A stretch of 35,041 nucleotides of DNA, from positions 1 through 35,041 of the IMG/VR virus record IMGVR_UViG_3300025890_000064. One strand, given 5' to 3'. This document shows, piece by piece, positions 1 to 35,041 of the stretch. The translations under genes and the position numbers were made by a program. Source of the DNA: a virus. A model generated the notes under the pieces. The model did not search any database. It worked only from the letters and a program-made list of their open reading frames with translations, and was not told where the DNA came from. How positions within the stretch are numbered: the stretch's first letter is position 1; the number at the start of each line of letters is the position of its first letter.

Positions 1-8
1 ATTATCGT

Positions 9-14
9 TATAAT
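9..14 (+). promoter_or_regulatory. -10 box of a sigma70-type promoter (P1)
   Basis: A perfect TATAAT lies 27 bases before the first start codon. The matching -35 box would fall left of the window, so only half the promoter is visible. Transcription would begin near position 21 and give a short leader with a purine-rich ribosome site (GAGAAAGAGAG). Confidence 0.6.
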
Positions 15-41
15 AGATGTATAAATTGAGAAAGAGAGTGT

Positions 42-521
42 ATGAGCGACAGATATTACAACCAAATGCTAGAAGCAACAGGGTGGTGTCCTGGCTACAG
101 AAACACACGAACTCTTAACGAGTACGAAAACATTTACGGAAAAACTACGAGGAAAAGAAAAATGGCTTGGACAGACGAAGCAAAAGCTCAGGCAGTAGAG
201 ATGTATACTGCAGAAGAACCGACTCCAGATAACAGTATGGAGATTGTCAAAGAAATAGCTGCCGAATTAGGTGAGAGCCCAAATGGTGTCAGAATGATTT
301 TGACTAAAGCTGGTGTTTATGTAAAGAAAACTCCTGCTGCTAAATCCACTTCAGGTGGTAACGGCGGTGGCGGTGGTAGAGTATCTGTTGCAGATGCCCA
401 ACAAGCAGTCAAAGATGCAATCTCTGACGCGGGTATGGAAGCAGACGACGCTATCATTAGTAAGTTAACAGGTAAGGCTGCTAACTACTTTGCAGAAATT
501 ATTGCTAAACTAAACGGTTAA
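42..521 (+). CDS. Small helix-turn-helix DNA-binding protein
   Basis: The 159-residue protein has a core at about residues 41-95 beginning AWTDEAKAQAVEMY and continuing with EIAAELGESPNGVRMILTKAGV, a helix-turn-helix pattern close to the modules repeated in the protein at 7997-8719. A glycine-rich linker (about 104-111) joins this to a C-terminal helical segment. Role inferred: binding double-stranded DNA or regulating transcription. It is a one-gene unit, with TATAAT 27 bases upstream and a strong terminator just after it, which suggests high independent expression. An ATG at 162 (MAWTDE) is an alternative start giving only the HTH core; I keep 42 because its ribosome site is good and the extension looks coding. 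The fold is fairly clear; the target is unknown. Confidence 0.75.
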   Translation: MSDRYYNQMLEATGWCPGYRNTRTLNEYENIYGKTTRKRKMAWTDEAKAQAVEMYTAEEPTPDNSMEIVKEIAAELGESPNGVRMILTKAGVYVKKTPAAKSTSGGNGGGGGRVSVADAQQAVKDAISDAGMEADDAIISKLTGKAANYFAEIIAKLNG

Positions 522-532
522 TTACCTTCAGG

Positions 533-567
533 ACGCTAGGAGTCTATATGGCTTCTAGCGTATTTTT
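533..567 (+). terminator. Rho-independent terminator
   Basis: ACGCTAG (533-539) pairs with CTAGCGT (555-561), and the stem continues inward through a G-T pair and AGTC/GGCT to about 12 bp around a TATAT loop. A run of T residues follows (563-567). It closes the single-gene unit of the HTH protein. Confidence 0.85.
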
Positions 568-609
568 ACGGGTATAGGAATCACCTCACAGTTTTAACCA
601 TCGGGTTCT

Positions 610-618
610 TGGTAGAAT
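610..618 (+). promoter_or_regulatory. Possible extended -10 promoter
   Basis: TGG directly before TAGAAT (613-618) fits an extended -10 element. No convincing -35 is seen. It lies after the terminator at 533-567 and 25 bases before the next gene, where a new transcription start is needed. Confidence 0.4.
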
Positions 619-642
619 ACAATTTTAACCTAAAAGGAACTC

Positions 643-915
643 ATGAAGAAAGATGAATTTATTAAGCAAGTCGAAAAACATGGCGATGCGATAATAACTT
701 ATAGGAGTCAGAACAGTCGTAGACTAAAGTATAACGTCTGTACCCTTGACTTCGACAATAAATATATACAGTCCAAGAGAAATAGAGCAAAGCCAACCAC
801 CGGTCAGGTGTTATTGTTTTGCTGGGATACGGATTCATACAGGCTACTAACGCCTGCAAACGTAACTTCTATAGTTCCTTTATCAGCGATACTAAAGAAT
901 GATAGAACTACATGA
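643..915 (+). CDS. Conserved phage-type protein of unknown function
   Basis: The product has 90 residues with a basic N-terminal half and a hydrophobic, beta-rich C-terminal half containing FCWDTDSYRLL and IVPLSAIL. I recall similar short proteins from cyanophages and other marine T4-like phages, but no function. The start has a good ribosome site (AAAGGAAC). The gene overlaps the next start by 17 bases, so the two are probably translated together. It opens the transcription unit after the 533-567 terminator. No membrane segment or catalytic motif is visible. Confidence 0.7.
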   Translation: MKKDEFIKQVEKHGDAIITYRSQNSRRLKYNVCTLDFDNKYIQSKRNRAKPTTGQVLLFCWDTDSYRLLTPANVTSIVPLSAILKNDRTT

Positions 916-1201
916 AGCCCCCGCCCTCTTTGAGAAGTTAATACACTACAATAAAGAAAAACACGAAAAGATTTATCTTACTGTGAATACCTTTAGAGAT
1001 GTAGAGTACCTTTCATTGAGAAAATATTTCCAAGACTTTGACGAAGAATTCAAGCCTAGCAGAGAAGGGGTAACTATGCCTCTTGACTTTGAGAATAGTA
1101 AGTTATTATTTGATGGATTAGTGGAGATTCTCTCCATAAGTGAAGTGAAAGACATACTAGAGACACATTTCAAAGAAAAACTAGATGAAATCTACTTATA
1201 A
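899..1201 (+). CDS. Hypothetical protein
   Basis: This 100-residue acidic/basic mixed, largely helical protein (MIELHEAPALFEKLIHYNKE at the N-terminus) matches nothing I recognise. It overlaps the upstream gene by 17 bases and the downstream gene by 17 bases, the compact packing typical of phage early operons, which is the main reason to trust it. It has no cysteine cluster, membrane segment or nucleotide-binding motif. Confidence 0.6.
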   Translation: MIELHEAPALFEKLIHYNKEKHEKIYLTVNTFRDVEYLSLRKYFQDFDEEFKPSREGVTMPLDFENSKLLFDGLVEILSISEVKDILETHFKEKLDEIYL

Positions 1202-1955
1202 ACAACGAATAGACAGACAACAGCATTTTTATGGCGATAGCCATATGGCTGGGTATGAAAGCGACCACGACCAACTTCTTAATCGAAATACTTTCAGAGA
1301 AAAGAGAGATTTGATTGCACAGCTTGGGTTACACCAAGCTATAATGATGTGGAACGTAAAAATGGGTCGTGCTTCTAAGATGAGTGTATATGAGTTTGCT
1401 CATAGAAACTTACGGACAGCATACCCTTATTTGTTAAACTCTGAAGCACGAGTTGTAACATGGCCCGCTATGAGTGCAGATTACTTACACTTACTAATAA
1501 AGAAAGATTATTATAGGGGTAAGTTAAATTCCTATGACCATGTTTACATTGGAATACCAAGACCCACACGAACTTATAAGTTAGACCTTATGGGAGCATA
1601 CGATTTTAAGAACGAAGACTTAGATGGTAAAGCAGGTATTCATACTGACTCTCACTACGCTATCACGTGGGCAATCCACATGACAGCAATAAAAGATTTC
1701 TTAGCTAAAAAGAATATAAGTTATAAGTTTATTCAACATTTTGATATATTTGATGATAGTATTGAAGATATCCATGTGTTAGATGTGCCAGAAGATTCTC
1801 TCTATTATCAGATGTTTACTGATACATGGAGAAGTATCATAGTCAATGCAGTTCCCAAACGATTAGACCAATTCGGAAAACAACTTGGATTCTACCACCG
1901 CAACGCAGAAGCTCATAAACAATTTGCAGCATACCTTAAAAACTACTTGACATAA
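1185..1955 (+). CDS. SGNH/GDSL-like hydrolase domain protein
   Basis: The N-terminus carries FYGDSHMAGYE (residues about 15-25), matching block I of SGNH hydrolases with Ser19 as the likely nucleophile. The C-terminus has HRNAEAHKQFAAYL, resembling block V with its catalytic Asp/His region, although the usual D-x-x-H is not clean. The family includes esterases, lipases and glycan acetyl-esterases; the substrate here is unknown. There is no signal peptide, so the protein acts in the cytoplasm. The gene overlaps its upstream neighbour, and its last codons lie over promoter P2 (-35 at 1947-1952). A second SGNH-like protein is at 6101-7045. Family fairly likely, activity uncertain. Confidence 0.6.
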   Translation: MKSTYKQRIDRQQHFYGDSHMAGYESDHDQLLNRNTFREKRDLIAQLGLHQAIMMWNVKMGRASKMSVYEFAHRNLRTAYPYLLNSEARVVTWPAMSADYLHLLIKKDYYRGKLNSYDHVYIGIPRPTRTYKLDLMGAYDFKNEDLDGKAGIHTDSHYAITWAIHMTAIKDFLAKKNISYKFIQHFDIFDDSIEDIHVLDVPEDSLYYQMFTDTWRSIIVNAVPKRLDQFGKQLGFYHRNAEAHKQFAAYLKNYLT

Positions 1956-1975
1956 CCTCAAATATTTAGTATAAT
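1947..1975 (+). promoter_or_regulatory. sigma70-type promoter P2
   Basis: TTGACA (1947-1952) and TATAAT (1970-1975) are both perfect and separated by 17 bp. The start codon at 1982 is six bases past the -10 box, so the message would start at about the ATG itself (leaderless). The -35 box lies inside the end of the upstream gene. Confidence 0.85.
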
Positions 1976-1981
1976 AGTCGT

Positions 1982-2551
1982 ATGAATATTTTTATACTTG
2001 ATGAAGATTTAGACAAAAACGCAGAGTATCATGTTGACAAGCACATTGTCAAGATGCCACTAGAAGCTGGACAGATGCTATGCACAGTACATTGGACACA
2101 CAAATATGCAGGATACGTACCTAACAGGAAGCTCACCTCAGAAGAATGGGCAAAAGTCTCAATTCAGAAAAAGAATGAGCCAAGGGATTTTCCCTATCTC
2201 CCTACTATGTATAATCACCCTTGTACCATCTGGGCTAGAAGCTCCCAGTCCAACTACGACTGGCTCTACTGCTACGCTTTGGCATTGGGAGAGGAGTATA
2301 CCTACCGATACGGCAAGGTGCATAAATCTGTCGAGATGGTCTTGGGGCTACCAGAAATATCAATCCCCGACATCGGGCTTACCCCATTTGCACAAGCCAT
2401 GCCTGATGATTGCAAACACGACGATACCGTCACCGCCTACCGAGAGTTCTACCACAAAGACAAAGCAGTCTTTGCCGACTGGAAGTACCGAGACAAACCT
2501 TCTTGGTGGGACGAAACCTCAGCCGACTACGAAAACAGGATAAGCAGATAG
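1982..2551 (+). CDS. Conserved phage protein, function unknown
   Basis: This 189-residue protein starts MNIFILDEDLDKNAEYHVDK and continues HIVKMPLEAGQMLCTVHW, NHPCTIWARSSQSNYDWL, EEYTYRYGKVHKS, LTPFAQAMPDDCK and a tryptophan-rich C-terminus. I recall this pattern from many tailed-phage genomes, sometimes loosely labelled as DNA-repair related, but I know of no proven function. Conserved His, Cys, Trp and Asp residues suggest an enzyme. It is driven by P2 with probably no 5' leader. Codon use is more C-rich in its second half (about 2210-2540) than in neighbours. It ends 15 bases before the tRNA gene. Confidence 0.7.
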   Translation: MNIFILDEDLDKNAEYHVDKHIVKMPLEAGQMLCTVHWTHKYAGYVPNRKLTSEEWAKVSIQKKNEPRDFPYLPTMYNHPCTIWARSSQSNYDWLYCYALALGEEYTYRYGKVHKSVEMVLGLPEISIPDIGLTPFAQAMPDDCKHDDTVTAYREFYHKDKAVFADWKYRDKPSWWDETSADYENRISR

Positions 2552-2656
2552 AACTATTTCTCTGATGTCCTGGTAGCTCAAACGGATAGAGCAACGGCCT
2601 TCTAAGCCGTAGGTTGCAGGTTCGACTCCTGCTCGGGACACCAGAAAAATAGTTCT
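2550..2656. repeat. Inverted repeat bracketing the tRNA
   Basis: AGAACTATTTCT (2550-2561) is the reverse complement of AGAAAAATAGTTCT (2643-2656) apart from two extra A residues. The arms lie directly outside the tRNA ends and would extend its acceptor stem. The right arm is also the conserved box just upstream of the -35 of promoter P3. Confidence 0.7.
2567..2643 (+). tRNA. tRNA-Arg (anticodon UCU), CCA encoded
   Basis: A full cloverleaf can be folded. The acceptor GTCCTGG pairs with TCGGGAC with G-T pairs allowed. The D arm is GCTC/GAGC. The anticodon stem ACGGC/GCCGT holds loop CTTCTAA with anticodon TCT at 2601-2603. The T arm is GCAGG/CCTGC with TTCGACT loop. Discriminator A and an encoded CCA follow. 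It would read AGA and AGG; AGA is very common in these genes, so the tRNA probably matches phage codon use in a host poorer in this tRNA. It sits between two protein genes and just before promoter P3. Confidence 0.95.
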
Positions 2657-2684
2657 TGACAAATCCTTAAAATCTTAGTATAAT
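2651..2684 (+). promoter_or_regulatory. sigma70-type promoter P3
   Basis: TTGACA (2656-2661), 17 bp, TATAAT (2679-2684), preceded by the shared AATAGTTC box. The ligase start codon at 2691 is six bases after the -10, exactly as at P2, predicting a leaderless message. Confidence 0.9.
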
Positions 2685-2690
2685 ATACAA

Positions 2691-3632
2691 ATGAATAAAG
2701 ATATAAGAACATATTTAAGTAAATGTCGCGATGCATATTTCAATGGACGACCTCTCATACCTGATGAAGTGTATGATCGCCTCGTAGACAATGTTAATAC
2801 AGATGAAGTGGGCTCAGTTACAGACAGTCGTTTTAAACACCCCTTCCCTATGTTCTCACTACAAAAAGTCTTTGCACAAGAAGATAAAGCCCCCGACTAT
2901 GGAAACGAAGCAGTAGTTACGACTACTAAGCTTGATGGCGCAGCTGTGTCCGTAACCTATGTAGATGGTATATATCATCAAGCCTTAACTAGAGGAGATG
3001 GAAAAGCAGGACTAGATATAACCGATAAGATAAAACACATAGTTCCAACAGTACTAGATAAATATTCTTTTAGTGGAGTTCGACAAATCACAGGAGAAGT
3101 CGTAGCCCCTAAGAGTATACCTAACTCTAGGAATTATGCATCAGGTGCGCTAAACTTAAAAGATGTTGCCGAGTTCAAGAAACGAGACTTGACTTTTGTT
3201 GCATATGGACTACAGCCGAATCTTGGAGAAAGATGGCTAGAAGATATGAAGTTTATGGATAATTGGTTTAATGTCATATCTATGGGCAACTGGGACGAGT
3301 TCCCAAACGATGGAATTGTATTCCGAGTAGATAGATATAGTGCTTTTGAGAAGCTTGGATATACTTCACACCACCCTAGAGGAGCATATGCTTACAAAAC
3401 TAGAGCGGCTGGAGTAGTTACAAAACTATTAGATGTAGAGTGGAATACTGGTAAGTCTGGAGTTATAGCCCCAACGGGTATTCTACAACCTGTAGAAATC
3501 AATGGTGCAACCATCTCTCGTGCTACACTACACAATATTGCTTTCATAGATGAAATGATGTTAGAGATTGGTTGTGATGTAGAGATTATCAGAAGTGGAG
3601 AAATTATCCCTAAAGTTGTGAGGAGAGTGTAA
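2691..3632 (+). CDS. ligA: NAD-dependent DNA ligase, N-terminal half (Ia, adenylation and OB domains)
   Basis: This 313-residue protein is the front part of a LigA enzyme, which seals nicks using NAD+. The Ia domain that binds NMN is at about 1-45 (PDEVYDRL). HPFPMFSLQKVF follows, then the nucleotidyltransferase motif KLDG with the likely adenylated Lys80, and TRGDGKAGLDIT. The OB fold is at about 240-313 (GVIAPTGILQPVEI, SRATLHN, GEIIPKVV). Zinc finger, HhH and BRCT domains are absent here but are encoded separately at 7240-7995. A bacterial LigA has about 670 residues. Coliphage T5 is a known precedent for a two-gene NAD ligase. P3 gives it a leaderless or nearly leaderless message; Met1 is where the family normally begins, so an internal start is unlikely. 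Confidence 0.93.
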   Translation: MNKDIRTYLSKCRDAYFNGRPLIPDEVYDRLVDNVNTDEVGSVTDSRFKHPFPMFSLQKVFAQEDKAPDYGNEAVVTTTKLDGAAVSVTYVDGIYHQALTRGDGKAGLDITDKIKHIVPTVLDKYSFSGVRQITGEVVAPKSIPNSRNYASGALNLKDVAEFKKRDLTFVAYGLQPNLGERWLEDMKFMDNWFNVISMGNWDEFPNDGIVFRVDRYSAFEKLGYTSHHPRGAYAYKTRAAGVVTKLLDVEWNTGKSGVIAPTGILQPVEINGATISRATLHNIAFIDEMMLEIGCDVEIIRSGEIIPKVVRRV

Positions 3633-3823
3633 TGTTATTGTATTTAGAATCACAATTAGAGAAAGCATACAGAGTTTATATAACTAAAATACCTATTGGA
3701 CAAACAATTCCAGACCTTGAGTTCTTCCGCGAAATGATGGAAGAAATGAATGATGCAGAATACTTTGAACAATTATTAGATGAGTGGGAGTTACTAGATG
3801 AATCTAGAAGAAATACGCACTAA
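3632..3823 (+). CDS. Small conserved phage protein
   Basis: This 63-residue acidic protein (LESQLEKAYRVYITKIP, then LEFFREMMEEM) is probably all-helical. I recall similar small proteins in marine phages without a function. The start shares bases with the ligase stop (TAATG), with a strong GAGGAG site upstream, so it is translated with ligA. It overlaps the next gene by 26 bases. Confidence 0.6.
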   Translation: MLLYLESQLEKAYRVYITKIPIGQTIPDLEFFREMMEEMNDAEYFEQLLDEWELLDESRRNTH

Positions 3824-4100
3824 GAAGCTTAAGCAACTACAGAAACGCATAGACAAAGCGTGGCTAAACTTTGATATATCTTGGTGGATAAAATGGGCAT
3901 CATCTATAGTTTTACTGACTGCTATGATACTTCGTGGTGGACAGGCGTACCCCTTTGTAGACTTAGTTCTCTCAACTATAGGTTGTGCAGGCTGGTTAGC
4001 AGTAGGTGTTATATGGAAGGATAGAGCGTTAATAATTCTGAACGCAGCAGCAGTAGTAATACTGGCGTCAGGAGTTGTTCGTGTTCTTGCAGGAGCTTAA
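3798..4100 (+). CDS. Small integral membrane protein
   Basis: The 100-residue protein has a charged N-terminal tail (about 1-25) followed by three hydrophobic segments, roughly residues 35-45, 55-73 and 78-98. These include WIKWASSIVLLTAMIL, GWLAVGVIWKDRALIILNA and VVILASGVVRVL. The spacing resembles small phage inner-membrane proteins with a W-x-DRA motif; function unknown. It overlaps the preceding gene and is followed at once by the GIY-YIG-type gene. A ribosome site (GGGAG) lies 7 bases before the start. Confidence 0.65.
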   Translation: MNLEEIRTKKLKQLQKRIDKAWLNFDISWWIKWASSIVLLTAMILRGGQAYPFVDLVLSTIGCAGWLAVGVIWKDRALIILNAAAVVILASGVVRVLAGA

Positions 4101-4107
4101 TTTACTT

Positions 4108-4476
4108 ATGGCTTCTGTAGGAAAGTATAATGAGACTTATTTCAAAAATCACCCTCTCGAAGCACAGAAAGAGGGTGTCTTGTACGGCGTTGTATTAGTA
4201 AATAAGAAAACTCACGAAAGAGAGATAATTAAAGTAGGCATTGCCGCTGGTAAAGACTGGCGTCATGTAATCAAGAGAGCAAGAGGCTTTCAAGGTTATG
4301 ACTTAAGAATTCAGAGAACATGGACTTCTACATTAGAAGAAGTCTTTAACATGGAACAAATGCTTCATGCTAAGTTCTTAAGTGATAAACTAGAACCCTC
4401 TCACAAGTTTGGAGGACACACAGAGTGCTTCAAACCAACGAGTAAGATATTGGAGGATTTCCCTAAGAAATGGTAG
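4108..4476 (+). CDS. GIY-YIG superfamily (T5orf172-like) protein
   Basis: The sequence VLYGVVLVNKKTHEREIIKV followed by GIAAGKDWRHVIKRARGF, a conserved EEVFNMEQMLHAKF and the final HTECF resembles the T5orf172/MUG113 branch of the GIY-YIG nuclease fold. These are common in phages as stand-alone or HTH-linked proteins. The catalytic GIY is replaced by LYG...VGIA, as in that branch, so nuclease activity is plausible but unproven. I use ATG 4108 with AGGAG at 4091-4095; a TTG at 4075 would lengthen it by 11 residues. A perfect 8-bp hairpin (4150-4177) lies in its early codons. Confidence 0.6.
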   Translation: MASVGKYNETYFKNHPLEAQKEGVLYGVVLVNKKTHEREIIKVGIAAGKDWRHVIKRARGFQGYDLRIQRTWTSTLEEVFNMEQMLHAKFLSDKLEPSHKFGGHTECFKPTSKILEDFPKKW

Positions 4477-4604
4477 AAGAAGAAAATAAATATATAGAAT
4501 CAGATAAGCCTAGCAGCGAACATAAGTACAATGGTTGGCATTATCATAGTGAAACAAAGAAGTTCTATAGATACGACGACTTACCGCCTTATGAAGGCTC
4601 GTAA
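4470..4604 (+). CDS. Short hypothetical protein (44 residues)
   Basis: The ORF starts at an ATG overlapping the stop of the previous gene and ends over the start of the next one (ATGAAGGCTCGTAA). The product is hydrophilic, with an acidic start (MVEEENKYIESD) and an aromatic end (HKYNGWHYHSETKKFYRYDD). No family recognised. The double overlap supports it over the competing +frame reading from 4531. Confidence 0.5.
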   Translation: MVEEENKYIESDKPSSEHKYNGWHYHSETKKFYRYDDLPPYEGS

Positions 4605-4755
4605 AGTATGGTATTTGTGGGCAAGAAGCCTAGGAGATAAGAGTGGCGAAACTGATAGAGATGCTGATATTGTTGCAATATTTAGGAGCCTTATCGTGCT
4701 CGTTAATTTTTTTACTTGCTTCGTTATTATGTCAGGAGTTATACACCATTGGTAG
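4591..4755 (+). CDS. Small single-span membrane protein
   Basis: The 54-residue protein has a basic N-terminus (MKARKVWYLWARSLGDK), an acidic middle (ETDRDADIVAIFR) and one long hydrophobic helix at about 29-49. The pattern W-Y-L-W-A, D-x-x-A-D and I-x-x-W at the end matches a small family I recall from cyanophages and related marine myoviruses; function unknown. The same frame is open from 4531, but the overlap with the gene before favours the ATG at 4591. The stop falls next to the TTG start of the carbamoyltransferase. Confidence 0.6.
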   Translation: MKARKVWYLWARSLGDKSGETDRDADIVAIFRSLIVLVNFFTCFVIMSGVIHHW

Positions 4756-6104
4756 TTAAAGGTATTTCAGAGGGGTTTCACGACGCCTCAGTCGCATTAG
4801 TTGAAGGAGACAAGATTCTTTGGGCTAAACACGCCGAGCGTTTTAGTAGAAAAAAGAACGACAGAATCAACCCACTTCATTTAAGAAATACAGACGCAGA
4901 TATATCTGTTTTCTATGAAAACGTACCGCTAAAGAACGAGAGACGTATAGCTAATTCGCAAGTCCCTGTTTCGACAAAAATCTTTGAGCAATGTGATTAT
5001 CATACATATCATCACGAAAGCCACGCAGCAGGAGCGTACTATACTTCACCCTTTACCGAGGACGCGGTATGTCTCGTGATTGATGCGATCGGAGAATGGA
5101 CAACTAGCAGTATATGGATAGTTGAGAATCGAAAATTGAAAAAAGTTTTTGAGAAAATTTATCCAAAAAGCATTGGCCTGTTCTATAGTGCTATTACTAA
5201 GCGTATTGGTTTGAAGCCAAACGAAGATGAGTATATAACTATGGGAATGGCGGCATATGGAGAAGTATGTGTAGATATGCAGTATTGCTTCAATGACTGG
5301 GCAAATTGGCATAAGGGGTTCACCCTAGAAGATTTTAAAGGCCATAGACCAGAGGATATAGCCGCAAGTGCCCAAGCCCATGCTGAGTTAGAAATCGAAA
5401 AGTTAGTAGGCTTAGCCGCTAACTGGGGCAAGAATTTATGTTATGCAGGTGGAGTTGCACTCAACTGCGTAGCAAATAGTAAAATATTACACAACTATTT
5501 TAAGAATGTTTGGATTTACCCAAACCCTGGCGATGCAGGCAGTAGTTTAGGTGCAGCACTAGCGTATACTGGTAAGAAAGTAAAGTATAGTCCTTTTCTT
5601 GGGACAGACATACAACATCAAGTAAACCCTAGAGAAGTAGTAGATTGGATATTAAAAAAGAAAGTATGTGGAGTAGCAAATGGAAAAGCCGAATTTGGGC
5701 CCAGAGCATTGGGGAATCGTAGTCTTCTTGGTGATGTGCGTTTTGATATTAAGCGCACAGTTAATAGAATTAAGAGAAGGCAGAATTTTAGACCATTCGC
5801 TCCAGCTATTCTATCAGAGTATGCAAATGAATACTTTGAAGGGCCAATGAACGAGTATATGCAGTACGTAGCACAAGCAAAACATGATTACAAAGCAGTA
5901 ACCCATGTAGATAATAGTGCTAGAGTACAGTTAGTCACTCCCGAAAACCCTAGCGTACTAAGACCAATCTTAGAGGAGTATTATGAGAGAACTGGAGTTC
6001 CAATGTTGTTAAATACAAGTTTGAATATTAAAGGGCAACCTATAGTAGATAACTGGCAACATGCAATGGATTTCCAGAAAATGTATGGAGTAAAAGTATT
6101 TTGA
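4749..6104 (+). CDS. Carbamoyltransferase, NodU/CmcH/TobZ family
   Basis: Enzymes of this family use carbamoyl phosphate and ATP to carbamoylate a hydroxyl, through a carbamoyl-adenylate made in the Kae1/TsaD-like domain. Visible motifs: GISEGFHDASVALVEGDKI and ERFSRKK at the N-terminus; HHESHAAGAYYT with metal-binding His residues; PNEDEYITMGMAAYGE; LCYAGGVALNCVANSKIL; NPGDAGSSLGAAL; and in the C-terminal domain AEFGPRALGNRSLLGD and RQNFRPFAPAIL. At about 451 residues it is shorter than the usual 550-600. I choose TTG 4749 because homologues begin right before GIS and AGGAG lies at 4732-4736. Acceptor unknown: an antibiotic-like molecule, a glycan, or a hydroxymethylated base (phage enzymes making 5-carbamoyloxymethylcytosine have been described). 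Confidence 0.9.
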   Translation: MVVKGISEGFHDASVALVEGDKILWAKHAERFSRKKNDRINPLHLRNTDADISVFYENVPLKNERRIANSQVPVSTKIFEQCDYHTYHHESHAAGAYYTSPFTEDAVCLVIDAIGEWTTSSIWIVENRKLKKVFEKIYPKSIGLFYSAITKRIGLKPNEDEYITMGMAAYGEVCVDMQYCFNDWANWHKGFTLEDFKGHRPEDIAASAQAHAELEIEKLVGLAANWGKNLCYAGGVALNCVANSKILHNYFKNVWIYPNPGDAGSSLGAALAYTGKKVKYSPFLGTDIQHQVNPREVVDWILKKKVCGVANGKAEFGPRALGNRSLLGDVRFDIKRTVNRIKRRQNFRPFAPAILSEYANEYFEGPMNEYMQYVAQAKHDYKAVTHVDNSARVQLVTPENPSVLRPILEEYYERTGVPMLLNTSLNIKGQPIVDNWQHAMDFQKMYGVKVF

Positions 6105-7045
6105 CGATTTTATTTAGTGGTTGTAGTTTCACCAATGGAATGGAACTTAAAGATAAACTAAAGGATAGGTACGCTACTAAAGTGTGCAAAGAGTTTGGAG
6201 AGCTTCAATGGAATGAAGCTAAGATTGGTGCAGGTAATGACTATATCCAAAGAACCGTAACTAATGCAGTTCTTGGAGGTAAGCTTTATTATACACACCC
6301 CACAGAAAACATTAAAACAAAGAGGCATACCTATAAAACAAAAATTATGCCACATAAAGGCAATAACCTAGATTCTAGAAGACTAACACAGAGGAATGAG
6401 TACCGTAGTGCAACAGGAGCATACGACCAAACAATCCAAATCAATAAAAAATGCATAGGAGACGGTTGGCCTAGCTTAGTAGTATGTATGTGGTCAGGAA
6501 TAAACAGATTAGAAAATCTTAGAATGTCTAGCATTACAGATGATTGGAGTTGGGTAGTAAGTGCTTGGGGCAAGTTCTCATTAGAGCAAAACACAATGAA
6601 AGCTATGCCAAACAGCGAAGTCTACATTGATAGACAGTATGAACCTGGCGAAGAAGAGTATATGAGAGGTTATATGATGCGTATTAGAAATGCTCACTAT
6701 AATCTACGAAAAACAATTCAAAGTATGCTAGCGGTAAAGTATATGCTAAAAGCAAAGGGAATCCCACAATTACATTATTTGTTTTCTAGTGGACAGTATA
6801 AGCCTTTGTTACCATTACTAGACCAGCCAACATATGAGAACACTAATGTATGGTGGCCCGCCATAGACTTAAATAGAGAGCAATGCATAAGAGAACTTCC
6901 ATTCTTAGAAGACCAGGGCATGTATGATATTGCTAAAAGTAACGGGCTACCTATTGGGCCGAAAGATCACCCACTAGAAGAGACCCATGCCCTGATGGCA
7001 GAAAGAATAATTGGAGACATAAGAAAGAATGAATTTCTTAAATAA
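6101..7045 (+). CDS. SGNH-like hydrolase domain protein
   Basis: The protein opens with ILFSGCSFTNGMEL, the GCS version of the SGNH block I with Ser9 as probable nucleophile. GAGNDYIQR follows at about 45 (block II Gly/Asn), and DHPLEETHALMAERI near the end is a good block V with Asp and His. Length (314) fits marine-phage relatives that carry GCSFT. The start TTG shares bases with the stop of the carbamoyltransferase (TTGA), so the two are translationally coupled and probably act on the same substrate, for example a hydrolase partnered with carbamoylation. No signal peptide. Substrate unknown. Confidence 0.65.
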   Translation: MTILFSGCSFTNGMELKDKLKDRYATKVCKEFGELQWNEAKIGAGNDYIQRTVTNAVLGGKLYYTHPTENIKTKRHTYKTKIMPHKGNNLDSRRLTQRNEYRSATGAYDQTIQINKKCIGDGWPSLVVCMWSGINRLENLRMSSITDDWSWVVSAWGKFSLEQNTMKAMPNSEVYIDRQYEPGEEEYMRGYMMRIRNAHYNLRKTIQSMLAVKYMLKAKGIPQLHYLFSSGQYKPLLPLLDQPTYENTNVWWPAIDLNREQCIRELPFLEDQGMYDIAKSNGLPIGPKDHPLEETHALMAERIIGDIRKNEFLK

Positions 7046-7181
7046 AATAATTAAAAAAATTAAAACATGGTGGTTTGAGTGGAATTTAAAACGAAATTAC
7101 ACAGCAGATACCTATGTGTATGAAGATGAGGAAAATTTTGAACTTATTGAAGAAGGTCAGGAAACTAAAAATAGTTCTTGA
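7029..7181 (+). CDS. Small hypothetical protein (50 residues)
   Basis: The ORF overlaps the previous gene by 17 bases. It has a strongly basic, tryptophan-containing amphipathic start (KIIKKIKTWWFEWNLKR) and an acidic tail. Such small proteins are common in marine phages and have no known role. Its stop codon TGA lies within the -35 hexamer of promoter P4. Confidence 0.5.
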   Translation: MNFLNKIIKKIKTWWFEWNLKRNYTADTYVYEDEENFELIEEGQETKNSS

Positions 7182-7206
7182 CAAAAGGTCAAAAAACCTC
7201 TATAAT
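7173..7206 (+). promoter_or_regulatory. sigma70-type promoter P4
   Basis: TTGACA (7178-7183), 17 bp, TATAAT (7201-7206), with the same upstream AATAGTTC box and CAAAA-rich spacer as P3 and P6. It drives the second ligase half from a leader of about 27 bases. Confidence 0.9.
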
Positions 7207-7239
7207 ATACAATATAAATAAAAAAGAGAGAGAATCGAA

Positions 7240-7995
7240 TTGAGCGAAATTTTACCACCAACTGCCTGTCCTTCTTGTCAAGGAACAGTAGAGTTTGTTA
7301 ATGACTTACTCTATTGCTTCAACAAGATGTGTCCAGCACAATGGGGTAAGAAACTAGAACACTTCGGTAAACTCTTGAAAATAAAAGGATTCGGTCCTGC
7401 TTGCATTAGCAAGTTAGCGATTGATGATTACCCAGAACTGTATGAGCTTACTGTAGAGGATATTTCCAGCAGACTAGGCTCGGAGAGATTGGCAGTCAAG
7501 TTAGCAACTGAGATTGAGAAGTCAAAATCAGTTGATTTGCAAACATTGCTGCCAGCTTTCTCCATTCCACTTTTCGGTCGGTCAGCTTCTCAAAAATTAT
7601 GCGAGACAATATCTTCACTCGAAGATATCTCAGAGAAAAGTTGTACTGAAGCGGGTATTGGCCCGAAAGCCACAGCAAACCTTTTAACTTGGTTAGAAGA
7701 TGAATTTTACCCAAATGAATATGGCACAAACTTACCATTCAGTTTCTCCGCTACTAAAGTAGTAAAGCGTGAGACTGTCGGGACAGTCTGCATATCAGGT
7801 AGACTCAATTCATATCCTACTAAGGCTCGTGCTGCTGAAGTTCTGGAACAACACGGCTTTGCCGTAAAAAATAGTCTGACAAAGGACTGCACTCATTTAA
7901 TCAATGAGTCAGGAGTTGAGTCAGCCAAAACGCAGACTGCTCGCGACAGAGGAGTCGTTATAATAACTAACATTTTAGATTTAATTGGAGAATAA
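7240..7995 (+). CDS. NAD-dependent DNA ligase, C-terminal half (zinc finger, HhH, BRCT)
   Basis: This 251-residue protein holds the parts missing from the ligase at 2691-3632. The four-Cys zinc finger is C10-x2-C13-x12-C26-x4-C31 ending in CPAQ, as in LigA. Helix-hairpin-helix segments follow (LLKIKGFGPACISKL at about 45; IGPKATANLL at about 140). A BRCT domain occupies about 175-251 (TVCISGRLNSYPTKARAAEV; GVVIITNILDLIG). It presumably binds the adenylating half to form a working nick-sealing enzyme. The start is TTG after a purine-rich leader; no better ATG exists. The next gene begins one base after its stop. An 8-bp palindrome sits at 7772-7789. Confidence 0.92.
   Translation: MSEILPPTACPSCQGTVEFVNDLLYCFNKMCPAQWGKKLEHFGKLLKIKGFGPACISKLAIDDYPELYELTVEDISSRLGSERLAVKLATEIEKSKSVDLQTLLPAFSIPLFGRSASQKLCETISSLEDISEKSCTEAGIGPKATANLLTWLEDEFYPNEYGTNLPFSFSATKVVKRETVGTVCISGRLNSYPTKARAAEVLEQHGFAVKNSLTKDCTHLINESGVESAKTQTARDRGVVIITNILDLIGE
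7772..7789. repeat. Perfect palindrome inside the ligase C-half gene
   Basis: AGACTGTC and GACAGTCT are separated by GG. The symmetry fits a protein-binding operator better than an RNA hairpin, as the loop would be very tight. It lies in coding sequence just before the BRCT part. Confidence 0.35.
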
Positions 7996-7996
7996 A

Positions 7997-8719
7997 ATGG
8001 CATTACCAAAATGGACAGACGAGAGAACATCATCTCTTGAGAGCTTTGTAGGCTCTGAAACACCTGTTTCTCAAGCTACTGTAGCTAACGCTGCAGACGA
8101 ACTAGAGACTTCTGTAAGAAGTGTCTCTTCTAAGCTAAGAAAAATGGGCTATGATGTAGAACTTGCTTCATCAAGCAACGCTAAATCTTTTAGTGACGCT
8201 CAAGAAGCTACTTTATCAGCATTTGTAAATGACAATTCAGGTCAGTACACATACGCTGAGATTGCTGCGAACTTTGAAGGCGGAAACTTTTCTGCTAAGT
8301 CAATTCAAGGCAAAATCCTTTCAATGCAACTAACAGAGCATGTTAAACCTGCTCCTAAAGTTGAGTCAGTTAAGACTTATTCTGAAGCTGAAGAAGGAAC
8401 ATTCGTTGAGATGGTCAACGGTGGGTCTTTCATTGAAGAGATTGCTGACAGCCTAGGAAAGAGTGTAAACTCTATCAGAGGAAAGGCATTATCTTTACTT
8501 AGAGCTGGCGAAATTAACGCTATCCCTAAGCAAAAAGAAACTAAAGGTTCTGGCAAAGCAGACCCTCTAGCGGATATGGAAATCGACGGGCTAACTGTTG
8601 ATGAAATCGCTGACTCAATCGGCAAAACTGTAAGAGGCGTGAAAACAATGCTTACAAGACGTGGTTTAGTTTGTGCTGACTACGACGGATCAGCTAGAAA
8701 AGAAAGAGTTACTCAATAA
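7997..8719 (+). CDS. Double-stranded DNA-binding protein built of repeated HTH modules (T5 D5-like)
   Basis: The 240-residue protein is made of about four similar units. Two begin with WTDE or a similar acidic W/S-D/E motif (KWTDERTSSLESFV; SFSDAQEATLSAFV). Later ones are EEIADSLGKSVNSIRGKALSLL and VDEIADSIGKTVRGVKTMLTRRGL. Each looks like a tri-helical GcrA-like HTH. The position after the ligase and before the helicase matches T5 D5, an abundant DNA-binding protein needed for replication and late expression; this comparison is inference. I use ATG 7997 (GGAG five bases before it) rather than the in-frame TTG 7985. The strong terminator after it fits high expression as a single unit. Confidence 0.7.
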   Translation: MALPKWTDERTSSLESFVGSETPVSQATVANAADELETSVRSVSSKLRKMGYDVELASSSNAKSFSDAQEATLSAFVNDNSGQYTYAEIAANFEGGNFSAKSIQGKILSMQLTEHVKPAPKVESVKTYSEAEEGTFVEMVNGGSFIEEIADSLGKSVNSIRGKALSLLRAGEINAIPKQKETKGSGKADPLADMEIDGLTVDEIADSIGKTVRGVKTMLTRRGLVCADYDGSARKERVTQ

Positions 8720-8741
8720 CCAACTTTCAATTGTCAAGAAT

Positions 8742-8768
8742 GTAGGGGTGTTCGCACCCCTACTTTTT
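8742..8768 (+). terminator. Strong Rho-independent terminator
   Basis: GTAGGGGTG (8742-8750) and CACCCCTAC (8755-8763) form a perfect 9-bp GC-rich stem around a TTCG tetraloop, followed directly by TTTTT. It ends the unit of the DNA-binding protein only 13 bases before the helicase start. Confidence 0.92.
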
Positions 8769-8781
8769 CTTGGGAGAGATT

Positions 8782-10143
8782 ATGACAGTAGAAAGCGCAC
8801 TTATAAAACAACTTTTATCGCAAGGAGATTTCGAGACTTGGAACCGCCTACAGGTGCATTATTTTCCTGAAGGCGAGTATCAGAAGATTTGGAAGGTCGT
8901 GGATAAACACGTCCATAAGTTCCATGCTTTACCCTCTTTTGAGGATTTAAAGTACGAGATACGTTCCAGAGAGCTCCAAGAGAAAATTTTTGCGATAGAA
9001 GCTGTGGACACTGATGTCCCAGCGCACGAACTACTAGAATATCTAAAAGATTCATTCACTCAGAATGAAATACTATCCAAGATTGAACATTATATAGACA
9101 ATACTATTAGCGTTGCTGACGCTAAAGAAAACATAGACTATCTGCAAGAGATGGTCGTACAAGTTCAAGATCGAGTTAACACTGCTGATGATTCCGACAC
9201 AATGGAATCTGTAGAGTTGTTCGATTCTGAAGAAGATTTGGCAAAGTACTTAGGCTTAGGGTTAAACCAAGACTACGACTTGTCTTATCAATTCTCTCCC
9301 AAAGACTTGGTCATTGTGGGGGCGCAACGAGGTCACGGAAAATCATTTGCTTGCTGTAATATGGCTGTCAATGCCCAGCAATCAGGACGTTCCGTGCTTT
9401 ACTTTACTATCGAGATGGATCAGCGACCCATTCTGCAAAGAATGTGTAGTATGGCCACTGGTGTACCACTAGGCAGACTTATAAAGAGAAATCTTTATGA
9501 GAAAGAGTGGAAACGCATCGGTCAGTGGTGGGCAGACAGGTTTGAAGGTGGCAGCGAAGTCCTAGCGGACTGGAATGTTTCCGAAGACTTTGACAAGTTC
9601 CACTATGCACTGACTCGAAAATGTGAACTAAAGGATAAGGCTCAGTTAGATGTATTTTATGACCCTTCTCTTACACTTGCTAAGATTATTAGTACAGTTA
9701 GGCAGAAGAAGATAGAATACCCCGATCTGGGTATGGTAATCGTAGATTATCTAAACCAAGTACGTCGTCACAATGCTCCTAGTCGCTCTGGTCAGTACGA
9801 ATGGACTGAACAAATAGAGATTTCAAAGGGATTGAAGGCACTCGCCCAAGACCAAGAAGTATTGGTCATATCAGCGTTCCAAACCAATCCTAAAGGAGAG
9901 GTAAGATTCTCAAAAGGTATCGAAGATGCCGTAGATGCGTCTTACACCCTTGAACATTGGGGCAAAGAAGAGAACGCAATCAAATTCAAATGTAACAAAA
10001 TGCGTAGCGGAGAGATGAAATCATTTATCTCCGAGATTGACTGGGAAACCTTAAAAATCGGTCCTCAGTCGGCTATGGATCCTGATGAACGCGCTGATTT
10101 AAAAGAGCAGATGCATACGGGAGAAGATTATAATGATTTATGA
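8782..10143 (+). CDS. dnaB: Replicative DNA helicase, DnaB/gp41 family
   Basis: The hexameric helicase unwinds DNA at the phage fork. The N-terminal helical domain (about 1-150) is followed by the RecA-like core: Walker A GAQRGHGKS at about 180-188, Walker B VIVDYLNQV at about 320-328, and a sensor-like SAFQTN. Length of 453 residues fits the family. ATG 8782 has GGGAGAG just upstream; an in-frame TTG at 8770 is less likely. The terminator at 8742-8768 lies directly before it and no promoter is seen in between, so expression should depend on readthrough. The last 11 bases overlap the next gene. Confidence 0.93.
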   Translation: MTVESALIKQLLSQGDFETWNRLQVHYFPEGEYQKIWKVVDKHVHKFHALPSFEDLKYEIRSRELQEKIFAIEAVDTDVPAHELLEYLKDSFTQNEILSKIEHYIDNTISVADAKENIDYLQEMVVQVQDRVNTADDSDTMESVELFDSEEDLAKYLGLGLNQDYDLSYQFSPKDLVIVGAQRGHGKSFACCNMAVNAQQSGRSVLYFTIEMDQRPILQRMCSMATGVPLGRLIKRNLYEKEWKRIGQWWADRFEGGSEVLADWNVSEDFDKFHYALTRKCELKDKAQLDVFYDPSLTLAKIISTVRQKKIEYPDLGMVIVDYLNQVRRHNAPSRSGQYEWTEQIEISKGLKALAQDQEVLVISAFQTNPKGEVRFSKGIEDAVDASYTLEHWGKEENAIKFKCNKMRSGEMKSFISEIDWETLKIGPQSAMDPDERADLKEQMHTGEDYNDL

Positions 10144-10870
10144 GCAAGGGACTAGTGATTACCAGTTTACAATGTTTGCATGTGATGTTGACGATAAGTT
10201 ATTTAAGCATATGCGGCCAAATTGGTTGCCGCAACGCGGCGCCGAGACATGGCTTACACATAATAAGAACAGAATTTACTTACGCGCATACGTATTTTGC
10301 GACACAGTTCTAGGACGACATAATAGTGGTAAAATGGGCTTTAAAGACCCAGTAATAATATGGTGTAATCTAGAGAAAAAGAGATTTACTGTACACCCAG
10401 GCCAAAACAGAATTATACTAAAGTCAATACTTCCAGAAGTACGACAAGTAGGGTGGGTAATAGATAATACACAAAGACCTATAGGAAACTGTGGTAGAAA
10501 TCAGTATCACAAGTACTTTAGTAATATAAAGGAAATACAAAGAGGCCCAGCAGGTAACAGACAAATACTTATGCAAATGGATCACAGGTCAGGTTTTGGA
10601 GGAGAAGATCAATATCACCTATCTCTAAATACGGACACCTATCTAGGAAATAATGAGTTTGATACTGAAGAAAGAAAGTTAGCATGGCGAAAAGCTTGCG
10701 AAACAAAAGGATTTAGTTGTTATGTAAATGGAAAGTACCATTATGATATAGGTAAGCCTACAGCTAAATATGATTTTAAAAACATCGCAGGAATATATCA
10801 AGTATTTTTGCACCACTTCTTTGACTTTCCATATAGTAAGTGGGACACATTATTTTTTAAGGAGTTATAA
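10133..10870 (+). CDS. Hypothetical protein
   Basis: This 245-residue protein is not recognised. It has RFTVHPGQNRIILKSILPE at about 85-105, a pattern like the G-x-x-R loop of ParB/sulfiredoxin-like folds but without the rest of that domain. It is rich in aromatic residues and His throughout and ends hydrophobic (YQVFLHHFFDFPYSKW). It sits between the helicase and a MazG-like enzyme with overlaps on both sides, so it belongs to the same operon. No signal peptide or membrane helix. Confidence 0.6.
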   Translation: MIYEQGTSDYQFTMFACDVDDKLFKHMRPNWLPQRGAETWLTHNKNRIYLRAYVFCDTVLGRHNSGKMGFKDPVIIWCNLEKKRFTVHPGQNRIILKSILPEVRQVGWVIDNTQRPIGNCGRNQYHKYFSNIKEIQRGPAGNRQILMQMDHRSGFGGEDQYHLSLNTDTYLGNNEFDTEERKLAWRKACETKGFSCYVNGKYHYDIGKPTAKYDFKNIAGIYQVFLHHFFDFPYSKWDTLFFKEL

Positions 10871-11118
10871 TGGTGGATTACAATACACACTTACTTATTA
10901 TAGCTATGGAAGAAGCAGGAGAGTTTATTCAGGCTTGTTCTAAAGTATATAGACACAATGGAGGCGATCACGAAATAAAGTGTTTATCTGAAGAAGTTGG
11001 AGACGTACAAGCACTAATAAATTTATTAACAGAAAAAGGTTTGATAGACTTGAATGTAGCTAATGATAAAAGAATAGCAAGAGAACACAAATTAAGGAGA
11101 ACAAATGAAGGCAGGTAA
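10870..11118 (+). CDS. MazG-like nucleotide pyrophosphohydrolase
   Basis: This 82-residue all-helical protein carries the metal-binding pattern of the MazG/dUTPase-like superfamily: E14-E15-x-x-E18 in MEEAGEFIQA and E41-E42-x-x-D45 in SEEVGDVQAL. Such enzymes hydrolyse NTPs to NMP and pyrophosphate. In phages they are proposed to clean nucleotide pools or lower ppGpp during infection. The start has AAGGAG seven bases upstream and shares TAATG with the previous stop; the end overlaps the cupin gene. Confidence 0.8.
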   Translation: MVDYNTHLLIIAMEEAGEFIQACSKVYRHNGGDHEIKCLSEEVGDVQALINLLTEKGLIDLNVANDKRIAREHKLRRTNEGR

Positions 11119-11452
11119 AATATGGGGACAAACAGAATTAGTACATGCTAATGGAGTTTTAGAATTTCATAGAGTAGAATATAAAGCAGGTATGGAATGC
11201 TCGGAACATTTACACGAGTTTAAATGGAATGGATTTTTTGTAGAAAGTGGCAAGATGATGATAAGAGTCTGGCAGAACGACTACGACCTAGTAGATGAAA
11301 CAATATTAGGCCCAGGCGACTTTACACAAGTCAAGCCAGGTGTAATGCACCAATTCGTAGGAATTGAAAGTGGAGTTGCATTTGAGCTGTATTGGGCAGA
11401 ATTTAATCACAATGACATAAAGAGGAGAAGTGTCGGTGGCAAAAGAAAGTAA
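11105..11452 (+). CDS. Single-domain cupin protein
   Basis: The 115-residue protein shows both cupin motifs. Motif 1 is GMECSEHLHEFKWNGFFVES, with His-x-His and a downstream Glu for the metal; motif 2 is GPGDFTQVKPGVMHQF, with Gly, Pro-x-Gly and His. Cupins include isomerases, epimerases, dioxygenases and sugar-binding proteins, so the reaction cannot be told. The ribosome site AAGGAG precedes the ATG. It is flanked by the MazG-like enzyme and two small unknown genes within one overlapping operon. Confidence 0.8.
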   Translation: MKAGKIWGQTELVHANGVLEFHRVEYKAGMECSEHLHEFKWNGFFVESGKMMIRVWQNDYDLVDETILGPGDFTQVKPGVMHQFVGIESGVAFELYWAEFNHNDIKRRSVGGKRK

Positions 11453-11678
11453 AGTAACCTTTGTAGATTATACCTTTGTTAGAGATGGACAAGATATAAT
11501 CTTTGACAAAGAGCTGACAATGGAATCAATGCAATTCTATGAAGGCAAAACTTTTAAAGTAAAACAGACGTCAGATGGACAAATTATGCTAAAGTTTATA
11601 GAAACTTGGGAAATAAATGTAGTCCCTGACGATTTAGATTGGAGAAAATATGAAGATAAAGAAAATAGTACCCACTAA
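11436..11678 (+). CDS. Small hypothetical protein
   Basis: About 80 residues, beta-rich, acidic at the end (VPDDLDWRKYEDKE). No family recognised. I prefer GTG 11436, eight bases after AGGAG (11423-11427), over the in-frame GTG 11430, which is too close to that site. It overlaps the cupin gene by 17 bases and the following gene by 29 bases. Confidence 0.5.
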   Translation: MAKESKVTFVDYTFVRDGQDIIFDKELTMESMQFYEGKTFKVKQTSDGQIMLKFIETWEINVVPDDLDWRKYEDKENSTH

Positions 11679-11913
11679 TCCTGTAGCTAAACATAGCAGG
11701 AACAAGTCGGGCGCTGGCGCACATAAGTCTGCGAAAGATTACTCTCGTAAACTTAAACACAAGAATGATGAGTCTATTGCTAATAAGATTGATAGACTTA
11801 TTCTTCTTGAAATGATGCAGGAAAGTACCTTCTCTGCTACTAATTGGTTCAACTACGAAGAACAAATACAAGAGTTAAGAGAGGAGTTAGATTCATGGCA
11901 GACGACAGAGTAA
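11650..11913 (+). CDS. Small basic phage protein
   Basis: The 87-residue product begins with a lysine/arginine-rich stretch, VPTNPVAKHSRNKSGAGAHK then SAKDYSRKLKHK, and ends in an acidic amphipathic helix (EEQIQELREELDSW). Similar N-P-x-A-K...K-x-G-x-H-K starts occur in small proteins of many phages; the function is not known, although the charge suggests nucleic-acid binding. It overlaps both neighbours. Confidence 0.55.
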   Translation: MKIKKIVPTNPVAKHSRNKSGAGAHKSAKDYSRKLKHKNDESIANKIDRLILLEMMQESTFSATNWFNYEEQIQELREELDSWQTTE

Positions 11914-12449
11914 GTAGAGAAACTGCTGAACTTATTCCCATGCCTCCACATACTTGGTATGTAAAAACACTCGGGTGGTTACTAGAACAACCCAAGGTAA
12001 AGGAGAATATCAAATCCGTACCCTTAAACCAACCACTATATGATTCTGTTTTTGCACACGGAATAAAAGCTCCATTTCTAGTAATGCCAAATTGGTACCC
12101 ATTAGCAGGTAGCCAAAGGCTAAGAGCAGTTGCAGAAATGAATACTTCAATGGCAACTGACGGAATGAGTATGATTCTAGAACAAGAAGTAAGGATATGC
12201 CGAATAGACCAGGAATACTGGTTACTCTACTACTTGTGGGGAGATAAAGATTTTCGGGATAAAGCAGTAGCAGTCTACTTTCAGATGCTAGAATTAGTTT
12301 GGAAATCAAGGTATTACGAAGATGAGTTAGACCCAAGTGGTGTTCCTATGACACATTTTGAAAAGTTAGGGGACGAATTAGATTGGAAACATAAAAGTAC
12401 TCTTGGAAAAGAAAGAATTAAATCAATGGAAACAAAAAATAATACTTGA
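11895..12449 (+). CDS. ParB/sulfiredoxin-fold-like protein
   Basis: The 184-residue protein contains PLNQPLYDSVFAHGIKAPFL followed by VMPNWYPLAGSQRLRAVAEM (about 44-83). This resembles the ParB-like pattern of a hydrophobic strand, an I-x-x-P, then G-x-x-R-L/R-A. I recall relatives in cyanophages labelled ParB-like, with no proven role. ATG 11895 has GAGGAG eight bases upstream; the in-frame codon at 11844 would lie deep inside the previous gene. Its stop codon TGA is inside the -35 box of promoter P5. Confidence 0.6.
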   Translation: MADDRVSRETAELIPMPPHTWYVKTLGWLLEQPKVKENIKSVPLNQPLYDSVFAHGIKAPFLVMPNWYPLAGSQRLRAVAEMNTSMATDGMSMILEQEVRICRIDQEYWLLYYLWGDKDFRDKAVAVYFQMLELVWKSRYYEDELDPSGVPMTHFEKLGDELDWKHKSTLGKERIKSMETKNNT

Positions 12450-12474
12450 CACAAGGTCAAAATTCCTGTATAAT
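12446..12474 (+). promoter_or_regulatory. sigma70-type promoter P5
   Basis: TTGACA (12446-12451), 17 bp, TATAAT (12469-12474), then ATAC as at P3 and P4. The primase ATG at 12485 is ten bases past the -10 box, predicting a leader of only about four bases with no ribosome site. Confidence 0.9.
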
Positions 12475-12484
12475 ATACTTATAA

Positions 12485-13327
12485 ATGATAGCAATAGATT
12501 TAATAGAAGAAAAAGAATTAGCGTATACTGTTAAAGGACAGGACGCACTAATTGCATGCCTAAATCCTGAGCATGACGATACGAACCCAAGTCTAAGAGT
12601 AGACAAAGTAACAGGCTTAATGCACTGTTTCGCATGTGGGTTCAAAGGTAACATATTCACACACTTCGGTGCACCAGAGAGTCCACTAGAAGTAAGATTA
12701 CACAAAATTAAAAACCAGATTGCAAAAACCCGTTCACAAACCGTTGGTATTCAACTCCCAGAAGACCGTATCGAATGGAAAGGTGGTCCGTACCGCAATA
12801 TCTCTGAGGAAACTCTAAAGATATGGCAGGCCTTTACTTGGAATGTTCCAAAGTTTGAAGGTAGGATTATCTTTCCCATTCGTGACTTAACGGGCAAAAC
12901 GATTGCACTCTTAGGGAGAAACATTGCTGGTGGCACAGGACAAGACAAGTATTATATCTACCCACAGGGGGTAAAGATGCCATTCACTCCAGCAAAAGTC
13001 AAGCCAATACACAACAGAGTGATATTGGTTGAAGGAATTTTTGATTGTCTCAATCTTTGGGACAACGGCTTAAAGAATACAGTTTGCTGTTTCGGAACAC
13101 AACAAATGGACTGGTTCAAGCTATCTCTGCTCAAACTACAAGGAGTGCAGGGAATTGATATATTGTTTGATGGCGACGAAGCAGGCCAAAAAGCATCAGA
13201 ACAAATTAAAACATTGGCAGAGAAAATGGAACTGTCAGTACAACAAATTAAACTGAAGGACGGACAAGACCCAGGCGGGTTTACTCCGGCCCAAGTACAT
13301 AAACTAAAAGAACGATTATATGGATAG
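12485..13327 (+). CDS. DNA primase, DnaG-type (zinc-binding and TOPRIM domains)
   Basis: The 280-residue enzyme would make RNA primers for the lagging strand. The CHC2-type zinc finger uses Cys25, His30, Cys48 and Cys51 (CLNPEHDD; MHCFACGFKGN). The TOPRIM domain has the catalytic Glu183 in VILVEGIFDCLN and Asp229/Asp231 in LFDGDEAG. It is compact compared with bacterial DnaG (about 580), lacking a helicase-binding C-terminus; the DnaB-type helicase is a separate gene at 8782-10143. Transcribed from P5 with almost no leader; Met1 sits at the family start, so a later start is unlikely. Overlaps the nuclease gene by 8 bases. Confidence 0.9.
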   Translation: MIAIDLIEEKELAYTVKGQDALIACLNPEHDDTNPSLRVDKVTGLMHCFACGFKGNIFTHFGAPESPLEVRLHKIKNQIAKTRSQTVGIQLPEDRIEWKGGPYRNISEETLKIWQAFTWNVPKFEGRIIFPIRDLTGKTIALLGRNIAGGTGQDKYYIYPQGVKMPFTPAKVKPIHNRVILVEGIFDCLNLWDNGLKNTVCCFGTQQMDWFKLSLLKLQGVQGIDILFDGDEAGQKASEQIKTLAEKMELSVQQIKLKDGQDPGGFTPAQVHKLKERLYG

Positions 13328-13853
13328 CACTCAACTTCAACAAGCAGTCTTCGGATTGCATACTCGTAGATTCGGCACAGTTGCCGAGATTATGATTAAG
13401 AAGATTGTAAAAGCAGATAACAGCGATCAGTTGTCATACGATTTATTTGATAAATTTGATGGTAGTCGTATAGAGTGTAAATTTTCGAGAGTTCAAAAGA
13501 AAGCAGAGCTGAAGATAACGGACAACAACTTGTTCAAAGCTCTAGAATGCGAAGCCAATCGCGATATCATGTATCATCAATGGCAAGATTACGACTGGGA
13601 TTGTAATATCCAACAAGTCAAAAAAGAAGAATTTGATGTTCTTTTTTATGGAGTATTCTTTAAAGACATGGTGTTAATATTCAGGTGTAATGCTAGTAAT
13701 ATTGGTACTGAAATGAGATACTCTAACAAACAACACCGTGGTAATACTGGTGAAGGTCAGTTCCATTTGAACAGACAAACATTTAAGTATCACTTAGATT
13801 ACCACTTATTTAAAACATTAACTTATGGAGAATTATTAGAATGGCTAAAGTAG
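13320..13853 (+). CDS. PD-(D/E)XK nuclease-like protein
   Basis: The 177-residue protein shows the core of a restriction-endonuclease fold: an N-terminal helix with Glu23 (GTVAEIMIKK), an Asp in SYDLFDKFDG, and the I-E52-C-K54 motif in SRIECKFSRV. Metal-dependent cleavage of DNA is likely; whether it acts in host DNA breakdown, recombination or repair cannot be told. It lies between primase and polymerase with overlaps of 8 and 13 bases, arguing for a role in replication or recombination. Confidence 0.7.
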   Translation: MDSTQLQQAVFGLHTRRFGTVAEIMIKKIVKADNSDQLSYDLFDKFDGSRIECKFSRVQKKAELKITDNNLFKALECEANRDIMYHQWQDYDWDCNIQQVKKEEFDVLFYGVFFKDMVLIFRCNASNIGTEMRYSNKQHRGNTGEGQFHLNRQTFKYHLDYHLFKTLTYGELLEWLK

Positions 13854-16102
13854 CACTTATAGAAACCAAGCCAACAAGTACAAACTTCGATAGATATTTC
13901 GAGTTTGAATTTGAACGCTTTGCGTTATGTTCTGATAGTTCTGTCGCAAAAGTTCTAAAGAAAGATGTAGACCTAGACTTGAACCCTGATGACTATGACT
14001 GGTTGATTCTAGTCGGAGCAGAAGCTTTCAAGCAGTATACTAGGAAAACATCTGTGACGGAATATAATGGTAAAATTATTGATGAGAAGTTTTTAGCACT
14101 TATCAATCCTGCTATTATTAAATTTAAACCTGAAGCTAAGAAATCCTTTGAAGAAGCTATTGAAAGTATCTCGAAGTATGTTAGCGGAGAACTAAAGATA
14201 GAGAAACTATCAGAGGATAAATGTTATGGCATACAAGACAAAGAAACAGCAATCGCGTTTATACAGAAAGCGATCGACCACCCGCTACCGTACGTTGCTC
14301 TCGACTCAGAGACAAGTGCGTTATATTGTCGCGATGGTTATATGCTTGGATTTTCTCTTTCTTATGAGCCTGATCACGGTATATATTGTGACGCTGATGT
14401 AATTGATGAAGATGTCGAAGCAAAAATGCAGGAACTCTTCAACAAGAAGACAGTAGTATTTCACAATGCGAAGTTCGACTTACAATGGTTTATTTACCAT
14501 TTTAATTTTGAGTTTCCAAACTTCGAAGATACAATGCTTATGCATTATATGTTTGACGAGAACCCTGGTACACATGGACTTAAACAACTAGCAATGAAGC
14601 ATACTCCTTTCGGGGATTATGAGAAACCGCTAGAAGATTGGAGTGCAGAGTACAGGCGTTCACATGGCATACTAAAGGAAGCCTTTAGTTATGACCTAAT
14701 CCCTTTTGATATAATGAAAGACTATGCAGCTATGGACACAGTCGTAACATTTGCATTGTATCAAAAGATGAGGCCAGCAATTGAGAAGAACAAGAAACTC
14801 TTATGGGTTTATGAGAATATTCTACTCGAAGGCTGTAACTTCTTAAGACAAGTTGAAAACAATGGAGTGCCTTTCGACCGTGAGCGACTAGAGTTTGCTC
14901 AGGGTGTAATGCAGGAAGATATAACTCAAGCAGTTGCCGAGTTATACGAGTTTCCTGAAGTGAGACAGTTTGAGAAAGCACAGGGTAAAGATTTTAACCC
15001 AAACTCCACAGTACAACTTCGATCCCTTTTATTTGATTATATCAATCTAACCCCAACGGGTAAGAAAACTGGAACAGGTGCCCATAGCACAGATGCAGAA
15101 GTCTTAGGACAACTTGCAGATGATCACGCCGTTCCTAAACATATCCTAGAGATAAGACAAAAGAATAAGATTAAGACTACATATCTTGATAAAATTATAC
15201 CAAATCTTGATAGAGATTCTAGATTGCGTACTGGGTTTAACTTACACAGTACAACTTCTGGTCGTCTATCTTCTAGTGGTAAACTGAATATGCAACAGTT
15301 ACCTAGGGATAATCCCACGGTTAAAGGTTGCATTAAAGCAAAAGAAGGGCACAAAATCGTCTCTATGGACTTAACAACGGCAGAAGTGTATGTTGCCGCA
15401 GTTTTGGCGAAAGACGTAGGACTGCAACAGGTATTCAAAGATGGAGGCAACTTCCATTCGAGTATCGCAAAGCAAGTCTTTAATCTACCATGCGATGTTG
15501 CGCAAGTCGATGAACTATACGGAGACAAGCGTCAACAGGCGAAAGCTGTTACATTTGGTATTATGTACGGTGCAGGCCCAGCTAAGATTTCATGGCAGGT
15601 TACGAAGGACTCTGGTTCGGAGTTCTCAATGCAAGATGCTCAGAGAGTTATCGCGGATTATTTCCAATCATTCCCCAATCTTAAGAAATGGTTAGATGAT
15701 TGCGGTGCGTATATTCGTGCCAATGCTTTCATTTATTCAGAGTTTGGAAGGAAGCGTCGTCTTCCTAATGCCAAGTCAAAAGACAAAGGTATTGCGTCTC
15801 ACGAAGTAAGAAGCGGAATTAACTTTCTAGTACAGTCCGTCGCATCGGACATAAACCTATTGGGTGCGATAGACATGCAACACTACATCAATAGAAATGG
15901 AATGAACTCCAAGATATTTGGGCTAGTGCACGATTCAATTCTTGCAGAAGTGCCTGAAGATGAAATGGAGGTCTATTGTGAGAACCTGAGATTCTACGTT
16001 CAAAAAGACCGTGGGCTCTCTATACCCGGCACTCCAGTTGGTTGTGACTTTGAAATAGGTGACGATTACAGCTTTGAGAAATGGGATAAATTTTATAAAT
16101 AA
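13841..16102 (+). CDS. polA: Family A DNA polymerase with 3'-5' exonuclease
   Basis: The 753-residue replicative polymerase has three parts. Residues 1-130 look like a degenerate uracil-DNA-glycosylase-type fold (ILVGAEAFKQY, then FLALINPAI). The proofreading exonuclease has D155-x-E157 (YVALDSETSAL), FHNAKFD (207-213) and Y295-x3-D299. The polymerase has motif A with Asp510 and Glu515 (SMDLTTAEVY), motif B R564-x3-K568-x3-F572-G-x2-Y576, and motif C V-H697-D698-S699, where most relatives have HDE. Phe572 aligns with E. coli Phe762, a state usually linked with lytic marine phages. There is no 5'-3' nuclease domain; that activity is encoded at 28448-29296. Confidence 0.96.
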   Translation: MAKVALIETKPTSTNFDRYFEFEFERFALCSDSSVAKVLKKDVDLDLNPDDYDWLILVGAEAFKQYTRKTSVTEYNGKIIDEKFLALINPAIIKFKPEAKKSFEEAIESISKYVSGELKIEKLSEDKCYGIQDKETAIAFIQKAIDHPLPYVALDSETSALYCRDGYMLGFSLSYEPDHGIYCDADVIDEDVEAKMQELFNKKTVVFHNAKFDLQWFIYHFNFEFPNFEDTMLMHYMFDENPGTHGLKQLAMKHTPFGDYEKPLEDWSAEYRRSHGILKEAFSYDLIPFDIMKDYAAMDTVVTFALYQKMRPAIEKNKKLLWVYENILLEGCNFLRQVENNGVPFDRERLEFAQGVMQEDITQAVAELYEFPEVRQFEKAQGKDFNPNSTVQLRSLLFDYINLTPTGKKTGTGAHSTDAEVLGQLADDHAVPKHILEIRQKNKIKTTYLDKIIPNLDRDSRLRTGFNLHSTTSGRLSSSGKLNMQQLPRDNPTVKGCIKAKEGHKIVSMDLTTAEVYVAAVLAKDVGLQQVFKDGGNFHSSIAKQVFNLPCDVAQVDELYGDKRQQAKAVTFGIMYGAGPAKISWQVTKDSGSEFSMQDAQRVIADYFQSFPNLKKWLDDCGAYIRANAFIYSEFGRKRRLPNAKSKDKGIASHEVRSGINFLVQSVASDINLLGAIDMQHYINRNGMNSKIFGLVHDSILAEVPEDEMEVYCENLRFYVQKDRGLSIPGTPVGCDFEIGDDYSFEKWDKFYK

Positions 16103-16260
16103 TGAAATATGTAAAAGCAACGGCAGGTTGCATTTATCAAAAATTAAGAGTTAACAGACATGATATCTATATGGATCGGCATACAGCAGATGATATATTT
16201 ATGGCGGTGTTAATGGTCTTAGTACTTGGGACAATGTGGCTGAGCCTTATTCAACTATAG
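16102..16260 (+). CDS. Small membrane protein (52 residues)
   Basis: The ORF begins in the stop codon of the polymerase (TAATG). A polar, basic N-terminal half (MKYVKATAGCIYQKLRVNRH) is followed by one membrane helix, IFMAVLMVLVLGTMWLSL, near the C-terminus. No family recognised. It ends just before the SDR gene, the same arrangement as the small membrane protein at 34402-34527 before the second SDR. Confidence 0.6.
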   Translation: MKYVKATAGCIYQKLRVNRHDIYMDRHTADDIFMAVLMVLVLGTMWLSLIQL

Positions 16261-16262
16261 AG

Positions 16263-16898
16263 ATGAAAAATATGTTTAAAGGAAAACGCGTAGGCGTAAC
16301 AGGACACACTAGCGGTATCGGTAAAGAGATTTATGAGTATTGTATGCACCACGGTGCAGATGTGAGGGGATATAGCAGGTCTAATGGCTTCAATATGAAG
16401 GATAGGGAAGGTGATCATATCATCAATGACCTATTACGTTGGGACTGTGATATATTTTTTAACCATGCGTGGTACCCGCGAGTACAAGGTAAACTATTAA
16501 AGATTCTCTATAAACAATGGGAAAAGAAAGAGAAGATAATCATTAACACAGGCTCTGCAAGCGCGTATTACGCAGTAGGTGCCAGCATCTATGAAAGTGA
16601 CAAAGCTGAGTTAAGAGACTTCTGTATTGCGAGAGCAATACAATATCCCCACGCTAACAAATGTCGAATACACAATGTTAGTATGGGTTGGACTAATAGT
16701 AGATATCTGACGAACGTAGAAGATGAAAAGTACTGGATTGACCCGTACGAAGCTGCTCTCGTTCTTATGAATCTAGCCCAACCACAAAATTACATGATGA
16801 CGGAAGTCTTATGTAATAGTATGTATAAACCGATGGAAGACATGATTAAATTAAAAGACGTTGCAACCGCTAACGTAGTCATGGATTTACAGAAGTAA
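16263..16898 (+). CDS. Short-chain dehydrogenase/reductase (SDR)-like protein
   Basis: The Rossmann fold begins with RVGVTGHTSGIGKEIYEYC, carrying the TGxxxGIG cofactor motif. The usual NNAG is replaced by FFNHAW. The catalytic Ser is in IINTGSASA and the YxxxK pair in IYESDKAEL. At about 211 residues it is short for the family and may lack a full substrate loop. It probably oxidises or reduces a sugar or nucleotide-sugar-like substrate, but that is inference. Starts are possible at GTG 16236, ATG 16263 or ATG 16272 (the last with AGAG about ten bases upstream). Its paralogue at 34524 shares the NHA-x(6)-Q-x3-L pattern. Confidence 0.78.
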   Translation: MKNMFKGKRVGVTGHTSGIGKEIYEYCMHHGADVRGYSRSNGFNMKDREGDHIINDLLRWDCDIFFNHAWYPRVQGKLLKILYKQWEKKEKIIINTGSASAYYAVGASIYESDKAELRDFCIARAIQYPHANKCRIHNVSMGWTNSRYLTNVEDEKYWIDPYEAALVLMNLAQPQNYMMTEVLCNSMYKPMEDMIKLKDVATANVVMDLQK

Positions 16899-17449
16899 TG
16901 TTCGGTTTCAAAGTCTTTAAGAAGTTAGCAACTGACGAAGAGTGCCAACACATTATCGATTCTAGTGATAGAAAAGATGATGACTATCTACAAAACAGGT
17001 GGGAAGTCAAAAAATTTGATATCCCACAGTCGCTAACTGACAAAGCCCAAAAGTGCCTAGGCAATGAGAAGATTATTGCGTCTAGAGTGCAGACTTATTT
17101 CCCAGGAAATAGCTTTGCTCCACATAGAGACGCTATATGGTACTCGATACCTGAGCATGGAAGTGCAAAAGAAGTATATAAACGAGACAGAAATTTAAGT
17201 ATGTCTATAGTACTAAATGATGACTTCAGAGGTGGAGACTTATATATTGCAGGGAAAAATACACATCTTCAAAAAGGAGATGGAGTAATGTTCTCTGCAA
17301 TGGCATTACACTGGGTAACTGGTATATTGTCTGGTTGCAGAATGAGTGTCGCCGTTTGGAGTGGCACATGGGACTTTAAACCAATAACCAAGGAAAAAGA
17401 GATGGAAATATCAGCCATTCAAGATAAAGGGGATCTAGCACATGGATAG
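16898..17449 (+). CDS. 2OG-Fe(II) oxygenase, prolyl-4-hydroxylase-like
   Basis: The 183-residue protein has the complete 2-oxoglutarate/iron facial triad: His76-x-Asp78 in FAPHRDAIWY, His138 in MALHWVTGI, and Arg148 for 2-oxoglutarate in GCRMSVAVW. The strand LSMSIVLNDDFRGGDLYI between them is typical of the P4Hc subgroup. Such enzymes hydroxylate amino acids, nucleobases or small molecules. It is coupled to the SDR (TAATG) and overlaps the QueC-like gene by 8 bases. A second oxygenase is at 19939-20484. Confidence 0.85.
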   Translation: MFGFKVFKKLATDEECQHIIDSSDRKDDDYLQNRWEVKKFDIPQSLTDKAQKCLGNEKIIASRVQTYFPGNSFAPHRDAIWYSIPEHGSAKEVYKRDRNLSMSIVLNDDFRGGDLYIAGKNTHLQKGDGVMFSAMALHWVTGILSGCRMSVAVWSGTWDFKPITKEKEMEISAIQDKGDLAHG

Positions 17450-18263
17450 ACCTAAGAATCAACCTAAAACAATTGTTAGCAAAATAGAAAATGCTATTTT
17501 GAAAACCAGTCAGGAAATGGCAGCAGCCATTATGAAAAACCCTGAAGTTAATACATACATGCCTGTATCGGCAGGGATTGAGTCAACAGCAGCTTTAATA
17601 TATGCTGTAAGAGACCCCGATCTCAAACCTTTTTGTGTACATTGGTATGAACAACGCTATGGTCTGTTCGCAGATGCAATGGCGTTTTATACACAAAAAC
17701 AAGCAGAATACTTTAACTTACCATATGGTAACGACAAGTCTATGCTTTCCATGTTACCCCATACCAAGGAAGTCCCGATAATTGTATCGGGACTCTCCTC
17801 TTTTATGTCAATGGCTTTAGCACAGCCAGGCGGTATTAAATTTAAGTGGTTTATGATGGGTGCAAACGCAGAAGATGATATGCGTATGCGCTTACAATTT
17901 AGAGAGTATAGAAAAATCATGGCAACGTATGCTAGTGATGTACTAGACGGCTCTGGAGTAGATATACGAAAAGTTATCGAAGATATACCACAAGTGCTCA
18001 ACCCCCTAGACTTTTTAACAAAGTCTGAAATGTATGCTTTAATTATTAGAGAAGAGCCTGCCTTATTAGATACTATATGGAGCTGTATTGTTCCCAAAGG
18101 TACACTAAAAGACAAACAAGGCAAGATTACAGGATATGTTCCATGCGGGGAGTGTTTCAAGTGTCATGAGCTTCAACAAGCAAAGAAAACAGCAGCTGAC
18201 GCGGTATTTAGGTACCAAGAAGGCATTAAATACTTTAGTACAATTTTGAAGGATATGACGTAA
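17442..18263 (+). CDS. QueC-like PP-loop ATPase with zinc site
   Basis: QueC makes 7-cyano-7-deazaguanine (preQ0) with ATP and ammonia. Here the PP-loop reads S43-A-G-I-E-S48-T instead of SGGxDS, while the zinc site is intact: Cys215 (IWSC), Cys235, Cys238 and Cys241 (PCGECFKCHEL). The 273-residue length is somewhat longer than QueC (about 230). No QueD, QueE, FolE, QueF or DpdA is seen in the window, so a full deazaguanine pathway would need genes elsewhere or from the host; alternatively it is an adenylating ligase of another substrate. A perfect hairpin (17771-17794) lies in the gene. Overlaps both neighbours. Confidence 0.75.
   Translation: MDRPKNQPKTIVSKIENAILKTSQEMAAAIMKNPEVNTYMPVSAGIESTAALIYAVRDPDLKPFCVHWYEQRYGLFADAMAFYTQKQAEYFNLPYGNDKSMLSMLPHTKEVPIIVSGLSSFMSMALAQPGGIKFKWFMMGANAEDDMRMRLQFREYRKIMATYASDVLDGSGVDIRKVIEDIPQVLNPLDFLTKSEMYALIIREEPALLDTIWSCIVPKGTLKDKQGKITGYVPCGECFKCHELQQAKKTAADAVFRYQEGIKYFSTILKDMT
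17771..17805 (+). other. Perfect intragenic hairpin with T-rich tail
   Basis: AGTCCCGATA (17771-17780) and TATCGGGACT (17785-17794) form a 10-bp perfect stem with loop ATTG. A pyrimidine-rich tract ending in TTTT follows. It resembles a weak terminator or an RNA-processing hairpin within the QueC-like gene. Confidence 0.5.
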
Positions 18264-18886
18264 TGAGAAACCTTGTTGGGGAACACATATACGAAAGTGG
18301 CTATAGAAAAGTAGCCTGTCATTATGACGAGATGACAAAAGACGAGTATACTACAATGATACGAAATAGAGTACAAAACTTTGTAGTACAAAATAAACGA
18401 ATTATGAACCCAGTTGATAAACTGGACGCTTTCTCATACTTTCTTTGGATAGAGAATCCAGAGGGAGAAATGGTAGCTTGCATTAGGATTCAACCTAATG
18501 AGATTTCTTACATTACAGACCCAGTAAGAAAATACTGTATATGGGATAGAGCGTGGATAACTGATCCTACAGTTTCATTGTTTCCAGTACCCGAGTTCTC
18601 AGACGCAAATGCGTATATTTGGACTCCAGATTGGATAGCAAGAATAACTGGTTGTTCTAATTCTACAATGGACATGTACGAAGACACTCACTCAATATTG
18701 ATGTTCTTCCAAAAATACATGCCAGGATTGAGATACATTGAAAGTAAGCCCGATGAGTGGGGTTACGACGGATTTACGTGGGTCTACGAAAGTATGCCCT
18801 TAGAGGAAGCTGCCCCTATTATAAGGAAATATATTGAATCGAAAGATGAATCGCTCGTTGCAACAAAGGCACCGAAGACAGCGTAG
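18263..18886 (+). CDS. GNAT/AHL-synthase-like protein (tentative)
   Basis: The 207-residue protein has SYFLWIENPEGEMVACIRIQ at about 52-71, followed by a central segment with YCIWDRAWI. This loosely resembles the fold of acyl-homoserine-lactone synthases and related N-acyltransferases (strand, turn with Asn-Pro-x-Gly, strand with R-I). There is no clear acetyl-CoA-binding R/Q-x-x-G-x-G/A loop. It sits between the QueC-like gene (TAATG overlap) and a conserved phage gene. I give the family only as a guess; the ORF itself is sound. Confidence 0.5.
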   Translation: MRNLVGEHIYESGYRKVACHYDEMTKDEYTTMIRNRVQNFVVQNKRIMNPVDKLDAFSYFLWIENPEGEMVACIRIQPNEISYITDPVRKYCIWDRAWITDPTVSLFPVPEFSDANAYIWTPDWIARITGCSNSTMDMYEDTHSILMFFQKYMPGLRYIESKPDEWGYDGFTWVYESMPLEEAAPIIRKYIESKDESLVATKAPKTA

Positions 18887-18896
18887 AATATGGTCT

Positions 18897-19409
18897 ATGC
18901 AAAACAATAACAAAGATGAGTACTTAATAACCGACAAAGATGATTTAGAATATCCTCTTTACGTTATACATAGTGATAATGTTGACCTAGTAGATGGTAT
19001 ATTATGGCTAGACGATCAAGTACTTGATGATAGAAATATGGTTGGAAATAGCCTAGGTAGACGAAGGCTTCAGAGTCCAATGAATAGTTTATATAATCTA
19101 AAGTATCAAATTGAAGATATTAGAGGTCTAATGAAACATAGGCAAAAAACTTTTATTGATACCAATGGTAATATATTTAACTATGAAAAAACAGATACAG
19201 TACAGATTAAGTATCACAAGATTAAAAAAAGAGAAAAGAAAGAAGTTGCAACAGTATTGTGGCTAAAAGGTTGCCCATTTCCTTTCTCAGAAAAACGACC
19301 ACCCGCAGACGAAATAACATGGGCGGGCGTTATGTATAAGAATGGTATTCCCTGGCACATCTATGATTTTGCCGAAGAAGAAAAGAAAGCCACATGGAGA
19401 AAAATATGA
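18897..19409 (+). CDS. Conserved phage protein, function unknown
   Basis: The 170-residue protein contains LEYPLYVIHSDNVDLVDGIL, then DDQVLDDRNMVGNSLGRRRL, and TFIDTNGNIFNYEKTDTVQI. I recall this layout from T4-like cyanophages and other marine phages. A role has not been assigned. I take ATG 18897, just after the previous stop; the frame is open upstream from TTG 18834, but that part (MNRKMNRSLQQRHRRQRR) overlaps the previous gene. Its stop shares bases with the glutaredoxin start (ATGA). Confidence 0.65.
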   Translation: MQNNNKDEYLITDKDDLEYPLYVIHSDNVDLVDGILWLDDQVLDDRNMVGNSLGRRRLQSPMNSLYNLKYQIEDIRGLMKHRQKTFIDTNGNIFNYEKTDTVQIKYHKIKKREKKEVATVLWLKGCPFPFSEKRPPADEITWAGVMYKNGIPWHIYDFAEEEKKATWRKI

Positions 19410-19648
19410 ATATAGAAATTTTTGGAAAAACAAACTGTACTTACTGCGATAAAGCTAAGTTTGTAGCTCAGGCTTTTATACAGGAAACAAAGCATACATA
19501 TGAGTATAAACAGTTAGGAACTGATTTTGATATGCAATTTGTTGCAGAAAACTTTCCTACTGCTAGAACATTTCCACAAATTAGAATTGATGGAGAAAAC
19601 ATAGGCGGGTATACAGAGTTTGAGGAGAAAATTAGTGGACTTAGATAA
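19406..19648 (+). CDS. grx: Glutaredoxin
   Basis: The 80-residue thioredoxin-fold protein has a dithiol active site C11-T-Y-C14, the cis-proline segment ARTFPQIRIDG and the GSH-binding turn IGGYTEF. It probably passes electrons to the phage ribonucleotide reductase encoded at 29286-32017, whose NrdA ends in a Cys pair. ATG 19406 overlaps the previous stop (ATGA) with GGAGA just upstream; an in-frame ATG 19394 is less likely. Confidence 0.9.
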   Translation: MNIEIFGKTNCTYCDKAKFVAQAFIQETKHTYEYKQLGTDFDMQFVAENFPTARTFPQIRIDGENIGGYTEFEEKISGLR

Positions 19649-19961
19649 AATAATAGAAAAGATGCAAAAAGGTATAGTCTTACTAGAGTATACGAGTTTA
19701 ATCTCAGGGACACAAAAACATAGAGAAATGACTCTGTGTCCTGCTTTTATTCCAGATGGTAAAAGAATAGTTAACTCTGATAAATGGAAACAAAGTCAAA
19801 ATAGCAAACTTATTTGTTTTGATTTAGAGTTCCAAAACTGGGACGATATAGACAAAGACACTATTACCAGTTGGAAGCTATTAGAGAAAGAAAAGAACTT
19901 TAAGAAAATACAAGCATCACTTACGGACTTAAACCACGATGGCGAAATCGATAACGATTAA
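19635..19961 (+). CDS. WYL_2-like Sm-fold protein with an EF-hand-like tail
   Basis: This 108-residue protein carries EMTLCPAFIPD, a separate strand LICFDLEFQNWDDI and DTITSWKLLE, matching the small Sm-like beta-barrel family called WYL_2 (DUF2693) found in phages, thought to bind nucleic acids or ligands. The extreme C-terminus reads DLNHDGEIDND, which fits the start of an EF-hand or dockerin Ca2+ loop (D-x-N-x-D-G-x-I). GTG 19635 follows GAGGAGA at a good distance and is preferred to TTG 19620. It overlaps both neighbours. Confidence 0.6.
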   Translation: MDLDKIIEKMQKGIVLLEYTSLISGTQKHREMTLCPAFIPDGKRIVNSDKWKQSQNSKLICFDLEFQNWDDIDKDTITSWKLLEKEKNFKKIQASLTDLNHDGEIDND

Positions 19962-20484
19962 AAACTTTTTACCTGAGTACAAATTAGAATGGTTGAGAAA
20001 TTATTCTGAAATGGCTATTAGTAACCCTTCTATGCAGGTAAGTTTTGTCGATAATGGAAAACAAAAGCGAGTAGATAGACTATATTACTCTTTAAATACT
20101 CCATTATGGGTATTTCAAGAAATTAGACTACAAGCGGAAAAACAATTTCCAGAGTTCGCCCCATTAACATTTAGACCTGATTCGTATGGTCATATAATGC
20201 ACTATAAAGAGCCAGGCGATGGATTGAAGTGGCATAAAGATCAAAACTTAGGTCGAGTATCTGGTAGTCTCAGTTTGACACCTGATGAGAAGCATGACGG
20301 AGGAGACTTAGAAATAGAAAATATGAAAATAGATAGTTCATATAATACTCTAAATCTATATAGTTATGACACAAGACATAGAGTTTCAGATTTAAATTAT
20401 GGAGAAAAAATGAGTTTAGTATTATGGTTGCCCCAAGTAGGGCAAAAAGTGTCAGGTCAAGATATATTATGGAAGTATGAATAA
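19939..20484 (+). CDS. 2OG-Fe(II) oxygenase-like protein
   Basis: The 181-residue protein has H99-x-D101 in LKWHKDQNLG, a distal His147 in YDTRHRVSDL, and GEKMSLVLW at the end of the double-stranded beta helix. At the place of the usual 2-oxoglutarate-binding Arg there is Lys157. GGDLEIENMKI resembles AlkB/P4H-type oxygenases. It overlaps the WYL_2-like gene by 23 bases and is coupled to AsnB (TAATG). Substrate unknown. It differs clearly from the oxygenase at 16898-17449, so the two are not recent copies. Confidence 0.75.
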   Translation: MAKSITIKNFLPEYKLEWLRNYSEMAISNPSMQVSFVDNGKQKRVDRLYYSLNTPLWVFQEIRLQAEKQFPEFAPLTFRPDSYGHIMHYKEPGDGLKWHKDQNLGRVSGSLSLTPDEKHDGGDLEIENMKIDSSYNTLNLYSYDTRHRVSDLNYGEKMSLVLWLPQVGQKVSGQDILWKYE

Positions 20485-21995
20485 TGTGCGGATTTATAGG
20501 AACAACTAATCATGCTATAGGTGAGCTAATGCTTAGTAAACAAGCACACCGTGGCCCTGATGCGTCTACCTTTTGGGAAGATGAAACTTTTAAGTTTGGA
20601 CACGCTTTACTTGATATCACAGGAGCGGGACAAACACAACCAGTAATTACCCCCAAAGGTAATATTTTGCTTTTTAATGGCGAAATGTATGACGCTAGAG
20701 AGCAAAATGATACGGTTTGGTTAGGCAAAATGCTAGATAAGTATGGAACTCCTGTCTTAGAGTGGACAGACTGGCACGGTTCAGTTGCTTATTATAACCC
20801 CAATAATGGTTTATTAACATTAGTTAGAGACCAGTTTGGCACTAAACCACTATGGTGGAAACATGATGGTAAGCATTTTGAGTTTAGTACTAGTTGTAAG
20901 TCTTTTTTAGATAAAGAAATGCAAGACGATAAAATGTACAATTTTGGGTCTATTGGAGACGAGTGCATATGGAAGAACACCCATAAAGTAGAGCCAGGTG
21001 GAATATTACAATTCAATACAAGAAAAAAGTTTAAGCTTACTAGAAGCAATCTTTGGAATTATATAATTATTCGTAAAGAAAAGTTTGATAGAGAAGAATT
21101 TATACATAAAACTAAAGAATCTATTTTAAAAGTAGCAAACTATGGGAACAGTAACAATAAACACGCAATATTTCTGAGTGGCGGGTTCGATAGCCAATTA
21201 GTAGCTAGTATATGCCGTGAGAGTACAAAAGATATCACGCTTTTCACTTGCGGTTATACAAACGAAAAAGGAAATACCCACGAACATTGGGGATTTCAAG
21301 ATGAAAGTAAAATGGCTCTAAAGAGTGGAGAATTATGGGGCAGAGAAGTAGTAAAAGTAGACATAGGTAGAGACGAAAGAATCGCACTAGGTAAAACTTG
21401 GCTTGCTGGTACCCATTACGCTTGGTCAGACCATAACAGGCAAGGCCCAAGGTACAAACTTGCAGAAGCAGCAGCTAAACATGGCTGTAAAGTAGTATTG
21501 ACAGGAGATAGTGGAGATGAGTTGTTTTCAGGATACTTACATCATGACAAACGATTCGATCCAAAGTACTGTTTAGATATGTGTTACAGAGCTAGAGAGT
21601 GGCGATGGTTTCCGAGAGATATACTACAGTACTCTGACCCTATGGCACAGACATTATTTATTGACTTGCTTACTACATCAGAGCAAAATATTCTTGCAAC
21701 AGACCAAACAGTTGGTCTATTTGGTATGGAAGCTAGGATTCCATTACTTACTCAAAGATACGTTCAATATAATTTAACTTTACCTACAGGTACTCGTTTT
21801 AAACAACTACCAGGCCTAGAACTTGGTACTACTAAGTATCTAATGAGAGAAGTTATGAAAGATTATTTACCGCAACACGTTATAGAGCGTAAACAAAAAA
21901 CAGGGTGGAGTTCTCCATGGGATAATAACCACCCCCAGCAAAGTAGACGTTGGAGAATGGAAGATTTAGAGTTACTTAAAAGACTAGGTCGATGA
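20484..21995 (+). CDS. asnB: Asparagine synthetase B-type glutamine amidotransferase
   Basis: This 503-residue enzyme has the class II glutaminase domain with the N-terminal nucleophile Cys2 (MCGFIGTTN), HRGPDASTF, FNGEMYD and VRDQFGTKPLWW. The synthetase domain has the PP-loop SGGFDSQL at about 231, GDSGDELFSGY at about 339, and MEARIPLL. All key residues for ammonia release and beta-aspartyl-AMP formation look intact, although GDSGDE replaces the usual GDGADE. It may make asparagine from aspartate, or amidate another carboxylate in the accessory pathway around it. Linked by overlaps to the oxygenase and the helicase. Confidence 0.9.
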   Translation: MCGFIGTTNHAIGELMLSKQAHRGPDASTFWEDETFKFGHALLDITGAGQTQPVITPKGNILLFNGEMYDAREQNDTVWLGKMLDKYGTPVLEWTDWHGSVAYYNPNNGLLTLVRDQFGTKPLWWKHDGKHFEFSTSCKSFLDKEMQDDKMYNFGSIGDECIWKNTHKVEPGGILQFNTRKKFKLTRSNLWNYIIIRKEKFDREEFIHKTKESILKVANYGNSNNKHAIFLSGGFDSQLVASICRESTKDITLFTCGYTNEKGNTHEHWGFQDESKMALKSGELWGREVVKVDIGRDERIALGKTWLAGTHYAWSDHNRQGPRYKLAEAAAKHGCKVVLTGDSGDELFSGYLHHDKRFDPKYCLDMCYRAREWRWFPRDILQYSDPMAQTLFIDLLTTSEQNILATDQTVGLFGMEARIPLLTQRYVQYNLTLPTGTRFKQLPGLELGTTKYLMREVMKDYLPQHVIERKQKTGWSSPWDNNHPQQSRRWRMEDLELLKRLGR

Positions 21996-23272
21996 AGGCG
22001 GTCATAAGTAACAGAATCCAAATACAAGGAGATGCTAGATTCCTTGGTTTGCTCGAACAAGAACTAACATATAGCTTGCCGCCTCGTATGCCGCAAGACC
22101 CACCTATGATAATCAAAACAATTAGACCTTTAAGAGAAGGTTTAGTTTCTATACCAGTCGGAAGATTGGACTTAATCCCAGAGGAGTATGAAATTATCGA
22201 TAAGCGCATAACAGCGCCGACGCACTTTCCTGAGTTCAAGTTCAAGTTACGTGAATCCCAGCAGGTGGTTTACGACGCAGTAGATGACAACAGTATAATT
22301 AACGCTTGGGTAAGTTGGGGAAAGACTTTTACAGGTCTTTCTATAGCTGCTAAGCTTGGTCAGAAAACACTCGTAGTAACACATACTACAAACCTACGTA
22401 ATCAGTGGGAAAAGGAGGTGCAGAAATGCTTTGGAATAAAGGCAGGGAGAATCGGGAGCGGGGAGTTCAACACTTCGTCCCCAATAGTAGTAGGGAACAT
22501 TCAGAGTTTATACCGCAGGATAGACGAGATAAAACATTTGTTCGGGACAGTAATTTTAGACGAGATGCACCACGTTTCGTCCCCGACGTTCACCCGAATA
22601 GTAGACGAAATGCCTTCGAGATTCAAGATAGGACTGACAGGGACACTAGAGAGGAAGGACGGCAGACACGTTGTATTCAGGGATTACTTTGGTCAGAGCG
22701 TACATAAGCCGCCAAAAGAAAATTATATGACTCCAGAGATAGATGTCATAAAATCCGAAGTAAGATTCCTTGACGGAAGCTTTACTCCTTGGGCAGAAAG
22801 AATCAACCATCTAGCAAACAACGAAGAATATGTACATAGTATTGCTCTGATTGCGTCAACATATGCAGCGGAAGGGCATAAGGTACTAGTAGTATCGGAT
22901 AGAGTCGCATTTCTTAAAGTCTGTCAACGATTAGTCGGTGAAAATTCAGTTTGCATAACTGGGGATATGGATTTTTCAGAAAGAGAAGATACTATGAGGA
23001 GAGTGGGAGCAGATAAGAATATTTTGTTTGGTACGCAATCCATTTTCTCCGAAGGAATTTCCTTAGACGTGCTTAGTTGTTTAGTACTTGCTACCCCAGT
23101 AAATAATGAACCCCTTCTCACACAGTTAATTGGTAGAGTTATTCGTCTTAAAGAGGGCAAAATACAGCCAAAAATTGTAGATATCCACTTAAAAGGTAAG
23201 ACGGCTAGTAGACAGGCTAACGCACGAATGGGATATTATGTGAAACAAGATTATAAGATAAACATTAAGTAA
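21992..23272 (+). CDS. SF2 DNA helicase (XPB/UvsW/T5 D10-like)
   Basis: The 426-residue protein has the helicase motifs in order: Q/R box FKLRESQQVVYDA; a divergent Walker A WVSWGKTFTG (Lys111); VVTHTTNLRNQW; a DExH-type box VILDEMHHV; GLTGTLERKDG; VVSDRV; and motif VI QLIGRVIRL. The first Walker A glycine and the typical Ser/Ala are missing but GKT is kept. Related phage helicases act in branch migration, recombination and restarting of forks. The ATG shares bases with the AsnB stop. The coding stretch 22400-22690 is purine-rich with different codon choice. Confidence 0.9.
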   Translation: MKAVISNRIQIQGDARFLGLLEQELTYSLPPRMPQDPPMIIKTIRPLREGLVSIPVGRLDLIPEEYEIIDKRITAPTHFPEFKFKLRESQQVVYDAVDDNSIINAWVSWGKTFTGLSIAAKLGQKTLVVTHTTNLRNQWEKEVQKCFGIKAGRIGSGEFNTSSPIVVGNIQSLYRRIDEIKHLFGTVILDEMHHVSSPTFTRIVDEMPSRFKIGLTGTLERKDGRHVVFRDYFGQSVHKPPKENYMTPEIDVIKSEVRFLDGSFTPWAERINHLANNEEYVHSIALIASTYAAEGHKVLVVSDRVAFLKVCQRLVGENSVCITGDMDFSEREDTMRRVGADKNILFGTQSIFSEGISLDVLSCLVLATPVNNEPLLTQLIGRVIRLKEGKIQPKIVDIHLKGKTASRQANARMGYYVKQDYKINIK

Positions 23273-23308
23273 CAGAAACTTTATTTGAATTAAATACATG
23301 AAAAAAAT

Positions 23309-23342
23309 AGTTCTTGACAACCCCTCAAAAAATTGGTATAAT
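23309..23342 (+). promoter_or_regulatory. sigma70-type promoter P6
   Basis: TTGACA (23314-23319), 17 bp, TATAAT (23337-23342), with the same upstream box as P3 and P4. The apparent start codon at 23345 is only two bases past the -10, closer than a transcript from this promoter could include. Confidence 0.85.
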
Positions 23343-23344
23343 AT

Positions 23345-23731
23345 ATGATATATTTTGACTGGAAGAAGATTTTAGAAACGAGTAACGGCAACGTTGCTGA
23401 CATAATCACTATCTTAAGGATTATAACTTTTAAGATTACCCCAAAGAATTATTATGATAAGACCTTTAGGTTTTACGAAAAAAATTTTCATGGTAGCTCC
23501 TTTCTGCTTAACGCAAAAGAGTTACTTGAAAGAGGACGTAGCTTTAGTGATAAAGAAGTTGCGGAGTATGTAGGTGTTGCATCATTCCGAAACTACTATG
23601 AGTACGTTAAAACAAAAGACACCACACTAGATCTCATCTACTGTCAAGTAAGTGAGAACACTATTAACCAAAACAGACTGCTCGATATTAGAGATGGAAG
23701 GATTCATTTCAAATACGAGGAGACATTATAA
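23345..23731 (+). CDS. Conserved hypothetical protein
   Basis: The 128-residue product begins MIYFDWKKILETSNGNVADI and includes SFLLNAKELLERG and EVAEYVGVASFRNYYEYV. I recall similar sequences in marine phages, without a function. It directly precedes the single-stranded DNA-binding gene, so a link with replication is plausible. If P6 is used, the message would start after the ATG, so either an upstream transcript is translated or the real start is a rare downstream codon; none of the usual ATG/GTG/TTG codons occurs in the first 25 positions. Confidence 0.6.
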   Translation: MIYFDWKKILETSNGNVADIITILRIITFKITPKNYYDKTFRFYEKNFHGSSFLLNAKELLERGRSFSDKEVAEYVGVASFRNYYEYVKTKDTTLDLIYCQVSENTINQNRLLDIRDGRIHFKYEETL

Positions 23732-23742
23732 GGAGAATTATT

Positions 23743-24369
23743 ATGGCTATTGGCTTTAATACCACAAAGGGCTCTGCCCAAAAATCCAAGATTGAAACAT
23801 ACAATTTTGGTAACAAAGAAGATCATCACATCAGGCTAGTTGGTGATCTACTACCTAGATACGTTTATTGGATCAAAGGAGAGAATAACAAGAACATTCC
23901 TATGGAGTGTTTATCTTTCGATAGAAATTCAGAAACGTTTAACAATGTCGAGCATGACCATGTTCGAGATTTCTACCCTGACTTAAAATGCGGTTGGGCT
24001 TATGCAGTCCAGGGCATCGACTACTCTGATAAAAGTATCAAAGTGGTTAATTTAAAAAGGAAACTTTTTGACCAGATTTTAGTAGCAATGGAAGACATTG
24101 GCAACCCTACTGATAACGAAACTGGTTGGGATATTTACTTCAAGAGATTGAAGACTGGCCCACAAGTGTTTAATGTTGAGTATCAACTACAAATGCTTAA
24201 ATGTAAACCACGTGCATTGGAAGATTGGGAACTAGAATTAGTTGCTGATCTTAAATCAATGGACGACGTATTGCCTAGACCTACACCTGACGCTCAATTA
24301 GAGTTGTTGAAGAAAGTTCAAGGCGCAGAATCTAATGAATCCGTAGATGAGGAGTTTGACGTATCATGA
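23743..24369 (+). CDS. Single-stranded DNA-binding protein (gp32-like)
   Basis: The 208-residue protein matches the gp32-type layout: a short N-terminal part, an OB-fold core containing YVYWIKG, a long beta region, KLFDQILVAMEDIGNPTD, GWDIYFKRLKTGPQVFNVEY, and an acidic C-terminal tail (SNESVDEEFDVS) that in such proteins recruits replication partners. It coats ssDNA at the fork and in recombination. The zinc cluster of T4 gp32 is not clear here. A strong AAGGAG lies before the ATG. It is coupled (ATGA) to the peroxiredoxin. Confidence 0.75.
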   Translation: MAIGFNTTKGSAQKSKIETYNFGNKEDHHIRLVGDLLPRYVYWIKGENNKNIPMECLSFDRNSETFNNVEHDHVRDFYPDLKCGWAYAVQGIDYSDKSIKVVNLKRKLFDQILVAMEDIGNPTDNETGWDIYFKRLKTGPQVFNVEYQLQMLKCKPRALEDWELELVADLKSMDDVLPRPTPDAQLELLKKVQGAESNESVDEEFDVS

Positions 24370-24887
24370 TTGGAGTAGGAGAAAAATTTCCCGCGTTTTC
24401 ACTTAACGGTGTAGACGAGGACAACGAATTTGTTGTAGCTAGTGTAACAGAGACTTACGAGCCTCTGAAACACGATTGGAGCGTAATTTATTTCTACCCT
24501 AAAGATTTTACTTTTATCTGTCCGACTGAAATTCAGGCGATGGATACATTAGTAGACCATGCAAATGTCATAGGAATTAGCGGAGATAATGAATTTTGTA
24601 AGTTAGCTTGGAAACAAAGTAATGAATTGATAGGTAATATCAGACATACTTTAGCTGCTGATACAGGATTATTTTTAACAGAAGCACTAGGAATTATGGA
24701 CGAAGATGAAGGAGTATGCTTACGAGCTACTTATATCATTGATGCCGATAATTTTGTCCAGCATGTATCAGTAAATGCACTAGATACAGGAAGGAATGCA
24801 AATGAAGTTCTTAGAACTCTAGAAGCACTTCAAGCTGGTGGACTTACAGGTTGTGAATGGCAACCTGGGGACGACTTCGTAGTATGA
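24366..24887 (+). CDS. Peroxiredoxin (AhpC/Prx1-like)
   Basis: The 173-residue thiol peroxidase has the peroxidatic Cys in YPKDFTFICPTEIQ (T-x-x-C), VIGISGDNEFCKLAWKQ, RATYIIDADNFVQH and a resolving Cys near the C-terminus in GLTGCEWQPGD. It reduces H2O2 or organic peroxides. Lying between ssDNA-binding protein and the SbcD-like nuclease, with ATGA overlaps at both ends, it is expressed at the same time as the replication genes, probably to limit oxidative damage; the electron donor is unknown. Confidence 0.9.
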   Translation: MIGVGEKFPAFSLNGVDEDNEFVVASVTETYEPLKHDWSVIYFYPKDFTFICPTEIQAMDTLVDHANVIGISGDNEFCKLAWKQSNELIGNIRHTLAADTGLFLTEALGIMDEDEGVCLRATYIIDADNFVQHVSVNALDTGRNANEVLRTLEALQAGGLTGCEWQPGDDFVV

Positions 24888-25831
24888 TTCTATTCACAGC
24901 GGACTGGCACATTAAACTTGGACAAAAGAACGTACCTGTAGATTGGGCAATCAATCGATATCAGATGTTTTTTAATCAAGTTACTGAGCTAGAGAAAGAC
25001 TGTGAATTGCATATCATTGGCGGGGACTTGTTTGATCGAGTCCCCTCAATGGACGAACTTACTCTATACTTTGATTTTATCAGAGGAGTAACAATTCCTA
25101 CTATTATTTATGACGGAAATCATGAAGCTACTAGGAAGAACAAGACTTTCTTTACTAATCTAAAGAAAGCAACTTCAGATGTGAATGGATTGGTCGAGGT
25201 AATCGATACTACTTATGTAGAAGATGATTGGGCAATCCTTCCATATGCTGATTTACATAGGAAAGGTAGTATAGAATCGATTGATGCAGATATATTATTT
25301 ACGCACGTTCGAGGAGAAATACCACCCCATGTAATGCCTGAAGTAGAATTAGAAAGATTTGATAGATACAAGATTGTATTTGCTGGAGATTTACATGCAC
25401 ACGAGAATACTCAAAGAAACATAGTATACCCCGGCAGTCCTATGACTACATCATTTCATAGAAACAGAGTAAAGACAGGTGCTTTACTTATTGATGATGA
25501 TTGGTCTTGGACATGGCACGAACTTGATTTACCACAGCTAATCAGAAAGACAGTAACAGACCCTAATGAAATGGTAGGTACTGACTTTGACCATACCATC
25601 TACGAGTTAGAAGGTGATGTGCAAGATTTAGCAAAAATAAAGAACTCAGACCTACTAGACAAGAAAGTTGTAAAACGACAAGTAGAAGCTACTTTGTCTC
25701 TTACCTCTGATATGTCTATGGGCGACGAATTAGTTGTATATCTACAAGATATACTGAGTTTAGATGAAGATAAAATTAAAGCAATTATAGGAGTGTACAA
25801 TGATTATTCTACAGAAGTTAACTTGGGATAA
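24884..25831 (+). CDS. SbcD/gp47-like recombination exonuclease subunit
   Basis: The 315-residue metallophosphoesterase has the metal-binding motifs in order: D7-x-H9 (FTADWH), GGD48LFDR, DGNHE (79-81), FTHVRG and FAGDLHAHE. It pairs with the SbcC-like ATPase next to it (32-base overlap) to process DNA ends and hairpins, as gp46/gp47 in T4 or D12/D13 in T5. The start is ATG 24884, coupled to the peroxiredoxin stop; the frame is open further upstream but the motif begins at residue 4. Confidence 0.93.
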   Translation: MILFTADWHIKLGQKNVPVDWAINRYQMFFNQVTELEKDCELHIIGGDLFDRVPSMDELTLYFDFIRGVTIPTIIYDGNHEATRKNKTFFTNLKKATSDVNGLVEVIDTTYVEDDWAILPYADLHRKGSIESIDADILFTHVRGEIPPHVMPEVELERFDRYKIVFAGDLHAHENTQRNIVYPGSPMTTSFHRNRVKTGALLIDDDWSWTWHELDLPQLIRKTVTDPNEMVGTDFDHTIYELEGDVQDLAKIKNSDLLDKKVVKRQVEATLSLTSDMSMGDELVVYLQDILSLDEDKIKAIIGVYNDYSTEVNLG

Positions 25832-27614
25832 CTGTTTCTCCTATGGTACAGGCAACGAAGTCAATCTAGCAGATGCTACACTGACGCAGCTGATTGGGAC
25901 AAATGGTGTAGGTAAATCATCTATACCCCTAATCTTAGAAGAGGTCTTGTTTAACAAGAATAGTAAAAATGTCAAAAAAGCAGATATTGCGAACCGTTAT
26001 ATTAACAGTGGTTACGATATTAGCCTTGACTTTTCTGTTGATGCCGATAATTATACGATTGAGGTACATCGCAGGGCTACCCTAAAATGTAAACTCACAA
26101 AAAACGGCGAAGATATAAGTAGTCATACGGCTAGTAATACCTATAAAACCTTGGGAGAGATATTAGGTATTGACTTCAAAACCTTTACTCAGCTTGTTTA
26201 TCAGAATACAAATACAAGTTTACAGTTTTTAACTGCAACAGATACTAATAGGAAGAAATTCCTAATTGATTTATTAAAACTTGATGATTATGTTGCTTTC
26301 TTTGAAACATTCAAAGAAGGTGTAAGAGTCGCAACACAGGAAGTTACAGCACTAACTGCGAAAACTGAAACAATAGTTAAATGGTTAAATGACAACAAAT
26401 TGGAGACTATAGATGTACTCTCCAAAGTGAATTTACCAAAAATCTCGGAAAGAGATGAAGAAACTTTACGTCAGTTACAAGTAGACTTTGAAAATATCTC
26501 CGAAAAAAATAAAAAAATCAACGAGAATAATTTTCTTGTTGACCAGTTAAAGTTACTAGATATTGGTAAACTAAGAGCTGATTTACAAACGCACCCGGAG
26601 ATTGTAGAAACTAAAGAACTTACTGGCGCTATAGGTGCTTGGCGTTCAGAACTTGCACACGAAGTTCGTATGCGAGATAAGTATGAAAACTTAAAAAATG
26701 CTGAAGATCAGGAGTGTCCTACCTGTGACCAGCCAGTAGACCTTGCTTTTATAGAAGGTAGGTACACAGAACATAACGAAAGAGCACAAAGTTGCACTAA
26801 GTTTATGAAAGCAGAACAGGACAAGCTAGAGAAAGCAGAGTATGAAAATGAAATACATAGGAAAGCAGCCAAAGGAATCAGAGAGTGGGAAAGAATCTTC
26901 TCCTCTATTGACTCCTCGCTTACAACGACAGTTAGCGATCCAGAAGCAGTCAAGGGGCGTATTCAAGAACTTAGGAATAAAGTTAAGGAAGCTCGTGCAG
27001 AGCTGGAGGAAGTAATTACCGAGAATGAAAAGAGAGAAAGACACAATACAAGAATTGAGATTATACAAGAACAAACTACTCAGTTTGAAAAAGAGCTTGA
27101 TAACATTATCAGCAAGCTCAGCAGTATTGAAGATAAACTTTCAATTCTCGAAATACTTAAAAAGGCATTTAGTACAAATGGACTTCTCGCTTATAAAATC
27201 GAATCCCTCGTCAAAGAACTAGAGATGCTCACTAATGAGTACCTCGCCGAGTTTAGTGACGGTAGATTCAGTATAAATTTTGTAGTAGAGAATGATAAAC
27301 TAAACGTAGAGGTTACTGATACTGGTAAACTCATAGACATACTAGCGTTATCTAGTGGTGAACTCGCAAGAGTAAATATTGCGACATTAGTTGCAATACG
27401 AAAACTAATGACATCTATTAGTAGAAGTCAAATCAATGTGCTGTTCCTCGATGAGGTAAACCAAGCACTTGATGAACAAGGAAAAGAGAAGATCGTAGAG
27501 ATTCTCTTAAAAGAAGAAAACTTAAACACATATCTAGTATCGCATGGTTGGACACACCCACTATTAGCGAAAATAGAAATTGTAAAGGAAGATAACATAT
27601 CTCATTTAGAATAA
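25800..27614 (+). CDS. SbcC/gp46-like recombination ATPase
   Basis: The 604-residue SMC-like protein has Walker A GTNGVGKS (33-40), a long coiled coil on both sides of a zinc hook with C306-P-T-C309, the ABC signature LSSGELARVN at about 516, Walker B VLFLDEVNQ at about 549 and the H-loop LVSHGW. It is compact compared with bacterial SbcC (about 1,050) and close to T4 gp46 (560). Together with the SbcD-like subunit it forms an end-processing nuclease. The ATG overlaps the previous gene by 32 bases with AGGAG upstream. Confidence 0.93.
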   Translation: MIILQKLTWDNCFSYGTGNEVNLADATLTQLIGTNGVGKSSIPLILEEVLFNKNSKNVKKADIANRYINSGYDISLDFSVDADNYTIEVHRRATLKCKLTKNGEDISSHTASNTYKTLGEILGIDFKTFTQLVYQNTNTSLQFLTATDTNRKKFLIDLLKLDDYVAFFETFKEGVRVATQEVTALTAKTETIVKWLNDNKLETIDVLSKVNLPKISERDEETLRQLQVDFENISEKNKKINENNFLVDQLKLLDIGKLRADLQTHPEIVETKELTGAIGAWRSELAHEVRMRDKYENLKNAEDQECPTCDQPVDLAFIEGRYTEHNERAQSCTKFMKAEQDKLEKAEYENEIHRKAAKGIREWERIFSSIDSSLTTTVSDPEAVKGRIQELRNKVKEARAELEEVITENEKRERHNTRIEIIQEQTTQFEKELDNIISKLSSIEDKLSILEILKKAFSTNGLLAYKIESLVKELEMLTNEYLAEFSDGRFSINFVVENDKLNVEVTDTGKLIDILALSSGELARVNIATLVAIRKLMTSISRSQINVLFLDEVNQALDEQGKEKIVEILLKEENLNTYLVSHGWTHPLLAKIEIVKEDNISHLE

Positions 27615-27615
27615 T

Positions 27616-27795
27616 ATGAAAAATGGAGACACCTTTTGGTTACACATATGCCCTTACAAAACTGAGTTTAGAGAGTACATTCCAGTAGGAGTGACTTGTA
27701 AAACTTGTGATTGGGAAGAGCTTGATGACCATGAAAAGAATATAATAAGACAACAAGAACACAGAGAAAGAATGGAGCAAGATTATGACTACTAG
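27616..27795 (+). CDS. Small protein with possible zinc ribbon
   Basis: The 59-residue product has a Cys in LHICPYKTEF and a C-x2-C in VTCKTCDWEE, which could bind zinc, and an acidic/basic C-terminal helix. It starts right after the SbcC-like stop and overlaps the ACP start by 11 bases. No family recognised. Confidence 0.5.
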   Translation: MKNGDTFWLHICPYKTEFREYIPVGVTCKTCDWEELDDHEKNIIRQQEHRERMEQDYDY

Positions 27796-28021
27796 TATAC
27801 AAATAGCACTACGCGCAATAGAAGACCAACTACAACAAGATCGGGGTACAATTGTACCTGGCATGGACTTGATTGCTGATTGTGGTGCGGATAGTTTGGA
27901 TATGGTAGAGATTGTGATGCAATTGGAGGAACAACTAGATATAGAAATTCCTGATGATGCACTCGCAGATCTAAAACTCCACGACGTAGATAACTTAATT
28001 AAATACATCGAAACTCTCTAG
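27785..28021 (+). CDS. acpP: Acyl carrier protein
   Basis: The 78-residue acidic helical bundle has the phosphopantetheine attachment site Ser37 in DCGADSLDMVEI and LEEQLDIEIPDDAL, both typical of bacterial AcpP. It would carry acyl chains for fatty acid or other thioester chemistry, after activation by a host Sfp/AcpS-type transferase. Neither ketosynthase nor acyltransferase is visible in the window, so it is probably meant for host enzymes or a small dedicated reaction. Phage-encoded ACPs have been reported in marine phages. It lies between recombination genes with overlaps on both sides. Confidence 0.88.
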   Translation: MTTSIQIALRAIEDQLQQDRGTIVPGMDLIADCGADSLDMVEIVMQLEEQLDIEIPDDALADLKLHDVDNLIKYIETL

Positions 28022-28491
28022 TGGTTAACAGTAGACAGAAAGGTCATAAGGCCGAACTACTTGTCGCCAATATGTTGGAGCGTCACACCCAGTTACCATT
28101 TGAACAAACCCCAGGGTCTGGAAGTGGTAAAATTAAGGGTGACTTATGGTTAAAACACCAAAAGAATGTATATCTTATAGAAGTAAAATTTTACAAAGAT
28201 GATGCTATCTCTACTAAAGTTTTCACAAACAAAAGTAATAATTTTGTGCAATGGTGGGCTAAGACTTGTCAACAAGCTGAAGATAATAACCTTCAGCCTT
28301 TGTTGTTTTTCAAAGCCAACCATGCACAATTTTTTGTATCAACAAAACAAAAGCCAAAGAACATAGACTATATGTATATATCTTTCCTAGATGCATACGT
28401 ATGTTTAGCGGAACGATGGCTTGATAAAGAAAAACAGGAATGGACACATGGCAATAGAGTTTACGAGCCTTGGAAAGCCGCCGACTCCTAA
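28021..28491 (+). CDS. Hjc-like Holliday junction resolvase (PD-(D/E)XK)
   Basis: The 156-residue protein shows QKGHKAELLVANMLE with Glu12, G-x-G-x-I-K-G-D41 and E54-V-K56 in YLIEVKFYKD, the catalytic set of the archaeal-type/PD-(D/E)XK resolvases. It would cut four-way junctions made during replication and recombination, or act as a nuclease on the DNA ends handled by the SbcCD-like pair next door. GTG 28021 overlaps the ACP stop (TAGTG) and is the only good start. Confidence 0.75.
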   Translation: MVNSRQKGHKAELLVANMLERHTQLPFEQTPGSGSGKIKGDLWLKHQKNVYLIEVKFYKDDAISTKVFTNKSNNFVQWWAKTCQQAEDNNLQPLLFFKANHAQFFVSTKQKPKNIDYMYISFLDAYVCLAERWLDKEKQEWTHGNRVYEPWKAADS

Positions 28492-29296
28492 CGGTAATTT
28501 GTTAGTAGTTGACGGACTCAACTTGGCGTTCAGATGGAAACATCAAAAGAAAGAGTTCTTCAAAGTAGAATATCTCAGGACTATAGAAAGTCTTGCAAAA
28601 TCCTACGGTTGTGGCAGTATTGTAGTATTAGGGGACGGTGGTAGTGACTACCGTAAGTCTATTGACCCCGAGTACAAAGCTAACAGAAGAGAAAGGTATT
28701 CCGACCAAACGGAAGAAGAAAGACTTGAATTTGAACAATTCTTAGGAGAGTTTCAAAAAACAATAGATTTATGCAAAGAAAAAGGTTATCTCACTATTAA
28801 GTATAAAGGTGTAGAAGCTGATGACATTGCAGCGGTTATCTCTCAAAACAGAGAAGATTTAGGTATAGACGATATCTGGCTAGTAAGTTCAGATAAAGAC
28901 TGGGATCTTTTGGTAGATGGGAACATATCACGGTTCTCTACCGTAACAAGAAAAGAGACAACATTAGGTAATTGGGACGAGCATTACGACTTTCACCCAG
29001 ATAAGTATTTGACATTCAAGTGCTTAACTGGAGATAAAGGAGATAACGTCCCAGGAGTAACAGGAATTGGCCCTAAGAGAGCTTCGTCTCTCATAGCAGA
29101 ACATGGCGACGTATTTGATATAATGTCATCACTTCCGATAGATAGCAGGTATAAATTCATGCAGAACTTAAACGAGTTCGGTGCTGATAACCTTGCTAAA
29201 AATATTGAGTTGATGGACTTATCATACGACCCAGACGCACAAGTACTAGGGCATGAGAAAGATATTATAGGATTAGTAAAAAATTATGTCAGTTAA
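28448..29296 (+). CDS. 5'-3' exonuclease / flap endonuclease (T5 D15-like)
   Basis: The 282-residue protein has the metal-binding Asp22 in LLVVDGLNLAF, DYRKSIDPEYKANR, GVEADDIAAVI, VSSDKDWDLL and GDKGDNVPGVTGIGPKR with the helix-hairpin-helix. It removes RNA primers and flaps, replacing the 5' nuclease domain that the phage polymerase lacks. ATG 28448 is preferred to the in-frame TTG 28421. It overlaps the resolvase gene by 44 bases and the NrdA gene by 11 bases. Confidence 0.92.
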   Translation: MAIEFTSLGKPPTPNGNLLVVDGLNLAFRWKHQKKEFFKVEYLRTIESLAKSYGCGSIVVLGDGGSDYRKSIDPEYKANRRERYSDQTEEERLEFEQFLGEFQKTIDLCKEKGYLTIKYKGVEADDIAAVISQNREDLGIDDIWLVSSDKDWDLLVDGNISRFSTVTRKETTLGNWDEHYDFHPDKYLTFKCLTGDKGDNVPGVTGIGPKRASSLIAEHGDVFDIMSSLPIDSRYKFMQNLNEFGADNLAKNIELMDLSYDPDAQVLGHEKDIIGLVKNYVS

Positions 29297-31052
29297 ATTA
29301 GATTTTAGTAAAGATAGTCTTTTAGACGAGTTTGCAATAACAACTCTAAAAGATAGGTACATGGTACCTGGTGAGGATTCACCACAAGAAGCATTTGCTA
29401 GGGCTGCTATGGCCTTTTCAGATGATGAAGATCATGCACAGAGACTGTATGATTATGTTAGTAAGCTATGGTTTATGTTCTCGACGCCTGTTCTATCTAA
29501 CGGTGGAACTACTCGTGGATTACCTATTAGTTGTTTTTTAAATTATGTAGACGACAGCCGAGAGGGCATTACAGACCATTATGTAGAGAATGCATTTCTA
29601 TCATCTTTTGGTGGTGGAATAGGTGGACACTGGTCTGATGTTCGTGCGCAAGGTACAAAAACTTCAAAAGGCTCAGAGAGTACTGGAGTGATACCTTTTG
29701 TCAAGGTTGTTGATGCGGAAATGTTAGCATTTTCACAAGGAGTAACAAGAAGGGGTAGTTACGCCGCATATTTACATATGTCTCACCCCGAAATAGAGGA
29801 GTTTTTAGATGTACGAAAACCTACGGGTGGTGACACTAATCGCAAATCTACTAATCTACATCACGGTGTGGTGGTTCCTGATGGATTCATGGAGCTCATA
29901 CACGCCGCAAGTAAATATCCTGATTTTGATGACAGCTGGGATCTGGTCGATCCACACACTAAACAAGTCAGACGAACAGTAAGTGCTCGTGCTTTGTGGG
30001 TAAAACTCCTACAAAATAGAATGGAAACAGGCGAGCCATACGTGATGTTTGAAGACGCAGTTAACTCTGAGTTACCTGCGTTCCAAAAAGATAAAGGATT
30101 AGAAGTACACCATTCAAACTTATGTAGTGAGATTACTCTTGCTACAAATGATGAAAGAACTGCGGTGTGTTGTTTGTCGTCTGTGAATCTAGAATACTAT
30201 GATGAATGGAGCAAACACCCCGCATTCATTCCAGACTTAATTAGAATGTTAGACAACGTTCTTGAGGACTTTATTAAAAGAGCTCCTCCACAATTACATA
30301 GAGCTGCTTTTAGCGCTATGCGTGAAAGAAGTCTTGGATTAGGCGCAATGGGATTCCATGCCTATTTACAAAAACAGAATATCCCATTTGAATCATTAGG
30401 GGCGCAGAGTATGAATCAGACTATATTTGCAAAAATTAGAGCAGATGCTGATAAAACTACTAGAAAGCTAGCCCAAGAGAAAGGCGCTTGTCCTGATGAT
30501 GATACTTGTACAGTTCGTAATGCACATTTAATTGCTATTGCTCCAAATGCGAGTTCTAGTATTATTTGTGGTAATACAAGTCCAAGTATCGAACCTTTTC
30601 GTGCCAATGCTTTTACACAGAAAACTAAGTCAGGAAGTAATTTGTTAAAAAACAAGTTCTTAATTGACGTTCTTCAAAAGCATGGACAAGATACTGATGA
30701 TGTTTGGAAAAGTATCATTACGAATAGAGGTAGTTGTCAGCATTTAAATTTTTTAACTGACCACGAAAAAGATGTGTTTAAAACCGCAGTAGAATTAAAT
30801 CAAGCATGGTTAATAGAACATGCTGCAGAAAGACAAGAGTATATCTGTCAGTCTCAGTCATTAAATCTATTTTTCCCGCCTGATGTAAACAAAGGTGATT
30901 TACACAATGCTCATATGCTAGCATGGGCAAAGAATTTGAAAACGCTTTACTATTTACGTAGTGAGGCAATCAGTAGAGCAGACAATGTAACTAATGAAGC
31001 AAAGAGAGAAATTATCTTTGAACAGGAAGACTGTCTAAGTTGTGAAGGATAA
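29286..31052 (+). CDS. nrdA: Class I ribonucleotide reductase, alpha subunit
   Basis: The 588-residue subunit makes deoxynucleotides. Catalytic residues are visible: Cys83 and Cys295 (redox pair in PISCFLNYV and TAVCCLSSVNL), N278-x-C280-x-E282 in SNLCSEITL (thiyl radical Cys), the tyrosine pair in KTLYYLRSEA, and the C-terminal CLSC (583-586), which is reloaded by glutaredoxin. There is no N-terminal ATP-cone, so inhibition by dATP through that domain is not expected; E. coli NrdA has about 760 residues. It is followed after 2 bases by NrdB. Confidence 0.95.
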   Translation: MSVKLDFSKDSLLDEFAITTLKDRYMVPGEDSPQEAFARAAMAFSDDEDHAQRLYDYVSKLWFMFSTPVLSNGGTTRGLPISCFLNYVDDSREGITDHYVENAFLSSFGGGIGGHWSDVRAQGTKTSKGSESTGVIPFVKVVDAEMLAFSQGVTRRGSYAAYLHMSHPEIEEFLDVRKPTGGDTNRKSTNLHHGVVVPDGFMELIHAASKYPDFDDSWDLVDPHTKQVRRTVSARALWVKLLQNRMETGEPYVMFEDAVNSELPAFQKDKGLEVHHSNLCSEITLATNDERTAVCCLSSVNLEYYDEWSKHPAFIPDLIRMLDNVLEDFIKRAPPQLHRAAFSAMRERSLGLGAMGFHAYLQKQNIPFESLGAQSMNQTIFAKIRADADKTTRKLAQEKGACPDDDTCTVRNAHLIAIAPNASSSIICGNTSPSIEPFRANAFTQKTKSGSNLLKNKFLIDVLQKHGQDTDDVWKSIITNRGSCQHLNFLTDHEKDVFKTAVELNQAWLIEHAAERQEYICQSQSLNLFFPPDVNKGDLHNAHMLAWAKNLKTLYYLRSEAISRADNVTNEAKREIIFEQEDCLSCEG

Positions 31053-31054
31053 AC

Positions 31055-32017
31055 ATGAGTAATTTATTAAAAGAAAGAGAATATTATAAACCTTTCCAGT
31101 ACCCGTGGGCATTTGAGAACTATAAAAAGCAACAGCAGATGCATTGGTTGCCTGAGGAAGTGCCGTTACAAGACGATATAAAGGATTATAGAGAAAAATT
31201 AAGTGAAGGCGAGAGGACATTGCTAGACAATATCTTTAAGTTTTTTACACAAGCAGATGTAGATGTATGTGGAGGCTACGCCCACCACTACTTGCCTACA
31301 TTTAAACAACCAGAAGTAAGAATGATGCTTGTTGCGTATGCTGCTATGGAAGCAGTACACCAAGAAGCATATTCCCTTTTACTAGAAACTTTAGGTAAGT
31401 CAGACGACATGTACCAAGAGTTTTTTGACATCAATGCTATGATGGAGAAACATGAGTACTTACAAGACTTTAGTATGAAAACTCCATATGATATGGCAAA
31501 GACAATGGCAGTATATAGTGCATTTACAGAAGGAGTACAGTTATTTAGTAGCTTTGCGATTCTTCTCAACTACCCTAGACATAACTTAATGAAAGGAATG
31601 GGACAGATTGTTACATGGAGTATTCGTGATGAATCACTACATGTTGAAGGTTTGTCAAAACTATTCAGAACTTTTATGCAGGAGAACCCTGAGTTATGGA
31701 CTGATAAGTTAAAGTATGAAATCTATTGTGCTGCTGAGAAAACAGTAGAGTTAGAAGATAACTTTATTGACATTTGTTTTGATAAAGCAGATGTACCTGA
31801 TTTAACTGCAAAAGAAGTCAAGGAATATATTAGGTATATTGCTGACAGAAGGCTACTAGGTATCGGTATGAAGAAAATATTTCATAGTACAGAGAACCCC
31901 TTACCGTGGATTGACATGCAAGTTAACGCAGTTGAGCATACCAACTTTTTTGAAAACCGTGCTACCGAGTATGCTAAGGCGAGTACACAAGGAAATTGGC
32001 AGGATATATTTAAATGA
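31055..32017 (+). CDS. nrdB: Class I ribonucleotide reductase, beta subunit
   Basis: The 320-residue diiron protein has the full ligand set: Asp68, Glu99, His102, Glu159, Glu193 and His196, with the radical Tyr106 in EAVHQEAY (E-x2-H-x3-Y as in E. coli). The Asp68 to Glu99 distance of 31 equals that of E. coli NrdB. It generates the tyrosyl radical used by NrdA. Its final codon region overlaps the next start (ATGA). Confidence 0.95.
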   Translation: MSNLLKEREYYKPFQYPWAFENYKKQQQMHWLPEEVPLQDDIKDYREKLSEGERTLLDNIFKFFTQADVDVCGGYAHHYLPTFKQPEVRMMLVAYAAMEAVHQEAYSLLLETLGKSDDMYQEFFDINAMMEKHEYLQDFSMKTPYDMAKTMAVYSAFTEGVQLFSSFAILLNYPRHNLMKGMGQIVTWSIRDESLHVEGLSKLFRTFMQENPELWTDKLKYEIYCAAEKTVELEDNFIDICFDKADVPDLTAKEVKEYIRYIADRRLLGIGMKKIFHSTENPLPWIDMQVNAVEHTNFFENRATEYAKASTQGNWQDIFK

Positions 32018-32253
32018 GCGAAATACCAACAATTACAATTGACGATAAAGAGTATGTAATCGACCAACTAAGTGATGAGCATAGAAACGTAATTAACCAC
32101 GTTACTATTGCAGATCAAGAAATTGCAAGACTACAAACTACTATTGCGATTTTGACTACAGGCAGACAAGCATACATCAATCAATTAGGCGAAGAGCTTG
32201 ATGTGAAAGAAGAAGGTTTTACACCTGAGTTAGTTAATAATAGTAATACCTAA
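32014..32253 (+). CDS. Small conserved phage protein
   Basis: The 79-residue protein reads TITIDDKEYVIDQLSDEHRN then ADQEIARLQTTIAILTTGRQ and is mostly a coiled-coil helix after a short N-terminal hairpin. I recall such proteins in many cyanophages and marine myoviruses, with no function. It is coupled by overlaps to NrdB and to the glycosyltransferase-like gene. Confidence 0.65.
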   Translation: MSEIPTITIDDKEYVIDQLSDEHRNVINHVTIADQEIARLQTTIAILTTGRQAYINQLGEELDVKEEGFTPELVNNSNT

Positions 32254-32906
32254 TGAAGATATTCATAGGTTACGAAGAGAACCACCCCGAAATGTATGAT
32301 GTGTGTAAGGCGAGTATCGAAAGATTCTCTAAATTACACACTATTCGTCCGTTAAGAAAAACGGCACTACAAGATACAGGGGTGTATTCTCGTCCATACC
32401 AAGGCGAAGCAACAGATTTTGCCTTCACTAGATTTCTAGTACCATACTTAGCCGATTATAGTGGGTGGGCTTTGTTTTGTGACGGAGATTTTTTATGGAG
32501 AAGTGACCCAGCTGAGTTAGAACAATATGAAGATGGAGAACATGATGTCTTCGTAGTTAAACACCCCGAACTAATAACAAGTACTAAAGTAAAAATGGAC
32601 GGTAAAGTAAACCGTCCTTACCCGTACAAATACTGGTCATCTCTAATGTACATCAACTGTGATGAAATGGAGATAGACCCTGAATATGTAAATGAAGCCC
32701 CAGCGGGTGATTTACATGGTTTCAAATGGGCAGATAACATAGGAAGTTTGCCCGCAACTTATAACAATATGGTAGGTTACTACGACATCTATCAACCTAG
32801 TGCTGTACACTTTACAGACGGCGGCCCTTGGTTGAAAGGTTATGAAGATGTACCCTACGCAAATGAATGGAGAGCAGTCCTTGAAGAAACACGACGATCA
32901 GCATAG
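32253..32906 (+). CDS. Nucleotide-diphospho-sugar transferase-like protein (GT-A fold)
   Basis: The 217-residue protein has the GT-A layout: MKIFIGYEENHPEMYDVCK at the start, a strand with the metal-binding D77-G-D79 in ALFCDGDFLW, KYWSSLMYINCDEM, and VHFTDGGPWLKGY with the closing His-x-x-D-G motif. It presumably transfers a sugar from a nucleotide sugar onto DNA, a glycan or a small molecule; the acceptor is unknown. The TAATG start is joined to the previous gene, and the end overlaps the SPASM gene by 26 bases. Confidence 0.75.
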   Translation: MKIFIGYEENHPEMYDVCKASIERFSKLHTIRPLRKTALQDTGVYSRPYQGEATDFAFTRFLVPYLADYSGWALFCDGDFLWRSDPAELEQYEDGEHDVFVVKHPELITSTKVKMDGKVNRPYPYKYWSSLMYINCDEMEIDPEYVNEAPAGDLHGFKWADNIGSLPATYNNMVGYYDIYQPSAVHFTDGGPWLKGYEDVPYANEWRAVLEETRRSA

Positions 32907-33780
32907 CTTTTTAGAACATAGAAGAAGTCAAGAAGCTGCCCACCATAAAAAACTATCTAATGAACCACTAAACCCAATCAATTCGATACTTACAGTCGAA
33001 GTAAATACTACCGAACTTTGTAATCGAACTTGTGTGTTTTGTCCGAGACATGACCCTGAAGTTTTTGGGAACAGAAACTTACATATGACTCCGAAAGGAG
33101 CATCAAGGATAGCTAAGGAACTTGCACGTAATGACTATCGTGGGAAGATCTCTCTTAGCGGTTTTGGAGAAAATTTACTTAATCCACAGTTTAGGGAAGT
33201 AGTTAAAAGTTTTAGAACACATCTTCATTCCAACATAATCGAGTGCAATACTAATGGGGATAAATTATCGCCTGAGTATGCGAGTGACCTTTTTGAGAAT
33301 GGTTTGTCCTTGTTATACATTAACCTTTATGATGGAGCGCATCAAGCGTATACATTTGATAAGATTATGCAGGACATTCCAGCAGACAGGTACAAGTATA
33401 GAATGCACTGGAGTATGAAGGATCATGGTCTTATTTTAAATAATAGGAGCGGCACTATCGATTGGCTCGGTATAGACGAAAGCGATATAGAATCTTTGCA
33501 AGGAAAGCCATGTCATTATCCATTCTACAAAATGTTTGTGGATTGGAATGGAGACGTTCTCTTTTGCTCTAATGATTGGGGCAGAGAACATATAGTAGGA
33601 AATCTACTAAACGACAGTTTAATGAACGTCTGGTTTGGTAAACCAATGAAAAAAATCAGACGTAAGTTAGCAAAAGGAGATAGAAGTATGTCTCCGTGTA
33701 ACGGGTGTTCCGTAGATGGAACACTATTTGGAAAGGAATCATTCGAGATGATACAAACATATGAAAGTCAATCTAATTAG
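32881..33780 (+). CDS. Radical SAM protein with SPASM domain
   Basis: The 4Fe-4S/SAM site is C47-x3-C51-x2-C54 (ELCNRTCVFCPR). SLSGFGENLLNP follows as the GxGE-like SAM contact. The C-terminal SPASM region has KPCHYPF, DVLFCSNDWG, GNLLNDSLMNVW and MSPCNGCSVDG, supplying an auxiliary cluster. Related proteins modify peptides, sugars or nucleosides. TTG 32881 follows GGAGAG at 32869-32874 and is preferred; ATG 32842 in the same frame would add 13 residues and overlap the upstream gene further. It directly follows a glycosyltransferase-like gene and precedes ThyX. Confidence 0.82.
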   Translation: MKKHDDQHSFLEHRRSQEAAHHKKLSNEPLNPINSILTVEVNTTELCNRTCVFCPRHDPEVFGNRNLHMTPKGASRIAKELARNDYRGKISLSGFGENLLNPQFREVVKSFRTHLHSNIIECNTNGDKLSPEYASDLFENGLSLLYINLYDGAHQAYTFDKIMQDIPADRYKYRMHWSMKDHGLILNNRSGTIDWLGIDESDIESLQGKPCHYPFYKMFVDWNGDVLFCSNDWGREHIVGNLLNDSLMNVWFGKPMKKIRRKLAKGDRSMSPCNGCSVDGTLFGKESFEMIQTYESQSN

Positions 33781-34405
33781 TTATTCACAAGACCCAGAGT
33801 ATAGAGAAGAAACAGCGTTAGACTTAGTGGCATACTGCGCTAGAGTAAGCAACCCTGGGAATCAAAACAACAAAGAAACAAGTGAGAAACTTGTTAAATA
33901 TTTAATTAAACATAAACACTGGTCACCACTTGAAATGGTATCAGCTTGTTTGGAAATTGAAACAACTAGAGATATTGCAAGGCAAATATTAAGACACAGA
34001 AGTTTTAGTTTCCAAGAGTTTAGTCAACGTTACGCAGACCCTACAAAAGATTTGGAACTTATACCTCGTGAAGCACGATTACAAGACCCAAAGAATAGAC
34101 AGAACAGTATTCTGCCAGAGGGAGAAGAAGGACGTAGACTTAACGAAATGTGGAGAATGAAGCAAATGTCACACATTCGTGCCACAAAAGAACTATATAA
34201 TTGGGCTATTGATAACGGTATAGCAAAGGAGCAAGCGAGAGCAGTACTTCCTGAAGGCAATACAGTATCAAGGCTATATGTAAATGGCACACTTAGAAGC
34301 TGGATACATTATATAGAATTGAGGAGTGCCAATGGCACACAACTGGAACACATAGAGCTTGCCCGCGCTTGTGGAGAAGCAATAGGAAAAATATTTAAAA
34401 TATGA
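33761..34405 (+). CDS. thyX: FAD-dependent thymidylate synthase
   Basis: The 214-residue flavoenzyme makes dTMP from dUMP with methylene-tetrahydrofolate and NADPH. The signature RHR-x7-S is exact at residues 78-88 (RHRSFSFQEFS), followed by QRY. NGTLRSWIHYIELR and LEHIELA are further family motifs. It supports phage DNA synthesis together with NrdAB. It overlaps the SPASM gene by 20 bases and the following small membrane gene by 4 bases. Confidence 0.95.
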   Translation: MKVNLISYSQDPEYREETALDLVAYCARVSNPGNQNNKETSEKLVKYLIKHKHWSPLEMVSACLEIETTRDIARQILRHRSFSFQEFSQRYADPTKDLELIPREARLQDPKNRQNSILPEGEEGRRLNEMWRMKQMSHIRATKELYNWAIDNGIAKEQARAVLPEGNTVSRLYVNGTLRSWIHYIELRSANGTQLEHIELARACGEAIGKIFKI

Positions 34406-34527
34406 AACTAGATGATATTGAAGAAGTACACCCAATGAGACAAGTCTTTTGGGCAAGTATTATACAATTTGTAGTAGTATGTCTTATGCTAGGCTGTATG
34501 GTAATAATTGGACATATAGTAAAATGA
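34402..34527 (+). CDS. Small membrane protein (41 residues)
   Basis: After a short acidic start (MKLDDIEEVHPMRQ), one strongly hydrophobic helix runs SIIQFVVVCLMLGCMVIIG. ATGA overlaps join it both to ThyX and to the second SDR. No family recognised. Together with 16102-16260 it is the second small membrane gene placed directly before an SDR. Confidence 0.6.
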   Translation: MKLDDIEEVHPMRQVFWASIIQFVVVCLMLGCMVIIGHIVK

Positions 34528-35041
34528 AAATAGCAATTACAGGAACAACAGGACTAGCAGCAGCCATAGCGGGTGCTTTGCAAGACCACACTATATCAAC
34601 CCCTCGTGTCGAGGATATTACGATGAACGGTATACATTGGTGGGGGTTTAATTACGATAATCCAAACCATGTAGATGTTTTAATTAACCATGCTCACAGA
34701 GGATTTCGACAAACAGAAATATTGATGCATGCTTATGAAGCATGGAAACATGACAAAACTAAGTATATAATCAACATCTCTAGTAGAGCTGCTCAACCTA
34801 ACATATCAAAAGGATATATGTATGCAACGCAAAAAGCCAGTCTTAATCATCTTACTAATAATCTTGTCTATAACAGTAACAAACAATGCCGTATAACGAC
34901 AATCAATCTCGGTTTACTCAACCAGGACGATTTACCAAGCGTAACTCATGATGAAGTTGCCGATGTTATCAGATGGCTTATCAGAATGGCAGAGTTTACA
35001 GAATTAGAAGTACCTGAGATAACTTTACAAAATAGGGCAAA
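34524..35041 (+). CDS. SDR-like protein, partial (runs off the right edge)
   Basis: 172 residues are visible and no stop is reached. MKIAITGTTGLAAAIAGAL carries a degenerate cofactor loop (TGTTGLA), INHAH replaces NNAG, the catalytic Ser is in IINISSRAAQ, and YxxxK is in MYATQKASL. It shares the NHA...Q...L...Y..W...IIN..S.A pattern with the SDR at 16263-16898, so the two are paralogues. The cofactor glycine pattern is weaker than in the first copy. It follows a small membrane gene by ATGA overlap. Confidence 0.75.
   Translation, partial: MKIAITGTTGLAAAIAGALQDHTISTPRVEDITMNGIHWWGFNYDNPNHVDVLINHAHRGFRQTEILMHAYEAWKHDKTKYIINISSRAAQPNISKGYMYATQKASLNHLTNNLVYNSNKQCRITTINLGLLNQDDLPSVTHDEVADVIRWLIRMAEFTELEVPEITLQNRA

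Follow-up and report, generated by a model that had tools for sequence, protein, structure and literature searches.

Leaderless mRNAs, leaderless phage genes and the exchange of Shine-Dalgarno (SD)-led and leaderless starts between orthologues are already known (PMC9031893, PMC3160421, PMC12340547). The cI mRNA of phage lambda, a model leaderless mRNA transcribed from PRM, resembles the messages proposed here in being a phage message that starts at the AUG, has no SD and needs the AUG (in part PMC9031893). However, cI is a single gene, for the repressor of a temperate phage, whereas in the T5-like phage described here several replication genes are involved, near-perfect promoters precede them and the arrangement is conserved lineage-wide. 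In Deinococcus-Thermus, as here, a -10 box lying only a few bp from the start of the ORF leads to a leaderless mRNA, and the spacing matters (PMC12340547); there the genes are cellular and the -10 motif is TANNNT, whereas here full -35/-10 phage promoters with an extra upstream element, AAAAATAGTTC, are found. Orthologues of bacterial leaderless genes switch between SD-led and -10-adjacent starts (PMC3160421). The same is seen here, yet among phages of one lineage with a common promoter module instead of among bacterial genomes.

In PMC7472727 the early promoters of T5 are described as being of the host sigma70 type, with an A-tract and TAGTT upstream and an AT-rich discriminator, as is the case here. 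The common discriminator given there is ATATT (Gentz and Bujard 1985 as cited in PMC7472727), and for this reason the promoters studied here look like T5-type early promoters. The T5 gene order ligA-ligB-helicase-primase-pol is also the same. In contrast to the leaderless genes here, the T5 early genes examined, among them ligA and ligB, are preceded by leaders of about 25-33 nt. The open-licence papers searched describe no T5-like lineage that uses one promoter module both ways for replication genes, which is weak evidence of absence.

The window analysed here comprises 35,041 nt, the whole of record IMGVR_UViG_3300025890_000064, a virus contig of 35 kb. Profile matches reveal a T5-like replication module consisting of a split NAD ligase (half A starting at 2691 on the + strand), a D5-like regulator (start at 7985), a DnaB-type helicase, a primase, a family A polymerase (13841), a D10-like helicase (21992) and an SSB-like protein. 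From the split ligase to the D10-like helicase, the order of the module genes is that of T5 and of one Vibrio T5-like phage. Because the polymerase is less than 60% identical to that of every named phage, membership in the T5-like (Demerecviridae-type) group is not claimed; a named phage belonging to the lineage was sought and none was found. A promoter search of cellular genome contigs yielded four MAG contigs of mixed origin, which give no pointer to a host. The phages of the lineage are T5 relatives, uncultured and for the most part marine. Further genes in the window include a tRNA-Arg(TCT) at 2567-2643 (+), between the P2 gene and P3, and, among the metabolic genes of the replication region, a carbamoyltransferase (4716-6104, profile match). 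Reading alone points to a putative glutaredoxin-like protein (19394) and a putative asparagine-synthase-like protein (20484), both within 19394-21995, and to a putative peroxiredoxin-like protein (24366; 24366-24887).

Five perfect TTGACA-N17-TATAAT promoters are present in the window, all on the + strand (1947-1975, 2656-2684, 7178-7206, 12446-12474 and 23314-23342), against 0.05 expected from shuffled sequence. They are referred to as P2 to P6; P1 is a -10 box at the contig edge (9-14, +), the -35 of which lies outside the window. With d defined as the number of bases that separate the end of TATAAT from the start codon, d is 27 for P1, 6 for P2, 6 for P3, 33 for P4, 10 for P5 and 2 for P6. 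The conserved promoter reads AAAAATAGTTC-TTGACA-N17-TATAAT-ATA, and both the upstream element and the ATA after the -10 box are kept across relatives. ATA directly follows TATAAT in most copies, i.e. these promoters have the AT-rich discriminator of T5 early promoters. P2 (1947-1975, +) is an exact match with a predicted +1 at 1982. P3, taken with AAAAATAGTTC (2645-2684, +), is an exact match conserved in the ligA relatives, with a predicted +1 at 2691. P4 (7167-7206, +), P5 (12435-12474, +; predicted +1 about 12481) and P6 (23303-23342, +) are exact matches of the P3 type. Of these P4 served, like P1, as a leadered control, and P6 is an exception discussed below. Early timing is suggested by the T5-type promoters together with the gene order.

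In all promoters AAAAATAGTTC occupies the 11 nt before TTGACA, and most of its positions are more than 90% conserved. Since a sigma70 promoter would not need this much conservation, the element may involve a phage factor or act as an UP element. As a separate observation, TTGACAAAAGGTCAA (7178-7192) and TTGACACAAGGTCAA (12446-12460) are inverted repeats over the -35 and part of the spacer, which are only partly kept in the remaining promoters. These repeats could be a candidate operator for a phage regulator.

A preliminary description of this DNA had placed perfect promoters with an ATG six bases after the -10 box at P2 and P3 and a gap of ten bases at P5 (12446-12474), before a conserved phage gene, ligase half A and primase, respectively. 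Coordinates, counts and gene names all proved right. The P2 gene (1982-2551, +; AGTCGT-ATG, d=6) matches phrog_624 and is Pyr_excise-like, with the profile matched from residue 1. The P3 gene (2691-3632, +; ATACAA-ATG, d=6) is the adenylation and OB half of the NAD ligase, matched from residue 4. The P5 gene (12485-13327, +; ATACTTATAA-ATG, d=10) encodes a DnaG-like primase, and its SD-less leader would measure about 4 nt. An SD before the start codon was sought for these three genes and was present in none (0/3). The preliminary description had also named translation from a later in-frame codon behind a ribosome site as an alternative. At P2 and P3 this is ruled out, since the profile matches begin at residues 1 and 4 and later starts would cut conserved sequence.

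The relatives show the same spacing. Among 20 unique phrog_624 loci, d is 6 in 14, 7 in two and 8 in one; among 35 unique ligA loci it is 6 in 18, 7 in three and 24-29 in 12. Two other contigs with a ligA 100% identical to that of the window keep the same promoter-ATG arrangement, which is therefore not an assembly artefact. The primase behaves differently: 31 of its 32 unique relatives have d=7-15, with SD-less, A/T-rich leaders of about 1-9 nt. Because its homologues keep these extra nucleotides, strict leaderlessness is not required for the primase, and "short SD-less leader" describes P5 and its homologues better than "leaderless". The earlier suggestion of leaderless use at three promoters is supported for P2 and P3, where placement is conserved, starts are ATG only and no SD is present, and applies to P5 only in a looser sense.

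The primase leaders raise the possibility that 30S subunits initiate on short A/U-rich leaders in general, through S1 or standby binding, in which case the messages would not be truly leaderless and the exact transcript start would be irrelevant. The spread of d from 7 to 15 among primase homologues, with A/T-rich leaders and no SD, is what this would predict, and for the primase such initiation may apply. Yet ligA, phrog_624 and other families are fixed at 6-7 nt and start with ATG only, so that as an account of the whole set it seems rather improbable.

Behind the same promoter module, other genes of the window have ordinary leaders. Both P1 and P4 show ordinary spacing (27 and 33 nt) and a G/A-rich stretch ahead of the start codon. 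NAD ligase half B (7240-7995, +) starts with TTG at d=33, with GAGAGAGA at 7226-7233. In its family (n=42) d is mostly 24-36, in a few cases 15-17; an SD match of 4 nt or more is found in 30/42, and 9/42 start with GTG or TTG. The P1 gene, which encodes a DNA-binding protein (phrog_1725; 42-521, +), has its ATG at d=27 with GAGAAAGAGAG; in its family d is mostly 20-28, and the relative L086 has the promoter at d=27. As the same module drives ligase B and the P1 gene with a leader of 20-30 nt, the phage appears to use two initiation modes.

To see both modes across relatives, loci were taken from viral contigs in two ways. In the gene-based set (80 primase and 35 ligA loci), nearly all primase loci and most ligA loci had the promoter immediately ahead of the ATG and no SD. 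The second set was picked by the promoter motif alone, hence not by gene, and contained 179 unique promoters; an ATG was counted as open if it opened a frame of 60 or more codons, and 2242 TATAAT sites without a -35 served as control. The open ATGs numbered 0 at d=3, 0 at d=4, 1 at d=5, 20 at d=6, 9 at d=7 and 4 at d=8. There were few beyond this until a second peak at d=23-30 (46, behind SD). An open ATG at d=6-7 was present at 29 of the 179 promoters and at 12 of the 2242 controls, which had no peak at d=6 (Fisher p=6e-25; this and the other p-values treat related loci as independent after near-copy removal, so that independence is overstated, the rows being related). The sharp lower edge at d=6 matches the position at which sigma70 polymerase normally starts.

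The two groups also differ in their ribosome sites and start codons. The SD match is 3 nt or less in 40 of 45 genes at d=5-8, and 4-7 nt in 49 of 68 genes at d=20-36. At d=6-7 there are 39 ATG starts and no GTG or TTG, compared with 82 ATG and 21 GTG/TTG at d=21-36 (p=0.001). The ATG-only starts agree with E. coli, where leaderless translation is reported to rely heavily on AUG (PMC9031893). When the entire viral collection was scanned for exact matches, ATG was found in at least 120 stretches at d=6, in 13 at d=5 and in 32 at d=4; at d=6 GTG occurred in 13 stretches and TTG in 27. After removal of near copies the ATG was followed by a frame of 30 or more codons in 50/56 at d=6 and 15/18 at d=7, compared with 2/7 at d=5 and 2/6 at d=4. 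A pooled histogram of d over all loci is biased towards d=6 by the exact scans and was kept out of the evidence. Two further families show the short spacing, a small D5-like HTH family (d=6 in 6/7) and a terminase-small-subunit-like family (d=6-9 in 8/8). A predicted +1 on the start codon, no SD and a preference for AUG, the marks of a leaderless gene, thus appear together, though for P5 (d=10) not strictly.

These counts bear on two other explanations. Short intergenic gaps in a compact, AT-rich genome could bring promoter-like sites next to start codons by chance, and such sites need not act as promoters. Against this stand the expectation of 0.05 perfect promoters, the control TATAATs, the frame-opening counts at d=6-7 compared with d=4-5, and the conservation of the arrangement across strongly diverged ligA and primase proteins; chance is ruled out for practical purposes, its probability being close to nil. 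The second explanation is read-through: the genes would be translated mainly from longer mRNAs of upstream promoters, and the ATG-adjacent promoter would only boost the genes downstream. Upstream genes are indeed close by on the same strand, and P2 overlaps the stop codon of the preceding gene. However, a read-through mRNA would also be without SD, since the -10 box sits where the SD would be, and read-through does not predict a sharp peak at d=6-7 that tracks the +1 position with almost nothing at d=3-5. As a general explanation it is very unlikely.

For one gene, phrog_4258 at P6 (23345-23731, +), read-through is the most likely explanation; its ATG comes 2 nt after the -10 and precedes the expected +1. 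The preliminary description did not mention P6, where the fit between promoter and ATG is tight without pointing to leaderless use. A transcript from the normal P6 +1 would lack this ATG, which is too close to the -10 for a P6 transcript, and such closeness of promoter and ATG can thus arise for other reasons. The SSB-like gene that follows (23743-24369, +; SD TAAGGAG) is probably the first one within reach of P6. Most likely, phrog_4258 is translated from messages that begin further upstream, with P6 driving the SSB-like gene. An ATG at -2 to +2 of the -10 end is shared by the phrog_4258 genes of 24 of 26 unique relatives, from leaderless and leadered lineages alike. The N-terminal codons of phrog_4258 vary and mostly preserve M-[LIF]-[LYF]-[YF]-[DN]-W, so that they must be coding. 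A near-cognate leaderless start at +1 was considered and ruled out, as the in-frame codons vary (ATA, TTA, CTA, TTC, TAT). Sequence comparison with solved structures, T4 gp33 for example, gave no credible match. The annotated ATG of the T5 homologue T5.125 (L248, 25640-26008) is preceded, at a distance of about 29 codons, by an ATT behind GAGGAG. Since phrog_4258 homology begins there, the annotation is probably too short, and the sequence suggests a start at this ATT, a rare AUU start. The homologue in Vibrio phage 70E37.1 appears to start at a GTG behind AAAGGAG.

Orthologues of ligA occur in both arrangements behind the same promoter. In the ligA tree, one supported group of 30 holds 29 leaderless rows and is nested inside leadered rows; a single lineage seems to have inherited the leaderless ligA mode. 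The MIIKG family behaves similarly to ligA, and several loci with a leadered ligA (e.g. L163, L214) are also leadered in other switching families. Codons 2-6 of ligA contain 59% A in leaderless and 33% in SD-led genes (p=2e-7); codons 7-16 are equal. In the sampled regions of T5, Vibrio and Aeromonas phages, the annotated genes behind such promoters are leadered, which rules out leaderless placement as a general T5-like property.

Taken together, the best explanation, to which we assign a probability of roughly 0.85, is lineage-inherited leaderless translation of chosen early genes, namely the P2 gene and ligase A, with a short SD-less leader for the primase. The sigma70-type (T5 early-type) promoters, presumably transcribed by host RNA polymerase, would place +1 on the A of the start codon at P2 and P3. 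The P2 gene and ligase half A would then be made from leaderless mRNAs on which ribosomes recognise the 5'-terminal AUG instead of pairing with an SD, while the primase message would carry a few nucleotides, without an SD, ahead of its start codon. A more far-reaching idea, which we regard as speculative and unlikely, is a coded translation programme: three placements of the start codon relative to one module (at +1, after a leader with an SD, or within the -10) would set SD-independent initiation, normal initiation or read-through only (phrog_4258), and expression would then follow changes in the host initiation machinery in the course of infection.

Most known cases of leaderless translation in phages are single genes, lambda cI among them. 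Here the two modes stand side by side in one genome, and an essential replication gene has orthologues of both kinds behind the same promoter, so that how leaderless initiation is used and how it evolves can be tested directly. Gene callers that rely on the SD may misplace starts in these abundant phages.
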